A stretch of DNA of 64,000 bases from Lutibacter agarilyticus. GTDB lineage: Bacteria; Bacteroidota; Bacteroidia; Flavobacteriales; Flavobacteriaceae. The DNA is taken from contig NZ_FZNT01000007.1 of the NCBI RefSeq assembly GCF_900188235.1, positions 187,022 through 251,021 of the forward strand, given 5' to 3'. Shown here one piece after another: positions 1-64,000 of this stretch (its first letter is position 1; every line of letters begins with the position of its first letter). A program made the translations under genes and the position numbers. Below the pieces are notes generated by a model. That model saw nothing but the letters and a program-made list of their open reading frames with translations. It was not told the DNA's origin and ran no database searches.

Positions 1-188
1 AAGAATCCATTACTACCCGTTAAATTATAGTCACAGATAATAGTGGTTGGTTTTTCATTTGAATTAAGAAAGTTTACAGCTGCAAGATTGTTGTTAACAA
101 TAGTTAAAGAAATATTTTTTTGCTTATTTAGCAGTTCTAAAGATGCTTCTTCATTCCCAATGTAAAGTATGTTTAAATGTGTACTCAT
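1..188 (-). CDS. Response-regulator receiver domain protein, truncated by the window edge
   Basis: Reading from an ATG at 188 down to base 1 gives 62 codons of an open frame that leaves the window. The visible part looks like the first half of a CheY-like receiver: a beta-1 strand (NILYIGN) and a beta-3 strand ending in ICDYNLTGSNGF, whose Asp (about residue 52) sits where the phosphoacceptor is expected. The usual acidic pair after beta-1 is replaced by Gly-Asn, so it may be an atypical receiver. What follows the receiver cannot be seen; it could be a single-domain regulator or be fused to an output domain. It lies 55 bp downstream of the CheY-like gene on the same strand, so co-transcription with it and the HPt gene is plausible. 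Confidence 0.6.
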   Translation of the reverse strand, partial: MSTHLNILYIGNEEASLELLNKQKNISLTIVNNNLAAVNFLNSNEKPTTIICDYNLTGSNGF

Positions 189-243
189 AATTGTTTGTTG
201 GGGTTAGTTTAGTCAATTTTTTTAATAGCTTTTAATCACTCAA

Positions 244-630
244 TTACCATTCTATAGCATAATGAATCGGGAAAAGATTTTTTTTAACCAATTCTTCAAG
301 TTCTTCAGGGTTAAAAGGTTTGGTTAAGTAATCTTGCGCGCCAAGCTTGTAGCATTTGATGCGCTCTTTACTTTCTGCTCTTGCTGATAGCATTAAAAAA
401 GGAGTGTGTTTTGTGAATCCTCTTTTTCTTACGTTTGTTAAAAATTCATAACCATCCATTTTAGACATTTGAATATCGCTGATGATAAGGTCAGGTAGAT
501 TTCCTTCTAACCACTCAAGAGCATCAGATCCATTGTTTAGCGAAACAACATCGTAGTCTTGTGAAAGGAAATTCTCAAGCAAAAGGCAAATACTTATTTC
601 GTCATCTACTACTAATATTTTTTTCTTCAT
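244..630 (-). CDS. Single-domain CheY-like response regulator
   Basis: A 128-residue protein made of one receiver domain with no output domain. The acidic pair is D9-D10 (ILVVDDE), the predicted phosphoacceptor is D52 in ISDIQM, the switch Ser is in MLSAR and the conserved Lys is K104 in TKPF, so it should be phosphorylatable. Receivers of this size act as phosphate shuttles or by protein-protein contact. It lies 20 bp after the stand-alone HPt gene on the same strand, and these two, with the divergent NtrC-type regulator and the hybrid kinase further on, form a complete set of phosphorelay parts. Partnership with the HPt protein is inferred from position only. Confidence 0.9.
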   Translation of the reverse strand: MKKKILVVDDEISICLLLENFLSQDYDVVSLNNGSDALEWLEGNLPDLIISDIQMSKMDGYEFLTNVRKRGFTKHTPFLMLSARAESKERIKCYKLGAQDYLTKPFNPEELEELVKKNLFPIHYAIEW

Positions 631-650
631 GGGTTTGTGTTTTAGTTTAA

Positions 651-1019
651 TTAAAAATCTGTATTCATTTTTTCAACAACCATTGTTGTTAAAGACGTTA
701 GTTTTTGTATGCTTGATTCTAATTCGGCTATTTCAAAATCTTTCAATAATAATGCCTCAAGTTGAAGTAATTCTTTTTGTAATTTTTCTACACCAAAATA
801 AGTAAGGGTAGGTTTCACTTTGTGTGTTAATTTTTTAATTGCTGGAAAATCTTTTTCAGAATAAGCTAAATTGATCTCTTTAACAGATTGAGAAACCTCA
901 TTCACAAAAACTTTAACCATTTTAGCTACCTGTTCTTGATTGCCACGGCACATTTTATCAATTAAAGTTAAATCGTATGGTTTATCTGCAGGCAGATCTG
1001 AGTTAGGGGTAAACTGCAT
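651..1019 (-). CDS. Stand-alone histidine phosphotransfer (HPt) protein
   Basis: A 122-residue, all-helical protein with the HPt signature around H66 (LTHKVKPTLTYFG). HPt proteins carry phosphate from a receiver of a hybrid kinase to a final response regulator. The motif resembles the HPt domain at the end of the hybrid kinase at 4541-8416 (AHKIKPSIDTLG): both have H-K-[VI]-K-P followed by a Gly seven or eight residues later. This suggests duplication or a shared partner receiver, which is an inference. It is the first gene of a minus-strand run with the CheY-like receiver 20 bp downstream, and starts 296 bp from the divergent NtrC-type regulator. Confidence 0.88.
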   Translation of the reverse strand: MQFTPNSDLPADKPYDLTLIDKMCRGNQEQVAKMVKVFVNEVSQSVKEINLAYSEKDFPAIKKLTHKVKPTLTYFGVEKLQKELLQLEALLLKDFEIAELESSIQKLTSLTTMVVEKMNTDF

Positions 1020-1264
1020 GTTTTTATGTATGAATGGTTAGTTGGAATAAATATACAACATTTGATATAAAAAATTAAGTTTTTAAATTGTTGTTTTGTA
1101 AATTAAGTTAGAAAAAGTTATCTTCAAGAAGAAGTATTTTCTAAAATATGATATTTAAATTGAAGTTTTTTTGAAAGGTAGTTACGTTAATTAAATTAGA
1201 AGTACTTTTATTTTTAGGCGTGTTTTTAGTCTATATTTTGGAAAAAATCTCTATATTGCAATAG

Positions 1265-1289
1265 TATTATGATGTTGCATATCATAATA
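1265..1289. promoter_or_regulatory. Perfect 9-bp inverted repeat upstream of the NtrC-type regulator
   Basis: TATTATGAT and its exact reverse complement ATCATAATA are separated by 7 bases (GTTGCAT). The site ends 26 bp before the ATG at 1316, within the 296-bp gap between divergent genes. Position and symmetry suit an operator for a dimeric DNA-binding protein, possibly autoregulation; a stem-loop in the 5' leader is the alternative. Confidence 0.4.
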
Positions 1290-1315
1290 AATTGCTAAAG
1301 TCTTTTTAATATTTT

Positions 1316-2662
1316 ATGGCTATTTATACTATTTTTATTGTTGAGGATGATCCTTGGTACGGTGAAATATTGAAACATCATTTAAGTCTAAATCCAGATT
1401 ATAAAGTGACACTGTTTTCAACAGGAAAAGAATTGCTTTCAAAAATGTGGCCTCAACCCGACTTGATTACCTTAGATTTCTCATTGCCTGATATTACCGG
1501 AGATAAACTTTTAAAAAAAATACAAGACATTAACCCAAGCGTTCCCGTTATCATGATTAGTGGCCAGGAAAACGTTTCTGTGGCTGTGAATTTGCTTAAA
1601 ATGGGAGTTAGTGATTATTTGATAAAAGATGATGCAACAAAAGATTTATTGTGGAATAGTATTTTGCGTATTCGAGAAACACAAACCTTAAAAAAGGAAG
1701 TTGAGCATTTGCGCGAAGAATTAGGTCAAAAATATTCTTTTGATAAATCTATTATCGGTCAGAGTGATGTTATGAAGCGTGTTTTTAAAATGATGGAGAA
1801 AGCTTTAAAAACAAATATTAATATTTCAATTACAGGCGAAACAGGAACAGGTAAAGAGTTAGTTGCAAAAGCAATTCATTACAATAGCTCCAGAAAAAAA
1901 AATAATTTTGTAGCAGTTAATATGGCTGCAATTCCTGAAGGTTTAATTGAGAGTACACTTTTTGGTCATGAAAAAGGTGCTTTTACAGGTGCCATAGCTC
2001 GTCAGTTAGGTAAATTTGAAGAAGCTAGTGGAGGAACTTTGTTTTTAGATGAGATTGCTGAATTAGATTTGAGTTTACAATCTAAATTGTTACGTGTACT
2101 TCAAGAAAGAGAATTGGTTAGGTTAGGAGGAAACCAGAATATAAAATTAGATGTTCGCTTAATTGTAGCAACGCATAGTAGCCTGGTAGAAGAAGTAAGA
2201 AAAGGAAATTTTAGAGAGGATCTTTTTTTTAGAATCATGGGCTTACCTTTAGAATTGCCTCCTTTGCGTGACAGGGAAAATGATATTTTAATTCTTTCAA
2301 AACATTTTTTAAATGAGTTCGCTAAAGAAAACAATATGGGAGTCATTCGTTTTTCAAAAGAAGCAAAAGATAAATTAATACAATATTACTTCCCTGGAAA
2401 TGTAAGAGAACTAAAAGCTATAGTTGAATTGGCTGCGGTTATTTGTGAAAATAATGAAATAACTGAAAATGATATCACCTACACACCAACAAAAAGTGGA
2501 GAAGTTTTTTTAACAAAGAAAAAAACATTAAGACAACATACTTGTGATATTGTAAAATATTATTTGAATAAAAATAATAATGATGTAATTGAGACTGCTA
2601 AATCTTTAGATATTGGCAAGAGTACTATTTACAAAATGATAAAAGACGGTGAATTAGTTTAA
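1316..2662 (+). CDS. Sigma-54-dependent response regulator, NtrC family
   Basis: A 448-residue transcription activator in three parts. Residues 1-120 are a receiver with the acidic cluster E10-D11-D12, phosphoacceptor D54 in TLDFSLPD and Lys104. Residues 145-385 are an AAA+ sigma-54 activation domain with Walker A GETGTGKE (about 174-181), the sigma-54-contacting loop GAFTGA (221-226) and Walker B LFLDE (242-246). The last 45 residues are a Fis-type helix-turn-helix. Phosphorylation should drive oligomerisation and ATP-dependent opening of RpoN promoters. It precedes the FIST/H-NOX/kinase genes by 169 bp and is the obvious candidate for their output regulator. No GG-N10-GC sigma-54 box was found in the gaps on either side, so its targets may lie elsewhere. 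Confidence 0.93.
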   Translation: MAIYTIFIVEDDPWYGEILKHHLSLNPDYKVTLFSTGKELLSKMWPQPDLITLDFSLPDITGDKLLKKIQDINPSVPVIMISGQENVSVAVNLLKMGVSDYLIKDDATKDLLWNSILRIRETQTLKKEVEHLREELGQKYSFDKSIIGQSDVMKRVFKMMEKALKTNINISITGETGTGKELVAKAIHYNSSRKKNNFVAVNMAAIPEGLIESTLFGHEKGAFTGAIARQLGKFEEASGGTLFLDEIAELDLSLQSKLLRVLQERELVRLGGNQNIKLDVRLIVATHSSLVEEVRKGNFREDLFFRIMGLPLELPPLRDRENDILILSKHFLNEFAKENNMGVIRFSKEAKDKLIQYYFPGNVRELKAIVELAAVICENNEITENDITYTPTKSGEVFLTKKKTLRQHTCDIVKYYLNKNNNDVIETAKSLDIGKSTIYKMIKDGELV

Positions 2663-2671
2663 ATTTATTTA

Positions 2672-2688
2672 ATTCCATATTTTGGAAT
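2672..2688. promoter_or_regulatory. Short inverted repeat upstream of the FIST gene
   Basis: ATTCCA and TGGAAT flank a 5-base spacer, just after the stop codon of the NtrC-type regulator and 144 bp before the FIST gene. It could be an operator, but six-base arms in such AT-rich DNA are weak evidence. Confidence 0.22.
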
Positions 2689-2831
2689 AATTTCTAAAAA
2701 ACGGAAAAAATACGAATGGGTTTTTAATTTAAATTACTGAAATATAAATGATTAGTCGTTATTTTTATTTTGGTATAATTTTAACGGTATGGTTAGATTA
2801 ATGAACAACCCATTAGTTAAATATTATTACT

Positions 2832-3971
2832 ATGAATACATCACTTTATAAGTTTTCTGAAAACGTTTGGATAAAGCATGAAAAAAGTCAATCATTAGAA
2901 GATGATAAGGCTAATTTAGTTTTATGTTTCGGTTCTAAAACGATGCTAGAAATTGATAGCATTTATTCGACAGTTAAATCTAAATTTCCTTCAGCATTAA
3001 TTTCAATGTGTAGTACAGCTGGAGAAATTTACCAAAATGATGTTTATAGTGATTCCTTAGTGGCAGTTGCAATGAGTTTTGATAAAACAAAAATTGAAGC
3101 AAAAACCATCAATATTAAAGATTATAACAATAGTTATCATGCTGGTATTGGCCTCGTTAAAAAAATAGCAAAAGAAAATTTAGCGTATTTAATGGTCTTG
3201 TCTGATGGAAGCTTAGTAAACGGAAGTGAACTAGTTAAAGGGTTGTCAACACAAATAAATAAAGATGTTTTAATTACTGGCGGACTAGCTGGTGATGGTG
3301 CCGATTTTCAGTCTACACTTTTAGGGTTGAACGAACAACCTAAAGAGGGTGAAATTATTGCTATTGGGTTTTATGGAAATAACTTAACTGTTGAACACGG
3401 GTCTCAAGGCGGTTGGGATATTTTTGGCTTAGAAAAAAGAATAACAAAATCTACAGATAATGTATTGTTTGAGTTAGGGGGTCAAAATGCATTGGAGCTT
3501 TATAAAAAGTATTTAGGGCCTGAATCAAAAAATTTACCTGGAGCTGCGCTTTTGTATCCTTTGTCAGTAGTTATTCCAGGAGCTAGCAAGCCTATTGTTC
3601 GTACCATTTTATCGATTAATGAAGAAGAAAAAAGTATGACATTTGCTGGAGATGTTCCCGTTGGTTCAAAGGTTAGGTTTATGAAATCTAATTTTACTAA
3701 ATTAACAAATGCTGCATCACAAGCGGCTTCTCAAACTTCACTTAAACGTAAAAATCAACCAGATTTAGCAATATTAATTAGCTGTGTAGGGCGTAAACTT
3801 GTTTTAGGTGAAAAAATTGATGAAGAAGTAAAAGCAGTAAGCAAGTCTTTCAATGATGAAACATTATTGGCAGGTTTTTATTCCTATGGTGAAATTTCAC
3901 CTTTTAATGAAGGAGGAGATTGCCAGTTGCACAATCAAACTATGACAATAACCTCTTTTTATGAGGATTAA
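2832..3971 (+). CDS. FIST domain (FIST_N/FIST_C) sensor protein
   Basis: A 379-residue soluble protein without signal peptide or membrane segments. The first half, to about residue 210, is FIST_N-like (MCSTAGEIYQNDVYSDSLVA, then GGLAGDGADFQSTL). The second half matches FIST_C (ISCVGRKLVLGEKIDEEVKA and FYSYGEISP near the end). FIST domains are predicted small-ligand sensors, suggested to bind amino acids or derivatives, and often sit beside kinases, cyclases or chemoreceptors. Here it opens a tight run with the H-NOX gene (23 bp gap) and the hybrid kinase, which suggests a second input to the same kinase. The ligand cannot be told from sequence. Confidence 0.9.
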   Translation: MNTSLYKFSENVWIKHEKSQSLEDDKANLVLCFGSKTMLEIDSIYSTVKSKFPSALISMCSTAGEIYQNDVYSDSLVAVAMSFDKTKIEAKTINIKDYNNSYHAGIGLVKKIAKENLAYLMVLSDGSLVNGSELVKGLSTQINKDVLITGGLAGDGADFQSTLLGLNEQPKEGEIIAIGFYGNNLTVEHGSQGGWDIFGLEKRITKSTDNVLFELGGQNALELYKKYLGPESKNLPGAALLYPLSVVIPGASKPIVRTILSINEEEKSMTFAGDVPVGSKVRFMKSNFTKLTNAASQAASQTSLKRKNQPDLAILISCVGRKLVLGEKIDEEVKAVSKSFNDETLLAGFYSYGEISPFNEGGDCQLHNQTMTITSFYED

Positions 3972-3994
3972 CTAATAATTTAAAAAAAATAACT

Positions 3995-4537
3995 ATGTAC
4001 GGTATTGTAAATAAAGCTATTCAAGATCTTATAACTGAAACTTTTGGCGAAGATAAATGGGATGCCGTAAAAGAAAAAAGCGCTGTTGATATAGACTTTT
4101 TCTTAAGTAATGAGCCTTATGACGATGATGTGACTTATAAATTGGCTGAAGCTGCAGCAGAAGTATTAGGTATTTCAGTAGGTGATGTTTTGCAAGCGTT
4201 TGGTGAATGGTGGGTATTAAAAACAGGTAAAGAAAAATATGGTGGTTTAATGGAGTCTGGAGGGAATAATTTGAAAGAATTTCTCGTAAATCTACCGCTG
4301 TTTCATAACCGAATTATGCTGATGTATCCTAAATTAACACCACCCGAATTTAAAGTAAGTAATATTGAAGAAAACTCTATTCATGTGCATTACCACTCTA
4401 AACGTGAAGGGTTACAGGAATTTGTTAGAGGTTTAATGAGTGGATTAGGAAAGATGTATGAAGTAGATACCGTTGTAGAATTATTACAAAGTCGCAATGA
4501 TGGTAGCACTCATGAAATATTCAAAGTAACCTGGTAA
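3995..4537 (+). CDS. H-NOX heme-nitric oxide binding protein
   Basis: A 180-residue stand-alone H-NOX domain of normal length. The proximal heme ligand is H104 in LPLFHNRIML, and the family YxSxR motif that holds the heme propionates is Y133-H-S-K-R137. The position aligned with distal-pocket Tyr140 of the O2-binding thermophilic H-NOX is Glu142, not Tyr, so by established structure-function rules it should bind NO but not O2 stably. Stand-alone H-NOX proteins usually control a neighbouring kinase or cyclase. The hybrid kinase starts 3 bp downstream and carries the HNOBA-like domain that accompanies H-NOX in animal guanylate cyclase. NO sensing is therefore strongly suggested, but unproven here. 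Confidence 0.95.
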   Translation: MYGIVNKAIQDLITETFGEDKWDAVKEKSAVDIDFFLSNEPYDDDVTYKLAEAAAEVLGISVGDVLQAFGEWWVLKTGKEKYGGLMESGGNNLKEFLVNLPLFHNRIMLMYPKLTPPEFKVSNIEENSIHVHYHSKREGLQEFVRGLMSGLGKMYEVDTVVELLQSRNDGSTHEIFKVTW

Positions 4538-4540
4538 AAT

Positions 4541-7500
4541 ATGGCTAACTCCTTTTCCTTAAATAAAAAACAATTAAATCGACTTTTCCCTTTTTATATA
4601 TTGATTGATAAGGAAATGAAAGTTATTTCCTATGGAGAATCAATAAGCAAATTATATGATTTTGAAAAAGTGGAAGTCTTTAATGAGTTTTTTAAAATAC
4701 CAAGACCCTACACTGAAATTAATTCTTTTAGTGATTTAATTAAATTAGAAGATCACTTAATTGTTTTAGAGTCTGTAACTTCAGAAAAACTAAAATTACG
4801 TGGTCAGTTTGAGTACCTTGAAGCAACCGAAAATATTATATTTGTTGGTTCTCCTTGGTTTGGCTCTATTGAACAATTAAAAGAAAATAATTTAATAATT
4901 AACGATTTTGCAAAGCACGATCCAATTATTGATTTGTTGAATGTGCTGAAATCACAAGAAATTACCAACGATGAACTTAAAGAGTTGGTTACAACAGTTG
5001 TGAAGCAAAAAAATGATTTAAAAAGAGCTAACAAGGAAGTTTATGATATCGCTTTATTTCCTCAGCAAAATCCTGATCCAAACATAAGGATAAATTATGA
5101 AGGTGATTTAATTCAAAATAATCCTGCAGCATCTAATCTTGATTTTATTGAATATGACGGTAATGTATATAGAAATGATTTGTTTTTTAAGTTTATCATA
5201 TCAAGTATTGATAAAAACATAAAAAGGTGGAGTTTTGAAGCTAGATCTAATGATATTGATTACTCTTTTGGTTGCGTGTCAATGCCTGAAGAAGGATATA
5301 TAAATATTTACGGTAGAGATATTACCGAGCAAAAAAGAAACCAACAAGAATTAGAAAAATTATCGCTTATTGTTCAAGAAACTACAAATGCGGTAATAAT
5401 TACAGATTCAAAAGGAAAACTGGAATGGGTAAATAAGGCTTTTGAAAAAATTACGGGTTATACCTTATCAGAAGTAAAAGGAGAAACGCCAGGTAAGTTC
5501 TTACAGGGAGAAAAAACAAACCCAGATAGCGTTGCTTACATGCGAGACCAGATAAAGAATTCATTACCTTTTACTTGCGAAGTTTACAATTATAAAAAAT
5601 CAGGTGAAGGTTATTGGTTGAGAATCAATGGCCAACCAATTTTTGATGCAAAAGGAAAAGTAACTCATTTTTTCGCTTTAGAAGAAGATATTACTTCTGA
5701 AAAAAAGGCACAAGAGAAAATAAAAGCAGCTGCAAGCAGAATGGCTTCACTAATAGCGAACCTTCACGATGGTATTTTATTAGAAAATAGAGACGAGACT
5801 GTTGCTTTAGCTAATAAACGCTATTGTGAGTTATTTAAAATAAACGTTGACCCAGAGGAATTGATAGGGGAAGATTGCTCAAATATGGATGCTAAATTCA
5901 AGCATTTATTTGTAGATCCAGAATTGTTCGTTTCAGGGATTTCTGAAAGACTAAAAAATAAAGAATTAGTTACAGGTGAAATATTAGAGTTGACTGATGG
6001 TCGTGTGTTTGAACGTGATTTTGTGCCAATTTGGAGTGACGGAACGTATGATGGGCATTTATGGATGTATAATGATATCACTGAAAAAATAGCTATTGAT
6101 AAAAAATTAGAAGACTTGCGTGTTTTCTATGAAAAGATTCTAGATAATATTCCTTCAGATATAGCTGTATTTGATACAAACCATCGTTACCTTTATATCA
6201 ATCCAAAAGGAATTAAAGATGAAGAGTTAAGGAAATGGATTGTTGGAAAAAAAGATGAGGATTATATAAAAAGAAGAAATAAACCAACTCATATTTTAGA
6301 AGGTAGACAAAAAGTGTTTAAGGAAGTCTTAGAAAGTAAGCAGCTTAAAAGTTGGGAAGAAGAGCTTAAACAAAAGGATGGTACTAGCAAATTTATGATG
6401 CGTAATATGTATCCTGTTATCAATAACAGTAATAAGGTTGATTTGGTAATAGGGTATGGTATTGATATTACCTATATTAAAAATATTCAGAAAGAAATTG
6501 CTAACAGTGAAAAAAGATACCGAGATGTTATCGATAATAGTTTAGCCATCATAACTACCCATGATATGGATGGGAATTTCATGAGTGTAAACCCAATGGT
6601 TAAAAAATTGTATGGGTATGATGATGATGAGGTAGTTGGACATTCCTTAAAAGACTTTATGCCGCTTGAAGACAAAGCATTATTTCAAGAAAACTATTTA
6701 GATAAAATAAAAGAAAATAAAGAGGCAACAGGTATTTTTAGAGTGCTTCATAAGGATGGGAATATTGTATATAGTTTTTATAACAACTATCTAAAAGAAG
6801 AAAAGGGAGAAAAGCCTTATGTAATAGGATTTGCAGTTGATATTACGAGTCGTATTTTAATGGAAAAAGAACTCAAAATAGCTAAAAAAGTAACAGAAGA
6901 ATTAGCCCAAACTAAACAGAACTTTTTAGCGAATATGAGTCATGAAATTAGAACTCCAATGAATGCTATTATGGGGATGAGTCGTCAATTACAGAAATCT
7001 GATTTGAACGACAAGCAACGAAGTTATTTAGAGACTATTTCTAGCGCTTCAGAAAACCTTTTGGTAATTATTAATGATGTATTAGATCTTGCAAAACTAG
7101 AAGCAGGTAAGCTAATATTTGAAAAAATAGGCTTCGATCCAAAACTAGTTATTGAAGGAGCTATGAAGGTGATGATGCATAAAGCAGAAGAGAAAGGTTT
7201 GGCACTTACAAATTCTTTCTTCGATGAACAATTGAGCTCCGTGTTGTTAGGTGATCCGTTCCGTATAAATCAAATTTTATTAAACCTTATTTCAAATGCT
7301 ATTAAATTTACAACAGTAGGTGGGGTTGATATACGTTTTGCGGTTACAAATGATAAAGAAGATTCGCAAAATGTTGAAATAAAAATAACGGATACTGGAA
7401 CAGGTATGGAACCTGAATTTTTGGAGCAATTATTTCAGAAATTTAGCCAAGAGTATGTATCTATGTCTAAAAACCATGGAGGTACCGGTTTAGGGATGAA

Positions 7501-8416
7501 CATTACGAAATCTTTGGTTGATGTAATGGGAGGTGAGATTTTGGTTGAAAGTAAAAAAGGCAAAGGAACCACGGTATATTTAAAGTTTAGTTTTGAAAAA
7601 GGAGGGCAGCAAGATATTCAGAAAAAGGATGCCTCATTTGTAGATAAGAATATTTTAAAGGATAAAAAAATATTAGTTGTTGATGATAATCAAATGAATA
7701 GAATGGTGGCGACTCTAATTTTAAATGAATATGAGGTTGTCGTTTCAGAAGTGGAGAATGGAGAGGAAGCAGTGAAGCATGTAAAGGAGCATCCATGTGA
7801 TTTAGTTTTAATGGACATACAAATGCCTGTTTTAAATGGTTATGAGGCAACAAAAGCAATTAGAAATGAATTAAAATCTAATATTCCAATTATAGCTTTA
7901 ACAGCAAATGCTATCAAAGGTGAAAGTGAAAAATGTCTTTCATTAGGTATGAATGATTATTTATCAAAACCTTTTGATGAAGATCAGTTTTTGTACATAG
8001 TTTCTTCTTTATTAGGGAAGTCTAAAGAAAAAAAATCAGTTATTTCTGAACATGAAAAAATAAATAAAGTACCGCTTTTTGATTTAAGTAAACTTGAGGG
8101 TATTGCTAAAGGTAATCAGGTTTTTATAAATAAAATGATTCAATTATTTATTGATGAAACCCCACTTTCAATTACTGAAATGAGGCAAGCTTATGAAGTA
8201 GGGGATTTTAAAAAGGTTGGAGAAATTGCCCATAAAATAAAACCATCGATAGATACTCTTGGAATTTATTTGTTGAAGGAAGAAGTACGTGAAATTGAAG
8301 TGAAAGCAGAAATCTATGGCGATTCGGAAGAATTGAGTGCTATGATTCTTTATTTAGAAAATACAATTAAACGCGTTTTAGTTGAATTGCAGAGGGTTAA
8401 AGCTAAAACAGTATAA
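4541..8416 (+). CDS. HNOBA-PAS hybrid histidine kinase with receiver and HPt domains
   Basis: A 1291-residue cytoplasmic hybrid kinase with no membrane segment. Residues 1-155 look like HNOBA, the domain next to H-NOX in soluble guanylate cyclase: FPFYILIDKEMKVISYG, then RGQFEYLE, IIFVGSPW and LIINDFAKHDPI in the expected order. A short helical linker leads to about five PAS-like units (roughly 172-265, 275-390, 395-515, 525-645, 650-770). HisKA has H801 in MSHEIRTP; the ATPase has N919 and the glycine boxes DTGTG and GGTGLG. The receiver (about 1041-1160) has D1092 in LMDIQMP, and the C-terminal HPt has H1231 in AHKIKP. The 3-bp spacing from the H-NOX gene implies translational coupling. Likely outputs are the NtrC-type regulator and the separate CheY/HPt pair. 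Confidence 0.93.
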   Translation: MANSFSLNKKQLNRLFPFYILIDKEMKVISYGESISKLYDFEKVEVFNEFFKIPRPYTEINSFSDLIKLEDHLIVLESVTSEKLKLRGQFEYLEATENIIFVGSPWFGSIEQLKENNLIINDFAKHDPIIDLLNVLKSQEITNDELKELVTTVVKQKNDLKRANKEVYDIALFPQQNPDPNIRINYEGDLIQNNPAASNLDFIEYDGNVYRNDLFFKFIISSIDKNIKRWSFEARSNDIDYSFGCVSMPEEGYINIYGRDITEQKRNQQELEKLSLIVQETTNAVIITDSKGKLEWVNKAFEKITGYTLSEVKGETPGKFLQGEKTNPDSVAYMRDQIKNSLPFTCEVYNYKKSGEGYWLRINGQPIFDAKGKVTHFFALEEDITSEKKAQEKIKAAASRMASLIANLHDGILLENRDETVALANKRYCELFKINVDPEELIGEDCSNMDAKFKHLFVDPELFVSGISERLKNKELVTGEILELTDGRVFERDFVPIWSDGTYDGHLWMYNDITEKIAIDKKLEDLRVFYEKILDNIPSDIAVFDTNHRYLYINPKGIKDEELRKWIVGKKDEDYIKRRNKPTHILEGRQKVFKEVLESKQLKSWEEELKQKDGTSKFMMRNMYPVINNSNKVDLVIGYGIDITYIKNIQKEIANSEKRYRDVIDNSLAIITTHDMDGNFMSVNPMVKKLYGYDDDEVVGHSLKDFMPLEDKALFQENYLDKIKENKEATGIFRVLHKDGNIVYSFYNNYLKEEKGEKPYVIGFAVDITSRILMEKELKIAKKVTEELAQTKQNFLANMSHEIRTPMNAIMGMSRQLQKSDLNDKQRSYLETISSASENLLVIINDVLDLAKLEAGKLIFEKIGFDPKLVIEGAMKVMMHKAEEKGLALTNSFFDEQLSSVLLGDPFRINQILLNLISNAIKFTTVGGVDIRFAVTNDKEDSQNVEIKITDTGTGMEPEFLEQLFQKFSQEYVSMSKNHGGTGLGMNITKSLVDVMGGEILVESKKGKGTTVYLKFSFEKGGQQDIQKKDASFVDKNILKDKKILVVDDNQMNRMVATLILNEYEVVVSEVENGEEAVKHVKEHPCDLVLMDIQMPVLNGYEATKAIRNELKSNIPIIALTANAIKGESEKCLSLGMNDYLSKPFDEDQFLYIVSSLLGKSKEKKSVISEHEKINKVPLFDLSKLEGIAKGNQVFINKMIQLFIDETPLSITEMRQAYEVGDFKKVGEIAHKIKPSIDTLGIYLLKEEVREIEVKAEIYGDSEELSAMILYLENTIKRVLVELQRVKAKTV

Positions 8417-10863
<2,447 letters not shown>

Positions 10864-10963
10864 ATTTGGTTTAAATTAATAATTAAAGAATTGGTTTTTG
10901 TTTCTTTTTTGAAAGTTTTTAAAGTTCATGAATTTGTAAACTCATGATTATTTTATTTTTAGT

Positions 10964-11005
10964 ATCAATAGCTTGAGTGAGTTATTGCTCACTCAAGCTA
11001 TTGAT
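10964..11005. repeat. Perfect 18-bp inverted repeat between two cassette genes
   Basis: The arm ATCAATAGCTTGAGTGAG (10964-10981) and its exact reverse complement (10988-11005) flank a 6-base loop. The hairpin lies 20 bp past the stop of the PKD lipoprotein gene and about 100 bp before the start of the T9SS protein gene in transcription order. On the minus strand it is not followed by a T tract, so it fits an mRNA-stabilising or processing hairpin, or partial attenuation, better than a simple intrinsic terminator. Confidence 0.8.
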
Positions 11006-11024
11006 TTATTTTAATTGATAATGA

Positions 11025-12869
11025 TTAAGGTGTTTTTTTAACAACTACATTGTCTATATTTAATATAGCTGAATTTGTACTATTAACTATTTCAAATAAA
11101 AGAGATATACCACCTTCTACTTGATTTGCATTAGCAGCAGTTGTAAACGTGTATGTTTTCGTTTCCCAAGATGTTGATAAAGAAGTTGTACTATCTGTAA
11201 GGGTGTGTAGCGTAGCTCCTACAGTTCCACCATCAGCACCTTCAGAAAATGCAAATGCTTTAAAAATTCCTCCCTCTCCAAAATCACCGCTAGATATAAT
11301 ATCAAATGTAACTGTATATGAGGTGTTAGGCTGAACTACACCTACTCCAAATCTTTCCATTTTAAGATGTACAGAAGGTCCCGGTTTCCCTGGAAGTTCG
11401 CCAGAGTTGCTACCTCCAATGGTATTGTTAACTGTAGTAGAAAGCAATGCTCCCTCAAAAAATTGCCAACAAACATCTCCAGCTTCAAAATCACCATTAG
11501 AAAGTAGCTCTCCAGCTGGTGGTGCTGGACAATCACTAGGTGGAGGGATTACACCACCGCCGTCGCCATAAAGTGTTAAGTCATCGAAATAATAAGTGTC
11601 GGTATTGTTTGCATTTAAATCAAAGAATATTACAATCTTATTAAATTTATTACTCTTATCACTTGCAAAAGGAAAAGATAATTCTTCCCATTCATTTGTT
11701 TTTGTTGTTGCAACTTCTAACTCAGTATTATTTCCTGCATTTCCTATTTCTTCAAGTTTAATTCTAACAGTAAAACCAGCTACTGCAGAGTATACTTTTA
11801 TTTTTAAACCTGAATTGGTATCAAAATCTAATTTACCATCCAAATCAATTTGGTTATTATCCCAAGGAAACTGTCCACTCTTATTAATTTTTCCAACTTT
11901 ACAAGAACTATTTACAGTATTATTAGCATTTGGATTGTCTACCCATTCAAAACCAGCGCCATCAGAAATAATGTTAGCACTTTGGTCTGTCATAAATGTA
12001 ACGTTTAAGTTTGAAGCACTCATAGATTCAGAAGTTTCTGGTGTACATGCATTAGGGTCTGTAACCGTAACTGTTCTTGTAACTTCATCTGCAGCATTAC
12101 CTGCGGCATCACTTACGTTGTAGGTGATGGTATATGTGCCTGCTGTATTTACATCTACAGCATCTCCAGCAACTACAATATCATCGGTAATATCTCCATC
12201 AACATCATCAGTAGCTGTTGCTCCTGGATCAGTAAATGTATCTCCAACCATCAAATTCATAGTAGCATCCCCAAGTAACGTGATTACTGGCGCTACAGTA
12301 TCTGCAGCAACAATAACTGTTCTTGTTCTTTCAGTTGCGGCATTACCAGCGGAATCACTGACATTGTAAGTTATAATATATGTACCTGCTGTATTTACAT
12401 CTACAACATCTCCTGCAACTACAATGTTAGCGGTAATATCTCCATCAACATCATCCATAGCTGTTGCTCCTGGATCAGTAAATGTACCTCCAATCATAAT
12501 ATTCATAGTTGTATCTCCAAGTAAGGTAATTACTGGTGCTCCAACATCTGAAATTACTATTATAGCTTCAGAAATATCAGAAGCTCCTGCAACATTGGTT
12601 GCTTTTAAAGTAACTATATACTCTCCTGCTGTATAGGTTTTTATTGGGTTCATTAGCGTAGAGCTAGTTCCGTCCCCAAAAGTCCAAAAATAATTTCTTG
12701 AATTTACAGAAGTATTTATAAAAGTTACGTCGCCTGTATCTGCATCAATTGTATAGGTGAAGCTTGAAATAACTTCAGGTAGTAATTCTTCATTTTCATC
12801 ACACCCTATAAAGGATATAGCTAAAAGCAATATTGAAATTTGCTTCACTTTTTTAATAAATTGTTTCAT
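11025..12869 (-). CDS. PKD/Ig-like carbohydrate-binding surface lipoprotein
   Basis: A 614-residue lipoprotein with a type II signal peptide and lipobox SFIGC (Cys about residue 23). Domain order: a PKD domain at about 35-105 (YFWTFGDGTSS); two near-identical Ig-like DUF5011-type repeats of 82 residues from residue 111 (VITLLGD, FTDPGATA, DVDGDIT, GTYTITYNVSD); a jelly-roll region near 280-440 ending TYYFDDLTLYG; and a C-terminal CBM4/9-like module (LLSNGDFEAGDVCWQ). No catalytic site is recognisable, so it probably binds glucan at the cell surface for the neighbouring hydrolases. It lies 24 bp downstream of the GH16 gene. The DUF5011-type repeats are also conserved in DNA, suggesting recent duplication. 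Confidence 0.82.
   Translation of the reverse strand: MKQFIKKVKQISILLLAISFIGCDENEELLPEVISSFTYTIDADTGDVTFINTSVNSRNYFWTFGDGTSSTLMNPIKTYTAGEYIVTLKATNVAGASDISEAIIVISDVGAPVITLLGDTTMNIMIGGTFTDPGATAMDDVDGDITANIVVAGDVVDVNTAGTYIITYNVSDSAGNAATERTRTVIVAADTVAPVITLLGDATMNLMVGDTFTDPGATATDDVDGDITDDIVVAGDAVDVNTAGTYTITYNVSDAAGNAADEVTRTVTVTDPNACTPETSESMSASNLNVTFMTDQSANIISDGAGFEWVDNPNANNTVNSSCKVGKINKSGQFPWDNNQIDLDGKLDFDTNSGLKIKVYSAVAGFTVRIKLEEIGNAGNNTELEVATTKTNEWEELSFPFASDKSNKFNKIVIFFDLNANNTDTYYFDDLTLYGDGGGVIPPPSDCPAPPAGELLSNGDFEAGDVCWQFFEGALLSTTVNNTIGGSNSGELPGKPGPSVHLKMERFGVGVVQPNTSYTVTFDIISSGDFGEGGIFKAFAFSEGADGGTVGATLHTLTDSTTSLSTSWETKTYTFTTAANANQVEGGISLLFEIVNSTNSAILNIDNVVVKKTP
12050..12539 (-). repeat. Two tandem 246-bp coding repeats (Ig-like DUF5011-type)
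   Basis: Two adjacent units with a period of 82 codons inside the PKD lipoprotein gene (about 12539-12294 and 12293-12050). They share most residues and long stretches of bases. This is an in-frame domain duplication that could expand or contract by recombination. Confidence 0.75.
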
Positions 12870-12893
12870 AATCTTTTAAATAATTAGTTTATT

Positions 12894-13751
12894 CTATTTA
12901 TACTGATTTTCATATACTCTTACGTAATCTACAAGCATGGTTTGAGGGAAAACGGTTTCATTATTTGGTGAACCAAGATAGTTTCCTCCAACAGCTAAGT
13001 TTATAATAATATTGAATGGATGATCGAAAGCCCATTCACCAGGTACATCACTTGGTGTAATTTGGTTGTACAATACATCATCTACATAAAAGTTTATATA
13101 ATCTGGAGCCCATTCAATACCAAAAACATGAAATCCTGTATCAAAACGGTCGTTAATCAAACTATAACTTTTTGTAATTCCTTCTCCTCCAGAATAGCCG
13201 TTGCCGTGTACAGTTCCGTGTACTATTGTTGGTTCTTGTCCACGATATTCCATAATGTCAATTTCTCCACATTCTGGCCAAACTACAGCAGGTCCACAAT
13301 TGTCACCTAATAGCCAAAAAGCAGGCCATAATCCTTGACCGTAAGGCAGTCTAATACTAGCTTCATAGCGACCATAAGTTTGTGCTACTTTGGATACAAT
13401 TCTTGCTGAAGTGTATTGAGATCCATTATAAGCTTCTTCTCTAGCGGTAATAATTAATACGCCATTTTGAACGGTTGCATTTTCACTTCGATCTGTGTAA
13501 TATTGTAATTCATTATTACCCCAACCGGCTCCAGCTTGAGTATCACTTCCATTACCAATATCGTAACTCCAAATTTCATTATTTAGGGCTCCATCGGTAT
13601 CAAACTCATCGGCCATTACTAATTTTTCAAAAGTAGTCACAGTCTGAGTTTCATCATTTGAACAGCTTGAAATAATTAAAATTACTGCCAATAGAGAAGA
13701 CATAAACATTAGAGGTTTATCCTTTACATTATGTTTTATTGTTTTGTTCAT
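12894..13751 (-). CDS. Glycoside hydrolase family 16 lipoprotein (laminarinase-like)
   Basis: A 285-residue lipoprotein with lipobox IISSC (Cys30) and a single GH16 catalytic domain. The active-site signature EIDIMEYRG places the nucleophile at E163, the assisting Asp at D165 and the acid/base at E168. WGNNELQYYT, GRYEASIRLPYGQGLWPAFW and the closing MLVDYVRVYE strand are typical of bacterial endo-beta-1,3-glucanases, so laminarin or a related beta-glucan is the likely substrate; specificity within GH16 cannot be settled by eye. It lies between two carbohydrate-binding lipoprotein genes on the same strand, with gaps of 24 and 33 bp, consistent with an operon. It is probably at the outer-membrane surface, since a Ser-Asn-Asp stretch follows the lipid Cys. 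Confidence 0.93.
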   Translation of the reverse strand: MNKTIKHNVKDKPLMFMSSLLAVILIISSCSNDETQTVTTFEKLVMADEFDTDGALNNEIWSYDIGNGSDTQAGAGWGNNELQYYTDRSENATVQNGVLIITAREEAYNGSQYTSARIVSKVAQTYGRYEASIRLPYGQGLWPAFWLLGDNCGPAVVWPECGEIDIMEYRGQEPTIVHGTVHGNGYSGGEGITKSYSLINDRFDTGFHVFGIEWAPDYINFYVDDVLYNQITPSDVPGEWAFDHPFNIIINLAVGGNYLGSPNNETVFPQTMLVDYVRVYENQYK

Positions 13752-13784
13752 TTTTATATGTTTTGAATTTTATAGTATGCTAAC

Positions 13785-15197
13785 TTATTCTGAATAGAAA
13801 TAAATATTATCCAAGTAAAAGCTTTCTAACGATGAAAAATTAATATTCTCATAAATAATCTGTCCAATATTATTTTTGTTTGTCATTGTTATTGGGAATT
13901 CTAGAGTAATCCAGTCTTTTTCAACCCAAATGGCTTTATCGAAAAATATTTGTTCTCTTGAATCATCTCCACCTCCTTGAGCATTATCTTCACCAAAATC
14001 TACAATAGTAATTAAAAAGTCCATGTTTGCAGGTACCTTTGGAATGTACATGTTAATGTGCACATTTGAATATTGTGATGCATCTACAGTTGGGTTTGAA
14101 AATTGATTTCCAACAAAATTAAAGTTGGTATAACTTAACATATTATTACCATCAATAGCAAAAAGAGTAGATTGTGTTGTTTGATAAGGTTCCCAATATC
14201 CATTAAAAAAGTCAACAGGAATACTATTGTATGTGTCACTAAAAATTGAAACAACATTATTTGGGTTTCTAATAGGTATTGGCGCTAAATCAAAATCACC
14301 AACTGAATTTATTGTTATGGAACCTTCAGCAGTTACATTAGCTAAACTTGCAGTTATTACAGCTGTTCCTTCACTTAAAACGTTAACAACTCCATATTCA
14401 TTTACAGTTGCAACACTTCTATCTGATGATTTAAAATCATAATAACTTGGTGCTGGACTTACAGTTTGGTTTAGTCCTGAGCCTAAATTAAATGTTTGTT
14501 TTAAATCTGACATTTGTGCTGTAACTCCAATAAAAGTTTCTAAGGTTAAATCTTCACCATTAAATATTGTTGGTCTTGGTTGCGCTATGGTACCTAATTT
14601 TTCAAACTGTAAATCATCAATCCAAAAAGTGTAGCCATAACCACCAGTACCTTGCGTGCCAGCAGAATACCAAAACATTCCTCTTTCATCAAATAGTTTA
14701 TCTGAATCTGGTATAGGAATAGTATATTTTACCCAGTTAGTACTTAAACTTAAATCAGATAAGGCTACTTGGTATTTATCTTCAAAAAAGTCGGTACCAA
14801 AACCCATTCCGCCAATAGTAACTCCTCGCGAAGCTTTAGCCCAAAAAGTTAATGCATCATATTCGGTTAAATCGCGTCCAGCGCCATCAATTCTAAAAAT
14901 AGCTCCTGCATAATTTCCTTCAGGATCATTTACGTTAGGTACATCTATACGCATAGAAGCTTGGCTTTCATAGCCTTCTTTTTCATCTACTGTCCAAGCA
15001 GTTGCTTTTGAGCCTTCAAAAGGGAAGTAAAAGTTACTACCAAGACCAATAGGTGAATCGGTAAAAATTTCACCTGTACTATTGTTTATTTCAAACTTTA
15101 CCTCATCTGAAATTGTTCTTTCACAACTAACTGTGCTAAAAGCAAGAAGAGCTGAAAGAAGTATAATTTTTGAATAAATAAATTTAATATTTTTCAT
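13785..15197 (-). CDS. Carbohydrate-binding lipoprotein with two CBM-like domains and a bacterial Ig-like domain
   Basis: A 470-residue lipoprotein with lipobox TVSC (Cys25). Residues about 45-200 form a jelly-roll CBM-like domain ending YTFWIDDLQFEK. A BIG_2-type Ig domain follows near 215-300 (SSDRSVATVNEYGVVNVLSEGTA in context; only fragments are cited). A second jelly roll, about 310-470, ends in LESFYLDNIYFYSE at the C terminus. The closing pattern [YF]-[FWL]-[FIL]-D-[ND]-[LI] recurs in other cassette proteins. No catalytic motif was found, so a glucan-capture role like that of surface glycan-binding proteins is inferred. It follows the barrel-fused glycosidase by 11 bp and precedes the GH16 gene by 33 bp. 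Confidence 0.78.
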   Translation of the reverse strand: MKNIKFIYSKIILLSALLAFSTVSCERTISDEVKFEINNSTGEIFTDSPIGLGSNFYFPFEGSKATAWTVDEKEGYESQASMRIDVPNVNDPEGNYAGAIFRIDGAGRDLTEYDALTFWAKASRGVTIGGMGFGTDFFEDKYQVALSDLSLSTNWVKYTIPIPDSDKLFDERGMFWYSAGTQGTGGYGYTFWIDDLQFEKLGTIAQPRPTIFNGEDLTLETFIGVTAQMSDLKQTFNLGSGLNQTVSPAPSYYDFKSSDRSVATVNEYGVVNVLSEGTAVITASLANVTAEGSITINSVGDFDLAPIPIRNPNNVVSIFSDTYNSIPVDFFNGYWEPYQTTQSTLFAIDGNNMLSYTNFNFVGNQFSNPTVDASQYSNVHINMYIPKVPANMDFLITIVDFGEDNAQGGGDDSREQIFFDKAIWVEKDWITLEFPITMTNKNNIGQIIYENINFSSLESFYLDNIYFYSE

Positions 15198-15208
15198 TTT
15201 CTATATTT

Positions 15209-18200
15209 TTATTTTCCAATATTGATGTGTACATACGTTCTAATTTCCCATTCATTTCCATGACCAAATCCTACTGGACTTATAGTTGGTATTGCAGGGT
15301 AGGTATTTGATGGCACTGCATTTGGTGAGTAGCGTGGAGAAAACTCATTAAGAGATCGCCATGTTCCACGAATTCCAATTTTGGTGTCTGGTAAAATATA
15401 CCAGTCTGGTTTTCCAACTGATGTTGATATATCTAACATTTGTTGAAGTGGGTATGTTAAGTTGAAATCACGGTGGTAATCAAAAGGTCCCCAGTCATTA
15501 ATTTTTAATGAGTAAACTAGCTTAATTTTTTCATAAATAACTCTAACATCAGCTCCAAAACGTTCAATCATTCTTTCATCACTACCATTCGCTTGCGCAG
15601 TACCAAAATAAATGTTAGCAATTAAGCCTAAGTCTGGTCTTACTTTAGAAACAATACGTGTATTAGCTTCCCATAAATCTTGTGCAGGAGCAGAATTAGG
15701 AAATGCAAAAGAAGTACGATCTTCTAAAAAACCTATTGCTGCATCTTGCGCTGTTGGATGATGACGATAAACAAAACCTGCACTCATTGCAAATTTAGCG
15801 TCTTCAGCTCTATCATTATCCCACTCATACATCCAAGTTCCTGGTGTTGGGTCATAGGTTAATAAAAGTTCTCCAGCTGTTGTTTCTCTATTTGCTCTAA
15901 CTGCAAATGGGTCATCTTCAATATTTCTAAGTCTTCCAGGAGATTGAACATCGTTTGGCATAGCATCAACAATTGGTTTTTGCCATAAAAAGTTAGGTGC
16001 TATTTGGAAATTACCAGTAGTATAGGTAAAACCTGAAAGAAAATTAGTTTGGTTTCCGCTACCACTATCTTTTAGTCTCCATCCTGTAAATGTTTTTGTT
16101 TGATCTGCACCACCATTAGCAACTAAGCCCATAGCTGCACCTTGTGCATACCAGTTAAAAGCTCCGCCAGAGTAAGTTATTTTAGCTTTTCCACCCCAGT
16201 TATCTTCTGAATTAATTTTGTCAACATAAATAACATATTTTGGTTCAGGGTTTTGCACATTTGGAACATAATTTGGGTTATCTTCTGCAATTTGAAATTC
16301 TCTACCATTTAAAGGTTGACCTCCCCAAATACCTCCAATTTCAAAACCGAAGTCTCCAATTTCTTTTCTAATATGAAGCGTAGCTCTAGTTGTTTGTGGA
16401 AGTGGTATTGCAATTGATGACACAACTTTTGAAGCCTCGTCAACATCTTTATGAAAAACACCACTAATATCAAATCCACCTATTGTTCTACTATATTTTA
16501 ATAGAAATGCAGGGTTTGCTCCCCACCAAAGTTGAGGTCCAAAAGCAGCTTTTAAACCAGTTAACGCTCTTTTACCGTCAACTTCAATACCTGAAATTTC
16601 GCCATTATAAATGTCTAAGTTTGGTCCGTAATTAGCTTCAGGATATAAACCAAAGAAATCACCTTCGTAACCCCACTGACCGTGGCCTGTACGATAAAAA
16701 CCTCTTAAATCAAAATCTTTAGCATTCCATTCAAATTCAGCACTGTATAATTGTATTCTATTTAAATCGTTAATGTCAACATTCCCTTCATCTGTATTAA
16801 CAGAAGCAGTGCGTCCTCTATTTTCATAAAAAATCTCATCAATAGGATTATCGGCAACATTTCCAAGAATATTAAAATTAACATTTGCATACATATTTGA
16901 AGAAGGGTTTCCTTCAACACCTACATAGAACGACTGCATGTGGTCAAAACCTAATTTATTTGGATAGACTGTTTCATTTGGATCTGGATCTTCAGGCGTT
17001 GTAATTAAACTACCTCCTGTATTAAATGTTGTAAATTCGGCTCTCATATTGCTTAATCGAATTTTACCGCCTTCTTCATTTTTAAGCGCTGCTTTATCTC
17101 CACGTGCTCTAAGAACAGCGTCCGTTAAATTAATATTTGAAAAGTAATTATCTATAAATTCTGGAGTTACATCTACTTCATATGGATTTAATTGGTGTGC
17201 TTCTTTTAAAGCGTAATATGCAGCACGAGGATATAAATCATATAAACCTCTTTCGTTAGTTGGGCCTTTTGCACAAATACCAAACCATTCTTCATTCATA
17301 TTATTTTCACCTATTCTATAATCATAAAGATAACCTCCATTGCTCCATGAAGCGTTGTTATCATGTTTATCAGCGTTTACTCTATCTTCAAAACCATATT
17401 TCCACCATCCATCACTAAATTGAAAAGTAAAACCTCCTAGTGAGTTATTAGTTTTACCTAAACCTGCTGCATTTTGGTAAATTTCTTTCCAGTTACTTAC
17501 CATATAATATGCTTGAGGTTTTTGATCCTCAGCGTTTTCAATAGCGTTATAAGCATCTGCTCCAAATTCAGTTATTATTATTGGTTTATTTAATTTGTCT
17601 TTTACTACCTGAAACATATCACCGAAAGAAGCACCACGATAAGCATTTACTCCATATATATCAACATCTTTACATTCCTCAGCAATAATATCTATAAACA
17701 GTACATCACCATTACATATAGCAACAGGGTGAGATGAATCCATAGCTTTTATCTTTTTAGCGGCTTCATTCATAAGTTTATACATTGGTCTTCCACGCTT
17801 TTCTCCTACAAATTCTCTTTCTTCTTCTTCATCAGGAAAATCTTCGGTTTCTGCTCCTGCCCAAAATAGTCCGTAGTTATTTTCATTACCTAATAAGTAT
17901 AATAATAAGCCTGGCGTGTTTTTATACTCGTTTATTAACTTATCTATTTCTGCCAATAAAAATTCTTGCGTACGAGGTTCAGAGTAATCGGTAATAGGAT
18001 TAAAAACACCTTTTATAGTTGTGCCATAACGTCCAAAAGAATGATTAAGCATAGTGTAAATACCATAATTTTCGTAGATGTACTTAATCCACTTAGCAGG
18101 TACGCCAGTGTATTGACGTATCACATTAACACCCATGTTTTTTAAAAGTGACATTTCTGAATCTAGCCCAGCTTTAATTATGTCATCAGATTTTTTCCAA

Positions 18201-18388
18201 AAATTAGCGTTTACAGTATTTGTTCCGATAGGGATATGATCCCAATTCATCCCATTAATCATGAAATCTTGTCCATTAACAACTAATTTTATTCCTTCGT
18301 CATTATTTACAACAGTCACTTGATCAACCTGAGCAAATAGCGATGATGTAACTACGAAAAGAATTAGTATTAGAAATTTGTTTTTCAT
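15209..18388 (-). CDS. Glycosidase (GH2-like TIM barrel) fused to an outer-membrane-barrel-like C-terminal half
   Basis: A 1059-residue exported protein, first gene of the cassette. A signal peptide (residues 1-20, cleaved after SLFAQ) precedes a TIM-barrel glycosidase of the clan-A type seen in GH2 enzymes. The acid/base is predicted at E169 in YLLGNENNYG and the nucleophile at E274 in PIIITEFGADAY; NHSFGRYG (115-122) lies at the substrate face. From about residue 480 to the end the sequence becomes alternating polar/aromatic strands with short turns (RFGADVRVIYEKIKLVYSLK, TKIGIRGTWRS, ending EWEIRTYVHINIGK), as in outer-membrane barrels. This implies a glycosidase tethered to its own membrane barrel. 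The exact GH family and barrel topology are uncertain. Confidence 0.75.
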   Translation of the reverse strand: MKNKFLILILFVVTSSLFAQVDQVTVVNNDEGIKLVVNGQDFMINGMNWDHIPIGTNTVNANFWKKSDDIIKAGLDSEMSLLKNMGVNVIRQYTGVPAKWIKYIYENYGIYTMLNHSFGRYGTTIKGVFNPITDYSEPRTQEFLLAEIDKLINEYKNTPGLLLYLLGNENNYGLFWAGAETEDFPDEEEEREFVGEKRGRPMYKLMNEAAKKIKAMDSSHPVAICNGDVLFIDIIAEECKDVDIYGVNAYRGASFGDMFQVVKDKLNKPIIITEFGADAYNAIENAEDQKPQAYYMVSNWKEIYQNAAGLGKTNNSLGGFTFQFSDGWWKYGFEDRVNADKHDNNASWSNGGYLYDYRIGENNMNEEWFGICAKGPTNERGLYDLYPRAAYYALKEAHQLNPYEVDVTPEFIDNYFSNINLTDAVLRARGDKAALKNEEGGKIRLSNMRAEFTTFNTGGSLITTPEDPDPNETVYPNKLGFDHMQSFYVGVEGNPSSNMYANVNFNILGNVADNPIDEIFYENRGRTASVNTDEGNVDINDLNRIQLYSAEFEWNAKDFDLRGFYRTGHGQWGYEGDFFGLYPEANYGPNLDIYNGEISGIEVDGKRALTGLKAAFGPQLWWGANPAFLLKYSRTIGGFDISGVFHKDVDEASKVVSSIAIPLPQTTRATLHIRKEIGDFGFEIGGIWGGQPLNGREFQIAEDNPNYVPNVQNPEPKYVIYVDKINSEDNWGGKAKITYSGGAFNWYAQGAAMGLVANGGADQTKTFTGWRLKDSGSGNQTNFLSGFTYTTGNFQIAPNFLWQKPIVDAMPNDVQSPGRLRNIEDDPFAVRANRETTAGELLLTYDPTPGTWMYEWDNDRAEDAKFAMSAGFVYRHHPTAQDAAIGFLEDRTSFAFPNSAPAQDLWEANTRIVSKVRPDLGLIANIYFGTAQANGSDERMIERFGADVRVIYEKIKLVYSLKINDWGPFDYHRDFNLTYPLQQMLDISTSVGKPDWYILPDTKIGIRGTWRSLNEFSPRYSPNAVPSNTYPAIPTISPVGFGHGNEWEIRTYVHINIGK

Positions 18389-18670
18389 TGTGTTTTATTT
18401 AAAGTTGAGTTTATGTGTGAATAAATTCAATTAGTTATGTAGTAAATTTAATAGATATTTAAGTGAAATAAGTAAAAACAACCTTTACATGTTCTCTACA
18501 ATAAATAATGATGTTGTTATAATATACTTATTTATAAGGTAGTATGCTATTTTTTTTATAATTTATATGTGTTTGTTAACTAATTAAATTTATGTATTTT
18601 TGAGTAGATGTTAAGTTAATGTTAAGGTGTTTTAGATTTTATAATGTAGTATATTAATGAGATTATGTTC

Positions 18671-18678
18671 TATATTTG
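18671..18678 (+). promoter_or_regulatory. Bacteroidota -7 box (TATATTTG)
   Basis: Matches the TAnnTTTG consensus and points toward the regulator, leaving a leader of about 230 bases. No convincing TTG box lies about 20 bases upstream, so it may depend on an activator or be a chance match. Confidence 0.3.
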
Positions 18679-18811
18679 CATTTCAGACTATGTTATTTAC
18701 CTTAAATCTGTAAAATAAATTTACACATATTCTCATTTTATTTTATTTTATTAAGTTTTAAGGCTACTTGAAGAAACACTTTGATATGAAAATTTGATAG
18801 CATATATTTAA

Positions 18812-18829
18812 TTAATTTAGCTAAATTAA
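18812..18829. promoter_or_regulatory. Perfect 18-bp palindrome upstream of the regulator
   Basis: TTAATTTAGCTAAATTAA equals its own reverse complement, centred 98 bp before the ATG at 18919. It is a plausible operator for the divergent regulator or another dimeric protein. In AT-rich DNA a palindrome this long is uncommon but not impossible by chance. Confidence 0.4.
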
Positions 18830-18918
18830 CAAGTCAACTAATTCTATAATGAAATTGCATAAGATGTTTAATTATGTAAACTTTTAATTAAAATAGTTTG
18901 CTTTTACCAAATCAATTC

Positions 18919-21726
18919 ATGAATTTATTAAGAAACATATTATTTATTGTTTTATTTATACCAGTTATTTTTTATGCTCAAGAGCTTCCGCCAATAGTAA
19001 ATTATACGGTAAAAGATTATTCGGGAGAAAACCAAAATTGGAATATTGATCAATCTTTTGAAAATTATATTTATATAGGCAACAATAAGGGCTTAATGGA
19101 ATATAATGGTGCTGATTGGAAAATTTACCCATCATCTAATAATTCAATAATACGGTCAGTTAAAGTAATTGATAAAAAAATTTTTACAGGTTGCTATATG
19201 GATTTTGGATATTGGGTAAAAAATAATTATGGTAACTTAACATATACTTCGTTGGTTGAAAAGTTATCGAACCCATTATTAAATGATGAATCATTTTGGA
19301 ATATAGTCCAATTTGAAGATTACGTTTTATTTCAATCCTTAAAAAGAATTTACATTTATAATCTTAGTAATGAGTCCTTCAAAATTATAGAAGCTCCTTC
19401 AAAAAGAGCTGTAATTTTTATTGTTGAAAATTCTGTTTATTTTCAAATATCGAACAAAGGTATTTTTAAAATTAAAAATGGAGAAGGTATACTTGTTTCT
19501 GATGAAAAAGCAGTAAAAGACCAAGAAATTGTTGGTGCTTTTTTAGTTAATAAGAAGCTACTTTTTTTAACTGAAAATGGTGAATTTTATTTTTTTGAAA
19601 ATGGTTCATTATCACAATGGGATATAAGTTCAAATCAAATTTTAAAATCACAAAATATTTATAGCAGTTGTAAGCTATCAGATGGGAGTTTTATTCTTGG
19701 ATCTATTTCAAATGGCGTTTATCATATTAATTCACAAGGAGATTTAATTCAAAATATAAATAAAGAAAAAGGGTTATTAGATAACACTGTTTTATGTGTT
19801 TTTGAAGATAAAGATAAAAATATTTGGTTGGGATTAGATGATGGATTGAGTATTATAAACTTAGATTCTCCATTTAATGTTTATAATGATATTCAAGGAA
19901 CGCTAGGAACAGTTTATACTTCCTTAATTTTTCAGAATAATTTATATGTTGGAACAAATCAGGGTTTATTTTATAAACCATATAACTCAAATGAAAAACT
20001 GCAAATTGTAAATAATACACAAGGTCAAGTTTGGTGTTTAAAAGTGATTGATAATACCTTGTTTTGTGGACACAATTCTGGAACATTTGTTGTTACAGAT
20101 GGTTTCGCTTTGAAAATTTCCGATCTTCCTGGAACTTGGGATATTAAAAAAGTTAATGCAAATCAAAATATATTATTACAAGGTAACTATAATGGTTTGA
20201 GCATTTTAGAAAAAGTAGGTAACAAATGGGAATTTAGAAATAAAGTTGAAGGCTTTAATATATCTAGCCGTTTTATTGAGTTTGTTAACGAAAATGAGTT
20301 GTTGATAAATCACGAATATGATGGGATTTTTAAGTTAAAGTTGAATACAGAATTTACTAAAGTTGAAAATGAAATAAAATTTAAACTTTTTGGTGTTGAA
20401 TCTAGTTTGGTGACTTACAACAATAAAGTGTTTCATTCTTCAAGTGTTGGAGTGTATAAATTTCAGGAAGATAAAAATAAATTTGAAATAGATTCGTTAT
20501 TTTCTTCGTTGCTTTATAACACAGAAGACCCTATTAAGGGAAATTTAATAGTTGATACTAAAAAGAATCTTTGGGGCTTTTCTGATAGAAATATAGTTTT
20601 AATTAAATATGATGCTATTACTAATAAACCCAAAAGGATTGATATTCCAGTTCAAAAGGCATTTAGGTCAAGTAATAGTGTATCCGGTTTTGCCAATTTA
20701 AATTATTTAAAGAATGAAATTTACCTAGTAGGAAATACAAACGGGTTTACTACTTTAAATTTAGATAAATTAAAAACTCGTAATTATGATATCTTCTTAA
20801 ATTCAGTATATAAACAAGCCCTAAATACTCCAAAAGAACAATTAACACTCAATAAATCTAATAGTTTAAAGTCTAATCAAAACAATTTGTTTTTTGCATT
20901 TAGTGTTCCTGAATTTCATGAAAATATTGAAGTTAATTTTAAACATAGATTAAAAGGGTACAATGATAAATGGAGTGGTTGGAGTGAAGAATCAAGTGTT
21001 TCCTATGAAAATTTGCCATACGGTACATATAATTTTGAGGTAAAAGCAAGGATTGGAAATGTGATTTCTGATAATACTGCTGTTTGTTCTTTTGAAATTG
21101 ATCCGCCTTTTTATTTCTCAAATTTAGCCTATGTTTTGTATTCAATTTGCTTGATACTGTTGTTTATATTAATTCATTCTATTTATAAATTTTATCATAA
21201 AAAACAAACACAATTATTAGTTGAAAAGAATCAACGCCAAGTTACGCGAATGCAATTAGAGAAAGACAAGGAAATTATAAAATTAAAAAATGAGAAACTA
21301 CAACAGGAAATAGATAATAAAACACGAGAACTTTCAGTTTCAACAATGAGTATTATTAAAAAGAATGAAATTTTGAACACTATTAAAAATGAATTGGCCG
21401 ATATTAAAGACGATAAAACGGTAAAGCCGGTTATTAAAATTATTAATACAAATTTAAACAATACAAGTGATTGGAAAATGTTTCAGGAAGCCTTTAATAA
21501 TGCTGATAGAGATTTTTTAAAAAAGATAAAAGAAATTCATTCAAATTTAACACCAAATGATTTGAGATTGTGTGCATATTTAAGGATGAATTTATCATCA
21601 AAAGAATTGGCGCGTTTGCTAAGTATCTCTATAAAAAGTGTTGAGATAAAGCGCCATAGATTACGGAAAAAGATGGAGTTACCTCATGAAACCAATCTTG
21701 TAGACTATATTTTGAATATTTGTTAG
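18919..21726 (+). CDS. Membrane-anchored propeller / Y_Y_Y regulator with LuxR-type HTH
   Basis: A 935-residue protein from the ATG at 18919, which opens a clean signal peptide (NLLRNILFIVLFIPVIFYAQ); the frame also has a TTG seven codons upstream. A periplasmic beta-propeller of ligand-sensor repeats (DKNIWLGLDDGLSIINLD is one) is followed by a Y_Y_Y domain (HRLKGYNDKWSGWSE), a membrane helix (VLYSICLILLFILIHSIY), a coiled coil and a C-terminal LuxR-type HTH (LSSKELARLLSISIKSVEIK). It resembles hybrid two-component PUL regulators but the cytoplasmic part goes straight to DNA-binding, with no kinase or receiver. It likely senses glucan oligosaccharides in the periplasm and controls the divergent cassette while membrane-bound. 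Confidence 0.87.
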   Translation: MNLLRNILFIVLFIPVIFYAQELPPIVNYTVKDYSGENQNWNIDQSFENYIYIGNNKGLMEYNGADWKIYPSSNNSIIRSVKVIDKKIFTGCYMDFGYWVKNNYGNLTYTSLVEKLSNPLLNDESFWNIVQFEDYVLFQSLKRIYIYNLSNESFKIIEAPSKRAVIFIVENSVYFQISNKGIFKIKNGEGILVSDEKAVKDQEIVGAFLVNKKLLFLTENGEFYFFENGSLSQWDISSNQILKSQNIYSSCKLSDGSFILGSISNGVYHINSQGDLIQNINKEKGLLDNTVLCVFEDKDKNIWLGLDDGLSIINLDSPFNVYNDIQGTLGTVYTSLIFQNNLYVGTNQGLFYKPYNSNEKLQIVNNTQGQVWCLKVIDNTLFCGHNSGTFVVTDGFALKISDLPGTWDIKKVNANQNILLQGNYNGLSILEKVGNKWEFRNKVEGFNISSRFIEFVNENELLINHEYDGIFKLKLNTEFTKVENEIKFKLFGVESSLVTYNNKVFHSSSVGVYKFQEDKNKFEIDSLFSSLLYNTEDPIKGNLIVDTKKNLWGFSDRNIVLIKYDAITNKPKRIDIPVQKAFRSSNSVSGFANLNYLKNEIYLVGNTNGFTTLNLDKLKTRNYDIFLNSVYKQALNTPKEQLTLNKSNSLKSNQNNLFFAFSVPEFHENIEVNFKHRLKGYNDKWSGWSEESSVSYENLPYGTYNFEVKARIGNVISDNTAVCSFEIDPPFYFSNLAYVLYSICLILLFILIHSIYKFYHKKQTQLLVEKNQRQVTRMQLEKDKEIIKLKNEKLQQEIDNKTRELSVSTMSIIKKNEILNTIKNELADIKDDKTVKPVIKIINTNLNNTSDWKMFQEAFNNADRDFLKKIKEIHSNLTPNDLRLCAYLRMNLSSKELARLLSISIKSVEIKRHRLRKKMELPHETNLVDYILNIC

Positions 21727-21783
21727 AAATATATAGTAAGTACTAATGATAGACTATGTAGCATTTAATTTAGAGGGAAATTT

Positions 21784-21829
21784 AGACACTATCTCGTAAA
21801 GTGTGTAAACTTATTTCAGGAGACAGTTT
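21784..21829 (+). repeat. IS-end-like sequence, right border of the glucan cassette
   Basis: Contains ATCTCGTAAAGTGTGTAAAC followed by GGAGACAGTTT, the counterpart of the copy at 8434-8480 in the same orientation. It overlaps the last codons and stop of the oxidoreductase gamma subunit, so that protein's final residues (Glu-Thr-Val-Ser) are encoded by it. Resembles a terminal repeat of a Bacteroidota insertion sequence; no transposase is nearby. Confidence 0.45.
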
Positions 21830-22379
21830 CAATTACCTCATACTTTTGTATGTGTTCCATTCCTTTTGTAATTGCTTCTTTATTTAAGGGGATTAAATGG
21901 TGGTAACGTTCTGATAATGATTTTTCTAAACCTTGAATTACATTTTCAAGTTCAACAACGGGTTTTGCTTTTAAGTAAGCACCTAAAACAACCATATTAA
22001 ATATTTTTTTATTTCCCATTTCAGTAGCTATTTTAGTAGCTTCAATTTGGTAAATATCAATATCAGTTCTTGTTGGATGTTCATGAATTCCATTTGGCTC
22101 GTATATTAAAATACCTCCAGGTTTTACGGTTTCCTCAAACTTATCCATAGATTGTTGGTTTAAAATAATAGCAGTATCAAATAATTTTAAATACGGAGAG
22201 CTAATTCTTTCGTCACTTAAAATAACTGTTACGTTTGCAGTTCCACCTCTCATTTCTGGTCCGTATGAAGGCATCCAACTAACCTCTTGGTCTTGCATAA
22301 TTCCTGAATAAGCCAATATTTTACCCATAGATAAAACACCTTGACCACCAAAACCTGCAATTATAATTTCTTCTGTCAT
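21816..22379 (-). CDS. 2-oxoacid:ferredoxin oxidoreductase, gamma subunit
   Basis: A 187-residue gamma subunit of the four-subunit 2-oxoacid:ferredoxin oxidoreductases. The N terminus IIIAGFGGQGVLSMGKILAY is the family signature, followed by WMPSYGPEMRGGTANVTV. The enzyme oxidatively decarboxylates a 2-oxoacid to acyl-CoA and reduces ferredoxin; whether the substrate is 2-oxoglutarate or branched-chain oxoacids cannot be decided here. It is the last of four genes in the order delta, alpha, beta, gamma, six bases after the beta gene. Its last four codons and stop lie in the IS-end-like sequence at 21784-21829, so the native C terminus may have been altered by an insertion event. Confidence 0.93.
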   Translation of the reverse strand: MTEEIIIAGFGGQGVLSMGKILAYSGIMQDQEVSWMPSYGPEMRGGTANVTVILSDERISSPYLKLFDTAIILNQQSMDKFEETVKPGGILIYEPNGIHEHPTRTDIDIYQIEATKIATEMGNKKIFNMVVLGAYLKAKPVVELENVIQGLEKSLSERYHHLIPLNKEAITKGMEHIQKYEVIETVS

Positions 22380-22385
22380 AACTTG

Positions 22386-23159
22386 TTATTTTAATTTACC
22401 ATTTACTTTAATATCACCTAAAGGAAAGTAAGCAAACATATGTTCTTCCATCCATTCATTGGCTTCAAGAGGCGTCATTTTCCATCCTGAATTACAATTT
22501 GAAACAATTTCAATAAACGAAACTCCTTGTTTTAATCGAGTGTTTTCAAAAGCTTTTCGAATTGCTTTTTTTGCTTTACGCGCATGTTTGTGCGTGTGAA
22601 CTGACTGTCGAGTAGCGTAGTAAACACCTGGTAAGTTTGCAACTAATTCAGTCATTTTAATAGGCATTCCCATTGTTTTGGAATCTCTTCCATAGGGTGA
22701 AGTAGAAGATTGCATTCCTTCTAATGTAGTAGGCGCCATTTGTCCGCCAGTCATTCCATAAATTCCATTGTTCACAAAAATAATAACAATGTTTTCACCT
22801 CTGTTACACGTATGGATAGTTTCAGCAGTACCAATGGCGGCTAAATCTCCATCACCTTGATAAGTAAATACATATTTATCTGGCCAGCAACGGGCAATTG
22901 CTGTAGCAACAGCAGGAGCTCTTCCGTGAGCGGCTTGGGTAATGTCAATATTCATAAAATCATAAGCTAGTACAGAGCAGCCAACAGGAGCAACACCAAT
23001 AGTATCTGCAACAATGCCCATTTCGTCAATAACTTCCATAGTTAAGTTATGAGCTGTACCATGACCACAACCTGGGCAATAAGACAGGGTTGTATCTGTC
23101 ATTAATTTTGTTTTACAGAATACTTGATTCTCGGGTTTTATAATGTCCAATACGTTCAT
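22386..23159 (-). CDS. 2-oxoacid:ferredoxin oxidoreductase, beta subunit (TPP-binding)
   Basis: A 257-residue beta subunit. YCPGCGHG (about 28-35) is the conserved N-terminal block and the thiamine pyrophosphate site is GDGDLAAIG with the NNGIYGMTGGQ segment after it. The start at 23159 is preferred over the internal Met20 (23102) because IIKPENQVF...LMTD before the CPGCGH block matches the usual family N terminus. This makes the gene overlap the alpha gene by 47 bp, pointing to translational coupling. It forms the catalytic heterotetramer with the alpha, gamma and delta subunits on either side. Confidence 0.93.
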   Translation of the reverse strand: MNVLDIIKPENQVFCKTKLMTDTTLSYCPGCGHGTAHNLTMEVIDEMGIVADTIGVAPVGCSVLAYDFMNIDITQAAHGRAPAVATAIARCWPDKYVFTYQGDGDLAAIGTAETIHTCNRGENIVIIFVNNGIYGMTGGQMAPTTLEGMQSSTSPYGRDSKTMGMPIKMTELVANLPGVYYATRQSVHTHKHARKAKKAIRKAFENTRLKQGVSFIEIVSNCNSGWKMTPLEANEWMEEHMFAYFPLGDIKVNGKLK

Positions 23160-24237
23160 TGTTTATGATTTTTTGTTCTAAAGCTTCTAATACTTCTTCA
23201 GGTGTGTGAATAATTCCTCCTGTTCTTCCAAAGTGTTCAACAGGTACTTTATGTTCTACAGCTAATTTTACATCTTCAACCATTTGACCTGCGTTTAATT
23301 CAACGCTTAAAATTCCTTTTACCTGATCGGCTAGTTCAAATAGAGGTTGTTTAGGATATGGAAAAAGTGTAATAGGTCTTAATAAGCCAACTTTTATTCC
23401 TTTTGCTCTTGCAAGTTCAATTGCTTTTTGAGAAATTCTAGCACTTGACCCGTAGGCAACTATTAAATATTCGGCATCGTCGCAGGCTATTTTTTCATAA
23501 CGCATGTCTTCTTTTTCCATTCGTTCATATTTAGCCATAAGCCTATGAACGCGTTTTTCCATTTTTTCTGATTCTAAATCAAGAGAAGTTATAATGTTAC
23601 GTTTTCTATTTGTTTTTCCTGTAGCAGCCCAAGAATCGTATTTTTCAATTAATTCTTCATCCGTCATTCGTTCCTTTTGGTCTTTCAAAACTACTTTCTC
23701 CATCATTTGCCCAATTAATCCATCGGATAGAATTAAAACGGGAGCTCTATATTTAAAAGCTATATCAAAGGCATCTTCAATAAAATCAGCCATTTCTTGC
23801 ACAGATGCTGGTGCTAAAACATACAATTTATAATCGCCATGACCGCCACCTTTTACAGATTGAAAATAATCGGCTTGTGAAGGTTGAATTGTACCTAATC
23901 CAGGACCGCCCCTAACAACGTTTACAATAACGGCTGGTAATTCAGCACCGGCTAAATAGGAAATTCCTTCTAATTTTAGAGAGATACCTGGGCTAGAAGA
24001 GGAGGTCATTACCATTTTACCTGTACTTGCGGCTCCGTAAACCATGTTTATAGCTGCAATTTCACTTTCAGCCTGTAGTACAACCATTCCAGTTCTTTCT
24101 TCCGGGCGTTCAGTCATTAAATATTCAATAACTTCTGATTGTGGTGTAATTGGGTAGCCAAAGTAAGCATCAACACCTGCTCTAATAGCGGCTTCGGCTA
24201 ACGCTTCGTTACCCTTCATTAATTTTAATTCTGACAT
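23113..24237 (-). CDS. 2-oxoacid:ferredoxin oxidoreductase, alpha subunit
   Basis: A 374-residue alpha subunit. GNEALAEAAIRAGVDAYFGY runs into PITPQSEVIEYL, the pyrimidine-binding domain signature, and MTSSSSPGISLKLEGISYLA is the next conserved block; the C-terminal part (from about 250) is the transketolase-like domain. It resembles VorB/KorA-type subunits, and these names are hard to separate by eye. It lies 19 bp downstream of the ferredoxin-like delta gene. Its 3' end overlaps the beta gene by 47 bp. Confidence 0.93.
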   Translation of the reverse strand: MSELKLMKGNEALAEAAIRAGVDAYFGYPITPQSEVIEYLMTERPEERTGMVVLQAESEIAAINMVYGAASTGKMVMTSSSSPGISLKLEGISYLAGAELPAVIVNVVRGGPGLGTIQPSQADYFQSVKGGGHGDYKLYVLAPASVQEMADFIEDAFDIAFKYRAPVLILSDGLIGQMMEKVVLKDQKERMTDEELIEKYDSWAATGKTNRKRNIITSLDLESEKMEKRVHRLMAKYERMEKEDMRYEKIACDDAEYLIVAYGSSARISQKAIELARAKGIKVGLLRPITLFPYPKQPLFELADQVKGILSVELNAGQMVEDVKLAVEHKVPVEHFGRTGGIIHTPEEVLEALEQKIINNERIGHYKTRESSIL

Positions 24238-24256
24238 TTTTAAGCTGTTTTAATAG

Positions 24257-24487
24257 TTATGCTGAAACTTTAACTCTGTAAACTGATATTGCTCTGTCTG
24301 GACAAACAATTCCACAATTTGTGCAGCCTGTGCAGGCTTCAGGGTTTTTCATATAAGCATAATGATATCCTTTTCTGTTGACTTCAGTAGTCATTCCAAT
24401 AACATCTTCTGGACAAACAGGAATACAAACTTCGCATCCTTTACAAGTCTCTGTGTCAACTACTATTGCGCCTTTAACTTTTGCCAT
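24257..24487 (-). CDS. 2-oxoacid:ferredoxin oxidoreductase, delta subunit (2[4Fe-4S] ferredoxin)
   Basis: A 76-residue ferredoxin-like subunit with two cluster motifs, CKGCEVCIPVCP and CTGCTNCGIVCP, each of the CxxCxxCxxxCP type. It would pass electrons from the TPP/CoA active site to the free ferredoxin pool. It is the first gene of the four-gene operon; 19 bp separate it from the alpha gene. The 212-base gap upstream separates it from the dehydrogenase E1 gene and contains that gene's terminator. Confidence 0.95.
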   Translation of the reverse strand: MAKVKGAIVVDTETCKGCEVCIPVCPEDVIGMTTEVNRKGYHYAYMKNPEACTGCTNCGIVCPDRAISVYRVKVSA

Positions 24488-24642
24488 TTTAATAATTTTA
24501 TAGATAATTAGTGGTCTTAAATTTTGTTATTCTCAAAGTTATATCGCTTTTATTAGAAAAACAATGATATATGTCAATTAATGATAATTGTCATATTGAT
24601 TTTATTGAAAATGGATTGAATTTTGTTAAAAAGCAGTACAAA

Positions 24643-24664
24643 AAAACACCTAAATAGGTGTTTT
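24643..24664 (-). terminator. Intrinsic terminator of the dehydrogenase E1 gene
   Basis: Arms AAAACACCTA and TAGGTGTTTT around a two-base loop; read on the minus strand it continues into a run of seven T. It lies 35 bp past the stop of the E1 gene. Confidence 0.75.
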
Positions 24665-24699
24665 AATGTGATTTAAAAATGTGTGTAACAAAGGTTTCG

Positions 24700-27150
24700 T
24701 TAATACAATTTTTTAAATTTCATTGGATTTACTTCGTGCATTATTTTATAAATAGTTTCAAAAATGTCTTCAGCATTTGGTTTTGAAAAGTAATCACCAT
24801 CTGTTCCGTATGCAGCTCGATGTTCTTTAGCAGTTAATGTAATAGGTTTGCTATCTAAAAACTCGTAAGCGTTTTGTTTTTCTAAAATTTCATTCAGTAA
24901 GTAGGCAGAAGCACCTCCAGGAACATCTTCATCAATAATTAACAATCTATTTGTTTTTTGAATACTTTTTACAATGTCGTGGTTTTTATCAAAAGGAAGT
25001 AAACTTTGAACGTCAATAATTTCAATATTAATATCAACTTGTGCTAAATCATTAACTACTTCTTCTACAATTTTAAGCGTTGATCCATAAGAAACTACAG
25101 TAATGTCGGTTCCTTCTTTTATGGTTTCAACTACACCAATAGGTGTTCTAAATTCGCCTAAATTATCTGGTAGTTTTTCTTTAAGTCTATAGCCGTTTAA
25201 ATTTTCAACAACCAATGCGGGCTCATCACACTCAAGTAAAGTGTTATAGAAACCAGCAGCTTTAGTCATATTTCTTGGTACTAAAATATTGATACCTCTT
25301 AATAAATTGATGATTGCTCCCATTGGAGATCCAGAATGCCAGATACCTTCTAAACGGTGTCCGCGTGTTCTAATAATTAAGGGTGCTTTTTGTTTGCCAA
25401 CTGTTCGGTAGTGTAAAGTGGCTAAATCATCACTTAATATTTGAATGGCATATAAAAGGTAGTCTAAATATTGAATTTCAGCAATTGGTCGCAATCCTCT
25501 TAAAGCCATTCCTATTCCTTGGCCAATTATAGTTGCTTCTCTAATTCCTGTATCCGAAACTCTAAGTTTTCCATATTTTTCTTGAAGTCCAACGAGTCCT
25601 TGGTTTACATCACCAATATTTCCTGCATCTTCACCAAAAATAAAAACATCTTTTCTTTTAGAAAAAATGGTATCAAAATTGTCTTTAATTATAATACGCC
25701 CATCAACTTGTTCAGAATTATTAGAGTATGTTGGTAGAACTTCTTTTAAATTACCAACTCTATGTTCGGTTTCACTATAAAGGTGAGAACTAAATTTTGG
25801 TTGTTCGGTTTCAAAAAAGTTAAGGACCCAATTTTGTAGTTGTCTTTTTTCAATTGAATTTTCGTTTCTTAAATAAATAATGCTTTTTCTAGCAGAACTT
25901 AATAAATCTTTTCGAGAAGGTTCTGCAACTGAATTTAAATCGTTTTTAATTTTTGTAATAAAAACACTGTTTTCACTTTTGCTTGCAGTTTTTTCTAAGA
26001 GTAGTATTAAATTATTTTTTAGTGTTTTAATTGGGTTTAAATAATTAGCCCAAGCCTCTCTTTTAGCAAGACTTACTAGTTTCTTTGCGTCTTTTTCAAT
26101 TTTAATAAGTTCCTCTTCAAGTTCAATGAATTTTAGTGAATTTCCTTCGGAATCTTTTAATTCAAATTCTATTATCCAATCGCGCATTTTTGCAAGACAA
26201 TCATGTTGACGTTCCCAAGTTAAGCGTTCTGGAGATTTATAACGCTCATGAGATCCAGATGTAGAGTGACCTTGAGGTTGTGTTAAATCTGTTACGTGAA
26301 TTAGTACAGGAGTATGTTCTTCACGAGCAATTTTAGAAGCTTTATTGTAAATTTCAATTAGTTGTGGGTAATCCCAACCTTTAACTGTGAAGATTTCATA
26401 TCCTTTTGATTTCTCATCGCGCTGAAAACCTTTTAAAATTTCAGAAATATTTTCTTTTGTTGTTTGAAATTTAGCAGGAACAGATATGCCATAAGCGTCA
26501 TCCCAAACACTCATAACCATAGGTACTTGTAATACACCAGCGGCATTTATGGTTTCAAAAAAGACACCTTCAGAGGTGCTCGCATTTCCAATGGTTCCCC
26601 AAGAAATTTCATTTCCGTTATTTGAAAATTTAGGATTCTTTAAATCTGGAAGTTTTCTAAATAATTTAGAAGCATAAGCAACACCTAATAAACGAGGCAT
26701 TTGGGCAGCAGTAGGAGAAATATCGCTTGTTGAGTTGTATTGCTCCGTTAAGTTTTTAAACGCACCATTTTCATCTAAACTGTGTGTTAAAAAATGGCCT
26801 CCCATTTGTCTACCTGCCGACATTGGCTCAAATTTAATGTCAGGATGTGCGTATAAACTAGCAAAAAATTGTTGGGGTGTTAATTCACCAATTGCCATCA
26901 TAAAGGTTTGATCGCGATAGTAACCTGATCTAAAATCTCCTTTTTTAAAAGCTTTAGCCATAGCAAGTTGAGGGATTTCTTTTCCATCTCCGAAAATTCC
27001 AAATTTTGCTTTCCCTGTTAACACTTCTCTTCTTCCTAACATGCTGCATTCTCTACTAATAACAGCTATTTTATAATCATGTAAAACCTCAGTTTTAAAT
27101 TGATTAAATGAAAGTTGTTCTTGGTTAGAAGATGAAGGTTTTACTTGCAT
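24700..27150 (-). CDS. 2-oxoacid dehydrogenase E1, fused alpha and beta subunits (branched-chain type)
   Basis: An 816-residue fusion of the TPP-dependent E1 alpha (about 30-400) and beta (about 480-816) subunits of a 2-oxoacid dehydrogenase complex. Alpha-side signatures include FRSGYYRDQTFMMAIG and the TPP region WGTIGNASTSEGVFFETINA; beta-side signatures are FGEDAGNIGDVNQGL, IGQGIGMALRGLRPIAEIQY and IIDVQSLLPFD. Such fusions are common in Bacteroidota and are usually assigned to 2-oxoisovalerate or similar oxoacids. The start at 27150 is chosen because the extra 20 codons upstream are not family-like. The E2 and E3 genes are not in the window. It stands beside the ferredoxin-dependent enzyme for the same kind of reaction. 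Confidence 0.88.
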   Translation of the reverse strand: MQVKPSSSNQEQLSFNQFKTEVLHDYKIAVISRECSMLGRREVLTGKAKFGIFGDGKEIPQLAMAKAFKKGDFRSGYYRDQTFMMAIGELTPQQFFASLYAHPDIKFEPMSAGRQMGGHFLTHSLDENGAFKNLTEQYNSTSDISPTAAQMPRLLGVAYASKLFRKLPDLKNPKFSNNGNEISWGTIGNASTSEGVFFETINAAGVLQVPMVMSVWDDAYGISVPAKFQTTKENISEILKGFQRDEKSKGYEIFTVKGWDYPQLIEIYNKASKIAREEHTPVLIHVTDLTQPQGHSTSGSHERYKSPERLTWERQHDCLAKMRDWIIEFELKDSEGNSLKFIELEEELIKIEKDAKKLVSLAKREAWANYLNPIKTLKNNLILLLEKTASKSENSVFITKIKNDLNSVAEPSRKDLLSSARKSIIYLRNENSIEKRQLQNWVLNFFETEQPKFSSHLYSETEHRVGNLKEVLPTYSNNSEQVDGRIIIKDNFDTIFSKRKDVFIFGEDAGNIGDVNQGLVGLQEKYGKLRVSDTGIREATIIGQGIGMALRGLRPIAEIQYLDYLLYAIQILSDDLATLHYRTVGKQKAPLIIRTRGHRLEGIWHSGSPMGAIINLLRGINILVPRNMTKAAGFYNTLLECDEPALVVENLNGYRLKEKLPDNLGEFRTPIGVVETIKEGTDITVVSYGSTLKIVEEVVNDLAQVDINIEIIDVQSLLPFDKNHDIVKSIQKTNRLLIIDEDVPGGASAYLLNEILEKQNAYEFLDSKPITLTAKEHRAAYGTDGDYFSKPNAEDIFETIYKIMHEVNPMKFKKLY

Positions 27151-27279
27151 GTTTTTCACATTTTTTTGGTTACGCAAAGTTACGGTTTTTAAATGATATT
27201 TGAAAATCACAGGAACTGCATAGGTATTATGTAAAAGAAAGAGGTTTATCTTAAAAAAAGATGAGGATAATTTAAAGAG

Positions 27280-30093
27280 TTAATAAAACCCTCTTCGTAA
27301 AAAATTAAATATTCTTTTTGGTTTTAAGACTAAAACAAATCTAATTCGAGAAGCATAATCTGGTTGGGTAACTTCCCATCCAAGGTTGGAGTATACAGGG
27401 AAATAAACCTCTAAAATGTCTTGTACAAAATTTAATCGTACCCCATTTTCATAAGCAAAATAAACGTTTGCATTTTTGTTTTTTACCAAAGCAGCATCAT
27501 TGTAAATTTCAAACCAACGCCAAAGTCCTATACTTGTGTTTACCGAAGTTAACCATTGATTTGCGAAAGGAACAGGTAGTTTAGACTTAAAACCTCCTTC
27601 AGAAATTATAATTTGTTGACTTAAAAAACCACTAGTTTCTGAACGTCCTAAATAATCGTATTGAAATAAATAATCTGTTGGTCTGTCTAAGGCAAAACTA
27701 AAAAAATCGGTATTGGTATTATTGGATAAAAATGCACCTGCAAACAATCTAAAATCAAATTGGGTATTTGTGTTTGTTAATAATCGGTAGCGTGCATTTA
27801 AAGAAGCTTTACTAAATTTTTCAGAGATTTCAATGCCTGTTGAAAAGCGTATGTCTTTTAAAATGGTTGGTTTTGCATATCCATAACCTAAACTAAAAAC
27901 TTTGTATTTTAGTGTTTCTGGGTCTTGAGGATTTGTGATTGAAGCCGCTTTATCTACAAAAGTATAGGAAGTTGAAATTATATTACTACTTATATCTCGA
28001 TAGCTTTTTTTTCTAAATTCTAATGCTGCATAAGGAACTATTTTATTGTACGGTAGTCCTTCTGCATAATCAAAATGACTTCCGCCTAAGCCAATAAAAA
28101 TTTTATTTACCTTACCATTTTCAGGTAAGTACTCATATCGGAGTGAGTAGGATCCTGAAAAGGAATTGCTTTTAGTGCTGTAAGAAGGTGTTACTTTAAA
28201 GTTGATGCTTTTATTTAAAAATGTTTGGTTAGAAAAGGTTAACCCTAAAATAATTCCGTCGTAATAATTGTACCCAAAAACAGGTTTGTAAAAAAGTTGA
28301 TTGTAATATGGGTTCTCTAAATCTTTAACAAATCTTAATTGAAGTGGTCTTGTAAATAATTTCTTATCAACATTTTTCCAGTTATTTCTAAGGTTGAATT
28401 CAGGTAAAAGAGAGTTATAATTTAATGAAAGTTTATCAAAACCATCTTTCGGAATCGTAACGGTGGCTGTTGAATCAATTTTAGTAAGCCATTGTTGGTA
28501 TTTTACGTCGTTGTCTTTTATACCGTACAGTTCAATTGGTGTGGTGAAATTTCGTTTGTTTTCAACAATAACATTTAATGAATCTTTGCCTTTTTTAATT
28601 ACTTTTTTAATGGTATAATCGGGTTTTTTGTTGGTTTGTAAGTAATCTATTTTAAACCATTCAATATCTTTTGTGGTGTTTATATTGTTGAAAATAGCGG
28701 TACTTTTTACTTTGTTGTTAGCATTTTTATTTGAAAAATCAACGATGGCATTTTTAATAGTTTCTTCACCTAAATAATTTTCTAAATATTTAATTCCGAG
28801 TCCTGCTTTGTATTTGTTAGCTATTTTTCGGTTAAAATTAGATAAGGAATCAGTAGGTGTTGTTAAAGGTTGATCTAAATTTTTACGCGAAGCAAATTGA
28901 TATACAAAATAGTATTTTTCGTTGTAATCAATCTTAGCAATATTGTATGCTTTTATTCCCCAAATAGTTGAAATATTTCCAAGGGCTTTAATTTCAGGGT
29001 AAAATTTTTCAACATATTTCATCATTAAATATGTTTGTAAACCATCGGCTAGCCAAGCATCTTTCCTTTGATTAAAAAGGAAAGTATTTTCAATATATTT
29101 TTTTACTAATACTTTAAACATTTTAATATCATATTCAAAAATATCGCTAAAAGGTTCTAAAAATGAAGGCAATTGGTTAAGGCCGTAAACTGGATTTTTA
29201 TCATACTCAATTTTATTAATGAATAGTTTTTTATGTGGAAATTTACCTAAGTAAGATTCAATAAATTTTAATTCTCTAGAAAGCACATTTGTTTTAACTA
29301 CTAAATTTAATTTTTCAGAATCTAAATTTGTAATGATAGAAACAGGTTTAGAATTATAGGCTAAGAAATCGTTGTACTGAGTTATGTTTACTTCAATATC
29401 GGGTCTGTTAGAACCTATAAGTTTGTATTGGTTGTTCAACTTCCCTTCCGTCATACCGTAAACTAAATCGCTATTTACCGTGTATTCTTTAGGGACATTT
29501 AATTTGATGTTATAATCACTAAAATCAACATATAAATCATCTAAATCTAGGTTATTGTAAGTATTCCATTTTTCATCAAAAATAGCAGGTGCTAAATACC
29601 AATAACGTAAATTATATTGATAAGAGTTTACACCGTATTTTGTAAATTTATCCTTTGGGATTTTAACGGAATAGGTAACTATGATTTTAACCGATTCGTT
29701 TGGAAGTAAAGGTTTTTTTAACGGTATATTTAAAATATCTGGATCCTTAGCTGTACTATCCCAGCTTGCCAATTCATAATTAATAAAGATGTTTTTTATT
29801 TCAGAATAACCCCTGTTTTTGTCATTTGTAAAATGAAAAGATTTGGAGTTTTTTTCAACAAATCGAATGGCTAATGGGGTTCTTTTATTTTTGTAAGCAT
29901 TAGGCCAATTATGAAAATAAATATTTTTTAATACAGAGTCTGAAGTATTGTAATAAATAATTTCTTGATAAATATCTAAAATATCGGCTTCTGAATTTAA
30001 CGTAGCAGTAATGGAAATGTTATTTTTTTGACCAAAGCTAAGGCTTAAAAAAAACACATTAAAAAGGAACGTTAAAATTAGCTGTTTTTTCAA
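27280..30093 (-). CDS. M1-peptidase-like protein without zinc site, fused to an outer-membrane barrel
   Basis: A 937-residue exported protein (signal peptide ILTFLFNVFFLSLSFGQ). Residues about 25-520 follow the M1 aminopeptidase plan: an N-terminal beta domain (IYFHNWPNAYKNKRTPLA) and a gluzincin-like core. There is no HExxH anywhere. The segment QRKDAWLADGLQTYLM (about 342-356) aligns with the WLNEGFATY block of M1 enzymes, with the third zinc ligand Glu replaced by D350 and the HExxH position occupied by roughly KVLVK (327-331). From about 600 to the end are alternating beta strands ending in RRGFY with a C-terminal aromatic residue, as in outer-membrane barrels. Probably a non-catalytic surface or transport protein; function unknown. 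Confidence 0.75.
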   Translation of the reverse strand: MKKQLILTFLFNVFFLSLSFGQKNNISITATLNSEADILDIYQEIIYYNTSDSVLKNIYFHNWPNAYKNKRTPLAIRFVEKNSKSFHFTNDKNRGYSEIKNIFINYELASWDSTAKDPDILNIPLKKPLLPNESVKIIVTYSVKIPKDKFTKYGVNSYQYNLRYWYLAPAIFDEKWNTYNNLDLDDLYVDFSDYNIKLNVPKEYTVNSDLVYGMTEGKLNNQYKLIGSNRPDIEVNITQYNDFLAYNSKPVSIITNLDSEKLNLVVKTNVLSRELKFIESYLGKFPHKKLFINKIEYDKNPVYGLNQLPSFLEPFSDIFEYDIKMFKVLVKKYIENTFLFNQRKDAWLADGLQTYLMMKYVEKFYPEIKALGNISTIWGIKAYNIAKIDYNEKYYFVYQFASRKNLDQPLTTPTDSLSNFNRKIANKYKAGLGIKYLENYLGEETIKNAIVDFSNKNANNKVKSTAIFNNINTTKDIEWFKIDYLQTNKKPDYTIKKVIKKGKDSLNVIVENKRNFTTPIELYGIKDNDVKYQQWLTKIDSTATVTIPKDGFDKLSLNYNSLLPEFNLRNNWKNVDKKLFTRPLQLRFVKDLENPYYNQLFYKPVFGYNYYDGIILGLTFSNQTFLNKSINFKVTPSYSTKSNSFSGSYSLRYEYLPENGKVNKIFIGLGGSHFDYAEGLPYNKIVPYAALEFRKKSYRDISSNIISTSYTFVDKAASITNPQDPETLKYKVFSLGYGYAKPTILKDIRFSTGIEISEKFSKASLNARYRLLTNTNTQFDFRLFAGAFLSNNTNTDFFSFALDRPTDYLFQYDYLGRSETSGFLSQQIIISEGGFKSKLPVPFANQWLTSVNTSIGLWRWFEIYNDAALVKNKNANVYFAYENGVRLNFVQDILEVYFPVYSNLGWEVTQPDYASRIRFVLVLKPKRIFNFLRRGFY

Positions 30094-30101
30094 AATTGTG
30101 A

Positions 30102-30812
30102 TTAGAAATTCGGGCTTAAACTATATTTTTTATAAAAAGTATTTATGACATCTAAAACTTCATCTTTGGTATCTACTATTGAAATTAAATCCAAATCATT
30201 TTCGCTAATATTTCCCTCAGTAAGCATGGTGTTCTTAATCCATTCAATAAGACCCGACCAAAATTTTCTTCCAACTAAAACAATAGGGAATTTACCAATT
30301 TTTTTGGTTTGTATTAAGGTAATTGCTTCAAACAGTTCATCTAAAGTTCCAAAACCACCAGGCATTACAACAAAACCTTGAGAGTATTTTACAAACATTA
30401 CTTTTCGTACAAAAAAGTAATCAAAATCTAGGCTTTTATCTGAATCTATATAAGGATTGTCATGTTGTTCAAAAGGTAATTCAATATTTAAACCAACGGA
30501 AGTTCCTTTACCACGTGCAGCACCTCTATTACCTGCCTCCATAATTCCTGGTCCACCACCAGTAACAACTCCATAACCATGCTGTGTTAACTCATAAGCA
30601 ATGTTTTCTGCAAGTTCATAATACGCTTCACCTTCTTTTGTGCGCGCTGATCCAAAGATGCTTACACAAGGTCCAATTTTACCTAGGCGTTCAAATCCTT
30701 CAACAAATTCTGCCATAATTTTAAATATAGCCCAAGAATCATTTGTCCTTATTTCATTCCAAGTTTTTTGCTTGAATTTTTCGCGTATTTTTCTGTCTTC
30801 GTTTGGTGACAT
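30102..30812 (-). CDS. LOG-family (TIGR00730) Rossmann-fold nucleotide phosphoribohydrolase-like protein
   Basis: A 236-residue member of the lysine-decarboxylase-like / LOG family. The signature PGGxGTxxE is VMPGGFGTLDELFE (PGG near 142) and the nucleotide loop is VVTGGGPGIMEAGNRGA. Relatives cleave nucleoside 5'-monophosphates at the N-glycosidic bond; in bacteria the true role is often purine nucleotide turnover and an older lysine decarboxylase annotation is wrong. It lies 8 bp upstream of the M1-like gene, so they may be co-transcribed, and 36 bp downstream of uvrA. Confidence 0.9.
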   Translation of the reverse strand: MSPNEDRKIREKFKQKTWNEIRTNDSWAIFKIMAEFVEGFERLGKIGPCVSIFGSARTKEGEAYYELAENIAYELTQHGYGVVTGGGPGIMEAGNRGAARGKGTSVGLNIELPFEQHDNPYIDSDKSLDFDYFFVRKVMFVKYSQGFVVMPGGFGTLDELFEAITLIQTKKIGKFPIVLVGRKFWSGLIEWIKNTMLTEGNISENDLDLISIVDTKDEVLDVINTFYKKYSLSPNF

Positions 30813-30848
30813 ATATTTTTGATGTTTTTATTTTAATAATCTTGTTGA

Positions 30849-33674
30849 CTAATGTAATTCTTTTTTTAAGAATTTAGACGTATAACTTGTTTTGTGCTTA
30901 CTTACTTCTTCTGGAGTTCCGTAGCAAATTAATTGTCCGCCATTTTTTCCGCCTTCCATTCCAATGTCAATAATATAGTCGGCTAACTTAATAACATCCA
31001 TATTATGTTCAATTACTAAAATGGTATTTCCTTTGTTGGTAAGCTTGTTTAAAACCTCCATTAATACTCTAATGTCTTCAAAATGAAGCCCGGTTGTAGG
31101 TTCATCTAAAATATAAAAAGTATTACCAGTATCTCTTTTTGATAATTCTGCAGCTAATTTTATACGTTGTGCTTCACCACCTGAAAGTGTTGTAGATTGT
31201 TGTCCTAAAGAAATGTAACCCAAACCAACATCGTTTATGGTTTTTAGTTTTCTATATATTTTTGGGATATGTTCAAAGAAAGTCACAGATTCTTCAATCG
31301 TCATATTTAAAACATCAGAAATTGATTTTCCTTTGTATCTAATTTCTAAGGTTTCTCTGTTGAATCGTTTTCCTTGGCAAGTTTCGCATTCTACTTGCAC
31401 ATCAGGTAAAAAATTCATTTCAATAACACGTACACCACCACCTTGGCAAGTTTCACATCTTCCTCCTTTTACATTGAATGAAAATCTTCCTGGTTTATAA
31501 CCTCTAATTGAAGCTTCATTTGTTTTTGCGTATAATGATCTTATTTCACCAAAAACACCTGTATATGTTGCCGGGTTTGAACGTGGTGTTCTTCCTATAG
31601 GTGATTGGTCAATTGCGATTACTTTATCAATATGTTCAAGACCTTTAATAGATTTGTAAGGCATTGGTTTTTTTATACCTCTATAAATGTGTTTGTTTAA
31701 AATAGGGTATAAGGTTTCGTTAATTAAGGTAGATTTTCCACTTCCAGAAACACCTGTTACACAAATTAATTGCCCTAAAGGAAAATCAACAGATATATTT
31801 TTCAAATTATTTCCAGTGGCTCCTTTTAAGGTGATTTTTTTACCGTTTCCTTCACGTCTCTTCTTTGGAACTTCAATTTTTTTGGTTCCGTTTAAATAAT
31901 CAGCAGTTAACGTATGGTGTTTTTTTAATTCCTTAAAAGTACCTTCACTTACTATTTCTCCACCATGAACTCCTGCTCCGGGACCAATATCTATAACATA
32001 ATCGGCTTGCTCAATCATGTCTTTGTCGTGTTCAACAACAATTACAGAGTTACCTACATCTCTTAAGTTAATGAGCGATTTTATCAACTTTTCATTGTCT
32101 CTTTGGTGTAACCCAATGCTTGGCTCATCTAAAATATATAAAACACCAACCAGTTGTGATCCAATTTGAGTTGCCAATCTAATACGTTGTGCTTCACCAC
32201 CTGAAAGTGATTTTGAACTTCTATCTAAAGTTAGGTAATCTAAACCAACATCTAGTAAAAATTGAATTCTAGTTCTAATTTCCTTTAAAATTTCTGAAGC
32301 AATTTTTAATTGTTTGTTACTTAGTTTTTCTTCAATTTTTGAAAACCAATTAGCAATTTCAGTAATATCCATTTGCGCTAATTCAGAAATGTTTTTTTCG
32401 TTGAATTTAAAATAAAGTGCTTCTTTTTTTAAACGAGCACCATTACAAGAGCCACATTCAATTTCATCCATAAAATCTTTTGCCCAACGTTTAATAGAAG
32501 TTGAATCGGTAGATTTGTATTGATTGTTAATGAAGTTGATGATGCCTTCAAAATCAATCTCGTAACTTCTAGTTACTCCAACTGTTTTAGAAGTGATTTT
32601 AAATTTTTCTTGTCCACCATTTAATATAATTTCAAGCGCTTCCTTTGGAATTTCTGAAATAGAATCTGTCAGTTGAAATTTATAACGATCAGCAATTAGT
32701 TGTAATTGTTTAAAAATCCAACTTGATTTTTGTTCGCCAAGTGGAGCAATTCCACCATTTTTTATTGAAATATTTTTGTTAGGAATAATTTTATCAATAT
32801 TTACGGAATTGGTTATGCCTAATCCGTTACAGCTATCACAAGCACCTTTTGGTGAATTGAATGAAAATGTATTTGGTTCAGGATTTGGATACGAAATTCC
32901 AGTTTCTGGGCACATTAAATCTCTACTAAAATATCTAGGAGAATTGGTGTTGTGTTCTAAAACCATTAATATGTTTTCGCCAGTGTATAGTGCAGTGTTA
33001 ATTGTTTCCTCTAACCTTTTGTCAGAATTTTCGCTAATAGCGATTCTATCAATAACAATTTCAATATCATGTGTTTTATAACGGTCAAGACGCATTCCTT
33101 TTTCAATGTCAACTATTTCGCCGTCAACTCTAACTTTTACAAAACCTTGTTTTGCAATTTGATCAAAAAGCTCTCTATAATGCCCTTTTCTCGATTTAAT
33201 TACCGGTGCAAGAATTACAATTTTTTTTCCTTCGTAAGTTTTTAAAATCAACTCTTTAATTTGCTCATCGCTATAACTGACCATTTTTTTATTGGTGTTG
33301 TATGAGTAAGCATCAGCGGCACGAGCGTAGAGCAATCTTAAAAAATCATAAATTTCAGTAATAGTTCCTACGGTTGAGCGCGGACTTTTATTGGTCGTTT
33401 TTTGTTCAATTGAAATTACGGGAGAAAGACCGTCAATTTTGTCAACATCTGGTCGTTCTAATCCACCTAAAAATTGTCGGGCATAGGCTGAAAAAGTCTC
33501 AATATAACGTCTTTGTCCTTCGGCATAAATAGTGTCAAAAGCCAAAGATGATTTACCACTTCCGCTTAAACCAGTAATAACTACCAATTTTTCTCTTGGA
33601 ATACGTACGTCAATATTTTTTAAATTATGAACACGTGCTCCAAGCACTTCAATATATTCTTCGTGTTTTGTCAT
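30849..33674 (-). CDS. uvrA: Excinuclease ABC subunit A
   Basis: A 941-residue full-length UvrA, the ATPase that recognises bulky DNA lesions and loads UvrB in nucleotide excision repair. Two ABC cassettes are clear: Walker A GLSGSGKSSLAFDT near residue 33 and GVSGSGKSTLINET in the second half, with ABC signatures SLSGGEAQRIRLATQIGSQL and TLSGGEAQRIKLAAELSKR. Zinc-finger cysteines occur as CDSCNGLG / CGSCNGAR and CETCQGGG / CETCQGKR. Length and motifs are normal. No other uvr gene is near. The divergent PspC-like gene starts about 100 bp away. Confidence 0.98.
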   Translation of the reverse strand: MTKHEEYIEVLGARVHNLKNIDVRIPREKLVVITGLSGSGKSSLAFDTIYAEGQRRYIETFSAYARQFLGGLERPDVDKIDGLSPVISIEQKTTNKSPRSTVGTITEIYDFLRLLYARAADAYSYNTNKKMVSYSDEQIKELILKTYEGKKIVILAPVIKSRKGHYRELFDQIAKQGFVKVRVDGEIVDIEKGMRLDRYKTHDIEIVIDRIAISENSDKRLEETINTALYTGENILMVLEHNTNSPRYFSRDLMCPETGISYPNPEPNTFSFNSPKGACDSCNGLGITNSVNIDKIIPNKNISIKNGGIAPLGEQKSSWIFKQLQLIADRYKFQLTDSISEIPKEALEIILNGGQEKFKITSKTVGVTRSYEIDFEGIINFINNQYKSTDSTSIKRWAKDFMDEIECGSCNGARLKKEALYFKFNEKNISELAQMDITEIANWFSKIEEKLSNKQLKIASEILKEIRTRIQFLLDVGLDYLTLDRSSKSLSGGEAQRIRLATQIGSQLVGVLYILDEPSIGLHQRDNEKLIKSLINLRDVGNSVIVVEHDKDMIEQADYVIDIGPGAGVHGGEIVSEGTFKELKKHHTLTADYLNGTKKIEVPKKRREGNGKKITLKGATGNNLKNISVDFPLGQLICVTGVSGSGKSTLINETLYPILNKHIYRGIKKPMPYKSIKGLEHIDKVIAIDQSPIGRTPRSNPATYTGVFGEIRSLYAKTNEASIRGYKPGRFSFNVKGGRCETCQGGGVRVIEMNFLPDVQVECETCQGKRFNRETLEIRYKGKSISDVLNMTIEESVTFFEHIPKIYRKLKTINDVGLGYISLGQQSTTLSGGEAQRIKLAAELSKRDTGNTFYILDEPTTGLHFEDIRVLMEVLNKLTNKGNTILVIEHNMDVIKLADYIIDIGMEGGKNGGQLICYGTPEEVSKHKTSYTSKFLKKELH

Positions 33675-33778
33675 TGATTTTTAGGAAAGTGGCAAAGTTA
33701 AAAAAATGAAACCACAAATTTGAGTTGAAGGTTTATCTTATTTCGAAAATTAGTATATTGCGTTCAAATATTTTGCTT

Positions 33779-34006
33779 TTGAGGTGGATAGATTCTATAC
33801 GACATTTTTTTGAAAAACACGGTTTTGCTGTTTCATCTCGTTTTGCAGATAGGTTAGGAGTTAGCGCATCAAATGTGCGTTTATTTTTTATCTATTTGTC
33901 ATTTGTGACTTTAGGCGTGTCGTTTGGGTTTTACTTAACACTCGCTTTTTTATTACGATTAAAAGATTTAATTTACACTAAGAGAAATTCGGTTTTCGAT
34001 TTATAA
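33779..34006 (+). CDS. Small PspC-like membrane protein
   Basis: About 75 residues from the TTG at 33779, giving MRWIDSIRHFFEKHGF; another TTG lies 18 codons upstream and no in-frame ATG exists, so the start is uncertain. The body resembles the PspC domain: a helical segment VSSRFADRLGVSASNVRLFF followed by a hydrophobic stretch (IYLSFVTLGVSFGFYLTLAF) and a basic tail. PspC-type proteins act in membrane-stress responses or as small regulators; the role here is unknown. It is 4 bp upstream of the potassium channel gene and is probably co-transcribed with it. Confidence 0.65.
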   Translation: MRWIDSIRHFFEKHGFAVSSRFADRLGVSASNVRLFFIYLSFVTLGVSFGFYLTLAFLLRLKDLIYTKRNSVFDL

Positions 34007-34010
34007 AAAT

Positions 34011-35006
34011 ATGCTGTTAAAATCAAGACTTTATATATCCCTTGTATTTGTAATTATAGTTATTGCTATTGGAGTAGGAGGGTATATGACCATTTCTGGA
34101 GACAATTTTGTAGACTCGTTGTATATGACAATTATAACAATGTCTACCGTTGGATTTAGTGAAATTCATGCGCTTTCTGTCCAGGGAAAGCTATTTACAA
34201 TTTTTCTAATTATTATTAGTATTGTAGTGTATGGTTACACATTTGCTTCAATTACGCAATACTTTTCTAATAGTGATATGTTTAAACTTCTAAAAGAAAA
34301 AAAGGTGCAAAAACAAATTGAAAATTTAAAAGACCATACGGTTGTTTGTGGTTATGGAAGAAACGGAAAACAAGCTGTAGGTAAATTAAAGCAATTTAAT
34401 CAGCCTTGCGTAGTTATTGAAAAACGAAAAGATGAAGTTGAAGATTTGGTGAGAGATGGGGTTCTTTTTGTTGAAGGAGATGCAACAAATGATGATGATT
34501 TAAAAAAACTAAATTTAGATAGAGCAAAAAGTTTAATCACGGCTTTACCATCTGATGCTGATAATTTATTTGTTGTTTTATCTGCACGTCAGTTTAATAA
34601 AAAATTTACAATAATTAGTAGGGCTTCAAATGAATCTTCTTATGGTAAGTTAAAGTTTGCAGGTGCTACCAATGTAATTATGCCAGATAAATTAGGAGGT
34701 GCGCATATGGCTTCATTAGTGGTTACACCAGATTTAGTTGAATTTGTAGATCGTTTAACAATTGCAGGTGATGTAGATGCTAACTTGGAAGAGATTTGTG
34801 TAAATGAGTTGCCCGATGAGTATATTTCAAAAACAATACTAGATCTAGATTTACGTAGAAAATCGGGTTGTACAGTTATCGGTTTTAAAACCGAAGATGG
34901 TGAATATATTATAAATCCAGATGCTACTATTAAATTAGAAAGAAATACATTTTTAATTGTTCTAGGTAATAAGGAACAGATAAAAAAACTACGTGAATAT
35001 TTTTAA
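34011..35006 (+). CDS. Potassium channel protein with TrkA-N/TrkA-C (RCK) domains
   Basis: A 331-residue two-helix K+ channel. Two membrane helices (ISLVFVIIVIAIGVGGYM and FTIFLIIISIVVYGYTFA) flank the pore with selectivity filter TVGFSE. A cytoplasmic TrkA-N/RCK Rossmann domain follows (TVVCGYGRNGKQAVGKLKQF, with the acidic end of beta-2 in VVIEKRKDE), then a TrkA-C domain in the last 80 residues. Such channels are gated by nucleotides or ions through an octameric RCK ring. It starts 4 bp after the PspC-like gene and 122 bp before the symporter gene. Confidence 0.93.
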   Translation: MLLKSRLYISLVFVIIVIAIGVGGYMTISGDNFVDSLYMTIITMSTVGFSEIHALSVQGKLFTIFLIIISIVVYGYTFASITQYFSNSDMFKLLKEKKVQKQIENLKDHTVVCGYGRNGKQAVGKLKQFNQPCVVIEKRKDEVEDLVRDGVLFVEGDATNDDDLKKLNLDRAKSLITALPSDADNLFVVLSARQFNKKFTIISRASNESSYGKLKFAGATNVIMPDKLGGAHMASLVVTPDLVEFVDRLTIAGDVDANLEEICVNELPDEYISKTILDLDLRRKSGCTVIGFKTEDGEYIINPDATIKLERNTFLIVLGNKEQIKKLREYF

Positions 35007-35128
35007 TTTTATATTTTTTTGTTAAAATTATTTAGAATGGTAATAGATATCTTTTTTAATTGTTAAAAACTTGTGGTAACCTCATTTTTTCGCCATATTG
35101 CAGCGATTTTTAAAAAATCCCATGCATT

Positions 35129-36736
35129 ATGAAGAACAAGTACCTTTCACTTTTATTTTTATTAACCCCCTTTTTAATATTTGCACAAGAATTAACAATT
35201 GATGAAAAAATAGAATCAAAATTTAAACCTTTTGCTGATGCTGTAAGTTCAGTGGTCTTTTATCCCATTTCAATTGTTGGAATCGATGTACCTATTGTAA
35301 TTATTATATTGTTATTAGGAGCTTTGTTTTTTACCTTATATTTTAAATTTGCTAATATAACTTTATTAGGTGTTGCTATTAAAGCAGCAAAAGGTAAATA
35401 TGACGATGTTGATCATCATTCAGTTGATGTAGTTGCAGGTGATCCTACACCTGGAGGAGATGTTTTTGAAAGTGTGCAAGCTGAAGGTGTTATAGGTGAG
35501 GTAACTCATTTTCAAGCATTAACTGCAGCACTTTCTGCAACTGTAGGTTTAGGGAATATTGCAGGGGTTGCTGTTGCAATTGCTATTGGTGGACCTGGAG
35601 CAACAATCTGGATGATTTTAGCTGGGTTTTTAGGAATGTCTACTAAATTAGTGGAAGCTACGTTGGGGGTAAAATACCGCGAAGTAGGTGAAGAAGGCAA
35701 AATATATGGAGGTCCAATGTATTACCTTAGAAAAGGATTAAAAGAAAAGAATTTAACTGTATTAGGGAAGATTTTAGCAGGAATGTATGCTGTTTTTGTA
35801 ATTGGAGGTTCTTTTGGAGGAGGAAACATGTTTCAATCTAATCAAGCAGCGGCACAATTTAAATTACTTTTCGGACTTGAATCAGGATTTATATTTGGTA
35901 TTATAATGGCAGTTTTAGTTGGTATTGTTATTATTGGTGGAATTAAAAGAATAGGACAAGTTACAGAAAAAATAGTACCTATTATGGGAATTCTATTTGT
36001 AGGAGCTTCTTTAGTTATTTTAGTTATGAATTTTACCATTATTCCTAATGCCTTTATTCAAATTTGGAAGGGTGCGTTTACTCAAACATCTGTTGTAGGT
36101 GGGGTAATTGGCGTGATGATTGTTGGCTTTCAAAGAGCGGCTTTTTCAAACGAAGCAGGAGTCGGATCTGCATCAATAGCACATGCTGCGGTAAAAACAA
36201 GGTTCCCTGCAAGTGAAGGAATTGTTGCATCCATTGGTCCATTTGTTGATACGGTTATTATTTGTACAATGACAGCCTTAGTAATTGTAGTTACTAATTT
36301 AAAGAGTAACTTGTTTGAATATTCAAATTTAGATAAAGGAGGTAATGTAATCATGAATAGTACTGGTAAACACTTAGGAGGTGTTGATTTAACTTCGGTT
36401 GCTTTTGATTCAGCAATACCAAATTTTTCAATATTGTTAACAATAGCGGTCATACTTTTTGCTTTTTCAACAATGTTATCTTGGTCTTATTATGGAATAC
36501 AAGGGTGGAAATATTTATTTGGAAAAAGTAAATTTGTAGATATTACTTACAAAACACTATTTTTATTTTTTGTGGTAGTTGGAGCATCTTCAAGTTTAGG
36601 ATCTGTAATTGAGTTTTCTGATGCTATGATTTTTGCTATGGTGTTTCCAAATATAATAGGATTGTTATTATTAGCTCCAAAGGTAAAAGTCGAATTATCT
36701 AAATATTTGAAAGCAATAGGTAGAAAAGACATTTAA
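35129..36736 (+). CDS. Sodium:alanine/glycine symporter (AGCS family)
   Basis: A 535-residue inner-membrane transporter with about ten or more hydrophobic helices. Family blocks include FQALTAALSATVGLGNIAGV, GGPGATIWMILAGFLGMSTK, YGGPMYYL and FSNEAGVGSASIAHAA, all typical of the AGCS family that takes up alanine or glycine with Na+. The N terminus adds a signal-peptide-like segment (YLSLLFLLTPFLIFAQE) before the first conserved helix, which is common in Bacteroidota members. It is followed after 10 bp by a helix-hairpin-helix gene with no evident functional link. Confidence 0.95.
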   Translation: MKNKYLSLLFLLTPFLIFAQELTIDEKIESKFKPFADAVSSVVFYPISIVGIDVPIVIIILLLGALFFTLYFKFANITLLGVAIKAAKGKYDDVDHHSVDVVAGDPTPGGDVFESVQAEGVIGEVTHFQALTAALSATVGLGNIAGVAVAIAIGGPGATIWMILAGFLGMSTKLVEATLGVKYREVGEEGKIYGGPMYYLRKGLKEKNLTVLGKILAGMYAVFVIGGSFGGGNMFQSNQAAAQFKLLFGLESGFIFGIIMAVLVGIVIIGGIKRIGQVTEKIVPIMGILFVGASLVILVMNFTIIPNAFIQIWKGAFTQTSVVGGVIGVMIVGFQRAAFSNEAGVGSASIAHAAVKTRFPASEGIVASIGPFVDTVIICTMTALVIVVTNLKSNLFEYSNLDKGGNVIMNSTGKHLGGVDLTSVAFDSAIPNFSILLTIAVILFAFSTMLSWSYYGIQGWKYLFGKSKFVDITYKTLFLFFVVVGASSSLGSVIEFSDAMIFAMVFPNIIGLLLLAPKVKVELSKYLKAIGRKDI

Positions 36737-36746
36737 ATCGAATCAA

Positions 36747-37616
36747 ATGAAAAATATACAATCCCATTTCAGTTTTAATAAAAAGCAACGAAATGGGATT
36801 TTCTTTTTACTACTTATTATAGTTGTATTGCAAATTGTAATTTTTTATGTTGATTTTTCTTCTGAAGTAAAAATACAAGTATCACAAAACGAAATCATTG
36901 CATTTGAACATGAAATGGACTCGCTTCGTTTGATTGAAATTGAAAATTCAAAACCTAAAATCTATCCGTTCAATCCAAATTATATTTCTGATTTTAAAGG
37001 CTACCAATTAGGAATGTCTGTTCAGGAAATTGATAAACTCATAAAGTATAGAGCAAAAGGTTTATATGTAAACTCGGTGCAACAATTTCAAGAAGTAACA
37101 GGTGTAAGTGATCGTTTATTGATTAAAATTTCCCCGTATTTTAAATTTCCAGCATGGGTGACTTCAAAAAAAACACAAAACACCAAGCCAATTATTTCTA
37201 AAGAAGCTATTGTTGAAGTGAAAGATATTAACCTTGCTACCGTTGAAGAGTTGCAAGTTGTTAAAGGTATTGGTGAAAAATTGGCACACAGAATAACTAA
37301 TTACAGAAGTAAGCTACAAGGGTACTCGTACAATAGTCAGTTGTTCGAGGTTTGGAATTTAGATGCTGAGGTTGTAAAGCAGCTTTTAATGCATTTTCAA
37401 GTGAAAGAGCAACCTGTAATTCAAAAAATAAATGTAAATACTGCAACATTTAAAGAAGTACTAGCTATTGTGTATATAGATTATGAATTGACTAAAAAGA
37501 TCTTTAATTATAAAGATGAAGTTGCTGAAATTCAATCTATTGAAGAGTTGAAAAAAATTGATGGTTTTCCTTTGGTGCAATTCGATAGAATAGCTTTATA
37601 TTTGACGGCTGAATAA
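36747..37616 (+). CDS. Membrane-anchored helix-hairpin-helix (ComEA-like) protein
   Basis: A 289-residue protein with one membrane helix near the N terminus (GIFFLLLIIVVLQIVIFYV, about 18-36) and three helix-hairpin-helix-like units facing outside: about 90-130 (VQEIDKLIKYRAKGL), a clear ComEA-type HhH at 155-190 (DINLATVEELQVVKGIGEKL) and a third at about 225-285 (INVNTATFKEVLAIV). HhH units bind DNA non-specifically. ComEA takes up DNA in competent bacteria, but many Bacteroidota relatives have no proven link to competence. An 11-bp inverted repeat lies inside codons 5-18. Confidence 0.82.
   Translation: MKNIQSHFSFNKKQRNGIFFLLLIIVVLQIVIFYVDFSSEVKIQVSQNEIIAFEHEMDSLRLIEIENSKPKIYPFNPNYISDFKGYQLGMSVQEIDKLIKYRAKGLYVNSVQQFQEVTGVSDRLLIKISPYFKFPAWVTSKKTQNTKPIISKEAIVEVKDINLATVEELQVVKGIGEKLAHRITNYRSKLQGYSYNSQLFEVWNLDAEVVKQLLMHFQVKEQPVIQKINVNTATFKEVLAIVYIDYELTKKIFNYKDEVAEIQSIEELKKIDGFPLVQFDRIALYLTAE
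36760..36800 (+). terminator. Hairpin with T-rich tail inside the start of the helix-hairpin-helix gene
   Basis: AATCCCATTTC (36760-36770) and its exact complement GAAATGGGATT (36790-36800) enclose a 19-base loop and are followed by TTCTTTTTAC. It could terminate or attenuate transcription coming from the symporter gene although it lies in the next coding sequence. Codon constraints make a chance origin possible. Confidence 0.35.
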
Positions 37617-37654
37617 ATTGGATTTAATAATTCCTTTAGCCTGAAATTTATACT

Positions 37655-38812
37655 ATGTATTTTACTGAAGAACACGACGCATTTCGACTAAGTTTTCGAG
37701 ATTTTTTACAAAAAGAAGTGATACCTAATATTGACCAATGGGAGGAAGCAGGTTTTATAGATAAATCTGTTTTTAAGAAATTTGGTGAAATGGGGTATTT
37801 AGGATTGAACTACCCTGAAGAATATGGAGGTTTAAATTTAGATTTATTTTATACTGTTGTTTTTTTAGAAGAACTTCAAAAGGTGAATTCTGGTGGATTT
37901 GCAGCAGCTATGTGGGCACATGTTTATTTAGCAATGACACATTTAAATGCAGAAGGAAGTTCAGAAATCAAAAAAAAATATTTGGTTCCAAGTATTGAAG
38001 GTGAAATGGTTGGTTGTTTGTGTGTTTCAGAACCTTTTGGAGGTTCAGACGTTGCAGCAATGCGAACAACAGCTACTAAGCAAGGTGATACATACGTTAT
38101 AAATGGCTCAAAAACATTTATTACAAACGGTGTTTACTCTGATTATTTGGTGGTTGCAGCTAAAACTTCACCTGAACTTGGAAATAAAGGAATGAGTATT
38201 TTTGTTGTTGACCGAGAGTCTGCAGGACTTTCAGCAACTCAACTAGTGAAGTTGGGTTGGAAAGCTTCTGACACTGCTGAGATAGCTTTTGACAATGTTG
38301 TAGTTCCAAAAGAAAATATGCTTGGTGAAGAGGGAAAAGGGTTTGGATATATTATGCAGCACTTTGCTTCTGAAAGAGTAATAATGGGTGTAAATGCACA
38401 TGCAAGAGCTGAATTTGCATTGGATTATGCAATAGGATATATGTCTGAAAGAACCGCATTTGGAAAAACAATTGACAAATTTCAAGCGTTGCGACATAAA
38501 GTGGCTGATATGGCTAGTGAAGTTGAAATGTGTAAAGAGTTTAATTATTCGATTGTTAAAAGATTAGATTTAGGACAATACGTAGTTAAAGAGGCAAGTA
38601 TGTCTAAATTAATGGCTACAAAAATTGCTGATGAAGTTATTTATAACTGCTTACAATTACTTGGTGGTTATGGTTATATGGAAGAGTACCCAATGGCACG
38701 ATTATTTAGAGATAGTAGGCTTGGGCCAATAGGAGGTGGTACTTCTGAAATTCTGCGAGAAATTATCTCAAAAATGATTATAGATAAGAAAGAATATAAG
38801 CCAACAACGTAG
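37655..38812 (+). CDS. Acyl-CoA dehydrogenase
   Basis: A 385-residue flavoprotein of the acyl-CoA dehydrogenase family, normal length. Signatures: CVSEPFGGSDVAAMRTTATK near 118-137, NGSKTFITNG (substrate/FAD region), FGKTIDKFQALRHKVADMAS, and LQLLGGYGYMEEYPMARLFR containing the GGYGY block. The catalytic base is not assignable without a structural alignment: a Glu lies in GGTSEILREIIS near the C terminus. It catalyses alpha,beta-dehydrogenation of an acyl-CoA and passes electrons to ETF. Chain-length specificity is unknown. It stands alone, 113 bp before rpsU. Confidence 0.94.
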   Translation: MYFTEEHDAFRLSFRDFLQKEVIPNIDQWEEAGFIDKSVFKKFGEMGYLGLNYPEEYGGLNLDLFYTVVFLEELQKVNSGGFAAAMWAHVYLAMTHLNAEGSSEIKKKYLVPSIEGEMVGCLCVSEPFGGSDVAAMRTTATKQGDTYVINGSKTFITNGVYSDYLVVAAKTSPELGNKGMSIFVVDRESAGLSATQLVKLGWKASDTAEIAFDNVVVPKENMLGEEGKGFGYIMQHFASERVIMGVNAHARAEFALDYAIGYMSERTAFGKTIDKFQALRHKVADMASEVEMCKEFNYSIVKRLDLGQYVVKEASMSKLMATKIADEVIYNCLQLLGGYGYMEEYPMARLFRDSRLGPIGGGTSEILREIISKMIIDKKEYKPTT

Positions 38813-38848
38813 CTTATTGTTAATTACTAAAATAAAATAATTTATTTG

Positions 38849-38878
38849 TTGTTTGTGTTTAATTAGTTTGTACCTTTG
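38849..38878 (+). promoter_or_regulatory. Bacteroidota promoter of rpsU
   Basis: A TTG box (38849-38851) and a TACCTTTG box (38871-38878) with 19 bases between them, matching the -33 TTG / -7 TAnnTTTG pattern of Bacteroidota housekeeping promoters. It lies 46 bp before the rpsU start. Confidence 0.7.
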
Positions 38879-38907
38879 CAGTCCAAAATTAAAAAGAGAA
38901 CATTTTG

Positions 38908-38916
38908 AAAGGAGGT
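38908..38916 (+). promoter_or_regulatory. Strong Shine-Dalgarno sequence of rpsU
   Basis: AAAGGAGGT, fully complementary to the 16S anti-Shine-Dalgarno core, ends 8 bases before the ATG at 38925. None of the other starts inspected in this window has such a site. In Flavobacterium, ribosomal protein bS21 helps hide the anti-Shine-Dalgarno, and the rpsU mRNA is reported to keep a strong site that permits autoregulation; the sequence here fits that. Confidence 0.9.
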
Positions 38917-38924
38917 GCTAAAAT

Positions 38925-39122
38925 ATGTTAATCATACCAGTTAAAGACGGAGAAAATATTGATAGAGCGTTAAAACGTTACAAAAGAAAATTTGATCGTA
39001 CGAAGACAATGAAGAATTTGCGTAATCGTAAACAATTCAACAAACCTTCAGTTGTAAACCGTGCACAAAACATAAAAGCTCAATACGTTCAAAGATTAAG
39101 AACAGCAGAAGAGCAAGGTTAA
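38925..39122 (+). CDS. rpsU: 30S ribosomal protein bS21
   Basis: A 65-residue, very basic ribosomal protein matching bS21 (MLIIPVKDGENIDRALKRYK, then RKQFNKPSVVNRAQNIKA). It sits near the 3' end of 16S rRNA on the small-subunit platform. In Bacteroidota it takes part, with bS18 and bS6, in sequestering the anti-Shine-Dalgarno sequence. The gene is a single transcription unit with its own promoter, a strong Shine-Dalgarno sequence and a terminator directly downstream, which suits independent autoregulated expression. Confidence 0.97.
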   Translation: MLIIPVKDGENIDRALKRYKRKFDRTKTMKNLRNRKQFNKPSVVNRAQNIKAQYVQRLRTAEEQG

Positions 39123-39141
39123 AATTTAGCCAAAACACTTT

Positions 39142-39198
39142 AAACCGTTAGTATTACTTAACTACAATTTGTATGTTTGTTTACTAACGGTTTTTTTT
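39142..39198 (+). terminator. Terminator of rpsU abutting the recombinase start codon
   Basis: AAACCGTTAGTA (39142-39153) pairs with TACTAACGGTTT (39182-39193) around a 28-base loop and is followed by T to base 39198. The next base begins the ATG of the recombinase gene, so any transcript reading into that gene must pass this hairpin. Confidence 0.75.
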
Positions 39199-40086
39199 AT
39201 GCTTGTGAATTCCTTTCTAAACTATTTAAAATTTGAGAAAAAATACTCAAAACACACAGTAATAGCATACAAAAATGATTTAACTTCCTTTCAGGAGTTT
39301 TGTCAGACTGAATTCAATGATCCAGCGATTTCAAAAGTAAATTACGCGCAAATTAGACATTGGATTGTTAGTTTAGTAAATTCGAAGGTTACAAATAGAA
39401 CCATTAACCGCAAAATTTCTTCATTAAAATCGTTTTATAAGTTTCTTCAAAAAACAAAGCAAATTGAAGAAAGTCCGCTTGCAAAACATAGCGCATTAAA
39501 AATAGCAAAAAGAGTTCAGGTTCCTTTTTCTGAAAAAGAAATAGAAAATGTAATAAATGCCGAAGTAGAAATTGATAATTTCGAATCAGTTAGAAATAAA
39601 TTAGTTGTTGAATTGTTGTATTCAACAGGTATGCGGCGAAGTGAATTAATTAATGTAAAAGTATCCGATGTTGATTTCAGTAATGATGCGGTTAAAGTAT
39701 TAGGTAAAAGAAATAAAGAGCGTTTTATTCCGTTATTAAATTCAGTTAAAAAGTCATTGAAAGAATATTTAATGCTTAGAAATGAAATAGATAGCAACGA
39801 GTCTTATTTATTGCTTACAAAAAAAGGTAAAAAAACGTATGATACACTTGTGTATCGTATAATAAATAATTATTTTAGTAGTGTGTCGTCAAAGGTTAAA
39901 AAAAGCCCACATGTAATTAGGCATTCTTTTGCAACACATTTGCTGAATGAAGGTGCGGACTTAAACTCAGTTAAAGAATTGCTTGGTCATTCTAGTTTAG
40001 CGTCAACACAAGTATATACCCATAGTAGTTTGGGTAAGTTAAAGGAAGTGTATAACAACGCCCATCCAAGGAGCGTAAAAAATTAA
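39199..40086 (+). CDS. Tyrosine recombinase of the XerC/XerD type
   Basis: A 295-residue integrase-fold recombinase from the ATG at 39199 (MLVNSFLNYLKFEKKYSKHT); an in-frame TTG ten codons earlier would place the start inside the rpsU terminator. Catalytic residues are visible in order: Arg in YSTGMRRSELI, Lys in the VLGKRNKER hairpin, HxxR in HVIRHSFATH, His in LLGHSSLASTQ and the nucleophile Tyr in VYTHSSLGKL. The size and N-terminal SAM-like domain fit chromosome-dimer-resolution enzymes rather than phage integrases; XerC versus XerD is not decided. No att-like repeats were seen. The HPF gene follows after 6 bp. Confidence 0.92.
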   Translation: MLVNSFLNYLKFEKKYSKHTVIAYKNDLTSFQEFCQTEFNDPAISKVNYAQIRHWIVSLVNSKVTNRTINRKISSLKSFYKFLQKTKQIEESPLAKHSALKIAKRVQVPFSEKEIENVINAEVEIDNFESVRNKLVVELLYSTGMRRSELINVKVSDVDFSNDAVKVLGKRNKERFIPLLNSVKKSLKEYLMLRNEIDSNESYLLLTKKGKKTYDTLVYRIINNYFSSVSSKVKKSPHVIRHSFATHLLNEGADLNSVKELLGHSSLASTQVYTHSSLGKLKEVYNNAHPRSVKN

Positions 40087-40092
40087 TTTATT

Positions 40093-40392
40093 ATGAAAGT
40101 AAACGTACAGTCAGTTAATTTCAATGTAGATAAGAGTCTTATCGATTTTATTGAGAAAAAAATAAATGGTTTAGAAAAGTATTATGATAAAATAGTAGAT
40201 TCAGATGTGTACCTAAAAGTGCAACAAACAAGTGAAAAAGAAAATAAATCAGTAGATATTAAATTGAATATACCGGGGAATGATTTGGTGGTGAAAAAAC
40301 AAAGTAAAACATTTGAAGAAGGTGTTATGTTAGCAACAGATTCTTTAAAAAGACAGTTAACAAAAAAGAAGGAAAAAGTTAGAGCAAAATAA
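40093..40392 (+). CDS. Ribosome hibernation factor, HPF/YfiA family
   Basis: A 99-residue short-form HPF/RaiA protein (MKVNVQSVNFNVDKSLIDFI, then KIVDSDVYLKV, ending in a Lys-rich tail). Family members bind the 30S decoding site and inactivate or dimerise ribosomes in stationary phase. It lacks the C-terminal extension of long HPF. It lies 6 bp after the recombinase gene and 97 bp before the tRNA cluster, which has its own promoter. Confidence 0.92.
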   Translation: MKVNVQSVNFNVDKSLIDFIEKKINGLEKYYDKIVDSDVYLKVQQTSEKENKSVDIKLNIPGNDLVVKKQSKTFEEGVMLATDSLKRQLTKKKEKVRAK

Positions 40393-40416
40393 ATTTTAAA
40401 AAATAATTTAAAAAGG

Positions 40417-40448
40417 TTTGTTTAAAAATAAAAACTTTAATACATTTG
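40417..40448 (+). promoter_or_regulatory. Bacteroidota promoter of the tRNA-tuf unit
   Basis: TTTG (40417-40420) and TACATTTG (40441-40448), 20 bases apart, match the -33/-7 pattern. It lies 41 bp before the first tRNA, so it should drive tRNA-Thr-Tyr-Gly-Thr and probably tuf. Confidence 0.72.
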
Positions 40449-40489
40449 CAGTCCGTTAGAAATAGCGGACTTCTTTTATGGAGTAAATT

Positions 40490-40563
40490 GCCGATGTAGC
40501 TCAGCTGGCTAGAGCAGCTGATTTGTAATCAGCAGGTCGTGGGTTCGAGTCCCTCCATCGGCT
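40490..40563 (+). tRNA. tRNA-Thr (TGT)
   Basis: A 74-base cloverleaf: acceptor GCCGATG pairs with CATCGGC, the anticodon stem GCTGA/TCAGC encloses the loop TTTGTAA (anticodon TGT) and the T arm is GTGGGTTCGAGTCCC. CCA is not encoded. First of four tRNAs in the thr-tyr-gly-thr-tuf order. Confidence 0.97.
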
Positions 40564-40596
40564 CAAAAGAAAAAAGTTCTTTGAATAAAATTTAAT

Positions 40597-40677
<81 letters not shown>

Positions 40678-40733
40678 CGAAAAGGAATGCAATAAGAAAT
40701 TATTGCAATAATGATGATTTGAAAAAAATTATT

Positions 40734-40806
40734 GCGAGAGTAGCTCAGTTGGTAGAGCTTCAGCCTTCCAAGCTGACTGTCGCCGGTTCGAGCCCGGTCT
40801 CTCGCT
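40734..40806 (+). tRNA. tRNA-Gly (TCC)
   Basis: A 73-base cloverleaf: acceptor GCGAGAG pairs with CTCTCGC; the anticodon stem CAGCC/GGCTG-type arms enclose a loop with TCC; T arm GCCGGTTCGAGCCCGGT. CCA is not encoded. Confidence 0.96.
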
Positions 40807-40817
40807 CAATTTTTTTG

Positions 40818-40889
40818 GCCGGTGTAGCTCAGGGGTAGAGCGTTTCCTTGGTAAGGAAGAGGTCACGGGTTCAATTCCCGTCATTGGCT
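40818..40889 (+). tRNA. tRNA-Thr (GGT)
   Basis: A 72-base cloverleaf: acceptor GCCGGTG pairs with CATTGGC, including a G-T wobble; the stem TTCCT/AGGAA region encloses a loop with anticodon GGT; T arm ACGGGTTCAATTCCCGT. CCA is not encoded. It lies 58 bp before the tuf start. Confidence 0.96.
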
Positions 40890-40947
40890 CAAGTAAAGAA
40901 TAGAATGTAACACTATATATTTAACTAAGATTTAAAATTTAATAATT

Positions 40948-42135
40948 ATGGCTAAAGAAACCTTCGATCGTTCGAAACCACATTTAAACATTGGTACTAT
41001 TGGACACGTTGATCACGGTAAAACAACCTTAACAGCTGCTATTACTGTTGTATTAGCAGAGAAAGGACTTTCTGAAGTAAAAGATTTCGATCAAATCGAT
41101 AACGCACCTGAGGAAAAAGAAAGAGGTATTACAATTAATACTGCTCACGTAGAGTACCAAACTGCTAATCGTCACTACGCTCACGTTGACTGTCCAGGTC
41201 ACGCCGATTACGTAAAGAACATGGTAACTGGTGCTGCGCAAATGGATGGTGCAATCATTGTTGTAGCTGCAACTGATGGACCAATGCCTCAAACTAGAGA
41301 ACACATCTTATTAGGTCGCCAAGTAGGTATTCCTAGATTAGTTGTATTCATGAATAAAGTGGATATGGTTGATGATGAAGAACTATTAGAATTGGTAGAG
41401 ATGGAAATCAGAGATTTATTATCTTTCTACGATTATGATGGTGACAATACTCCTGTAATTCAAGGCTCTGCTTTAGGTGGATTGAATAAGGATGAAAAAT
41501 GGATGGATAAGATAATGGAATTGATGGACGCTGTTGATACTTGGATTGAGTTACCAAAGCGTGATGTTGATAAAGATTTCTTAATGCCAATTGAAGATGT
41601 ATTCTCAATTACAGGTCGTGGTACTGTTGCAACTGGTCGTATTGAAACTGGTGTAGCTAATACTGGAGATTCTGTTGATATTATTGGTATGGGAGCTGAA
41701 AAATTAACTTCTACAGTTACTGGAGTTGAAATGTTCCGTAAAATATTAGATAGAGGTGAAGCTGGAGATAACGTAGGTATCTTATTAAGAGGTATTGCTA
41801 AAGAAGATATCAAAAGAGGTATGGTAATCTGTAAGCCAGGTTCTGTAACTCCACATGCTAACTTTAAAGCTGAGGTTTATATCCTTAAAAAAGAAGAAGG
41901 TGGACGTCACACTCCATTCCATAACAACTACCGTCCACAGTTTTACGTACGTACAACTGACGTAACAGGTACTATTAACTTACCTGAAGGTGTTGAAATG
42001 GTAATGCCAGGAGATAACTTAACAATTACTGTTGAATTACACCAACCAATTGCATTAAACGTAGGTTTACGTTTTGCAATCCGTGAAGGTGGTAGAACAG
42101 TAGGTGCAGGTCAGGTAACTCAAATGTTAGACTAA
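40948..42135 (+). CDS. tuf: Elongation factor Tu
   Basis: A 395-residue full-length EF-Tu, the GTPase that delivers aminoacyl-tRNA to the ribosome. GTP-binding motifs: GHVDHGKT (G1, about 18-25), [12 protein letters not shown] (switch I/G2), DCPGHADY (G3), NKVDMVDD (G4) and SAL (G5). It follows four tRNA genes in the same order as the E. coli thrU-tyrU-glyT-thrT-tufB operon. A hairpin separates it from tRNA-Trp. No second tuf copy is in the window. Confidence 0.99.
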
Positions 42136-42155
42136 TCAGTACTGAATAAAGTAAT

Positions 42156-42181
42156 AAGGTGCTTCTGAGAAGGAGCACCTT
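42156..42181 (+). terminator. Hairpin between tuf and tRNA-Trp
   Basis: AAGGTGCT (42156-42163) pairs with AGCACCTT (42174-42181) over a 10-base loop, followed by a short TCTT. It may end the tuf transcript partly or be a processing site just before tRNA-Trp; the T tract is too short for a strong terminator. Confidence 0.5.
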
Positions 42182-42185
42182 TCTT

Positions 42186-42258
42186 ACGGGCGTAGCTCAG
42201 TTGGTAGAGCACTGGTCTCCAAAACCAGGTGTCGGGAGTTCGAGTCTCTCCGCCCGTG
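42186..42258 (+). tRNA. tRNA-Trp (CCA anticodon)
   Basis: A 73-base cloverleaf: acceptor ACGGGCG pairs with CGCCCGT; CTGGT/ACCAG encloses the loop CTCCAAA with anticodon CCA; T arm CGGGAGTTCGAGTCTCTCCG. It lies 14 bp before secE, a position seen in many bacteria. Confidence 0.97.
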
Positions 42259-42272
42259 CAAAATTAAAAGAA

Positions 42273-42461
42273 ATGAATTTAGTTAAATATATAAAAGACT
42301 CATTTGATGAGTTGCGTAACAAAACATCTTGGATTCCTTGGGAAGAAGCTCAAAAATCTACAGTTATTGTTGCTTTATTTACAGTGCTATTTGCATTAGC
42401 TGTATTTGCTGTGGATAAATTCTTCCAAACTGGTTTAACTGAGTATTTTAAATTATTTTAA
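42273..42461 (+). CDS. secE: Preprotein translocase subunit SecE
   Basis: A 62-residue single-helix SecE from the ATG at 42273. The short amphipathic N-terminal part (MNLVKYIKDSFDELRNKTSW) and the membrane helix (VIVALFTVLFALAVFAVDKF) are typical of the minimal bacterial form. The open frame continues upstream through the tRNA-Trp gene, so that part is not coding. SecE clamps the SecY channel. NusG starts 14 bp downstream. Confidence 0.95.
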   Translation: MNLVKYIKDSFDELRNKTSWIPWEEAQKSTVIVALFTVLFALAVFAVDKFFQTGLTEYFKLF

Positions 42462-42475
42462 TTCAACAAAAATTC

Positions 42476-43027
42476 ATGGCTGATTCTGTAAAAAAATGGT
42501 ACGTAGTTAGAGCTATTGGTGGACAAGAAAATAAGGTGAAATCTTATATTGAAACTGAAATTTCTCGTCTTGGTATGACTGATTATGTAGATAGAGTTTT
42601 AGTGCCAACGGAAAAAGTTATTCAAGTTCGTAACGGTAAGAAGATAAACAAAGAAAGAGTTTATTTCCCAGGTTATGTAATGATTGAAGCTAATTTAAGC
42701 GGTGAACTTCCACATATAATTAAAGGTATTACGGGTGTTATAGGTTTTTTAGGAGAAGTAAAAGGAGGAGATCCGGTTCCTATGAGAAAATCTGAAATAA
42801 ATAGAATGCTTGGTAAAGTTGATGAATTATCAGTTCAAAATGATAATGTTGCTATACCATACATTGTTGGAGAAACCGTAAAAGTTATTGATGGACCATT
42901 TAATGGTTTTGATGGAACTATTGAGAAAATTAATGAAGAAAAACGTAAGCTTGAAGTAATGGTGAAAATCTTTGGAAGAAAAACTCCATTAGAATTAAGC
43001 TATATGCAAGTTGAAAAAATTTCATAA
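42476..43027 (+). CDS. nusG: Transcription termination/antitermination factor NusG
   Basis: A 183-residue NusG. The NGN domain runs from WYVVRAIGGQENKVKSYIE to the FPGYVMIEANL block, and the C-terminal KOW domain has VKVIDGPFNGFDGTIEKIN. It binds RNA polymerase and couples it to Rho or the ribosome. Standard position between secE and rplK. Confidence 0.97.
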   Translation: MADSVKKWYVVRAIGGQENKVKSYIETEISRLGMTDYVDRVLVPTEKVIQVRNGKKINKERVYFPGYVMIEANLSGELPHIIKGITGVIGFLGEVKGGDPVPMRKSEINRMLGKVDELSVQNDNVAIPYIVGETVKVIDGPFNGFDGTIEKINEEKRKLEVMVKIFGRKTPLELSYMQVEKIS

Positions 43028-43095
43028 TTGTTACAATAATATGATATTGTATTGTGCTTCCAACTAATATATAATATCTAATTTAAGATTAAAAA

Positions 43096-43539
43096 ATGGC
43101 AAAAGAAGTTAGTAAAGTAGTAAAATTACAAGTACGTGGAGGTGCAGCAAACCCATCACCACCAGTTGGACCTGCTTTAGGTGCTGCCGGAGTTAACATT
43201 ATGGAGTTCTGTAAGCAATTTAATGCTAGAACTCAAGACAAGCAAGGGAAAGTTTTACCAGTAGCAATTACTGTGTATAAAGATAAATCTTTTGACTTTG
43301 TTGTTAAAACTCCACCAGCGGCTATTCAAATTTTAGAAGCAGCGAAAGTGAAAAAAGGTTCTTCAGAACCTAACCGTAATAAGGTAGCTACAGTTACTTG
43401 GGATCAATTGAAAGTTATTGCTGAAGACAAAATGGTAGATTTAAATGCATTTACTGTAGAGTCAGCTATGTTAATGATGGCAGGTACAGCGCGTTCAATG
43501 GGTATTAGAGTAAAAGGTGAAGCTCCAGTTAAACAATAA
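43096..43539 (+). CDS. rplK: 50S ribosomal protein uL11
   Basis: A 147-residue uL11: [20 protein letters not shown] at the N terminus is diagnostic and the C-terminal RNA-binding domain ends [12 protein letters not shown]. It organises the GTPase-associated centre of 23S rRNA. It precedes rplA by 15 bp. The 68-base gap after nusG has no clear hairpin. Confidence 0.98.
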
Positions 43540-43554
43540 AACAGTTATTAAAAA

Positions 43555-44244
43555 ATGGCAAAATTAACTAAAAAGCAAAAAGAAGCTCAAGCGAAGGTTG
43601 ATAATAATCAAGCTTATTCGTTAAAAGACGCTTCTGCTTTAGTAAAAGAAATTACTAGCGTAAATTTTGATGCATCTATTGACTTAGCTGTGAGATTGGG
43701 AGTTGATCCTCGTAAAGCCAATCAAATGGTTAGAGGGGTAGTAACTTTACCACACGGTACAGGTAAAGATGTTAAAGTTTTAGCATTAGTAACTCCAGAT
43801 AAAGAAGCAGATGCTACAGAGGCAGGTGCTGATTATGTTGGATTAGATGAATACCTTCAGAAAATTAAAGAAGGATGGACAGATGTTGACGTTATTATTA
43901 CAATGCCAAGTGTAATGGGTAAATTAGGTCCTTTAGGTCGAGTTTTAGGACCAAGAGGTTTAATGCCTAACCCAAAGACTGGTACTGTAACAATGGATGT
44001 TGCAAAAGCTGTAAAAGAAGTAAAAGCAGGTAAAATTGACTTTAGAGTAGATAAAACTGGAATTGTACACGCAGGAATTGGAAAAGCATCTTTTGACGCT
44101 GATAAGATTTTTGATAATGCAGAAGAGTTGATTCAGACTTTAATTAAAATGAAACCTACAGCTGCAAAAGGAACTTATATTAAAAGCATTTACATGTCTA
44201 GTACTATGAGTCCAGGTGTTCAAATAGATATTAAATCAGTTTAA
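43555..44244 (+). CDS. rplA: 50S ribosomal protein uL1
   Basis: A 229-residue uL1, normal length, with the signature [20 protein letters not shown] leading to PNPKTGTV. It forms the mobile L1 stalk and in many bacteria represses its own operon mRNA; no obvious L1-binding mimic was identified here. rplJ follows after 21 bp. Confidence 0.98.
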
Positions 44245-44265
44245 TTAAAGTTAAAATTTCAAATT

Positions 44266-44790
44266 ATGACTAGAGAAGAAAAATCACAAGTGATTGAAAC
44301 TTTAACAACGCAATTAACTGAAGGAACTATTATCTATTTAGCTGATATTTCAGGATTAAATGCTTTAGAAACCTCTAACTTACGTAGAGCTTGTTTTAAA
44401 GCAGATATAAAACTTGCAGTTGTTAAAAATACATTGCTAGAAAAAGCAATGGAAAAATCTGATAAAGATTTTGGTGAATTACCTACAGCATTAAAAGGAA
44501 ATACTTCTTTAATGTTTTCAGAAACAGGTAATGCGCCAGCAAAATTAATTAAAGAATTTCAAAAGAAATCAAAATCTAATAAGCCTTTATTAAAAGGAGC
44601 TTATGTTGAAGAAGCAATTTTTGTTGGTGAAGACCAATTAGAAACCTTAGTTAACATTAAGTCTAAAGAAGAACTTATTGGAGAAATTATTACAATTTTA
44701 CAATCACCAGCTAAAAATGTTGTTTCAGCATTACAGTCTGGAGGTGCTAAATTGTCGGGTATTTTGAAAACATTATCAGAAAAAGAATAA
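44266..44790 (+). CDS. rplJ: 50S ribosomal protein uL10
   Basis: A 174-residue uL10 that anchors bL12 dimers to the ribosome. LADISGLNALETSNLRRACF and AVVKNTLLEKAMEKSD are the conserved rRNA-binding segments and the C-terminal helix, which binds bL12, ends GILKTLSEKE. The upstream gap is only 21 bp, so the long rplJ leader known from enterobacteria is absent. Confidence 0.97.
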   Translation: MTREEKSQVIETLTTQLTEGTIIYLADISGLNALETSNLRRACFKADIKLAVVKNTLLEKAMEKSDKDFGELPTALKGNTSLMFSETGNAPAKLIKEFQKKSKSNKPLLKGAYVEEAIFVGEDQLETLVNIKSKEELIGEIITILQSPAKNVVSALQSGGAKLSGILKTLSEKE

Positions 44791-44831
44791 GCGCACTAAT
44801 AAACTAATAAATAAAAATTAAACAAAGAGAA

Positions 44832-45206
44832 ATGGCAGATTTAAAAGATTTCGCAGAACAACTTGTTAACTTAACAGTTAAAGAAGTAAACGAGTTAGCT
44901 AATATTTTAAAAGACGAATATGGTATTGAGCCAGCTGCAGCAGCAGTTGCAGTAGCAGGTCCAGCAGCAGGTGGAGAAGCAGCAGCAGAAGAGCAAACTG
45001 AATTCGACGTAATTTTAAAAGCAGCCGGAGGTTCTAAATTAGCAGTTGTAAAACTTGTTAAAGAATTAACTGGATTAGGATTAAAAGAAGCTAAAGGTGT
45101 TGTAGATAGCGCACCAGCACCAGTAAAAGAAGGTGTTTCTAAAGAAGAAGCAGAAGGATTAAAAGCTTCATTAGAAGAGGCTGGAGCTGAGGTTGAGCTT
45201 AAATAA
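44832..45206 (+). CDS. rplL: 50S ribosomal protein bL12 (L7/L12)
   Basis: A 124-residue bL12. The N-terminal dimerisation region ([20 protein letters not shown]) is joined by an Ala/Gly-rich hinge (about 36-53) to the C-terminal factor-binding domain ([20 protein letters not shown], then [14 protein letters not shown]). It recruits translational GTPases. The 120-bp gap to rpoB holds a strong hairpin. Confidence 0.98.
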
Positions 45207-45231
45207 GCTTTCAACACTTAACACAATTTAA

Positions 45232-45265
45232 GGTTTAGGTCTGGGGTTACCCTAAGACCTAAACC
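45232..45265 (+). terminator. Attenuator-like hairpin between rplL and rpoB
   Basis: GGTTTAGGTCT (45232-45242) pairs with AGACCTAAACC (45255-45265); further GGG/CCC pairing is possible inside the 12-base loop. Only four T follow, so partial termination is expected. A rplL-rpoB attenuator that lowers polymerase relative to ribosomal proteins is known in other bacteria. Confidence 0.7.
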
Positions 45266-45326
45266 ATTTTGCGTATATATTTGTTCTTATATTATATATA
45301 GTTTTTTTAACTAAAATTTTTGTCCA

Positions 45327-48300
45327 TTGGCACCAAAAAATTTCACCGAAAGAATAAACTTTGCTTCAGCTAAGTTGGTAATGGAATATCCAGATTTCTT
45401 GGATATTCAGGTTAAATCATTTCAAGATTTCTTCCAATTAAAAACAAAAGCTGACGAACGAAGTACCGAAGGATTATATAAAACCTTCTTAGACAACTTC
45501 CCAATTACAGATACTCGTAACCAATTTGTGTTAGAGTTTATCGATTACTTTGTTGATCCTCCTAGATATTCCATACAAGAATGTATTGAGAGAGGTTTAA
45601 CATATTGTGTTCCTTTAAAAGCACGTTTAAAATTATATTGTACTGATCCAGAGCACGAAGATTTTGAAACTATTGTTCAAGATGTGTATTTAGGTACAAT
45701 TCCTTATATGACTCACAGTGGTACCTTTGTTATAAATGGTGCTGAAAGAGTTGTTGTGTCTCAGTTACACCGTTCACCTGGTGTATTCTTCGGACAATCG
45801 TTCCACGCAAACGGAACTAAATTATATTCTGCCAGAGTAATTCCTTTTAAAGGTTCTTGGATAGAGTTTGCTACTGATATCAATCAAGTAATGTATGCTT
45901 ATATTGATAGAAAGAAAAAATTACCTGTAACCACATTGTTTAGAGCAATTGGTTATGAAAGAGATAAAGATATTCTTGAAATTTTTGATCTTGCTGAGGA
46001 AGTAAAAGTTTCAAAAAGTGGACTTAAAAAATATTTAGGACGAAAATTAGCTGCGCGTGTATTAAAAACATGGTTTGAAGATTTTGTTGATGAAGATACT
46101 GGAGAGGTAGTTTCTATTGAAAGAAACGAAATTATTTTAGACAGAGATACTATTTTAGAAAAAGATCAAATTGAAGAAATAGTTGAATCTGGTGCTAAAA
46201 CCATTTTATTACACAAGGAAGACAATGAAATGGCAGATTATGCTATTATTCATAATACGCTTCAAAAAGATCCAACAAACTCTGAAAAAGAGGCTGTTGA
46301 ACATATATACAGACAATTACGTAATGCTGAACCGCCAGATTTTGAAACTGCGAAAGGTATTATTGATAAATTATTCTTCTCAGAACAACGTTACAATTTA
46401 GGTGAAGTTGGACGTTACAGAATGAATAAAAAGTTAGGACTTAACGAGGATATAGATCAAAAAGTTTTAACAAAATTAGATATTATTACAATTATCAAAA
46501 ACTTGATAAAATTAGTAAATTCTAAAGCTGAAGTTGATGATATTGACCATTTATCTAACCGTCGCGTTAGAACTGTTGGTGAGCAATTAGCAAGTCAATT
46601 TGGTGTAGGTTTATCTCGTATGGCACGTACGATTCGTGAGCGTATGAATGTTCGTGATAATGAAGTGTTTACACCTATCGATTTGATCAATGCTAAAACA
46701 TTATCATCGGTAATTAATTCATTCTTCGGAACAAATCAGTTATCTCAATTTATGGATCAAACAAATCCATTAGCTGAGATTACACACAAACGTAGATTAT
46801 CAGCATTAGGACCTGGAGGTTTATCTAGAGAAAGAGCAGGTTTCGAGGTTCGAGATGTACACTATACGCACTACGGTCGTTTATGTCCTATTGAAACACC
46901 TGAGGGACCAAACATTGGTTTAATTTCATCTTTAGCTGTATTTGCTAAAGTAAATAACTTAGGTTTCATTGAAACTCCTTATAGAGAAGTTACTGAAGGT
47001 AATGTGAATATTACTGAAGAACCAAGATATTTAAGTGCAGAAGAAGAAGAAGGAATGAAATTTGCACAGTCAAATCTTCCTTTAGATGAAGAAGGTAAGT
47101 TTGTAGCAGATAAAGTGATTGTACGTGAAGAGGCTGATTACCCAGTAGTTGAGCCAACGCAAGTTAATTATATGGATGTTGCTCCAAATCAAATTGCTTC
47201 AATATCTGCATCTTTAATCCCTTTCCTAGAACATGATGATGCCAACCGTGCATTGATGGGATCGAATATGATGCGTCAGGCAGTACCGTTATTAAAACCT
47301 GATTCTCCAATTGTTGGAACAGGGTTAGAGCGTAGAGTTGCAAAAGATTCTAGAATTTTAATTAATGCTGAAGGAGCTGGTGTAGTTGAATATGTTGATG
47401 CAGACATTATAGAAATTAAGTACGACTCTACTGAAGAAGAGCGTATGGTAAGTTTTGATGGTGATTCAAAAACATATAATTTAATTAAATTTAGAAAAAC
47501 AAACCAAGGTACTTCAATTAACCTAAAACCAATTGTTAAAAAAGGAGATAGAGTTGAAGAAGGACAAGTACTTTGTGAAGGTTATGCTACACAAAAAGGT
47601 GAATTAGCACTTGGTAGAAATATGAAAGTAGCCTTTATGCCTTGGAAAGGGTATAACTTTGAGGATGCGATTGTAATTTCTGAAAAAGTTGTAAAAGAAG
47701 ATATCTTTACTTCAATCCATATTGATGAATATTCAATGGATGTAAGAGATACTAAATTGGGTGCTGAAGAATTAACAAATGATATTCCAAATGTTTCTGA
47801 AGAAGCTACTAAAGATTTAGATGAAAATGGAATGATTCGTATTGGGGCAGAAGTAAAACCTGGTGATATCTTAATTGGTAAAATAACACCTAAAGGTGAA
47901 TCGGATCCTACACCTGAAGAAAAATTACTAAGAGCTATCTTTGGAGACAAAGCAGGTGATGTAAAAGATGCTTCATTAAAAGCTTCTCCATCATTAAGAG
48001 GTGTAGTTATTGATAAAAAATTATTTGAACGTGCTGTTAAAGATAAATCTAAAAGAGCACAAGATAAAATAAGTATTGCTAATTTAGAAAGTAAATATAC
48101 GGCTAAGTTAGAAGAGTTAAGAGGACTTCTTACAGATAAATTATTTACGTTGATTAGTGGAAAAACTTCTCAAGGTGTATTAAATGATTTAGGTGAAGAA
48201 ATTCTTCAAAAAGGTAAAAAGTTTACATTAAAAATGTTGAACGCTGTACCAGACTTTAGTTATTTAACAGGAGGAACTTGGACTACAGACGATCATATTA

Positions 48301-49142
48301 ATATGTTGGTGAACGAATTAATTCACAACTATAAAATTAAAGTAAACGATTTACAAGGTTCTTTACGTCGTCAGAAATTTACAGTTTCAGTTGGTGATGA
48401 ATTACCAGCAGGAATTTTAAAATTAGCGAAAATTTATATTGCTAAAAAACGTAAATTAAAAGTAGGTGATAAAATGGCAGGACGTCACGGTAACAAAGGT
48501 ATTGTTGCTCGTATTGTTCGCCAAGAAGATATGCCTTTCTTAGAAGATGGAACACCAGTTGATATTGTATTAAATCCACTAGGGGTACCTTCTCGTATGA
48601 ACATTGGTCAGATTTATGAAACTGTTCTTGGATGGGCTGGTCAAAAGATTGGTAAAAAGTTTGCAACACCTATTTTTGATGGTGCAACTATTGATGAAAT
48701 CACTAAAATTACAAATGATGCAGGTGTACCAGAATTTGGTCACACGTATTTATATGATGGTGGAACAGGGCAACGTTTTGATCAAAAAGCGACAGTTGGT
48801 GTTATTTATATGATTAAATTAGGTCATATGATTGATGATAAAATGCACGCTCGTTCAATTGGACCTTACTCATTAATTACACAACAACCATTGGGTGGTA
48901 AAGCTCAGTTTGGTGGTCAGCGTTTTGGAGAGATGGAAGTTTGGGCATTAGAAGCTTATGGGGCGTCAAGTACACTTCGTGAAATCTTAACAGTAAAATC
49001 GGATGATGTTTTAGGAAGAGCTAAAACCTACGAAGCTATTGTTAAAGGTGATTCTATGCCAGAACCAGGTTTACCAGAATCATTTAATGTACTAATGCAC
49101 GAGCTTAGAGGTCTTGGATTAGACGTTAGATTAGAGGAATAA
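45327..49142 (+). CDS. rpoB: DNA-directed RNA polymerase subunit beta (TTG start)
   Basis: A 1271-residue beta subunit. The rifampicin-region block [20 protein letters not shown], the [22 protein letters not shown]-like fork region (cited in part) and [13 protein letters not shown] are clear, and the C terminus ends [12 protein letters not shown]. The start is TTG at 45327, giving [16 protein letters not shown]: a TAA lies in frame five codons upstream with no ATG between, and the first in-frame ATG downstream would delete the conserved ERINFASAK segment. rpoC starts 84 bp downstream after a hairpin. A TTG start could lower translation, but that is inference. Confidence 0.98.
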
Positions 49143-49153
49143 CAACTAAAGGT

Positions 49154-49183
49154 TAGTTAGGAGATTTTAATCTCCTAACTAAT
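49154..49183 (+). terminator. Perfect hairpin between rpoB and rpoC
   Basis: TTAGTTAGGAGATT (49154-49167) and its exact complement AATCTCCTAACTAA (49170-49183) meet around two bases; the real loop is probably four or more. An AT-rich stretch with five T follows. It may be a processing site or partial attenuator, since rpoC must still be transcribed. Confidence 0.7.
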
Positions 49184-49226
49184 TATATATTTTTACATTT
49201 TTAAAATTCGAATCCATCATTATATT

Positions 49227-52200
49227 ATGGCAAGAAAAAACGATAAATACACTGTAAAAAAATTTAATAAAATTTCGATTGGATTATCATCTCCAGAAGC
49301 AATTCTAGAGAAATCAAACGGAGAAGTATTAAAGCCAGAAACTATTAACTACCGAACTCACAAACCTGAAAGAGATGGATTATTTTGTGAGCGAATTTTC
49401 GGCCCTATTAAAGATTTTGAATGTGCTTGTGGTAAGTACAAGAGAATTCGTTATAAAGGAATAGTTTGTGACCGTTGTGGTGTTGAAGTTACAGAAAAAA
49501 AAGTACGTAGAGACAGAGTAGGACATATTAATTTAGTTGTTCCTGTTGCACATATCTGGTACTTTAAATCATTACCTAACAAAATGGGATACCTTTTAGG
49601 TTTACCATCTAAAAAGTTAGATATGATTATTTACTACGAACGTTATGTAGTAATACAACCAGCTGGTGCAAAAAATGCAGAAGGAGAACCATTGCAAAAA
49701 ATGGATTTCTTAACGGAGGAAGAGTATTTAGATATTTTAGAATCATTCCCGGTTGAAAACCAGTATTTAGATGATAAAGACCCAGATAAGTTTATTGCTA
49801 AAATGGGAGCTGAATGTTTAATTGACTTATTCAACCGTATTGATTTAGATGAATTATCTTACCAATTACGTCATAAAGCAAATACAGAAACATCTAAACA
49901 ACGTAAAACGGAAGCATTAAAAAGATTAAACGTTGTTGAATCTTTTAGAGATGCTAATAAGAATAGAGAAAATCGTCCTGAATGGATGATAATGAAAGTA
50001 ATTCCTGTGACTCCACCAGAATTACGTCCATTAGTACCATTAGATGGAGGTCGTTTTGCAACTTCAGATTTAAATGATTTATACCGAAGAGTAATTATTC
50101 GTAACAATCGTTTAAAAAGATTAGTTGAGATTAAGGCTCCAGAGGTTATTTTACGTAATGAAAAACGTATGTTACAAGAATCAGTAGATTCATTATTTGA
50201 TAACACTCGTAAATCTTCAGCCGTAAAAACTGAATCTAACCGTCCGTTAAAATCATTATCAGACTCTTTAAAAGGTAAGCAAGGACGTTTCCGTCAGAAC
50301 CTTTTAGGAAAACGTGTTGATTATTCAGCTCGTTCAGTAATTGTTGTTGGACCAGAATTAAAATTATATGAATGTGGATTGCCAAAAGATATGGCAGCTG
50401 AATTATACAAGCCTTTCGTAATTAGAAAATTAATTGAAAGAGGAATTGTTAAAACAGTAAAATCTGCAAAGAAAATTATAGATAAAAGAGAGCCAGTTGT
50501 ATGGGATATATTAGAGAATGTTTTAAAAGGACATCCTGTAATGTTAAACCGTGCTCCTACGCTTCACCGTTTAGGTATACAAGCTTTCCAACCAAAATTA
50601 ATTGAAGGAAAAGCAATCCAATTACACCCATTGGTATGTACGGCATTCAACGCCGATTTTGATGGGGATCAAATGGCGGTGCATTTGCCATTAGGACCTG
50701 AGGCTATTTTAGAGTGTCAGTTATTAATGTTAGCATCACATAATATATTAAACCCAGCAAATGGGGCTCCAGTAACTGTACCTTCACAGGATATGGTACT
50801 TGGGTTATATTATATGACTAAAGAAAGAAAATCTACTCCAGAATATCCTATTAAAGGTGAAGGTTTAACTTTTTATTCTCCCGAGGAAGTAACAATTGCT
50901 TTTAATGAAAAAGCGGTTGACTTAAATGCGAGTATTAAAGTTAGAACGAAAGACTTTAATGAAAAAGGAGAACTAGTAAATCAAATTATAGCAACTACGG
51001 TTGGTAGAGTTTTATTTAATGAAGTTGTACCGGAAGCTGCAGGATATGTAAATGAAGTATTGAATAAAAAATCATTAAGAGATATTATTGGTGAAATATT
51101 AAAAGTTACCGATGTTCCTACAACAGGGAAATTCTTAGATGATATGAAAGGAATGGGGTATATGTTTGCATTCCAAGGTGGTTTATCATTTAGTTTAGGT
51201 GATATTATTATTCCGCCAGAAAAACATACAATGATTGCTGAAGCAAATGCTCAGGTTGACAATATTATGGTAAACTATAATATGGGTATGTTAACAAACA
51301 AAGAACGTTACAATCAGGTAATTGATATTTGGGGTTCTACAAACAACCGTTTGACAGAACTTTCTATGAAACGTTTACGTGAAGACCAACAAGGGTTTAA
51401 CTCGGTATTTATGATGCTTGACTCTGGTGCAAGGGGTTCTAAAGAACAAATTCGTCAGTTAACTGGTATGCGTGGATTAATGGCGAAACCTAAAAAATCA
51501 ACAGCAGGTGGTGGTGAAATTATTGAGAATCCAATTCTTTCTAACTTTAAGGAAGGATTATCTATTCTTGAATATTTCATTTCTACACACGGTGCTCGTA
51601 AAGGTTTAGCGGATACGGCATTAAAAACTGCCGATGCAGGTTACTTAACACGTCGTTTGGTTGATGTATCACAAGATGTTATTGTGAATGAATTTGATTG
51701 TGGAACTTTAAGAGGATTAAATGTTGAGCCTCTTAAAAAGAACGATGAAATTGTAGAATCTTTAAGTGAAAGAATTGATGGTCGTGTTTCATTACATGAT
51801 GTAATTGATCCTATTTCTGAAGAAGTATATGTACAAGCCGGTGAACAAATTTCAACTGAAATAGCAAAACGTATTGAAAGCTCTCCAATAGTGAGTGTTG
51901 AAGTACGTTCAGCATTAACATGTGAAGCTAAAAGAGGTATTTGTGCTAAATGTTACGGTCATAGTTTATCCACAAGAAAAATGGTTCAAATTGGTGAAGC
52001 TGTTGGAGTTGTTGCTGCACAGTCAATTGGTGAACCAGGTACACAGTTAACATTAAGAACATTCCACGTTGGTGGTGTTGCAGGAAATATTTCAGAAGAT
52101 AATAAGCTAATTTCTAAATTTGGAGGTAAAGCTATTATTGAAGATTTAAATACTGTAAAAGGTAAAGATACTGATGGTAACGATGTTGATATTGTAATTT

Positions 52201-53501
52201 CAAGAACTACTGAAATTAAAATAGTTGATAATAAAACAGGTTTAACATTAAGTACTAACAATATTCCTTATGGTTCATATATTTATATTGCTGATGGTGA
52301 AAAGTTAAAAACGGATACAGTTATTTGTAAATGGGATCCATTTAACGGTGTAATTGTTTCTGAATTTGCAGGAACAATTCATTATGAAAATATTGAAAAA
52401 GGAATTAATTACTTAGTGGAGATTGATGAACAAACAGGTTTCCAAGAAAAAGTAATTATTGAATCTAAAAATAAGAAAACAATACCAACATTATTATTAA
52501 AAGATGATAATGACAATGTAATTAGATCATACAACTTACCTGTAGGTGCTCACTTAATTGTTGAGGACGGAGATAAGATTAATTCAGGAATGGTAATTGT
52601 TAAAATTCCACGTAAATCAGGAAGATCTGGTGATATTACAGGAGGTTTACCTCGAGTAACAGAATTATTTGAAGCTCGTAACCCATCTAACCCAGCAGTT
52701 GTTTCTGCAATTGATGGAGTTGTTTCTTTCGGTAAAATTAAAAGAGGTAACCGTGAAATTATAGTTGAATCTAAATTAGGCGACATTAAAAAGTATTTAA
52801 TTAAACTTTCTAATCAAATTTTAGTACAAGAAAACGACTATATTAAAGCAGGTATGCCACTTTCTGAAGGAGCTGTAACACCTAACGATATTTTAAATAT
52901 TGAAGGTCCAGGTAAAGTTCAAGAATATTTAGTGAATGAGATTCAAGAGGTATATAGATTACAAGGGGTGAAAATTAACGATAAGCACTTTGAGGTAGTT
53001 GTACGTCAAATGATGCGTAAAGTTAGAATTATTGACTCAGGTGATACCTTATTCTTAGAAAATGAATTAGTTCATAAAAATGATTTCATTGAAGAAAATG
53101 ATGAAGTTTATGGAATGAAAGTTGTTGAAATTGCAGGTGATTCGGAAACTTTAAAAGAAGGTCAGATTGTATCTGCTCGTCAGTTAAGAGATGAAAACTC
53201 TGTTTTACGTAGAGAAGATAAAGCGTTAGTTGAAGCAAGAGATGCACAACCAGCTACTGCCGAGCAAATTTTACAAGGTATTACAAGAGCTTCATTACAA
53301 ACTAAATCGTTTATTTCTGCAGCATCGTTCCAGGAAACTACTAAAGTATTAAATGAAGCTGCTGTAAGTGGTAAAGTTGATAATTTAGAAGGATTGAAAG
53401 AAAATGTAATTGTTGGTAAGAGAATTCCAGCTGGTACAGGTATGAGAATTTACGATAATATGATTGTAGGTTCTAAAGATGAAATGGATGCAAACTTTTA
53501 G
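49227..53501 (+). CDS. rpoC: DNA-directed RNA polymerase subunit beta'
   Basis: A 1424-residue beta' subunit. The N-terminal zinc-binding cysteines are in [20 protein letters not shown], and the catalytic Mg2+ motif is [15 protein letters not shown]. The bridge/trigger region follows, with the second zinc site at [16 protein letters not shown]. Length and motif order are normal for Bacteroidota. The DUF3467 gene begins 2 bp after the stop codon. Confidence 0.99.
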
Positions 53502-53503
53502 TT

Positions 53504-53818
53504 ATGAGTGATCAAAAACCGAAAAACGACGGGCAAATAAATATTGAATTAGATGATAAAACAGCGGAAGGAACTTATTCTAACTTAGCTATTATTAATC
53601 ATTCAGTTTCAGAATTTATCGTTGATTTTATTAGTGTAATGCCAGGGCAACCAAAGGCAAAAGTAAAATCAAGAATTATTCTAACGCCTCAGCACGCTAA
53701 ACGATTAGCGAAAGCACTTGCTGAAAATGTAAAACGGTTTGAGCAAGCTCATGGTGAAATAAAAGATTATGAACAACCTCCAATTCCAATGAATTTTGGA
53801 CCAACAGGAGAAGCATAA
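53504..53818 (+). CDS. DUF3467 domain protein
   Basis: A 104-residue conserved protein of unknown function (DUF3467). Recognisable blocks: GTYSNLAIINHSVSEFIVDF, and MPGQPKAKVKSRIILTPQHA followed by AKRLAKALAENVKRFE. No signal peptide or catalytic motif. It starts 2 bp after rpoC and is closed by a strong terminator, so it is expressed with RNA polymerase; a link to transcription is inferred only from this position. Confidence 0.9.
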   Translation: MSDQKPKNDGQINIELDDKTAEGTYSNLAIINHSVSEFIVDFISVMPGQPKAKVKSRIILTPQHAKRLAKALAENVKRFEQAHGEIKDYEQPPIPMNFGPTGEA

Positions 53819-53830
53819 AAATTAAAATAA

Positions 53831-53860
53831 AAAAAAGTCGGACAATTGTCCGACTTTTTT
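53831..53860. terminator. Bidirectional terminator of the rpoBC unit and the MocR-like gene
   Basis: A perfect palindrome: AAAAAAGTCGGACAA followed by its complement TTGTCCGACTTTTTT. It has T tracts in both directions and separates convergent genes. Its last base is also the last base of the MocR-like gene's stop codon. Confidence 0.92.
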
Positions 53861-55359
53861 TATTTTAAAATCACCTGATCATAAGCACTTTTTAATTTTA
53901 TAATGACAGCTTCTATTTCTTCTTCATTTAAATGTCCAAAGCCAAAACGAATTGCACAAGTATTTTTATCCTGATAAAGAATTGTTTTTGGTAGATGTAA
54001 ACCATCTTTTTCGGCTTCTTTAGCTAGTTTTACTAACGATATTTTAGGTTGGAATTGTAACCAAATGGCCAATCCGCCTGAAGGGATTTCCCATTGCGTG
54101 GTTTCTGAAAAATAGGTTGTTAAAAGGGAGCATAAACAATCTCGTCTTTTTTTATAGATTACTATATTCTTTTTCATAAGGCGGTATATTTCGCCCTCAT
54201 TAATTAATTCGGAGAGTATTTGTTCTTGAATTAAATCGCCTTGTTTATCTAGTAATTCTAAATAATTAGTAGCTTCTGAGATTAAGTTTTCTGGAGCTAT
54301 TATAAATCCTGTTTGAAAACTGGGGAATAAAGACTGCCCAAATTTCCCTAAATAAATAACCATACCATTTGCATCTGCACTTGTCATAGGTAGCATTGCG
54401 GAACCTTCAAACTGAAAATCGTAATCAAAATCATCTTCAATAATAGCAAACCCATATTCTTTAGCAAGTTGTAGTAGCTCCAAGCGACGTTCTGCACTTA
54501 ATTTTATGGTTGTTGGATAATCTCTATGGGCGCATACATATACACATCTAATACTATGTTTTATAAAATGCTTTTTTATGTACTCAATATCTAAACCATC
54601 ATTATCTACAGGAATTGTTTTTATACTTGCACCTGTTTGTTGAAAAATCATATTAGATGCATAATTACTTAAATGTCCTACTAGTACAATGTCTTTTGGT
54701 TTTATTAAGAGTTGAGATACAATGTACAAACTCATTTCTGTACTACGTGTATTTATTAGGTTAGTTGGATTTATATGAAAACCTCTAGTTGCATTTAAGT
54801 AATTACATAGTTGAGTTTGGAATACAGAGTTGAAAAATTCGTCTGTTTTGTTCCATTTATTTATCAAGGTTTTTCGTTTCATGGCAGCACTGTACCACCT
54901 TGTAAATTGATGTACAGGATGTAAGCGTAAATCGGGTTTACCATCGGTAATGGTATATTTTGCATTAGTTAACTGAACGGTTGATATTAAATGAAATGAT
55001 TTTTGAAAAGGAAAACCTGTTGTTTTAGCATGTGTATATGCTTCATTAATTTTTTGAGAAGTTGCTTTTATTTTTGCTGTTTTATGCTCTGGTTCTATAA
55101 CAAATGTACCTTTATTTGGTATAATTTCAACCCAACCTTGTGAAGCTAATTCTTCATAAATTGCAACTGCAGTATTTCTATGTACCTTTAATAATTGACT
55201 AAATACACGGGTTCCTGGTAGCATTGTTCCTTTTGTTAAATAGCCGCGCTGTATAGCATTTACAATTTGCCCCGAGACCTGTAAATATAAAGGTTGTGAT
55301 ATAGATTTATCTAAACTAATTAACTGTTTAAAAAGAGCATTAACCGGACTATCTGTCAT
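53860..55359 (-). CDS. MocR-type GntR regulator with degenerate PLP-binding site
   Basis: A 499-residue regulator: a GntR winged helix (residues about 20-90, with VHRNTAVAIYEELASQGWVE) joined to a fold-type-I aminotransferase-like domain. The Asp/Tyr block IIEDDFDYDFQF is kept. The block that normally reads G-[TS]-F-S-K-x-L-x-P-x-x-R has Q342 at the PLP-binding Lys and Q349 at the Arg (LGKFGQSLFPSFQTGF), so covalent PLP binding looks lost unless nearby K339 substitutes. It is divergent from a TonB-dependent receptor gene with 68 bp between starts. Three CYGGACKAT-like half-sites in and next to the gap suggest it controls that gene and itself. Its effector is unknown. Confidence 0.88.
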   Translation of the reverse strand: MTDSPVNALFKQLISLDKSISQPLYLQVSGQIVNAIQRGYLTKGTMLPGTRVFSQLLKVHRNTAVAIYEELASQGWVEIIPNKGTFVIEPEHKTAKIKATSQKINEAYTHAKTTGFPFQKSFHLISTVQLTNAKYTITDGKPDLRLHPVHQFTRWYSAAMKRKTLINKWNKTDEFFNSVFQTQLCNYLNATRGFHINPTNLINTRSTEMSLYIVSQLLIKPKDIVLVGHLSNYASNMIFQQTGASIKTIPVDNDGLDIEYIKKHFIKHSIRCVYVCAHRDYPTTIKLSAERRLELLQLAKEYGFAIIEDDFDYDFQFEGSAMLPMTSADANGMVIYLGKFGQSLFPSFQTGFIIAPENLISEATNYLELLDKQGDLIQEQILSELINEGEIYRLMKKNIVIYKKRRDCLCSLLTTYFSETTQWEIPSGGLAIWLQFQPKISLVKLAKEAEKDGLHLPKTILYQDKNTCAIRFGFGHLNEEEIEAVIIKLKSAYDQVILK

Positions 55360-55388
55360 TTTAAAACTGGACTATATTAATCGTCCGG
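55344..55388. promoter_or_regulatory. Three operator-like half-sites between MocR-like and receptor genes
   Basis: CCGGACTAT (55344-55352) and CTGGACTAT (55367-55375) are direct repeats 23 bp apart; ATCGTCCGG (55380-55388) is the same motif inverted. The first lies inside the first codons of the MocR-like gene; the other two lie just upstream of the receptor's -7 box at 55397. Direct repeats about two helical turns apart are typical of MocR operators. Confidence 0.6.
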
Positions 55389-55396
55389 AAAGTTAC

Positions 55397-55404
55397 TACT
55401 TTTG
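55397..55404 (+). promoter_or_regulatory. Bacteroidota -7 box of the TonB-dependent receptor
   Basis: TACTTTTG fits TAnnTTTG and lies 23 bp before the ATG at 55428. No TTG is found at the expected -33 position, which is covered by the half-sites; an activator-dependent promoter would fit. Confidence 0.5.
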
Positions 55405-55427
55405 CAGCGTATTTAAAATCAATATTT

Positions 55428-57248
55428 ATGAAAATTAAAATCACTTTAATAATTGTTACATTATTTTATATAATTCAGGCAAAAGCACAAGTTGAGCCTA
55501 TAAAAAAAGATACGGTTAAATTAAAAGAAGTTGTAGTTACTTCAAACCGAATTTCAGTTCCTTTTTCTAAAACTTCAAGGACTATAAATATAATAAGCTC
55601 AGATGATATTTTAAAATCTTCAACAACAAATGTTCCAGATTTATTACAAAACGTAACAGGTGTTGATGTAAGAAGAAGAGGAGTTGATGGTATGCAATCT
55701 GATTTATTTATTAGGGGAGGAAATTTCAACCAAACATTGTTATTAATTGATGGTATTAAAATGGATGATCCACAAACTGGTCACCATACTATGAATGGCG
55801 TATTGTCTTTTGCTGATATTGAAAGAATTGAAGTCGTAAAAGGTCCTGCAGCACGTGTTTACGGACAAAATGCATTTACAGGTGCTGTAAATTTAGTTTC
55901 AAAAAAAGTAACTGAAAACTCTTTAAATGTAGGCGTTAATTACGGTTCGTATAATAATTTAAAGGTAGGAGCTTCTGTAGGTCAAACATATACAGATGGT
56001 AATCTATTTGCTTCAGTTACCTATCAGGAATCTGACGGATATAGATACAATACCGATTTTGAAAATGTGATGGCTTTTTTGAAGTCTGATTTTAAAAATT
56101 TCAATTTAACCACTTCATTTGCACAACGAAATTTTGGAGCAAATGGGTTTTATGCAAGTCCAGCATATATTGATCAGTACGAAGAAACGCAGACAAGTTT
56201 AGTTGCACTGTCTGCTAATTATGGTTCAGAAACGGTAAAAATTAAACCTAGAATTTATTGGAGAAGAAATCAAGATATGTACTTATTTTTAAGGCAGGAT
56301 CCTGATTATTTTAGAAATTTACATATTTCTAATAAAATTGGCGTTGAAACTAATGTTGAAATTTCTTCAAAAGTGGGTAAAACGGGAATTGGTTTTGATG
56401 CGTCAAGAATATTTTTAGTGAGTAATAATTTAGGAGATCATAACCGTACAAGTATTACAGGTTTTGTAGAACAACGTTTTGTTTTATCTAATGAAAGATT
56501 AGACATTACACCGGGTGTTGCTGTGAGTTATTTTTCTGATTTTGGTACAGAAGCTTTTCCTGGAATTGATGTAGGTTATAAAGTATCTGATGTTGTTAGA
56601 ATTTATGGTGATTTTGGTTACACGTATCGTGTACCAACTTTTACCGAAATGTTTTATGTTGGACCTACAACAATTGGAAACCCTGATTTAGAACCAGAAT
56701 CTGCCTTGTCTGAAGAAATAGGTATTAAAATTAAAGGAAGAAATATCAACTTTGATATGGCGATTTTTAATAGAAAATCTGAAAATTTAATTGATTGGTC
56801 TAAAGATAATGAAGAGGATAAGTGGGAAACAAGAAACTTTAGTGAAGTTAAAACTAACGGAATTGAAGCCTCTATTAACTACAATTTTAACTTCTTAAGG
56901 TATAATCAAAATTTGTTAGTAGCTTATACTTATATTAATGATGATATTTTAGATGCTGGTGTTGAATATACAAGATACTCATTAAATAGTATCAAGCATC
57001 AATTCAATACAGGATTTAATTTTCAAGTGACTCCAATTTTCACCGAAAATATATCGTACAGATATGTACAACGAACTGATGGTGAAAGCTACAACGTAGT
57101 TGACGCTAGAATTTCAGCCAACTTAAAAAATGGAATGCAGTTTTCTTGTATAGCAAATAATATATTTAATGCTGAATACACAGAGACTAATTTAGTTCCA
57201 ATGCCTAAGGGCAATGTGATGTTCGGATTTACATATAGTATTTATTAG
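55428..57248 (+). CDS. TonB-dependent outer-membrane receptor (BtuB-like layout)
   Basis: A 606-residue receptor. A signal peptide (KITLIIVTLFYIIQAKAQ) precedes a plug with a TonB-box-like region (LKEVVVTSNR), PDLLQNVTGVDVRRRG, DLFIRGGNFNQTLLLIDGIK and IERIEVVKGPAARVYG. The 22-strand-type barrel ends FGFTYSIY with a terminal aromatic residue. The small plug without a carboxypeptidase-like extension resembles BtuB/siderophore receptors rather than SusC. The substrate is unknown: no cobalamin riboswitch fits into the short leader. It is divergent from the MocR-like regulator, which probably controls it. Confidence 0.9.
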   Translation: MKIKITLIIVTLFYIIQAKAQVEPIKKDTVKLKEVVVTSNRISVPFSKTSRTINIISSDDILKSSTTNVPDLLQNVTGVDVRRRGVDGMQSDLFIRGGNFNQTLLLIDGIKMDDPQTGHHTMNGVLSFADIERIEVVKGPAARVYGQNAFTGAVNLVSKKVTENSLNVGVNYGSYNNLKVGASVGQTYTDGNLFASVTYQESDGYRYNTDFENVMAFLKSDFKNFNLTTSFAQRNFGANGFYASPAYIDQYEETQTSLVALSANYGSETVKIKPRIYWRRNQDMYLFLRQDPDYFRNLHISNKIGVETNVEISSKVGKTGIGFDASRIFLVSNNLGDHNRTSITGFVEQRFVLSNERLDITPGVAVSYFSDFGTEAFPGIDVGYKVSDVVRIYGDFGYTYRVPTFTEMFYVGPTTIGNPDLEPESALSEEIGIKIKGRNINFDMAIFNRKSENLIDWSKDNEEDKWETRNFSEVKTNGIEASINYNFNFLRYNQNLLVAYTYINDDILDAGVEYTRYSLNSIKHQFNTGFNFQVTPIFTENISYRYVQRTDGESYNVVDARISANLKNGMQFSCIANNIFNAEYTETNLVPMPKGNVMFGFTYSIY

Positions 57249-57344
57249 AATTAATAGTGTAAAAAATTATATAACATAGTTTTTTTCTATAGGTATATAA
57301 TTTTTTAAGATAGCATAGTTAACTCCTAAGCTTTAGTTATGTCG

Positions 57345-57352
57345 TAATTTTG
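57345..57352 (+). promoter_or_regulatory. -7 box of the small peptide gene
   Basis: TAATTTTG matches TAnnTTTG and is followed by GCAGCC; it lies 20 bp before the ATG at 57373. A -33 TTG is not evident. Confidence 0.45.
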
Positions 57353-57372
57353 CAGCCTAAAATAACTGAAAA

Positions 57373-57486
57373 ATGAAAGCGACTAAAAAAAGAAAAAACG
57401 AAGAAACTAAAAAAAGAGCATTGGTTCTTGATTTTAGAAATACTAAAAGTACAACCTGGAACAGTAAAAGGAGATTTGGGTTGTAA
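57373..57486 (+). CDS. Small basic protein of 37 residues, function unknown
   Basis: ATG at 57373 opens 37 codons ending in TAA at 57484-57486. The product is highly charged: an N-terminal stretch rich in Lys/Arg/Glu (MKATKKRKNEETKKRA), a middle VLDFRNTKSTTW and the end NSKRRFGL. There is no signal peptide or membrane segment; about a third of residues are Lys or Arg, suggesting RNA, DNA or ribosome contact. A -7 box lies 20 bp upstream and a strong terminator 25 bp downstream, so the unit looks like a real free-standing gene. I do not recognise a family. Confidence 0.6.
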   Translation: MKATKKRKNEETKKRALVLDFRNTKSTTWNSKRRFGL

Positions 57487-57503
57487 TAAAATAAATAAGA
57501 GTT

Positions 57504-57540
57504 AAAAAAAACGATAGGCTTAGTCCTATCGTTTTTTTTT
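57504..57540 (+). terminator. Terminator of the small peptide gene
   Basis: ACGATAGG (57511-57518) pairs with CCTATCGT (57525-57532) over a 6-base loop, flanked by an A run before and a run of nine T after. Confidence 0.9.
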
Positions 57541-57687
57541 GTGTAATTTTTCAATGAAATTTATATGTAATACTGCAGTTAAAATCAATTAATTTAAACT
57601 TATGTTAATTGTGAATGGCATTTTTGTTTAAATATTGAAATTATTAAAATTAAATGCTAATATATTGTGAAAAATGTAATTTAGGTG

Positions 57688-57718
57688 TTGTAGGTGATTT
57701 AATTTATTTTTATATTTG
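57688..57718 (+). promoter_or_regulatory. Promoter-like pair before a possible small RNA
   Basis: TTG (57688-57690) and TATATTTG (57711-57718) with 20 bases between fit the Bacteroidota -33/-7 pattern. No open frame follows before the hairpin at 57797. Confidence 0.45.
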
Positions 57719-57723
57719 ATACA

Positions 57724-57826
57724 GTAAAAATAACCGCTTAATAAACCAATATAACTATAAGAATAGAAGAAAATAACATTATAAATTGTTTGAATTAAAA
57801 GCGATAGGCATACCTATCGCTTTTTT
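57724..57826 (+). ncRNA. Possible small RNA of about 100 bases
   Basis: The stretch between the promoter-like pair at 57688-57718 and the terminator hairpin at 57797-57826 would give a transcript of about 100 bases. It is A-rich, has no start codon with an open frame, and no known RNA family was recognised. The hairpin may instead simply end hutH on the other strand, so the call is tentative. Confidence 0.3.
57797..57826. terminator. Terminator hairpin next to the hutH 3' end
   Basis: AAAAGCGATAGG (57797-57808) pairs with CCTATCGCTTTT (57813-57824) around CATA. T tracts occur on both strands (six on plus, four on minus), so it can end both hutH and a plus-strand transcript. Confidence 0.85.
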
Positions 57827-57842
57827 AGGCTTTTATCTATAC

Positions 57843-59351
57843 TCAAAATAATTCACTTGTATCTATTGCTAAGTTACCAATAAAGGAAATTGTCTTTTTT
57901 ATTTCAGTACTTAGCACAATATCATTTTCAACAAAAGGAACTTCACTTCTGTATGACTGTAAAAAAGATTCTAAAAAGGGAGATGTTTTTATAGGCTTTC
58001 TGAAATAAAGAGCTTGTGAAGCATTTAATAATTCTATGGCCAAAATGGTTTCAATATTATCAACTATTTTTTTTGCTTTTGTAGCTCCATTAGCGCCCAT
58101 ACTTACGTGATCTTCTTGTCCGTTGCTTGATACTATAGAATCTACAGATGATGGAGTAGCCAATTGTTTATTTTGACTTACAATACTTGCAGCGGTATAT
58201 TGTGGTATCATAAACCCGCTATTTAGTCCTGGGTTTTTCACTAGAAATGGAGGTAAACCTCGTAAGCCCGAAACCAATTGAAAAGTTCTTCTTTCTGAAA
58301 TATTTCCTAACTCAGCCATTGCAATACTTAAAAAGTCAAATGCTAAAGCCAATGGTTGTCCATGGAAATTTCCGCCAGAAATTATTTCATCGGTATCAAT
58401 AAAAATATTTGGATTATCTGTTACTGAATTTATTTCTGTTAAAAAAACTTGTTTGCAATAGTCCAAAGCATCTTTAGTTCCGCCATGAACTTGTGGCATA
58501 CATCTAAATGAATATGGATCTTGCACATGTTCTTTAGAAACATTAATTAATTCACTCCCTTCTAAAAACTCATTTATTCGCTTAGCTGTTTTTATTTGTC
58601 CGTTATGAGGCCTAATTTTATGTATTAGCTCATTAAACGGAGATTTTCTACCATCAAATGCTTCTAATGACAATGTTCCAATTAAATCGGCCAGATATGA
58701 TAATTTAAAAGAATTTAAGATTAATGAAACACCGTAAGCACTCATAAACTGTGTTCCATTTAACAAAGCCAAGCCTTCTTTTGATTTTAGTTGTATAGTA
58801 TCCCAATTGAATAATTTTATTAATTTACAACTCGAAATTTTTTCATTTTTGTAATAAACTTCACCTTTTCCAATTAAAGGTAAAGATAAATGAGCTAAAG
58901 GTGCTAAATCTCCTGAAGCTCCTAATGAACCTTGTGTGTAAACCACAGGTATAATATCATTATTGTAAAAATCAATCAATCGTTGTACGGTTTCAACCTG
59001 AACGCCTGAGTAGCCATAGCTTAAAGATTGAATTTTAAGAAATAACATTAACTTTACAATTTCTTTTGGCACTTCACTACCCGTTCCACAGGCGTGACTC
59101 ATCACCAAATTTTCTTGAAGTAACTGTAAATTTTCACTATTAATTTTTACATTACATAAAGAGCCAAATCCGGTATTTATACCATAAATAGGTGAGGCGT
59201 CTTTTTTTATTTTTTCATCTAAATATTTTCTACAATTTTCAATGCTTTGAATTGCTTTTTCAGAAAGTTCTAATTTTTTATCTGAAAAAATAAGAGAATC
59301 TAAAAATTTAAATGTAATTGTTTCATTATTAATAAAATGGATGCTATTCAT
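57843..59351 (-). CDS. hutH: Histidine ammonia-lyase
   Basis: A 502-residue aromatic ammonia-lyase. The MIO prosthetic group is formed from A145-S146-G147 in TQGSLGASGDLAPLAHLSLP; YGINTGFG (56-63) carries the conserved Tyr, and QDPYSFRCMPQVHG and NFHGQPLALAFD are further active-site blocks. It deaminates histidine to urocanate; the SHACGTG segment, with His at the selectivity loop, favours His over Phe or Tyr, from family knowledge. No hutU, hutI or hutG is next to it in the window, so the rest of the pathway must be elsewhere. Confidence 0.94.
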   Translation of the reverse strand: MNSIHFINNETITFKFLDSLIFSDKKLELSEKAIQSIENCRKYLDEKIKKDASPIYGINTGFGSLCNVKINSENLQLLQENLVMSHACGTGSEVPKEIVKLMLFLKIQSLSYGYSGVQVETVQRLIDFYNNDIIPVVYTQGSLGASGDLAPLAHLSLPLIGKGEVYYKNEKISSCKLIKLFNWDTIQLKSKEGLALLNGTQFMSAYGVSLILNSFKLSYLADLIGTLSLEAFDGRKSPFNELIHKIRPHNGQIKTAKRINEFLEGSELINVSKEHVQDPYSFRCMPQVHGGTKDALDYCKQVFLTEINSVTDNPNIFIDTDEIISGGNFHGQPLALAFDFLSIAMAELGNISERRTFQLVSGLRGLPPFLVKNPGLNSGFMIPQYTAASIVSQNKQLATPSSVDSIVSSNGQEDHVSMGANGATKAKKIVDNIETILAIELLNASQALYFRKPIKTSPFLESFLQSYRSEVPFVENDIVLSTEIKKTISFIGNLAIDTSELF

Positions 59352-59485
59352 TTGATTGTTTTAAGATTTTAAAAGTCTATATTCTTGGTAATATATGCAA
59401 ATTATTTGTTAAAATATTTCGCTATTTAGGTAATTGATTATTTAATTTTATCTTTGGTAACTTATAAAAAAAACTCCAACTTATA

Positions 59486-60862
59486 ATGAAAAAAATATGG
59501 ATCCTTATAGTATTAATTTCAGTAGTTTCATGTAAAAATGAAGTACCTGTAGATTATGCTATTATTTCGGGAAAGATCACCAATACATCTAATGAAGATT
59601 TAATGATAATAAGTACAGATAGGTACTTTAAACAAGTAATAAATGTAAATGAAGATGGGACATTTTTAGACACTTTAAGAGTGCAACCAAATATTTATTG
59701 GTTGTTACAAGGTAAAAACGGTGTTGAAATTTTTATTGAAAATGGAAATGTATTAACAGTTGATTTTGATACAAAAAACATGGATAGCTCTATTGCTATT
59801 TCAGGTAAAGGTTCCGAAATTTCAAATTACCTATTGGTGAAAAACAATAAGGTGAAGGAAATTATTGGAAGTGGATCAGGAATTTTTAAAAAAGAAGAAG
59901 CTGAATACAAAGCTATTCGTTTAGAAGTTAAGAATACAACTACAGCAATTTTAGAAAACTCGAAAGGTATTTCAGAAGCGTTTAAAGCTAAAGAATTACG
60001 TAATATTAATTATGAATACATTCATCAACTAAATATTTATGAAGTTTATCACGCTCATTATGCACAAAAAGAAGGATTTAAGGTTTCTGAAGATTTTTTA
60101 AAAGATGTTGAAAAAGTTACAGATTTTAATAATGAAGAGGATTTTTTATATTCAAAAAGTTATCAAGACATTGTAACTAGTAATTATAGTGATGAAGCTG
60201 TTAAATTGATTGAGCAAGATTCAATTTCAGAGGGTTTAGCATCTTTAATGGCTCTTAGTAAAGCCACAAACGCAACAATAAAAAACAAGTTGTTATATAA
60301 TGATGCAAAGTACGGAATTACGTATACGAATAATTTAGAAGCATATTATAAGTTCTATATGGACAATTCAACCAATGAAGAATATAAGGCCGAAATAACA
60401 AAAAGTTATAACAAGCTTAAAACTGTTGCTAAAGGGCAACCTTCTCCTAAATTTGAGAACTATGAGAACTTTAATGGTTCAACAACTTCATTAGACGATT
60501 TTAAAGGAAAATATGTTTATGTAGATGTTTGGGCAACTTGGTGCGGACCTTGTAAACGTGAAATCCCTTCATTAAAAGAAGTAGAGAAAAAGTATCATGG
60601 TAAAAATATTGAATTTGTAAGTATCTCGGTTGATAAACAAAAAGATCACGAAACCTGGAAAAAAATGGTTGAGGATATGGAGTTGAAAGGAGTTCAATTA
60701 TTTGCCGACAAAGATTGGGAATCTCAATTTGTTCAGGATTATTTAATAAAAGGTATTCCTAGGTTTATTTTGATTGATTCAAAGGGGAATATTGTAAATG
60801 CAAATGCTCCAAGACCATCAAGTGAAAAATTAATTGAATTATTTAATGAGTTAAAAATATAA
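59486..60862 (+). CDS. TlpA-like thiol-disulfide lipoprotein with DUF4369-type N-terminal domain
   Basis: A 458-residue lipoprotein (lipobox VVSCKN, Cys at about 16). The N-terminal beta domain (ISGKITNTSNEDLMIIS) is of the DUF4369 type common in Bacteroidota thioredoxins; a helical middle follows; residues about 320-458 are a TlpA/ResA-like thioredoxin domain with active site WATWCGPCKREIPSL and cis-Pro in IKGIPRFILI. It should reduce or exchange disulfides in the periplasm; the partner is unknown. The next gene, 7 bp downstream, is a shorter paralog, and a -7 box TATCTTTG lies at 59449. Confidence 0.9.
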   Translation: MKKIWILIVLISVVSCKNEVPVDYAIISGKITNTSNEDLMIISTDRYFKQVINVNEDGTFLDTLRVQPNIYWLLQGKNGVEIFIENGNVLTVDFDTKNMDSSIAISGKGSEISNYLLVKNNKVKEIIGSGSGIFKKEEAEYKAIRLEVKNTTTAILENSKGISEAFKAKELRNINYEYIHQLNIYEVYHAHYAQKEGFKVSEDFLKDVEKVTDFNNEEDFLYSKSYQDIVTSNYSDEAVKLIEQDSISEGLASLMALSKATNATIKNKLLYNDAKYGITYTNNLEAYYKFYMDNSTNEEYKAEITKSYNKLKTVAKGQPSPKFENYENFNGSTTSLDDFKGKYVYVDVWATWCGPCKREIPSLKEVEKKYHGKNIEFVSISVDKQKDHETWKKMVEDMELKGVQLFADKDWESQFVQDYLIKGIPRFILIDSKGNIVNANAPRPSSEKLIELFNELKI

Positions 60863-60869
60863 AAGATAA

Positions 60870-61883
60870 ATGAAAAATATTATTTGGGTTTTAGTAATTA
60901 TAGTAATGGCTTCTTGTACGTCACAAGAGAAAGAGTTTTCGGCCTTAAAGGGAAATGTAAATGAGGGTGTTTCTTCAATAATAATACAAGGAAAAGGGTA
61001 TTCTAAAACTATTTCGGTAAATGAAGATGGAACGTTTTCTGATACATTAAAAGCTCCTGAAGGTATGTATGGTTTAATTGCTGGAAACAGCAGATCTTCT
61101 CTTTTTTTAAAAAATGGATACGATTTAAGTCTAGAATTTGTTGAAGCTGATAATTCAGTTCTATTCTCTGGAACTGGAGCAGAAACGAACAACTACCTTA
61201 AGGAAAAGGCTGCTTTCTTTATGAGTGATTATGGAGATCCTAAATCTTATTTTAAATTAGAAAAATCTGATTACGATTTAAGATTAGTTGCGGCTAAAGC
61301 AGAATTTAATAAATCAACTATTGATGTTTCAAAAGTAGATTCAACAGTTGCTGCAATGGTAGCACAAAGTGATAAGCAACTTTTTGCTTATGTTGAAAGT
61401 AATTATGAGCAAAACCATGCAAGTTTAGTGAAATTAGCAAAAGGGAAACCATCGCCTGTTTTTACAGATTATGAAAATTTTGCTGGTGGAACAACTTCAT
61501 TGAATGATTTAAAAGGAAAATATGTATATATTGATGTTTGGGCAACCTGGTGCGGACCTTGTAAACGCGAGATTCCATCTTTAAAACTTTTAGAAAAGGA
61601 ATACCACGGAAAAAATATTACGTTTGTAAGTATTTCTGTTGATAATGTTGATGGTAGAAGAGGGAGTCATGATAGTTGGTTAAAAATGGTTGAAGAACAA
61701 CAATTAGGTGGTGTACAATTATTTGCAGATAAAGATTTTAGTTCTGATTTTATTCAAGCTTATGACATAAATAGTATTCCAAGATTTCTATTAATTGATC
61801 CAAAAGGAAATATTGTTGATTCAAATACGTTGAGACCATCAGATCCTAATATTAAAAGTTTTTTTACAGAATTAGGAATTTAA
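60870..61883 (+). CDS. TlpA-like thiol-disulfide lipoprotein, shorter paralog
   Basis: A 337-residue lipoprotein (lipobox VMASC, Cys at about 16) with the same layout as the upstream gene: a short beta N-terminal domain (GKGYSKTISVNEDGTFSDTL), a shorter helical middle and a thioredoxin domain with VWATWCGPCKREIPSLKLLE and cis-Pro in DINSIPRFLLID. The two share long blocks such as the active site, KYHGKNI/EYHGKNI and FADKD, so they are a tandem duplication; this copy lacks about 120 residues of the middle region. It ends the unit before a strong terminator. Confidence 0.9.
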   Translation: MKNIIWVLVIIVMASCTSQEKEFSALKGNVNEGVSSIIIQGKGYSKTISVNEDGTFSDTLKAPEGMYGLIAGNSRSSLFLKNGYDLSLEFVEADNSVLFSGTGAETNNYLKEKAAFFMSDYGDPKSYFKLEKSDYDLRLVAAKAEFNKSTIDVSKVDSTVAAMVAQSDKQLFAYVESNYEQNHASLVKLAKGKPSPVFTDYENFAGGTTSLNDLKGKYVYIDVWATWCGPCKREIPSLKLLEKEYHGKNITFVSISVDNVDGRRGSHDSWLKMVEEQQLGGVQLFADKDFSSDFIQAYDINSIPRFLLIDPKGNIVDSNTLRPSDPNIKSFFTELGI

Positions 61884-61904
61884 CCAATTCAAAAATTAAG
61901 AATA

Positions 61905-61938
61905 AAAAAGGCTGAAATTAGTAAATTTCAGCCTTTTT
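61905..61938. terminator. Bidirectional terminator between TlpA-like pair and nnr
   Basis: AAAAAGGCTGAAATT pairs with AATTTCAGCCTTTTT around a short loop; T tracts exist in both directions, between convergent genes. Confidence 0.92.
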
Positions 61939-61957
61939 CAGGTTCAATAAAGTTAAG

Positions 61958-63487
61958 TTACGCTTCACTGTCAGCTATTTCTTCTTGATGAAATAAATCT
62001 AAAATGGCTTCAGCTAAATAATCTAGAATAGTAGTTGCTGTAAATGTTTCGTAGCTTGTTTTTTGAAGTGCCAAATCTGCAGTTTTACCGTGTAAGTATA
62101 CTCCAAAAATTGCGGCATGTAAAGGTTGGTAGCCTTGAGCTATTAAGCCTGTAATTATACCCGTTAAAACATCTCCACTTCCGCCAGTTGCCAAGGCAGG
62201 ATTTCCTGTTGAATTTATGTATAATTGCTGTTCATCAATTACTGTTGTATGTGCACCTTTTATAACTAAAATGACATTGTACTTTGTTGAAAAAGAAATA
62301 GCTTTTTCTAATTTTTCATAGTCATTTTTCCAAACTCCTAATAGACGTTGTAATTCTTTAGGATGTGGTGTTAATACTGATTTATTTGGTAAATATTGTA
62401 GTAATGATTCGTTTTTTGAAAGTAAGTTTAAAGCATCAGCATCAATCACTAATTGCGTTTTATTTTCTTTTAAAAAAGCTTCAAATCCAACAGCAGTTTT
62501 ATCTGTAGTTCCCATTCCAGGGCCTATTCCTATAACAGTTGGTTTTGTTTTAAAATTATAGTACGTCAATAGTTTTTCAGAATCAACTTCAACCATTGCT
62601 TCTGGTACTGAAATTTGTAGAATTTGATAACCGCATTTAGGTAAATATGCAGAAACCAATCCGCTACCAATTTTTAAGGCAGCTTTTGTTGCTAAAGTTA
62701 CTGCTCCAATTTTCCCAAAACTGCCTCCAATTATTAGCGAATGTCCGAACATTCCTTTGTGAGACCATTTGTTTCTAGATTGGTACATTGGTATTACATC
62801 GTTTTTTGTGATATAATGAGTAGTTGGTAATAGGCTCTCAATAAAATTGGTGTCTAAACCTATATCTAGCACTTCCCAAGTATTTAGAAACTCATTGTTT
62901 TCAGGTAGAAGGAAAGCAAGTTTTGGAGTTTGAAAAGTTAAAGTGTGGCCTGCTCGTAATACCGATGATTTGTCTGTTACAGATTTATCTCCAAACATTC
63001 CCGAAGGGAAGTCAATAGCCAATGTAAAAACTTTAGTGTTATTGATGTATTGTATTAGTTTTTTTGTGAATCCTGATGGTTTTCGATTGAGACCAATTCC
63101 AAAAATGGCATCTATTACAATATCTTCAAAATCTACCTCTGGAAAATCACCCTCATCATTTATAATTTTAGGCCATTCAGCTATTTCTTTTAAACGATTG
63201 TAATTTGTTAAAAACTCAGGGCTACGTTTGTCGCTAAAGTTTACAACATAACAATTTACATTGTATCCATGTTGAAATAAATGCCGAGCTATTACTAGTC
63301 CATCACCTCCATTATTTCCAATTCCGCAAAACACATGAATTTTTATGTTTTGACCTTGAAGCCGCGAGTGCAACCACTCAAAACAAAGTGTTGCAGCATG
63401 CTCCATTAATTCTAATGATGTGATTTTTGTGTTATTTATGGTAGCTTTGTCGGCTAGTGCAAATTGTGAAGGAGAAAGTATGTACAT
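61958..63487 (-). CDS. nnr: Bifunctional NAD(P)H-hydrate epimerase / ADP-dependent dehydratase
   Basis: A 509-residue fusion from the ATG at 63487 (MYILSPSQFALADKATI). The N-terminal epimerase domain (about 1-215) has FCGIGNNGGDGLVIARHL and IDAIFGIGL; the C-terminal ribokinase-like dehydratase domain (about 225-505) has GGSFGKIGAVTLATKAALKI, IGPGMG, TPHPKELQRLLG and NPALATGGSGDVLTGII, the last being the nucleotide/catalytic Asp loop. It repairs hydrated NAD(P)H. A Met ten codons upstream would put the start inside the accA terminator, so the shorter form is chosen. Confidence 0.94.
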   Translation of the reverse strand: MYILSPSQFALADKATINNTKITSLELMEHAATLCFEWLHSRLQGQNIKIHVFCGIGNNGGDGLVIARHLFQHGYNVNCYVVNFSDKRSPEFLTNYNRLKEIAEWPKIINDEGDFPEVDFEDIVIDAIFGIGLNRKPSGFTKKLIQYINNTKVFTLAIDFPSGMFGDKSVTDKSSVLRAGHTLTFQTPKLAFLLPENNEFLNTWEVLDIGLDTNFIESLLPTTHYITKNDVIPMYQSRNKWSHKGMFGHSLIIGGSFGKIGAVTLATKAALKIGSGLVSAYLPKCGYQILQISVPEAMVEVDSEKLLTYYNFKTKPTVIGIGPGMGTTDKTAVGFEAFLKENKTQLVIDADALNLLSKNESLLQYLPNKSVLTPHPKELQRLLGVWKNDYEKLEKAISFSTKYNVILVIKGAHTTVIDEQQLYINSTGNPALATGGSGDVLTGIITGLIAQGYQPLHAAIFGVYLHGKTADLALQKTSYETFTATTILDYLAEAILDLFHQEEIADSEA

Positions 63488-63503
63488 AGCATAAAAATAA
63501 TAA

Positions 63504-63533
63504 AAAAAACCTCTCAAAAATGAGAGGTTTTTT
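63504..63533 (-). terminator. Terminator of accA
   Basis: AAAAAACCTCTCA and TGAGAGGTTTTTT pair around four A; read on the minus strand it follows the accA stop by 8 bases and has a T tract. Confidence 0.9.
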
Positions 63534-63541
63534 ATTATTTT

Positions 63542-64000
63542 TTAGCCTTTAAATTCACCCATTTTCAGGTATTTTTCCATTCGCTTTTTAACAAGCATTT
63601 TTGGAGTTAAGTCTTTCAGTTCATCATAAGCTGCTAAAATAGTTTTTTCAACTTCTTTAAAGGCGTTCTCTCTATCATAGTGAGCACCACCTAGCGGCTC
63701 TTTAATAATACCGTCAATAATATTTAATTTTTTCATATCCTCAGCAGTTAATTTTAACGCTTCGGCAGCTTCTTCTTTATGTTCCCAACTTCTCCATAAA
63801 ATAGAAGAACAAGATTCAGGAGAAATAACAGTATACCAAGTGTTTTCCATCATATATACTCTATCTCCAACTCCAATTCCAACAGCTCCACCAGAAGCAC
63901 CTTCACCAATAACAATAGTAATAATAGGTGTTTTTAAGCGAGTCATTTCAAAAATATTTCTTGCAATAGCTTCACCTTGACCACGTTCTTCAGCTTCTAA
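63542..64000 (-). CDS. accA: Acetyl-CoA carboxylase carboxyltransferase subunit alpha, 5' end outside the window
   Basis: The last 152 residues of AccA; the frame stays open to base 64000 and the start lies outside. Conserved blocks: [16 protein letters not shown] at the visible edge, [20 protein letters not shown] (carboxyltransferase oxyanion region), [20 protein letters not shown] and [16 protein letters not shown]. With AccD it moves carboxyl from biotin to acetyl-CoA in the first step of fatty-acid synthesis. It is followed by its own terminator and then nnr on the same strand. Confidence 0.96.

Follow-up and report, generated by a model that had tools for sequence, protein, structure and literature searches.

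Organization of the locus

The window analyzed here, a 64,000-nucleotide stretch from the marine-type bacterium Lutibacter agarilyticus, contains three neighboring open reading frames on the plus strand (2832-8416) that code, in order, for a FIST protein, a stand-alone H-NOX and a hybrid histidine kinase (Table 1). The ORFs and their Pfam matches bear out the adjacency of these genes put forward in the original prediction. The latter had omitted the sigma-54 response regulator just upstream of FIST, and its coordinates left out the Hpt and receiver genes on the minus strand.

Table 1. Features of the locus in window coordinates.
Feature	Coordinates	Strand	Basis or detail
Receiver gene	244-630	-	
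Hpt gene	651-1019	-	
NtrC-type response regulator	1316..2662	+	receiver + sigma-54 AAA+ with GAFTGA + HTH
Intergenic stretch 5' of FIST	2663..2831	+	TTCC-N7-GGAA palindrome
FIST protein, 379 aa	2832..3971	+	ORF; Pfam FIST + FIST_C
Stand-alone H-NOX, 180 aa	3995..4537	+	ORF; Pfam HNOB
H-NOX/kinase junction: H-NOX stop TAA + one codon	4535..4540	+	kinase ATG next, in-frame
Hybrid histidine kinase, 1291 aa	4541..8416	+	ORF; Pfam: HNOBA-PAS x4-HisKA-HATPase-receiver-HPt
HNOBA (sGC PAS-type), residues 5-167	4553..5041	+	Pfam, phmmer, profile
Four PAS domains, residues about 273-385, 407-516, 534-644, 665-771	5357..6853	+	Pfam
HisKA residues 792-856 + HATPase_c residues 904-1018	6914..7594	+	Pfam
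Receiver, residues 1044-1151	7670..7993	+	Pfam
HPt, residues about 1199-1264	8135..8332	+	Pfam

The kinase and its HNOBA domain

The proposed resemblance of the kinase N-terminus to HNOBA is firmly supported: PF07701 matches the whole kinase with 79.6 bits (E 3e-22) and residues 1-170 with 87.9 bits (E 8.9e-25), far over the cut-off of 23.4, which disposes of the objection that this region might have no significant HNOBA match. Three motif blocks noted from the sequence lie in the expected order at residues 16-32, 87-94 and 118-128, and a phmmer alignment of residues 14-149 to the alpha-1 chain of soluble guanylate cyclase (sGC; E 3.8e-9) covers all three. The domain also resembles sGC beta-1 (E 3.3e-5) and, beyond the sGC PAS domains, a PAS domain of known structure from a bacterial histidine kinase. 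The chain carries the HisKA, HATPase_c, receiver and HPt domains of a hybrid histidine kinase, with the H-box SHEIRTP in its translation. The predicted receiver and HPt are thus confirmed, but HNOBA is followed by four Pfam PAS domains and not by about five PAS units; residues 166-271 have no Pfam match. None of the 16 Pfam matches in the kinase is to a guanylate cyclase catalytic family; the chain lacks the cyclase domain that defines a soluble guanylate cyclase.

The H-NOX and FIST proteins as candidate sensors

The H-NOX protein, the only match to PF07700/HNOB in the genome (164.1 bits; cut-off 25.5), has a putative heme ligand in His104 and the YxSxR motif in Tyr133, Ser135 and Arg137; the proximal His and the Tyr of this motif are each present in 15/15 of the H-NOX proteins beside HNOBA kinases. 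Its closest solved proteins are Nostoc Alr2278 (E 2.5e-49) and sGC beta-1 (E 8.5e-30 and, for the human protein, 1.4e-28), with other solved bacterial H-NOX proteins at 5.5e-11 and weaker, and by sequence it is classed as Nostoc/sGC beta-1-like. Nostoc H-NOX and sGC bind NO. The ligand might still be another, with H-NOX reporting oxygen, redox state or heme supply to an otherwise identical system, as passages of PMC8738867 report both redox sensing by H-NOX proteins free of heme and groups of the family in which the heme His is missing. We consider this improbable: the protein keeps its heme ligand and the YxSxR motif, Nostoc H-NOX and sGC are its nearest solved relatives, and the genome has a cluster that we read as NO reductase. 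Copper nitrite reductase (TIGR02376) has no match in the genome.

The second candidate sensor, the FIST protein, is the sole PF08495 match in the genome. It scores 143 bits for FIST (cut-off 23.2) and 126.2 bits for FIST_C (cut-off 28.5), and its AlphaFold2 model (pLDDT 91.3) finds its best PDB fold match in FBXO22. It falls below the cut-off of the NosP equivalog (NCBIfam NF041558; 67.5 versus 450 bits, in a match over almost the whole protein, residues 17-354 of 379 aa), and judged from these scores it is NosP-like, akin to NosP though far below the cut-off. The original prediction has FIST bring in a second ligand signal; given its kinship to NosP, FIST may report NO too. C318, C364 and H367 are kept in 89/90, 85/90 and 85/90 FIST sequences, respectively.

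Distribution of the components

Among 141 H-NOX loci in a sample of the same family, with FIST counted within 6.5 kb, a kinase neighbors H-NOX in 140, FIST in 79 and HNOBA in 2. Kinase and FIST are accordingly common companions of H-NOX; the HNOBA domain is rare. FIST is found in 77 of the 139 loci without HNOBA, and the HNOBA profile matches 0 of 138 kinases adjoining ordinary H-NOX genes. In the phylum at large, PF07701 matches occur in 48/395 genomes; in 33 of these the hit starts only at about profile position 123 or further on, so that it covers just the back end, the helix that follows the PAS core. Counting HNOBA only where a genome matches the profile start, by reading the match table, leaves 15/395 phylum genomes, that of L. 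agarilyticus included, and 3/120 relatives (G009, G020, G021), all of the same genus; plasmids gave no HNOBA match. A scan of genome contigs with one sequence retrieved a single relative, Lutibacter sp. HS1-25. Kinases combining HNOBA with PAS, receiver and HPt also adjoin H-NOX in other Bacteroidota (L083 and L089 by Pfam; L098 by profile and phmmer).

A hidden HNOBA in the ordinary Flavobacteriaceae kinases was considered and rejected at profile-profile probabilities of 0.2% (a cluster of 137 N-termini) and 0.4% (the one remaining). For the PAS domains of the window's kinase, too, the comparison with HNOBA gave only 0.1-0.9%, that is no link, and a distant PAS kinship may therefore escape this method.

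Co-inheritance of H-NOX and HNOBA

The H-NOX type is co-inherited with HNOBA. The 15 H-NOX proteins beside HNOBA kinases are 35-100% identical to that of the window and the other 139 only 18-25%, and in a FastTree phylogeny of 152 H-NOX proteins 14 HNOBA-paired ones form one side with support 1.0. Six loci of another genus, g155, separate this pairing from the rest of the kinase. Their H-NOX proteins have a mean identity of 56% to five window-clade loci and 24% to the 139 ordinary ones, and their HNOBA domains likewise side with the window; in contrast, their kinase catalytic domains (28% to the window clade versus 50% to the ordinary loci) and FIST proteins (44% versus 56%) side with the ordinary loci. 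Scores against both catalytic types agree with this pattern, as do trees of FIST (90 sequences) and of the catalytic domains (144), in which the window clade stands apart (0.965 and 0.952, respectively) and the six g155 loci group with the ordinary ones. This suggests that H-NOX and HNOBA remain paired across two kinase backbones, and it indirectly supports docking of the former on the latter.

It could instead be that H-NOX and FIST respond to NO together, as a pair that acts on other targets independently of the kinase, which would be a mere operon neighbor. A co-fold of H-NOX and HNOBA gives no usable interface (pLDDT 63.3, pTM 0.47), and in Foldseek this unreliable model matches both domains of sGC beta only at an rmsd of about 17-22 A. 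However, with a kinase adjoining H-NOX in all but one of the surveyed loci, and the H-NOX type following the N-terminal domain of the kinase over two backbones, we give this explanation very little weight.

Returning to docking on HNOBA, a stronger version would be that H-NOX and HNOBA constitute a portable cassette that moved as a unit between unrelated backbones, coupled by a docking face on HNOBA that includes residues such as Arg55, with FIST, found with both backbones, as an independent, probably NO-linked input belonging to the backbone. We hold this only tentatively, at somewhat less than even odds. Arg55 is present in 15/15 HNOBA domains beside H-NOX and in 0/5 without it, having been chosen post hoc from 36 conserved columns. 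The mirror-tree correlation between H-NOX and HNOBA (r 0.78 over 14 loci; 0.67 over the 11 with FIST) is no higher than that between HNOBA and FIST (0.72 over 11). If the cassette reading is true, the bacterial pair would be a separable model of NO activation of the animal receptor.

HNOBA is reportedly encoded beside an HNOB gene, a rule attributed to Iyer and colleagues in 2003. The window conforms to it, with the end of H-NOX 3 nt from the kinase start (a spacing seen in 7 of the 14 junctions listed). The rule is not general, because 5/20 HNOBA proteins in the loci read have no H-NOX in their locus. These five (L086, L088, L091, L092, L093) come from genomes without H-NOX, and HNOBA therefore has another role there. 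Such losses invite the view that the kinase senses mainly through FIST and that H-NOX was added later to a FIST-kinase core as a dispensable modulator: L088 and L091, with no HNOB in the whole genome, keep the HNOBA kinase beside FIST, and L088 retains stretches matching the missing H-NOX gene (a scar clear there only; those in L086 and L091 were not clearly above shuffled sequences). The occurrence of both backbones with FIST is in keeping with this. On the other hand, in 4/15 cases (L081, L083, L089 and L094, the last a second, cut copy) the sequence retrieved around H-NOX and the HNOBA kinase showed no FIST, 62 of the 139 other H-NOX genes have none within 6.5 kb, and L086, L092 and L093 have HNOBA with neither H-NOX nor FIST. 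A FIST core thus appears unlikely to us.

Relationship to known systems

The original prediction of a distinct architecture was overstated. The HNOBA-type domain of a Nostoc punctiforme histidine kinase (PAS/H-NOXA; PDB 2p04, 2p08), matched here at E 2.4e-7 over residues 6-110, is already solved and, in passages of PMC2904703 and PMC8196705, serves as a model of the sGC PAS dimer; the latter describes a parallel PAS dimer for both sGC and the bacterial domain. FIST genes near H-NOX likewise feature in the parts of PMC8738867 consulted, and similar kinases occur in L083, L089 and L098. With that domain solved, and kinase and FIST common beside H-NOX, the novelty is smaller than claimed, and the arrangement in the window is a variant of a known bacterial one. 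As compared through its solved domain with the Nostoc kinase, the window features an HPt, a FIST gene and a sigma-54 regulator. Animal sGC has H-NOX followed by HNOBA in the same order; the window differs from it in having two genes rather than one, and histidine kinase output with no cyclase domain. In the HnoX-HnoK and NosP-NahK systems, as portrayed in excerpts of PMC8846402 and PMC12570481, a kinase is under the trans control of an H-NOX or FIST protein that stands alone, so the sensor is separate from the kinase as it is here; the targets of those kinases are c-di-GMP enzymes or a degenerate version of one, whereas in the window a sigma-54 regulator is the neighbor and HNOBA is part of the kinase. 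A common Flavobacteriaceae operon (L105: receiver - H-NOX - PAS kinase - FIST - kinase - LytTR regulator) also brings H-NOX, kinase and FIST together, but its H-NOX belongs to the type 18-25% identical to the window's and its kinase has PAS, HisKA and HATPase domains and no HNOBA (Pfam).

The new part is comparative, namely the H-NOX/HNOBA pairing over different kinases. Signaling from NO-bound H-NOX to the PAS domain (HNOBA) is difficult to study by itself in sGC, a large fused enzyme; separate proteins, in matched and unmatched pairs across Bacteroidota, make docking and activation testable by mixing, and the natural pairings and H-NOX losses indicate residues for mutation. A single kinase with two candidate NO sensors next to it would also reveal how inputs combine.

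A proposed phosphorelay and its output

Our preferred reading, with a probability of roughly 0.6, is that the locus encodes a phosphorelay that senses NO through the sensor half of sGC, split into two genes. NO would bind to the H-NOX heme, and this separate H-NOX protein would dock on the HNOBA of the kinase, replacing the covalent H-NOX-HNOBA neighborhood of one sGC chain, and alter kinase activity, upward or downward. The heme and phosphorelay residues are present, and phosphate would pass from the His to the receiver Asp, then to the HPt His, with the Asp of the NtrC-type regulator as its last acceptor; together with sigma-54, this regulator would drive target genes. FIST would serve as an additional, NosP-like helper sensor that feeds into the kinase outside HNOBA. 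Counting against this reading are the unreliable co-fold, the genomes that keep HNOBA without H-NOX, the low NosP score of FIST, the mirror-tree values, and the failure to find a regulon or a consensus sigma-54 site before FIST.

The regulator is the likely output of the relay: its gene adjoins FIST or H-NOX in 6/8 loci with the window's kinase backbone, lying beside FIST in L077, L078 and L098 too and directly adjoining H-NOX in L083 and L089. RpoN is encoded in the genome. A scripted consensus scan of intergenic stretches found no sigma-54 site before FIST, its single match in the window falling in 1020-1315. Visual inspection of 2663-2831 shows a degenerate GG-N10-AC element of the -24/-12 kind (GG-N10-GC in L098); with this element and its palindrome, the stretch is a weak candidate for control by the regulator. 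The palindrome in the same stretch has one exact site in the genome, that of the window, and 5 sites versus 3 for a control at up to two mismatches, and hence no regulon. In the near relative L077, the HPt is a separate 113-aa gene.

The HNOBA kinase and its neighborhood

The core observation made from the DNA holds, and the interpretation attached to it is partly right; the locus is a variant of something already known. FIST, H-NOX and the hybrid kinase are indeed adjacent, consecutive ORFs on the + strand (see the table), and profile searches of the 4.10 Mb genome, in which the window lies on contig C9, recovered one matching gene each for HNOB, HNOBA and FIST, all at this locus. The proposed resemblance of the kinase N-terminus to HNOBA, the PAS-type domain of soluble guanylate cyclase (sGC), was borne out when residues 1-170 scored 87.9 bits, far over the cut-off of 23.4, and on this profile evidence the domain is real. 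Its best PDB matches are to sGC alpha-1 (E 3.8e-9 and 7.8e-8), followed by two structures of a PAS domain from a bacterial signal transduction histidine kinase (2p04 at E 2.4e-7 and 2p08 at E 4.6e-7) and, behind these, sGC beta-1 (E 1.5e-5 to 3.3e-5). The neighborhood of HNOB and HNOBA genes in bacteria is reportedly the point of Iyer et al. 2003 (BMC Genomics 4:5). The claim of a distinct architecture is overstated: the first sGC PAS-type structure, according to two accounts (PMC2904703, PMC8196705), came from a Nostoc punctiforme histidine kinase (2p04, 2p08), whose domain is of the same type as the HNOBA of the window kinase; a bacterial HNOBA kinase is thus not new. Among the open-licence papers listed by literature searches, no title or abstract opening concerned this combination of H-NOX with an HNOBA kinase. 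Beyond HNOBA the kinase has HisKA, HATPase_c, the predicted receiver and HPt, and four PAS domains instead of the expected five or so. As a near relative (locus L077) encodes HPt apart in a 113-aa gene, fusion of HPt to the kinase is a local variation.

Features of the locus and of the putative nor cluster elsewhere in the same genome
Feature	Location	Strand	Remarks
Single receiver gene	244-630	-	Upstream side of locus
Hpt protein gene	651-1019	-	Upstream side of locus
NtrC-type regulator	1316-2662	+	Has a receiver plus a sigma-54 interaction domain (227.8 bits); upstream of FIST
FIST ORF	2832-3971	+	First of three consecutive ORFs
H-NOX ORF	3995-4537	+	Between FIST and kinase
Hybrid kinase ORF	4541-8416	+	Directly after H-NOX
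Putative nor cluster	L238:5544-13102 (G000:C22)		By eye: norC, norB, norQ, norD, RIC-like Fe-S repair gene, hemerythrin/PAS-like gene, norE; Rrf2 regulator leads

H-NOX and HNOBA are paired across kinase backbones

Our family sample comprised 397 genomes, 146 of them with H-NOX (150 matches); 141 matches, the window included, were examined, and nine stand outside the count (in genomes G162, G280, G311, G250, G195, G409, G146 and G425, together with a second, broken match in G159). H-NOX is followed by a kinase in 140 of the 141 loci, and FIST lies within 6.5 kb in at least 79, a lower bound given that some contigs stop nearby. HNOBA occurs in just two, the window and L098. A second set of loci, picked for having HNOBA and hence not a random sample, adds 13 H-NOX genes beside HNOBA, for a total of 15; this includes L094, a duplicate of L085 whose kinase is just 214 aa long. 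The two H-NOX copies (L085:5440-7904 and L094:5853-7042, genome G800) are identical in DNA and about 57 kb apart, and the second kinase ORF stops right behind HNOBA.

The closest solved relative of the window H-NOX is Nostoc Alr2278 (E 2.5e-49), followed by sGC beta-1 (8.5e-30, 1.4e-28), with the remaining bacterial H-NOX structures at E 5.5e-11 and weaker. The window protein has the proximal His (104) and the YxSxR residues Tyr133, Ser135 and Arg137. The heme His is kept in all 15 H-NOX proteins beside HNOBA, of which two have Thr instead of Ser135 and three lack Arg137, and in 138 of the 139 others; the sole exception among the 154 aligned (L112:7014-7562) has Tyr there. PDB 6bde is titled K. 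algicida H-NOX in the fold search, and the molecule name "aldolase" that 6bdd and 6bde bear in the sequence search is apparently a wrong label.

HNOBA-paired H-NOX proteins are 35-100% identical to that of the window, as opposed to 18-25% for the other 139, with no overlap in range. In a FastTree phylogeny of 152 distinct sequences (without L094 and one duplicate), a split with support 1.0 separates the 14 HNOBA-paired proteins from the rest. Their kinases nevertheless have two catalytic backbones: of the 14 full kinases beside H-NOX, eight are window-like and six (L080, L082, L084, L085, L087, L090; all of genus g155, presumably Flavobacterium) have the backbone type shared by all 138 ordinary kinases, the common family type without HNOBA. 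These six also share their gene order (receiver, H-NOX, kinase, FIST, kinase) with many ordinary operons. Their H-NOX averages 56% identity (34-72) to the five loci of the window clade, versus 24% (13-29) to 139 ordinary ones; their catalytic domain, 28% (23-31) versus 50% (26-58, from 133 ordinary kinases longer than 400 aa); and their FIST, 44% (41-47) versus 56% (17-65, from 77 ordinary FIST). The trees of catalytic domains (144 sequences) and FIST (90) likewise set the window clade apart (support 0.952 and 0.965) and never join it with the six in one group. Therefore, H-NOX and the N-terminal HNOBA part of the kinase occur as a matched set, while the rest differs.

This pairing across backbones offers the strongest, if indirect, evidence that H-NOX and HNOBA work together; it also makes the locus a useful natural experiment. 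Two results speak against it. A mirror-tree test did not single out the H-NOX/HNOBA pair (r 0.78 over 14 loci and 0.67 over the 11 that also have FIST; on those 11, r was 0.72 for HNOBA-FIST and 0.29 for H-NOX-FIST). Joint structure prediction of H-NOX and HNOBA, based on six sequences, gave low confidence (pLDDT 63.3, pTM 0.47).

HNOBA without H-NOX

Five HNOBA proteins (L086, L088, L091, L092, L093) have no H-NOX at their locus, nor did their whole genomes (G620, G781, G666, G553, G604) yield an HNOB match. FIST adjoins the HNOBA kinase in L088 and L091, and is absent there in the other three. Between the receiver and HNOBA kinase genes of L088 (7306-7514), two stretches match successive parts of the missing H-NOX gene. 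One was detected with the L082 gene and the other with that of L084, each exceeding all 300 shuffles; scored against L087 and L080, one and 20 of 300 shuffles, respectively, did as well. By comparison with shuffles, L086 and L091 showed no clear scar. Three HNOBA residues present in all 15 domains beside H-NOX are rare in these five: Arg55 (0/5), Asp127 (1/5) and Glu140 (1/5). They were selected out of 36 conserved columns, L094 counts among the 15 although it is a copy, and two of the five proteins lie far from that of the window (21-23% identity), so the pattern may be drift.

FIST, probable output and putative NO-related genes

FIST proteins named NosP report NO to a kinase, according to one account (PMC12570481) and, with some reserve, another (PMC8846402); a third describes FIST as a frequent neighbor in one H-NOX group (PMC8738867). 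Judged by sequence, the present FIST is kin to NosP and not a member by cut-off, because its nearly full-length match scores 67.5 bits against 450. The best fold match of its predicted structure (pLDDT 91.3, pTM 0.89) is FBXO22, a eukaryotic FIST protein (E 3.8e-11, TM 0.55).

A regulator of the same kind as the NtrC-type one occurs in six of the eight loci with the window backbone, beside FIST in the window, L077, L078 and L098 and directly beside H-NOX in L083 and L089; none was seen in the L079 and L081 loci. The window, L077 and L098 share a conserved palindrome before FIST, which has no second exact copy in the window's genome; RpoN has one match there. A sigma-54-like element read by eye before FIST is complete in L098 only, and a scripted consensus scan found no such site. 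The putative nor cluster is likely an NO-removing or NO-respiring set; its gene names were read by eye, with support from NCBIfam for the Rrf2 family, which passes its cut-off, and for the repair protein, which falls short of it (156.9 bits; cut-off 204.7), but for no other gene.

In four relatives (L077:1113-3454, L078:957-3296, L079:2309-4689, L098:11243-13670), two sugar-nucleotide genes, by eye a UDP-glucuronate decarboxylase and a UDP-glucose dehydrogenase, separate the Hpt gene from the regulator or FIST gene; the window has no space for them at the corresponding place. On the other side of the window locus, translations read by eye reveal large secreted-type proteins and a likely beta-glucanase (12894-13751) on the - strand at 8806-15197, in what is probably a glycan-use cluster.
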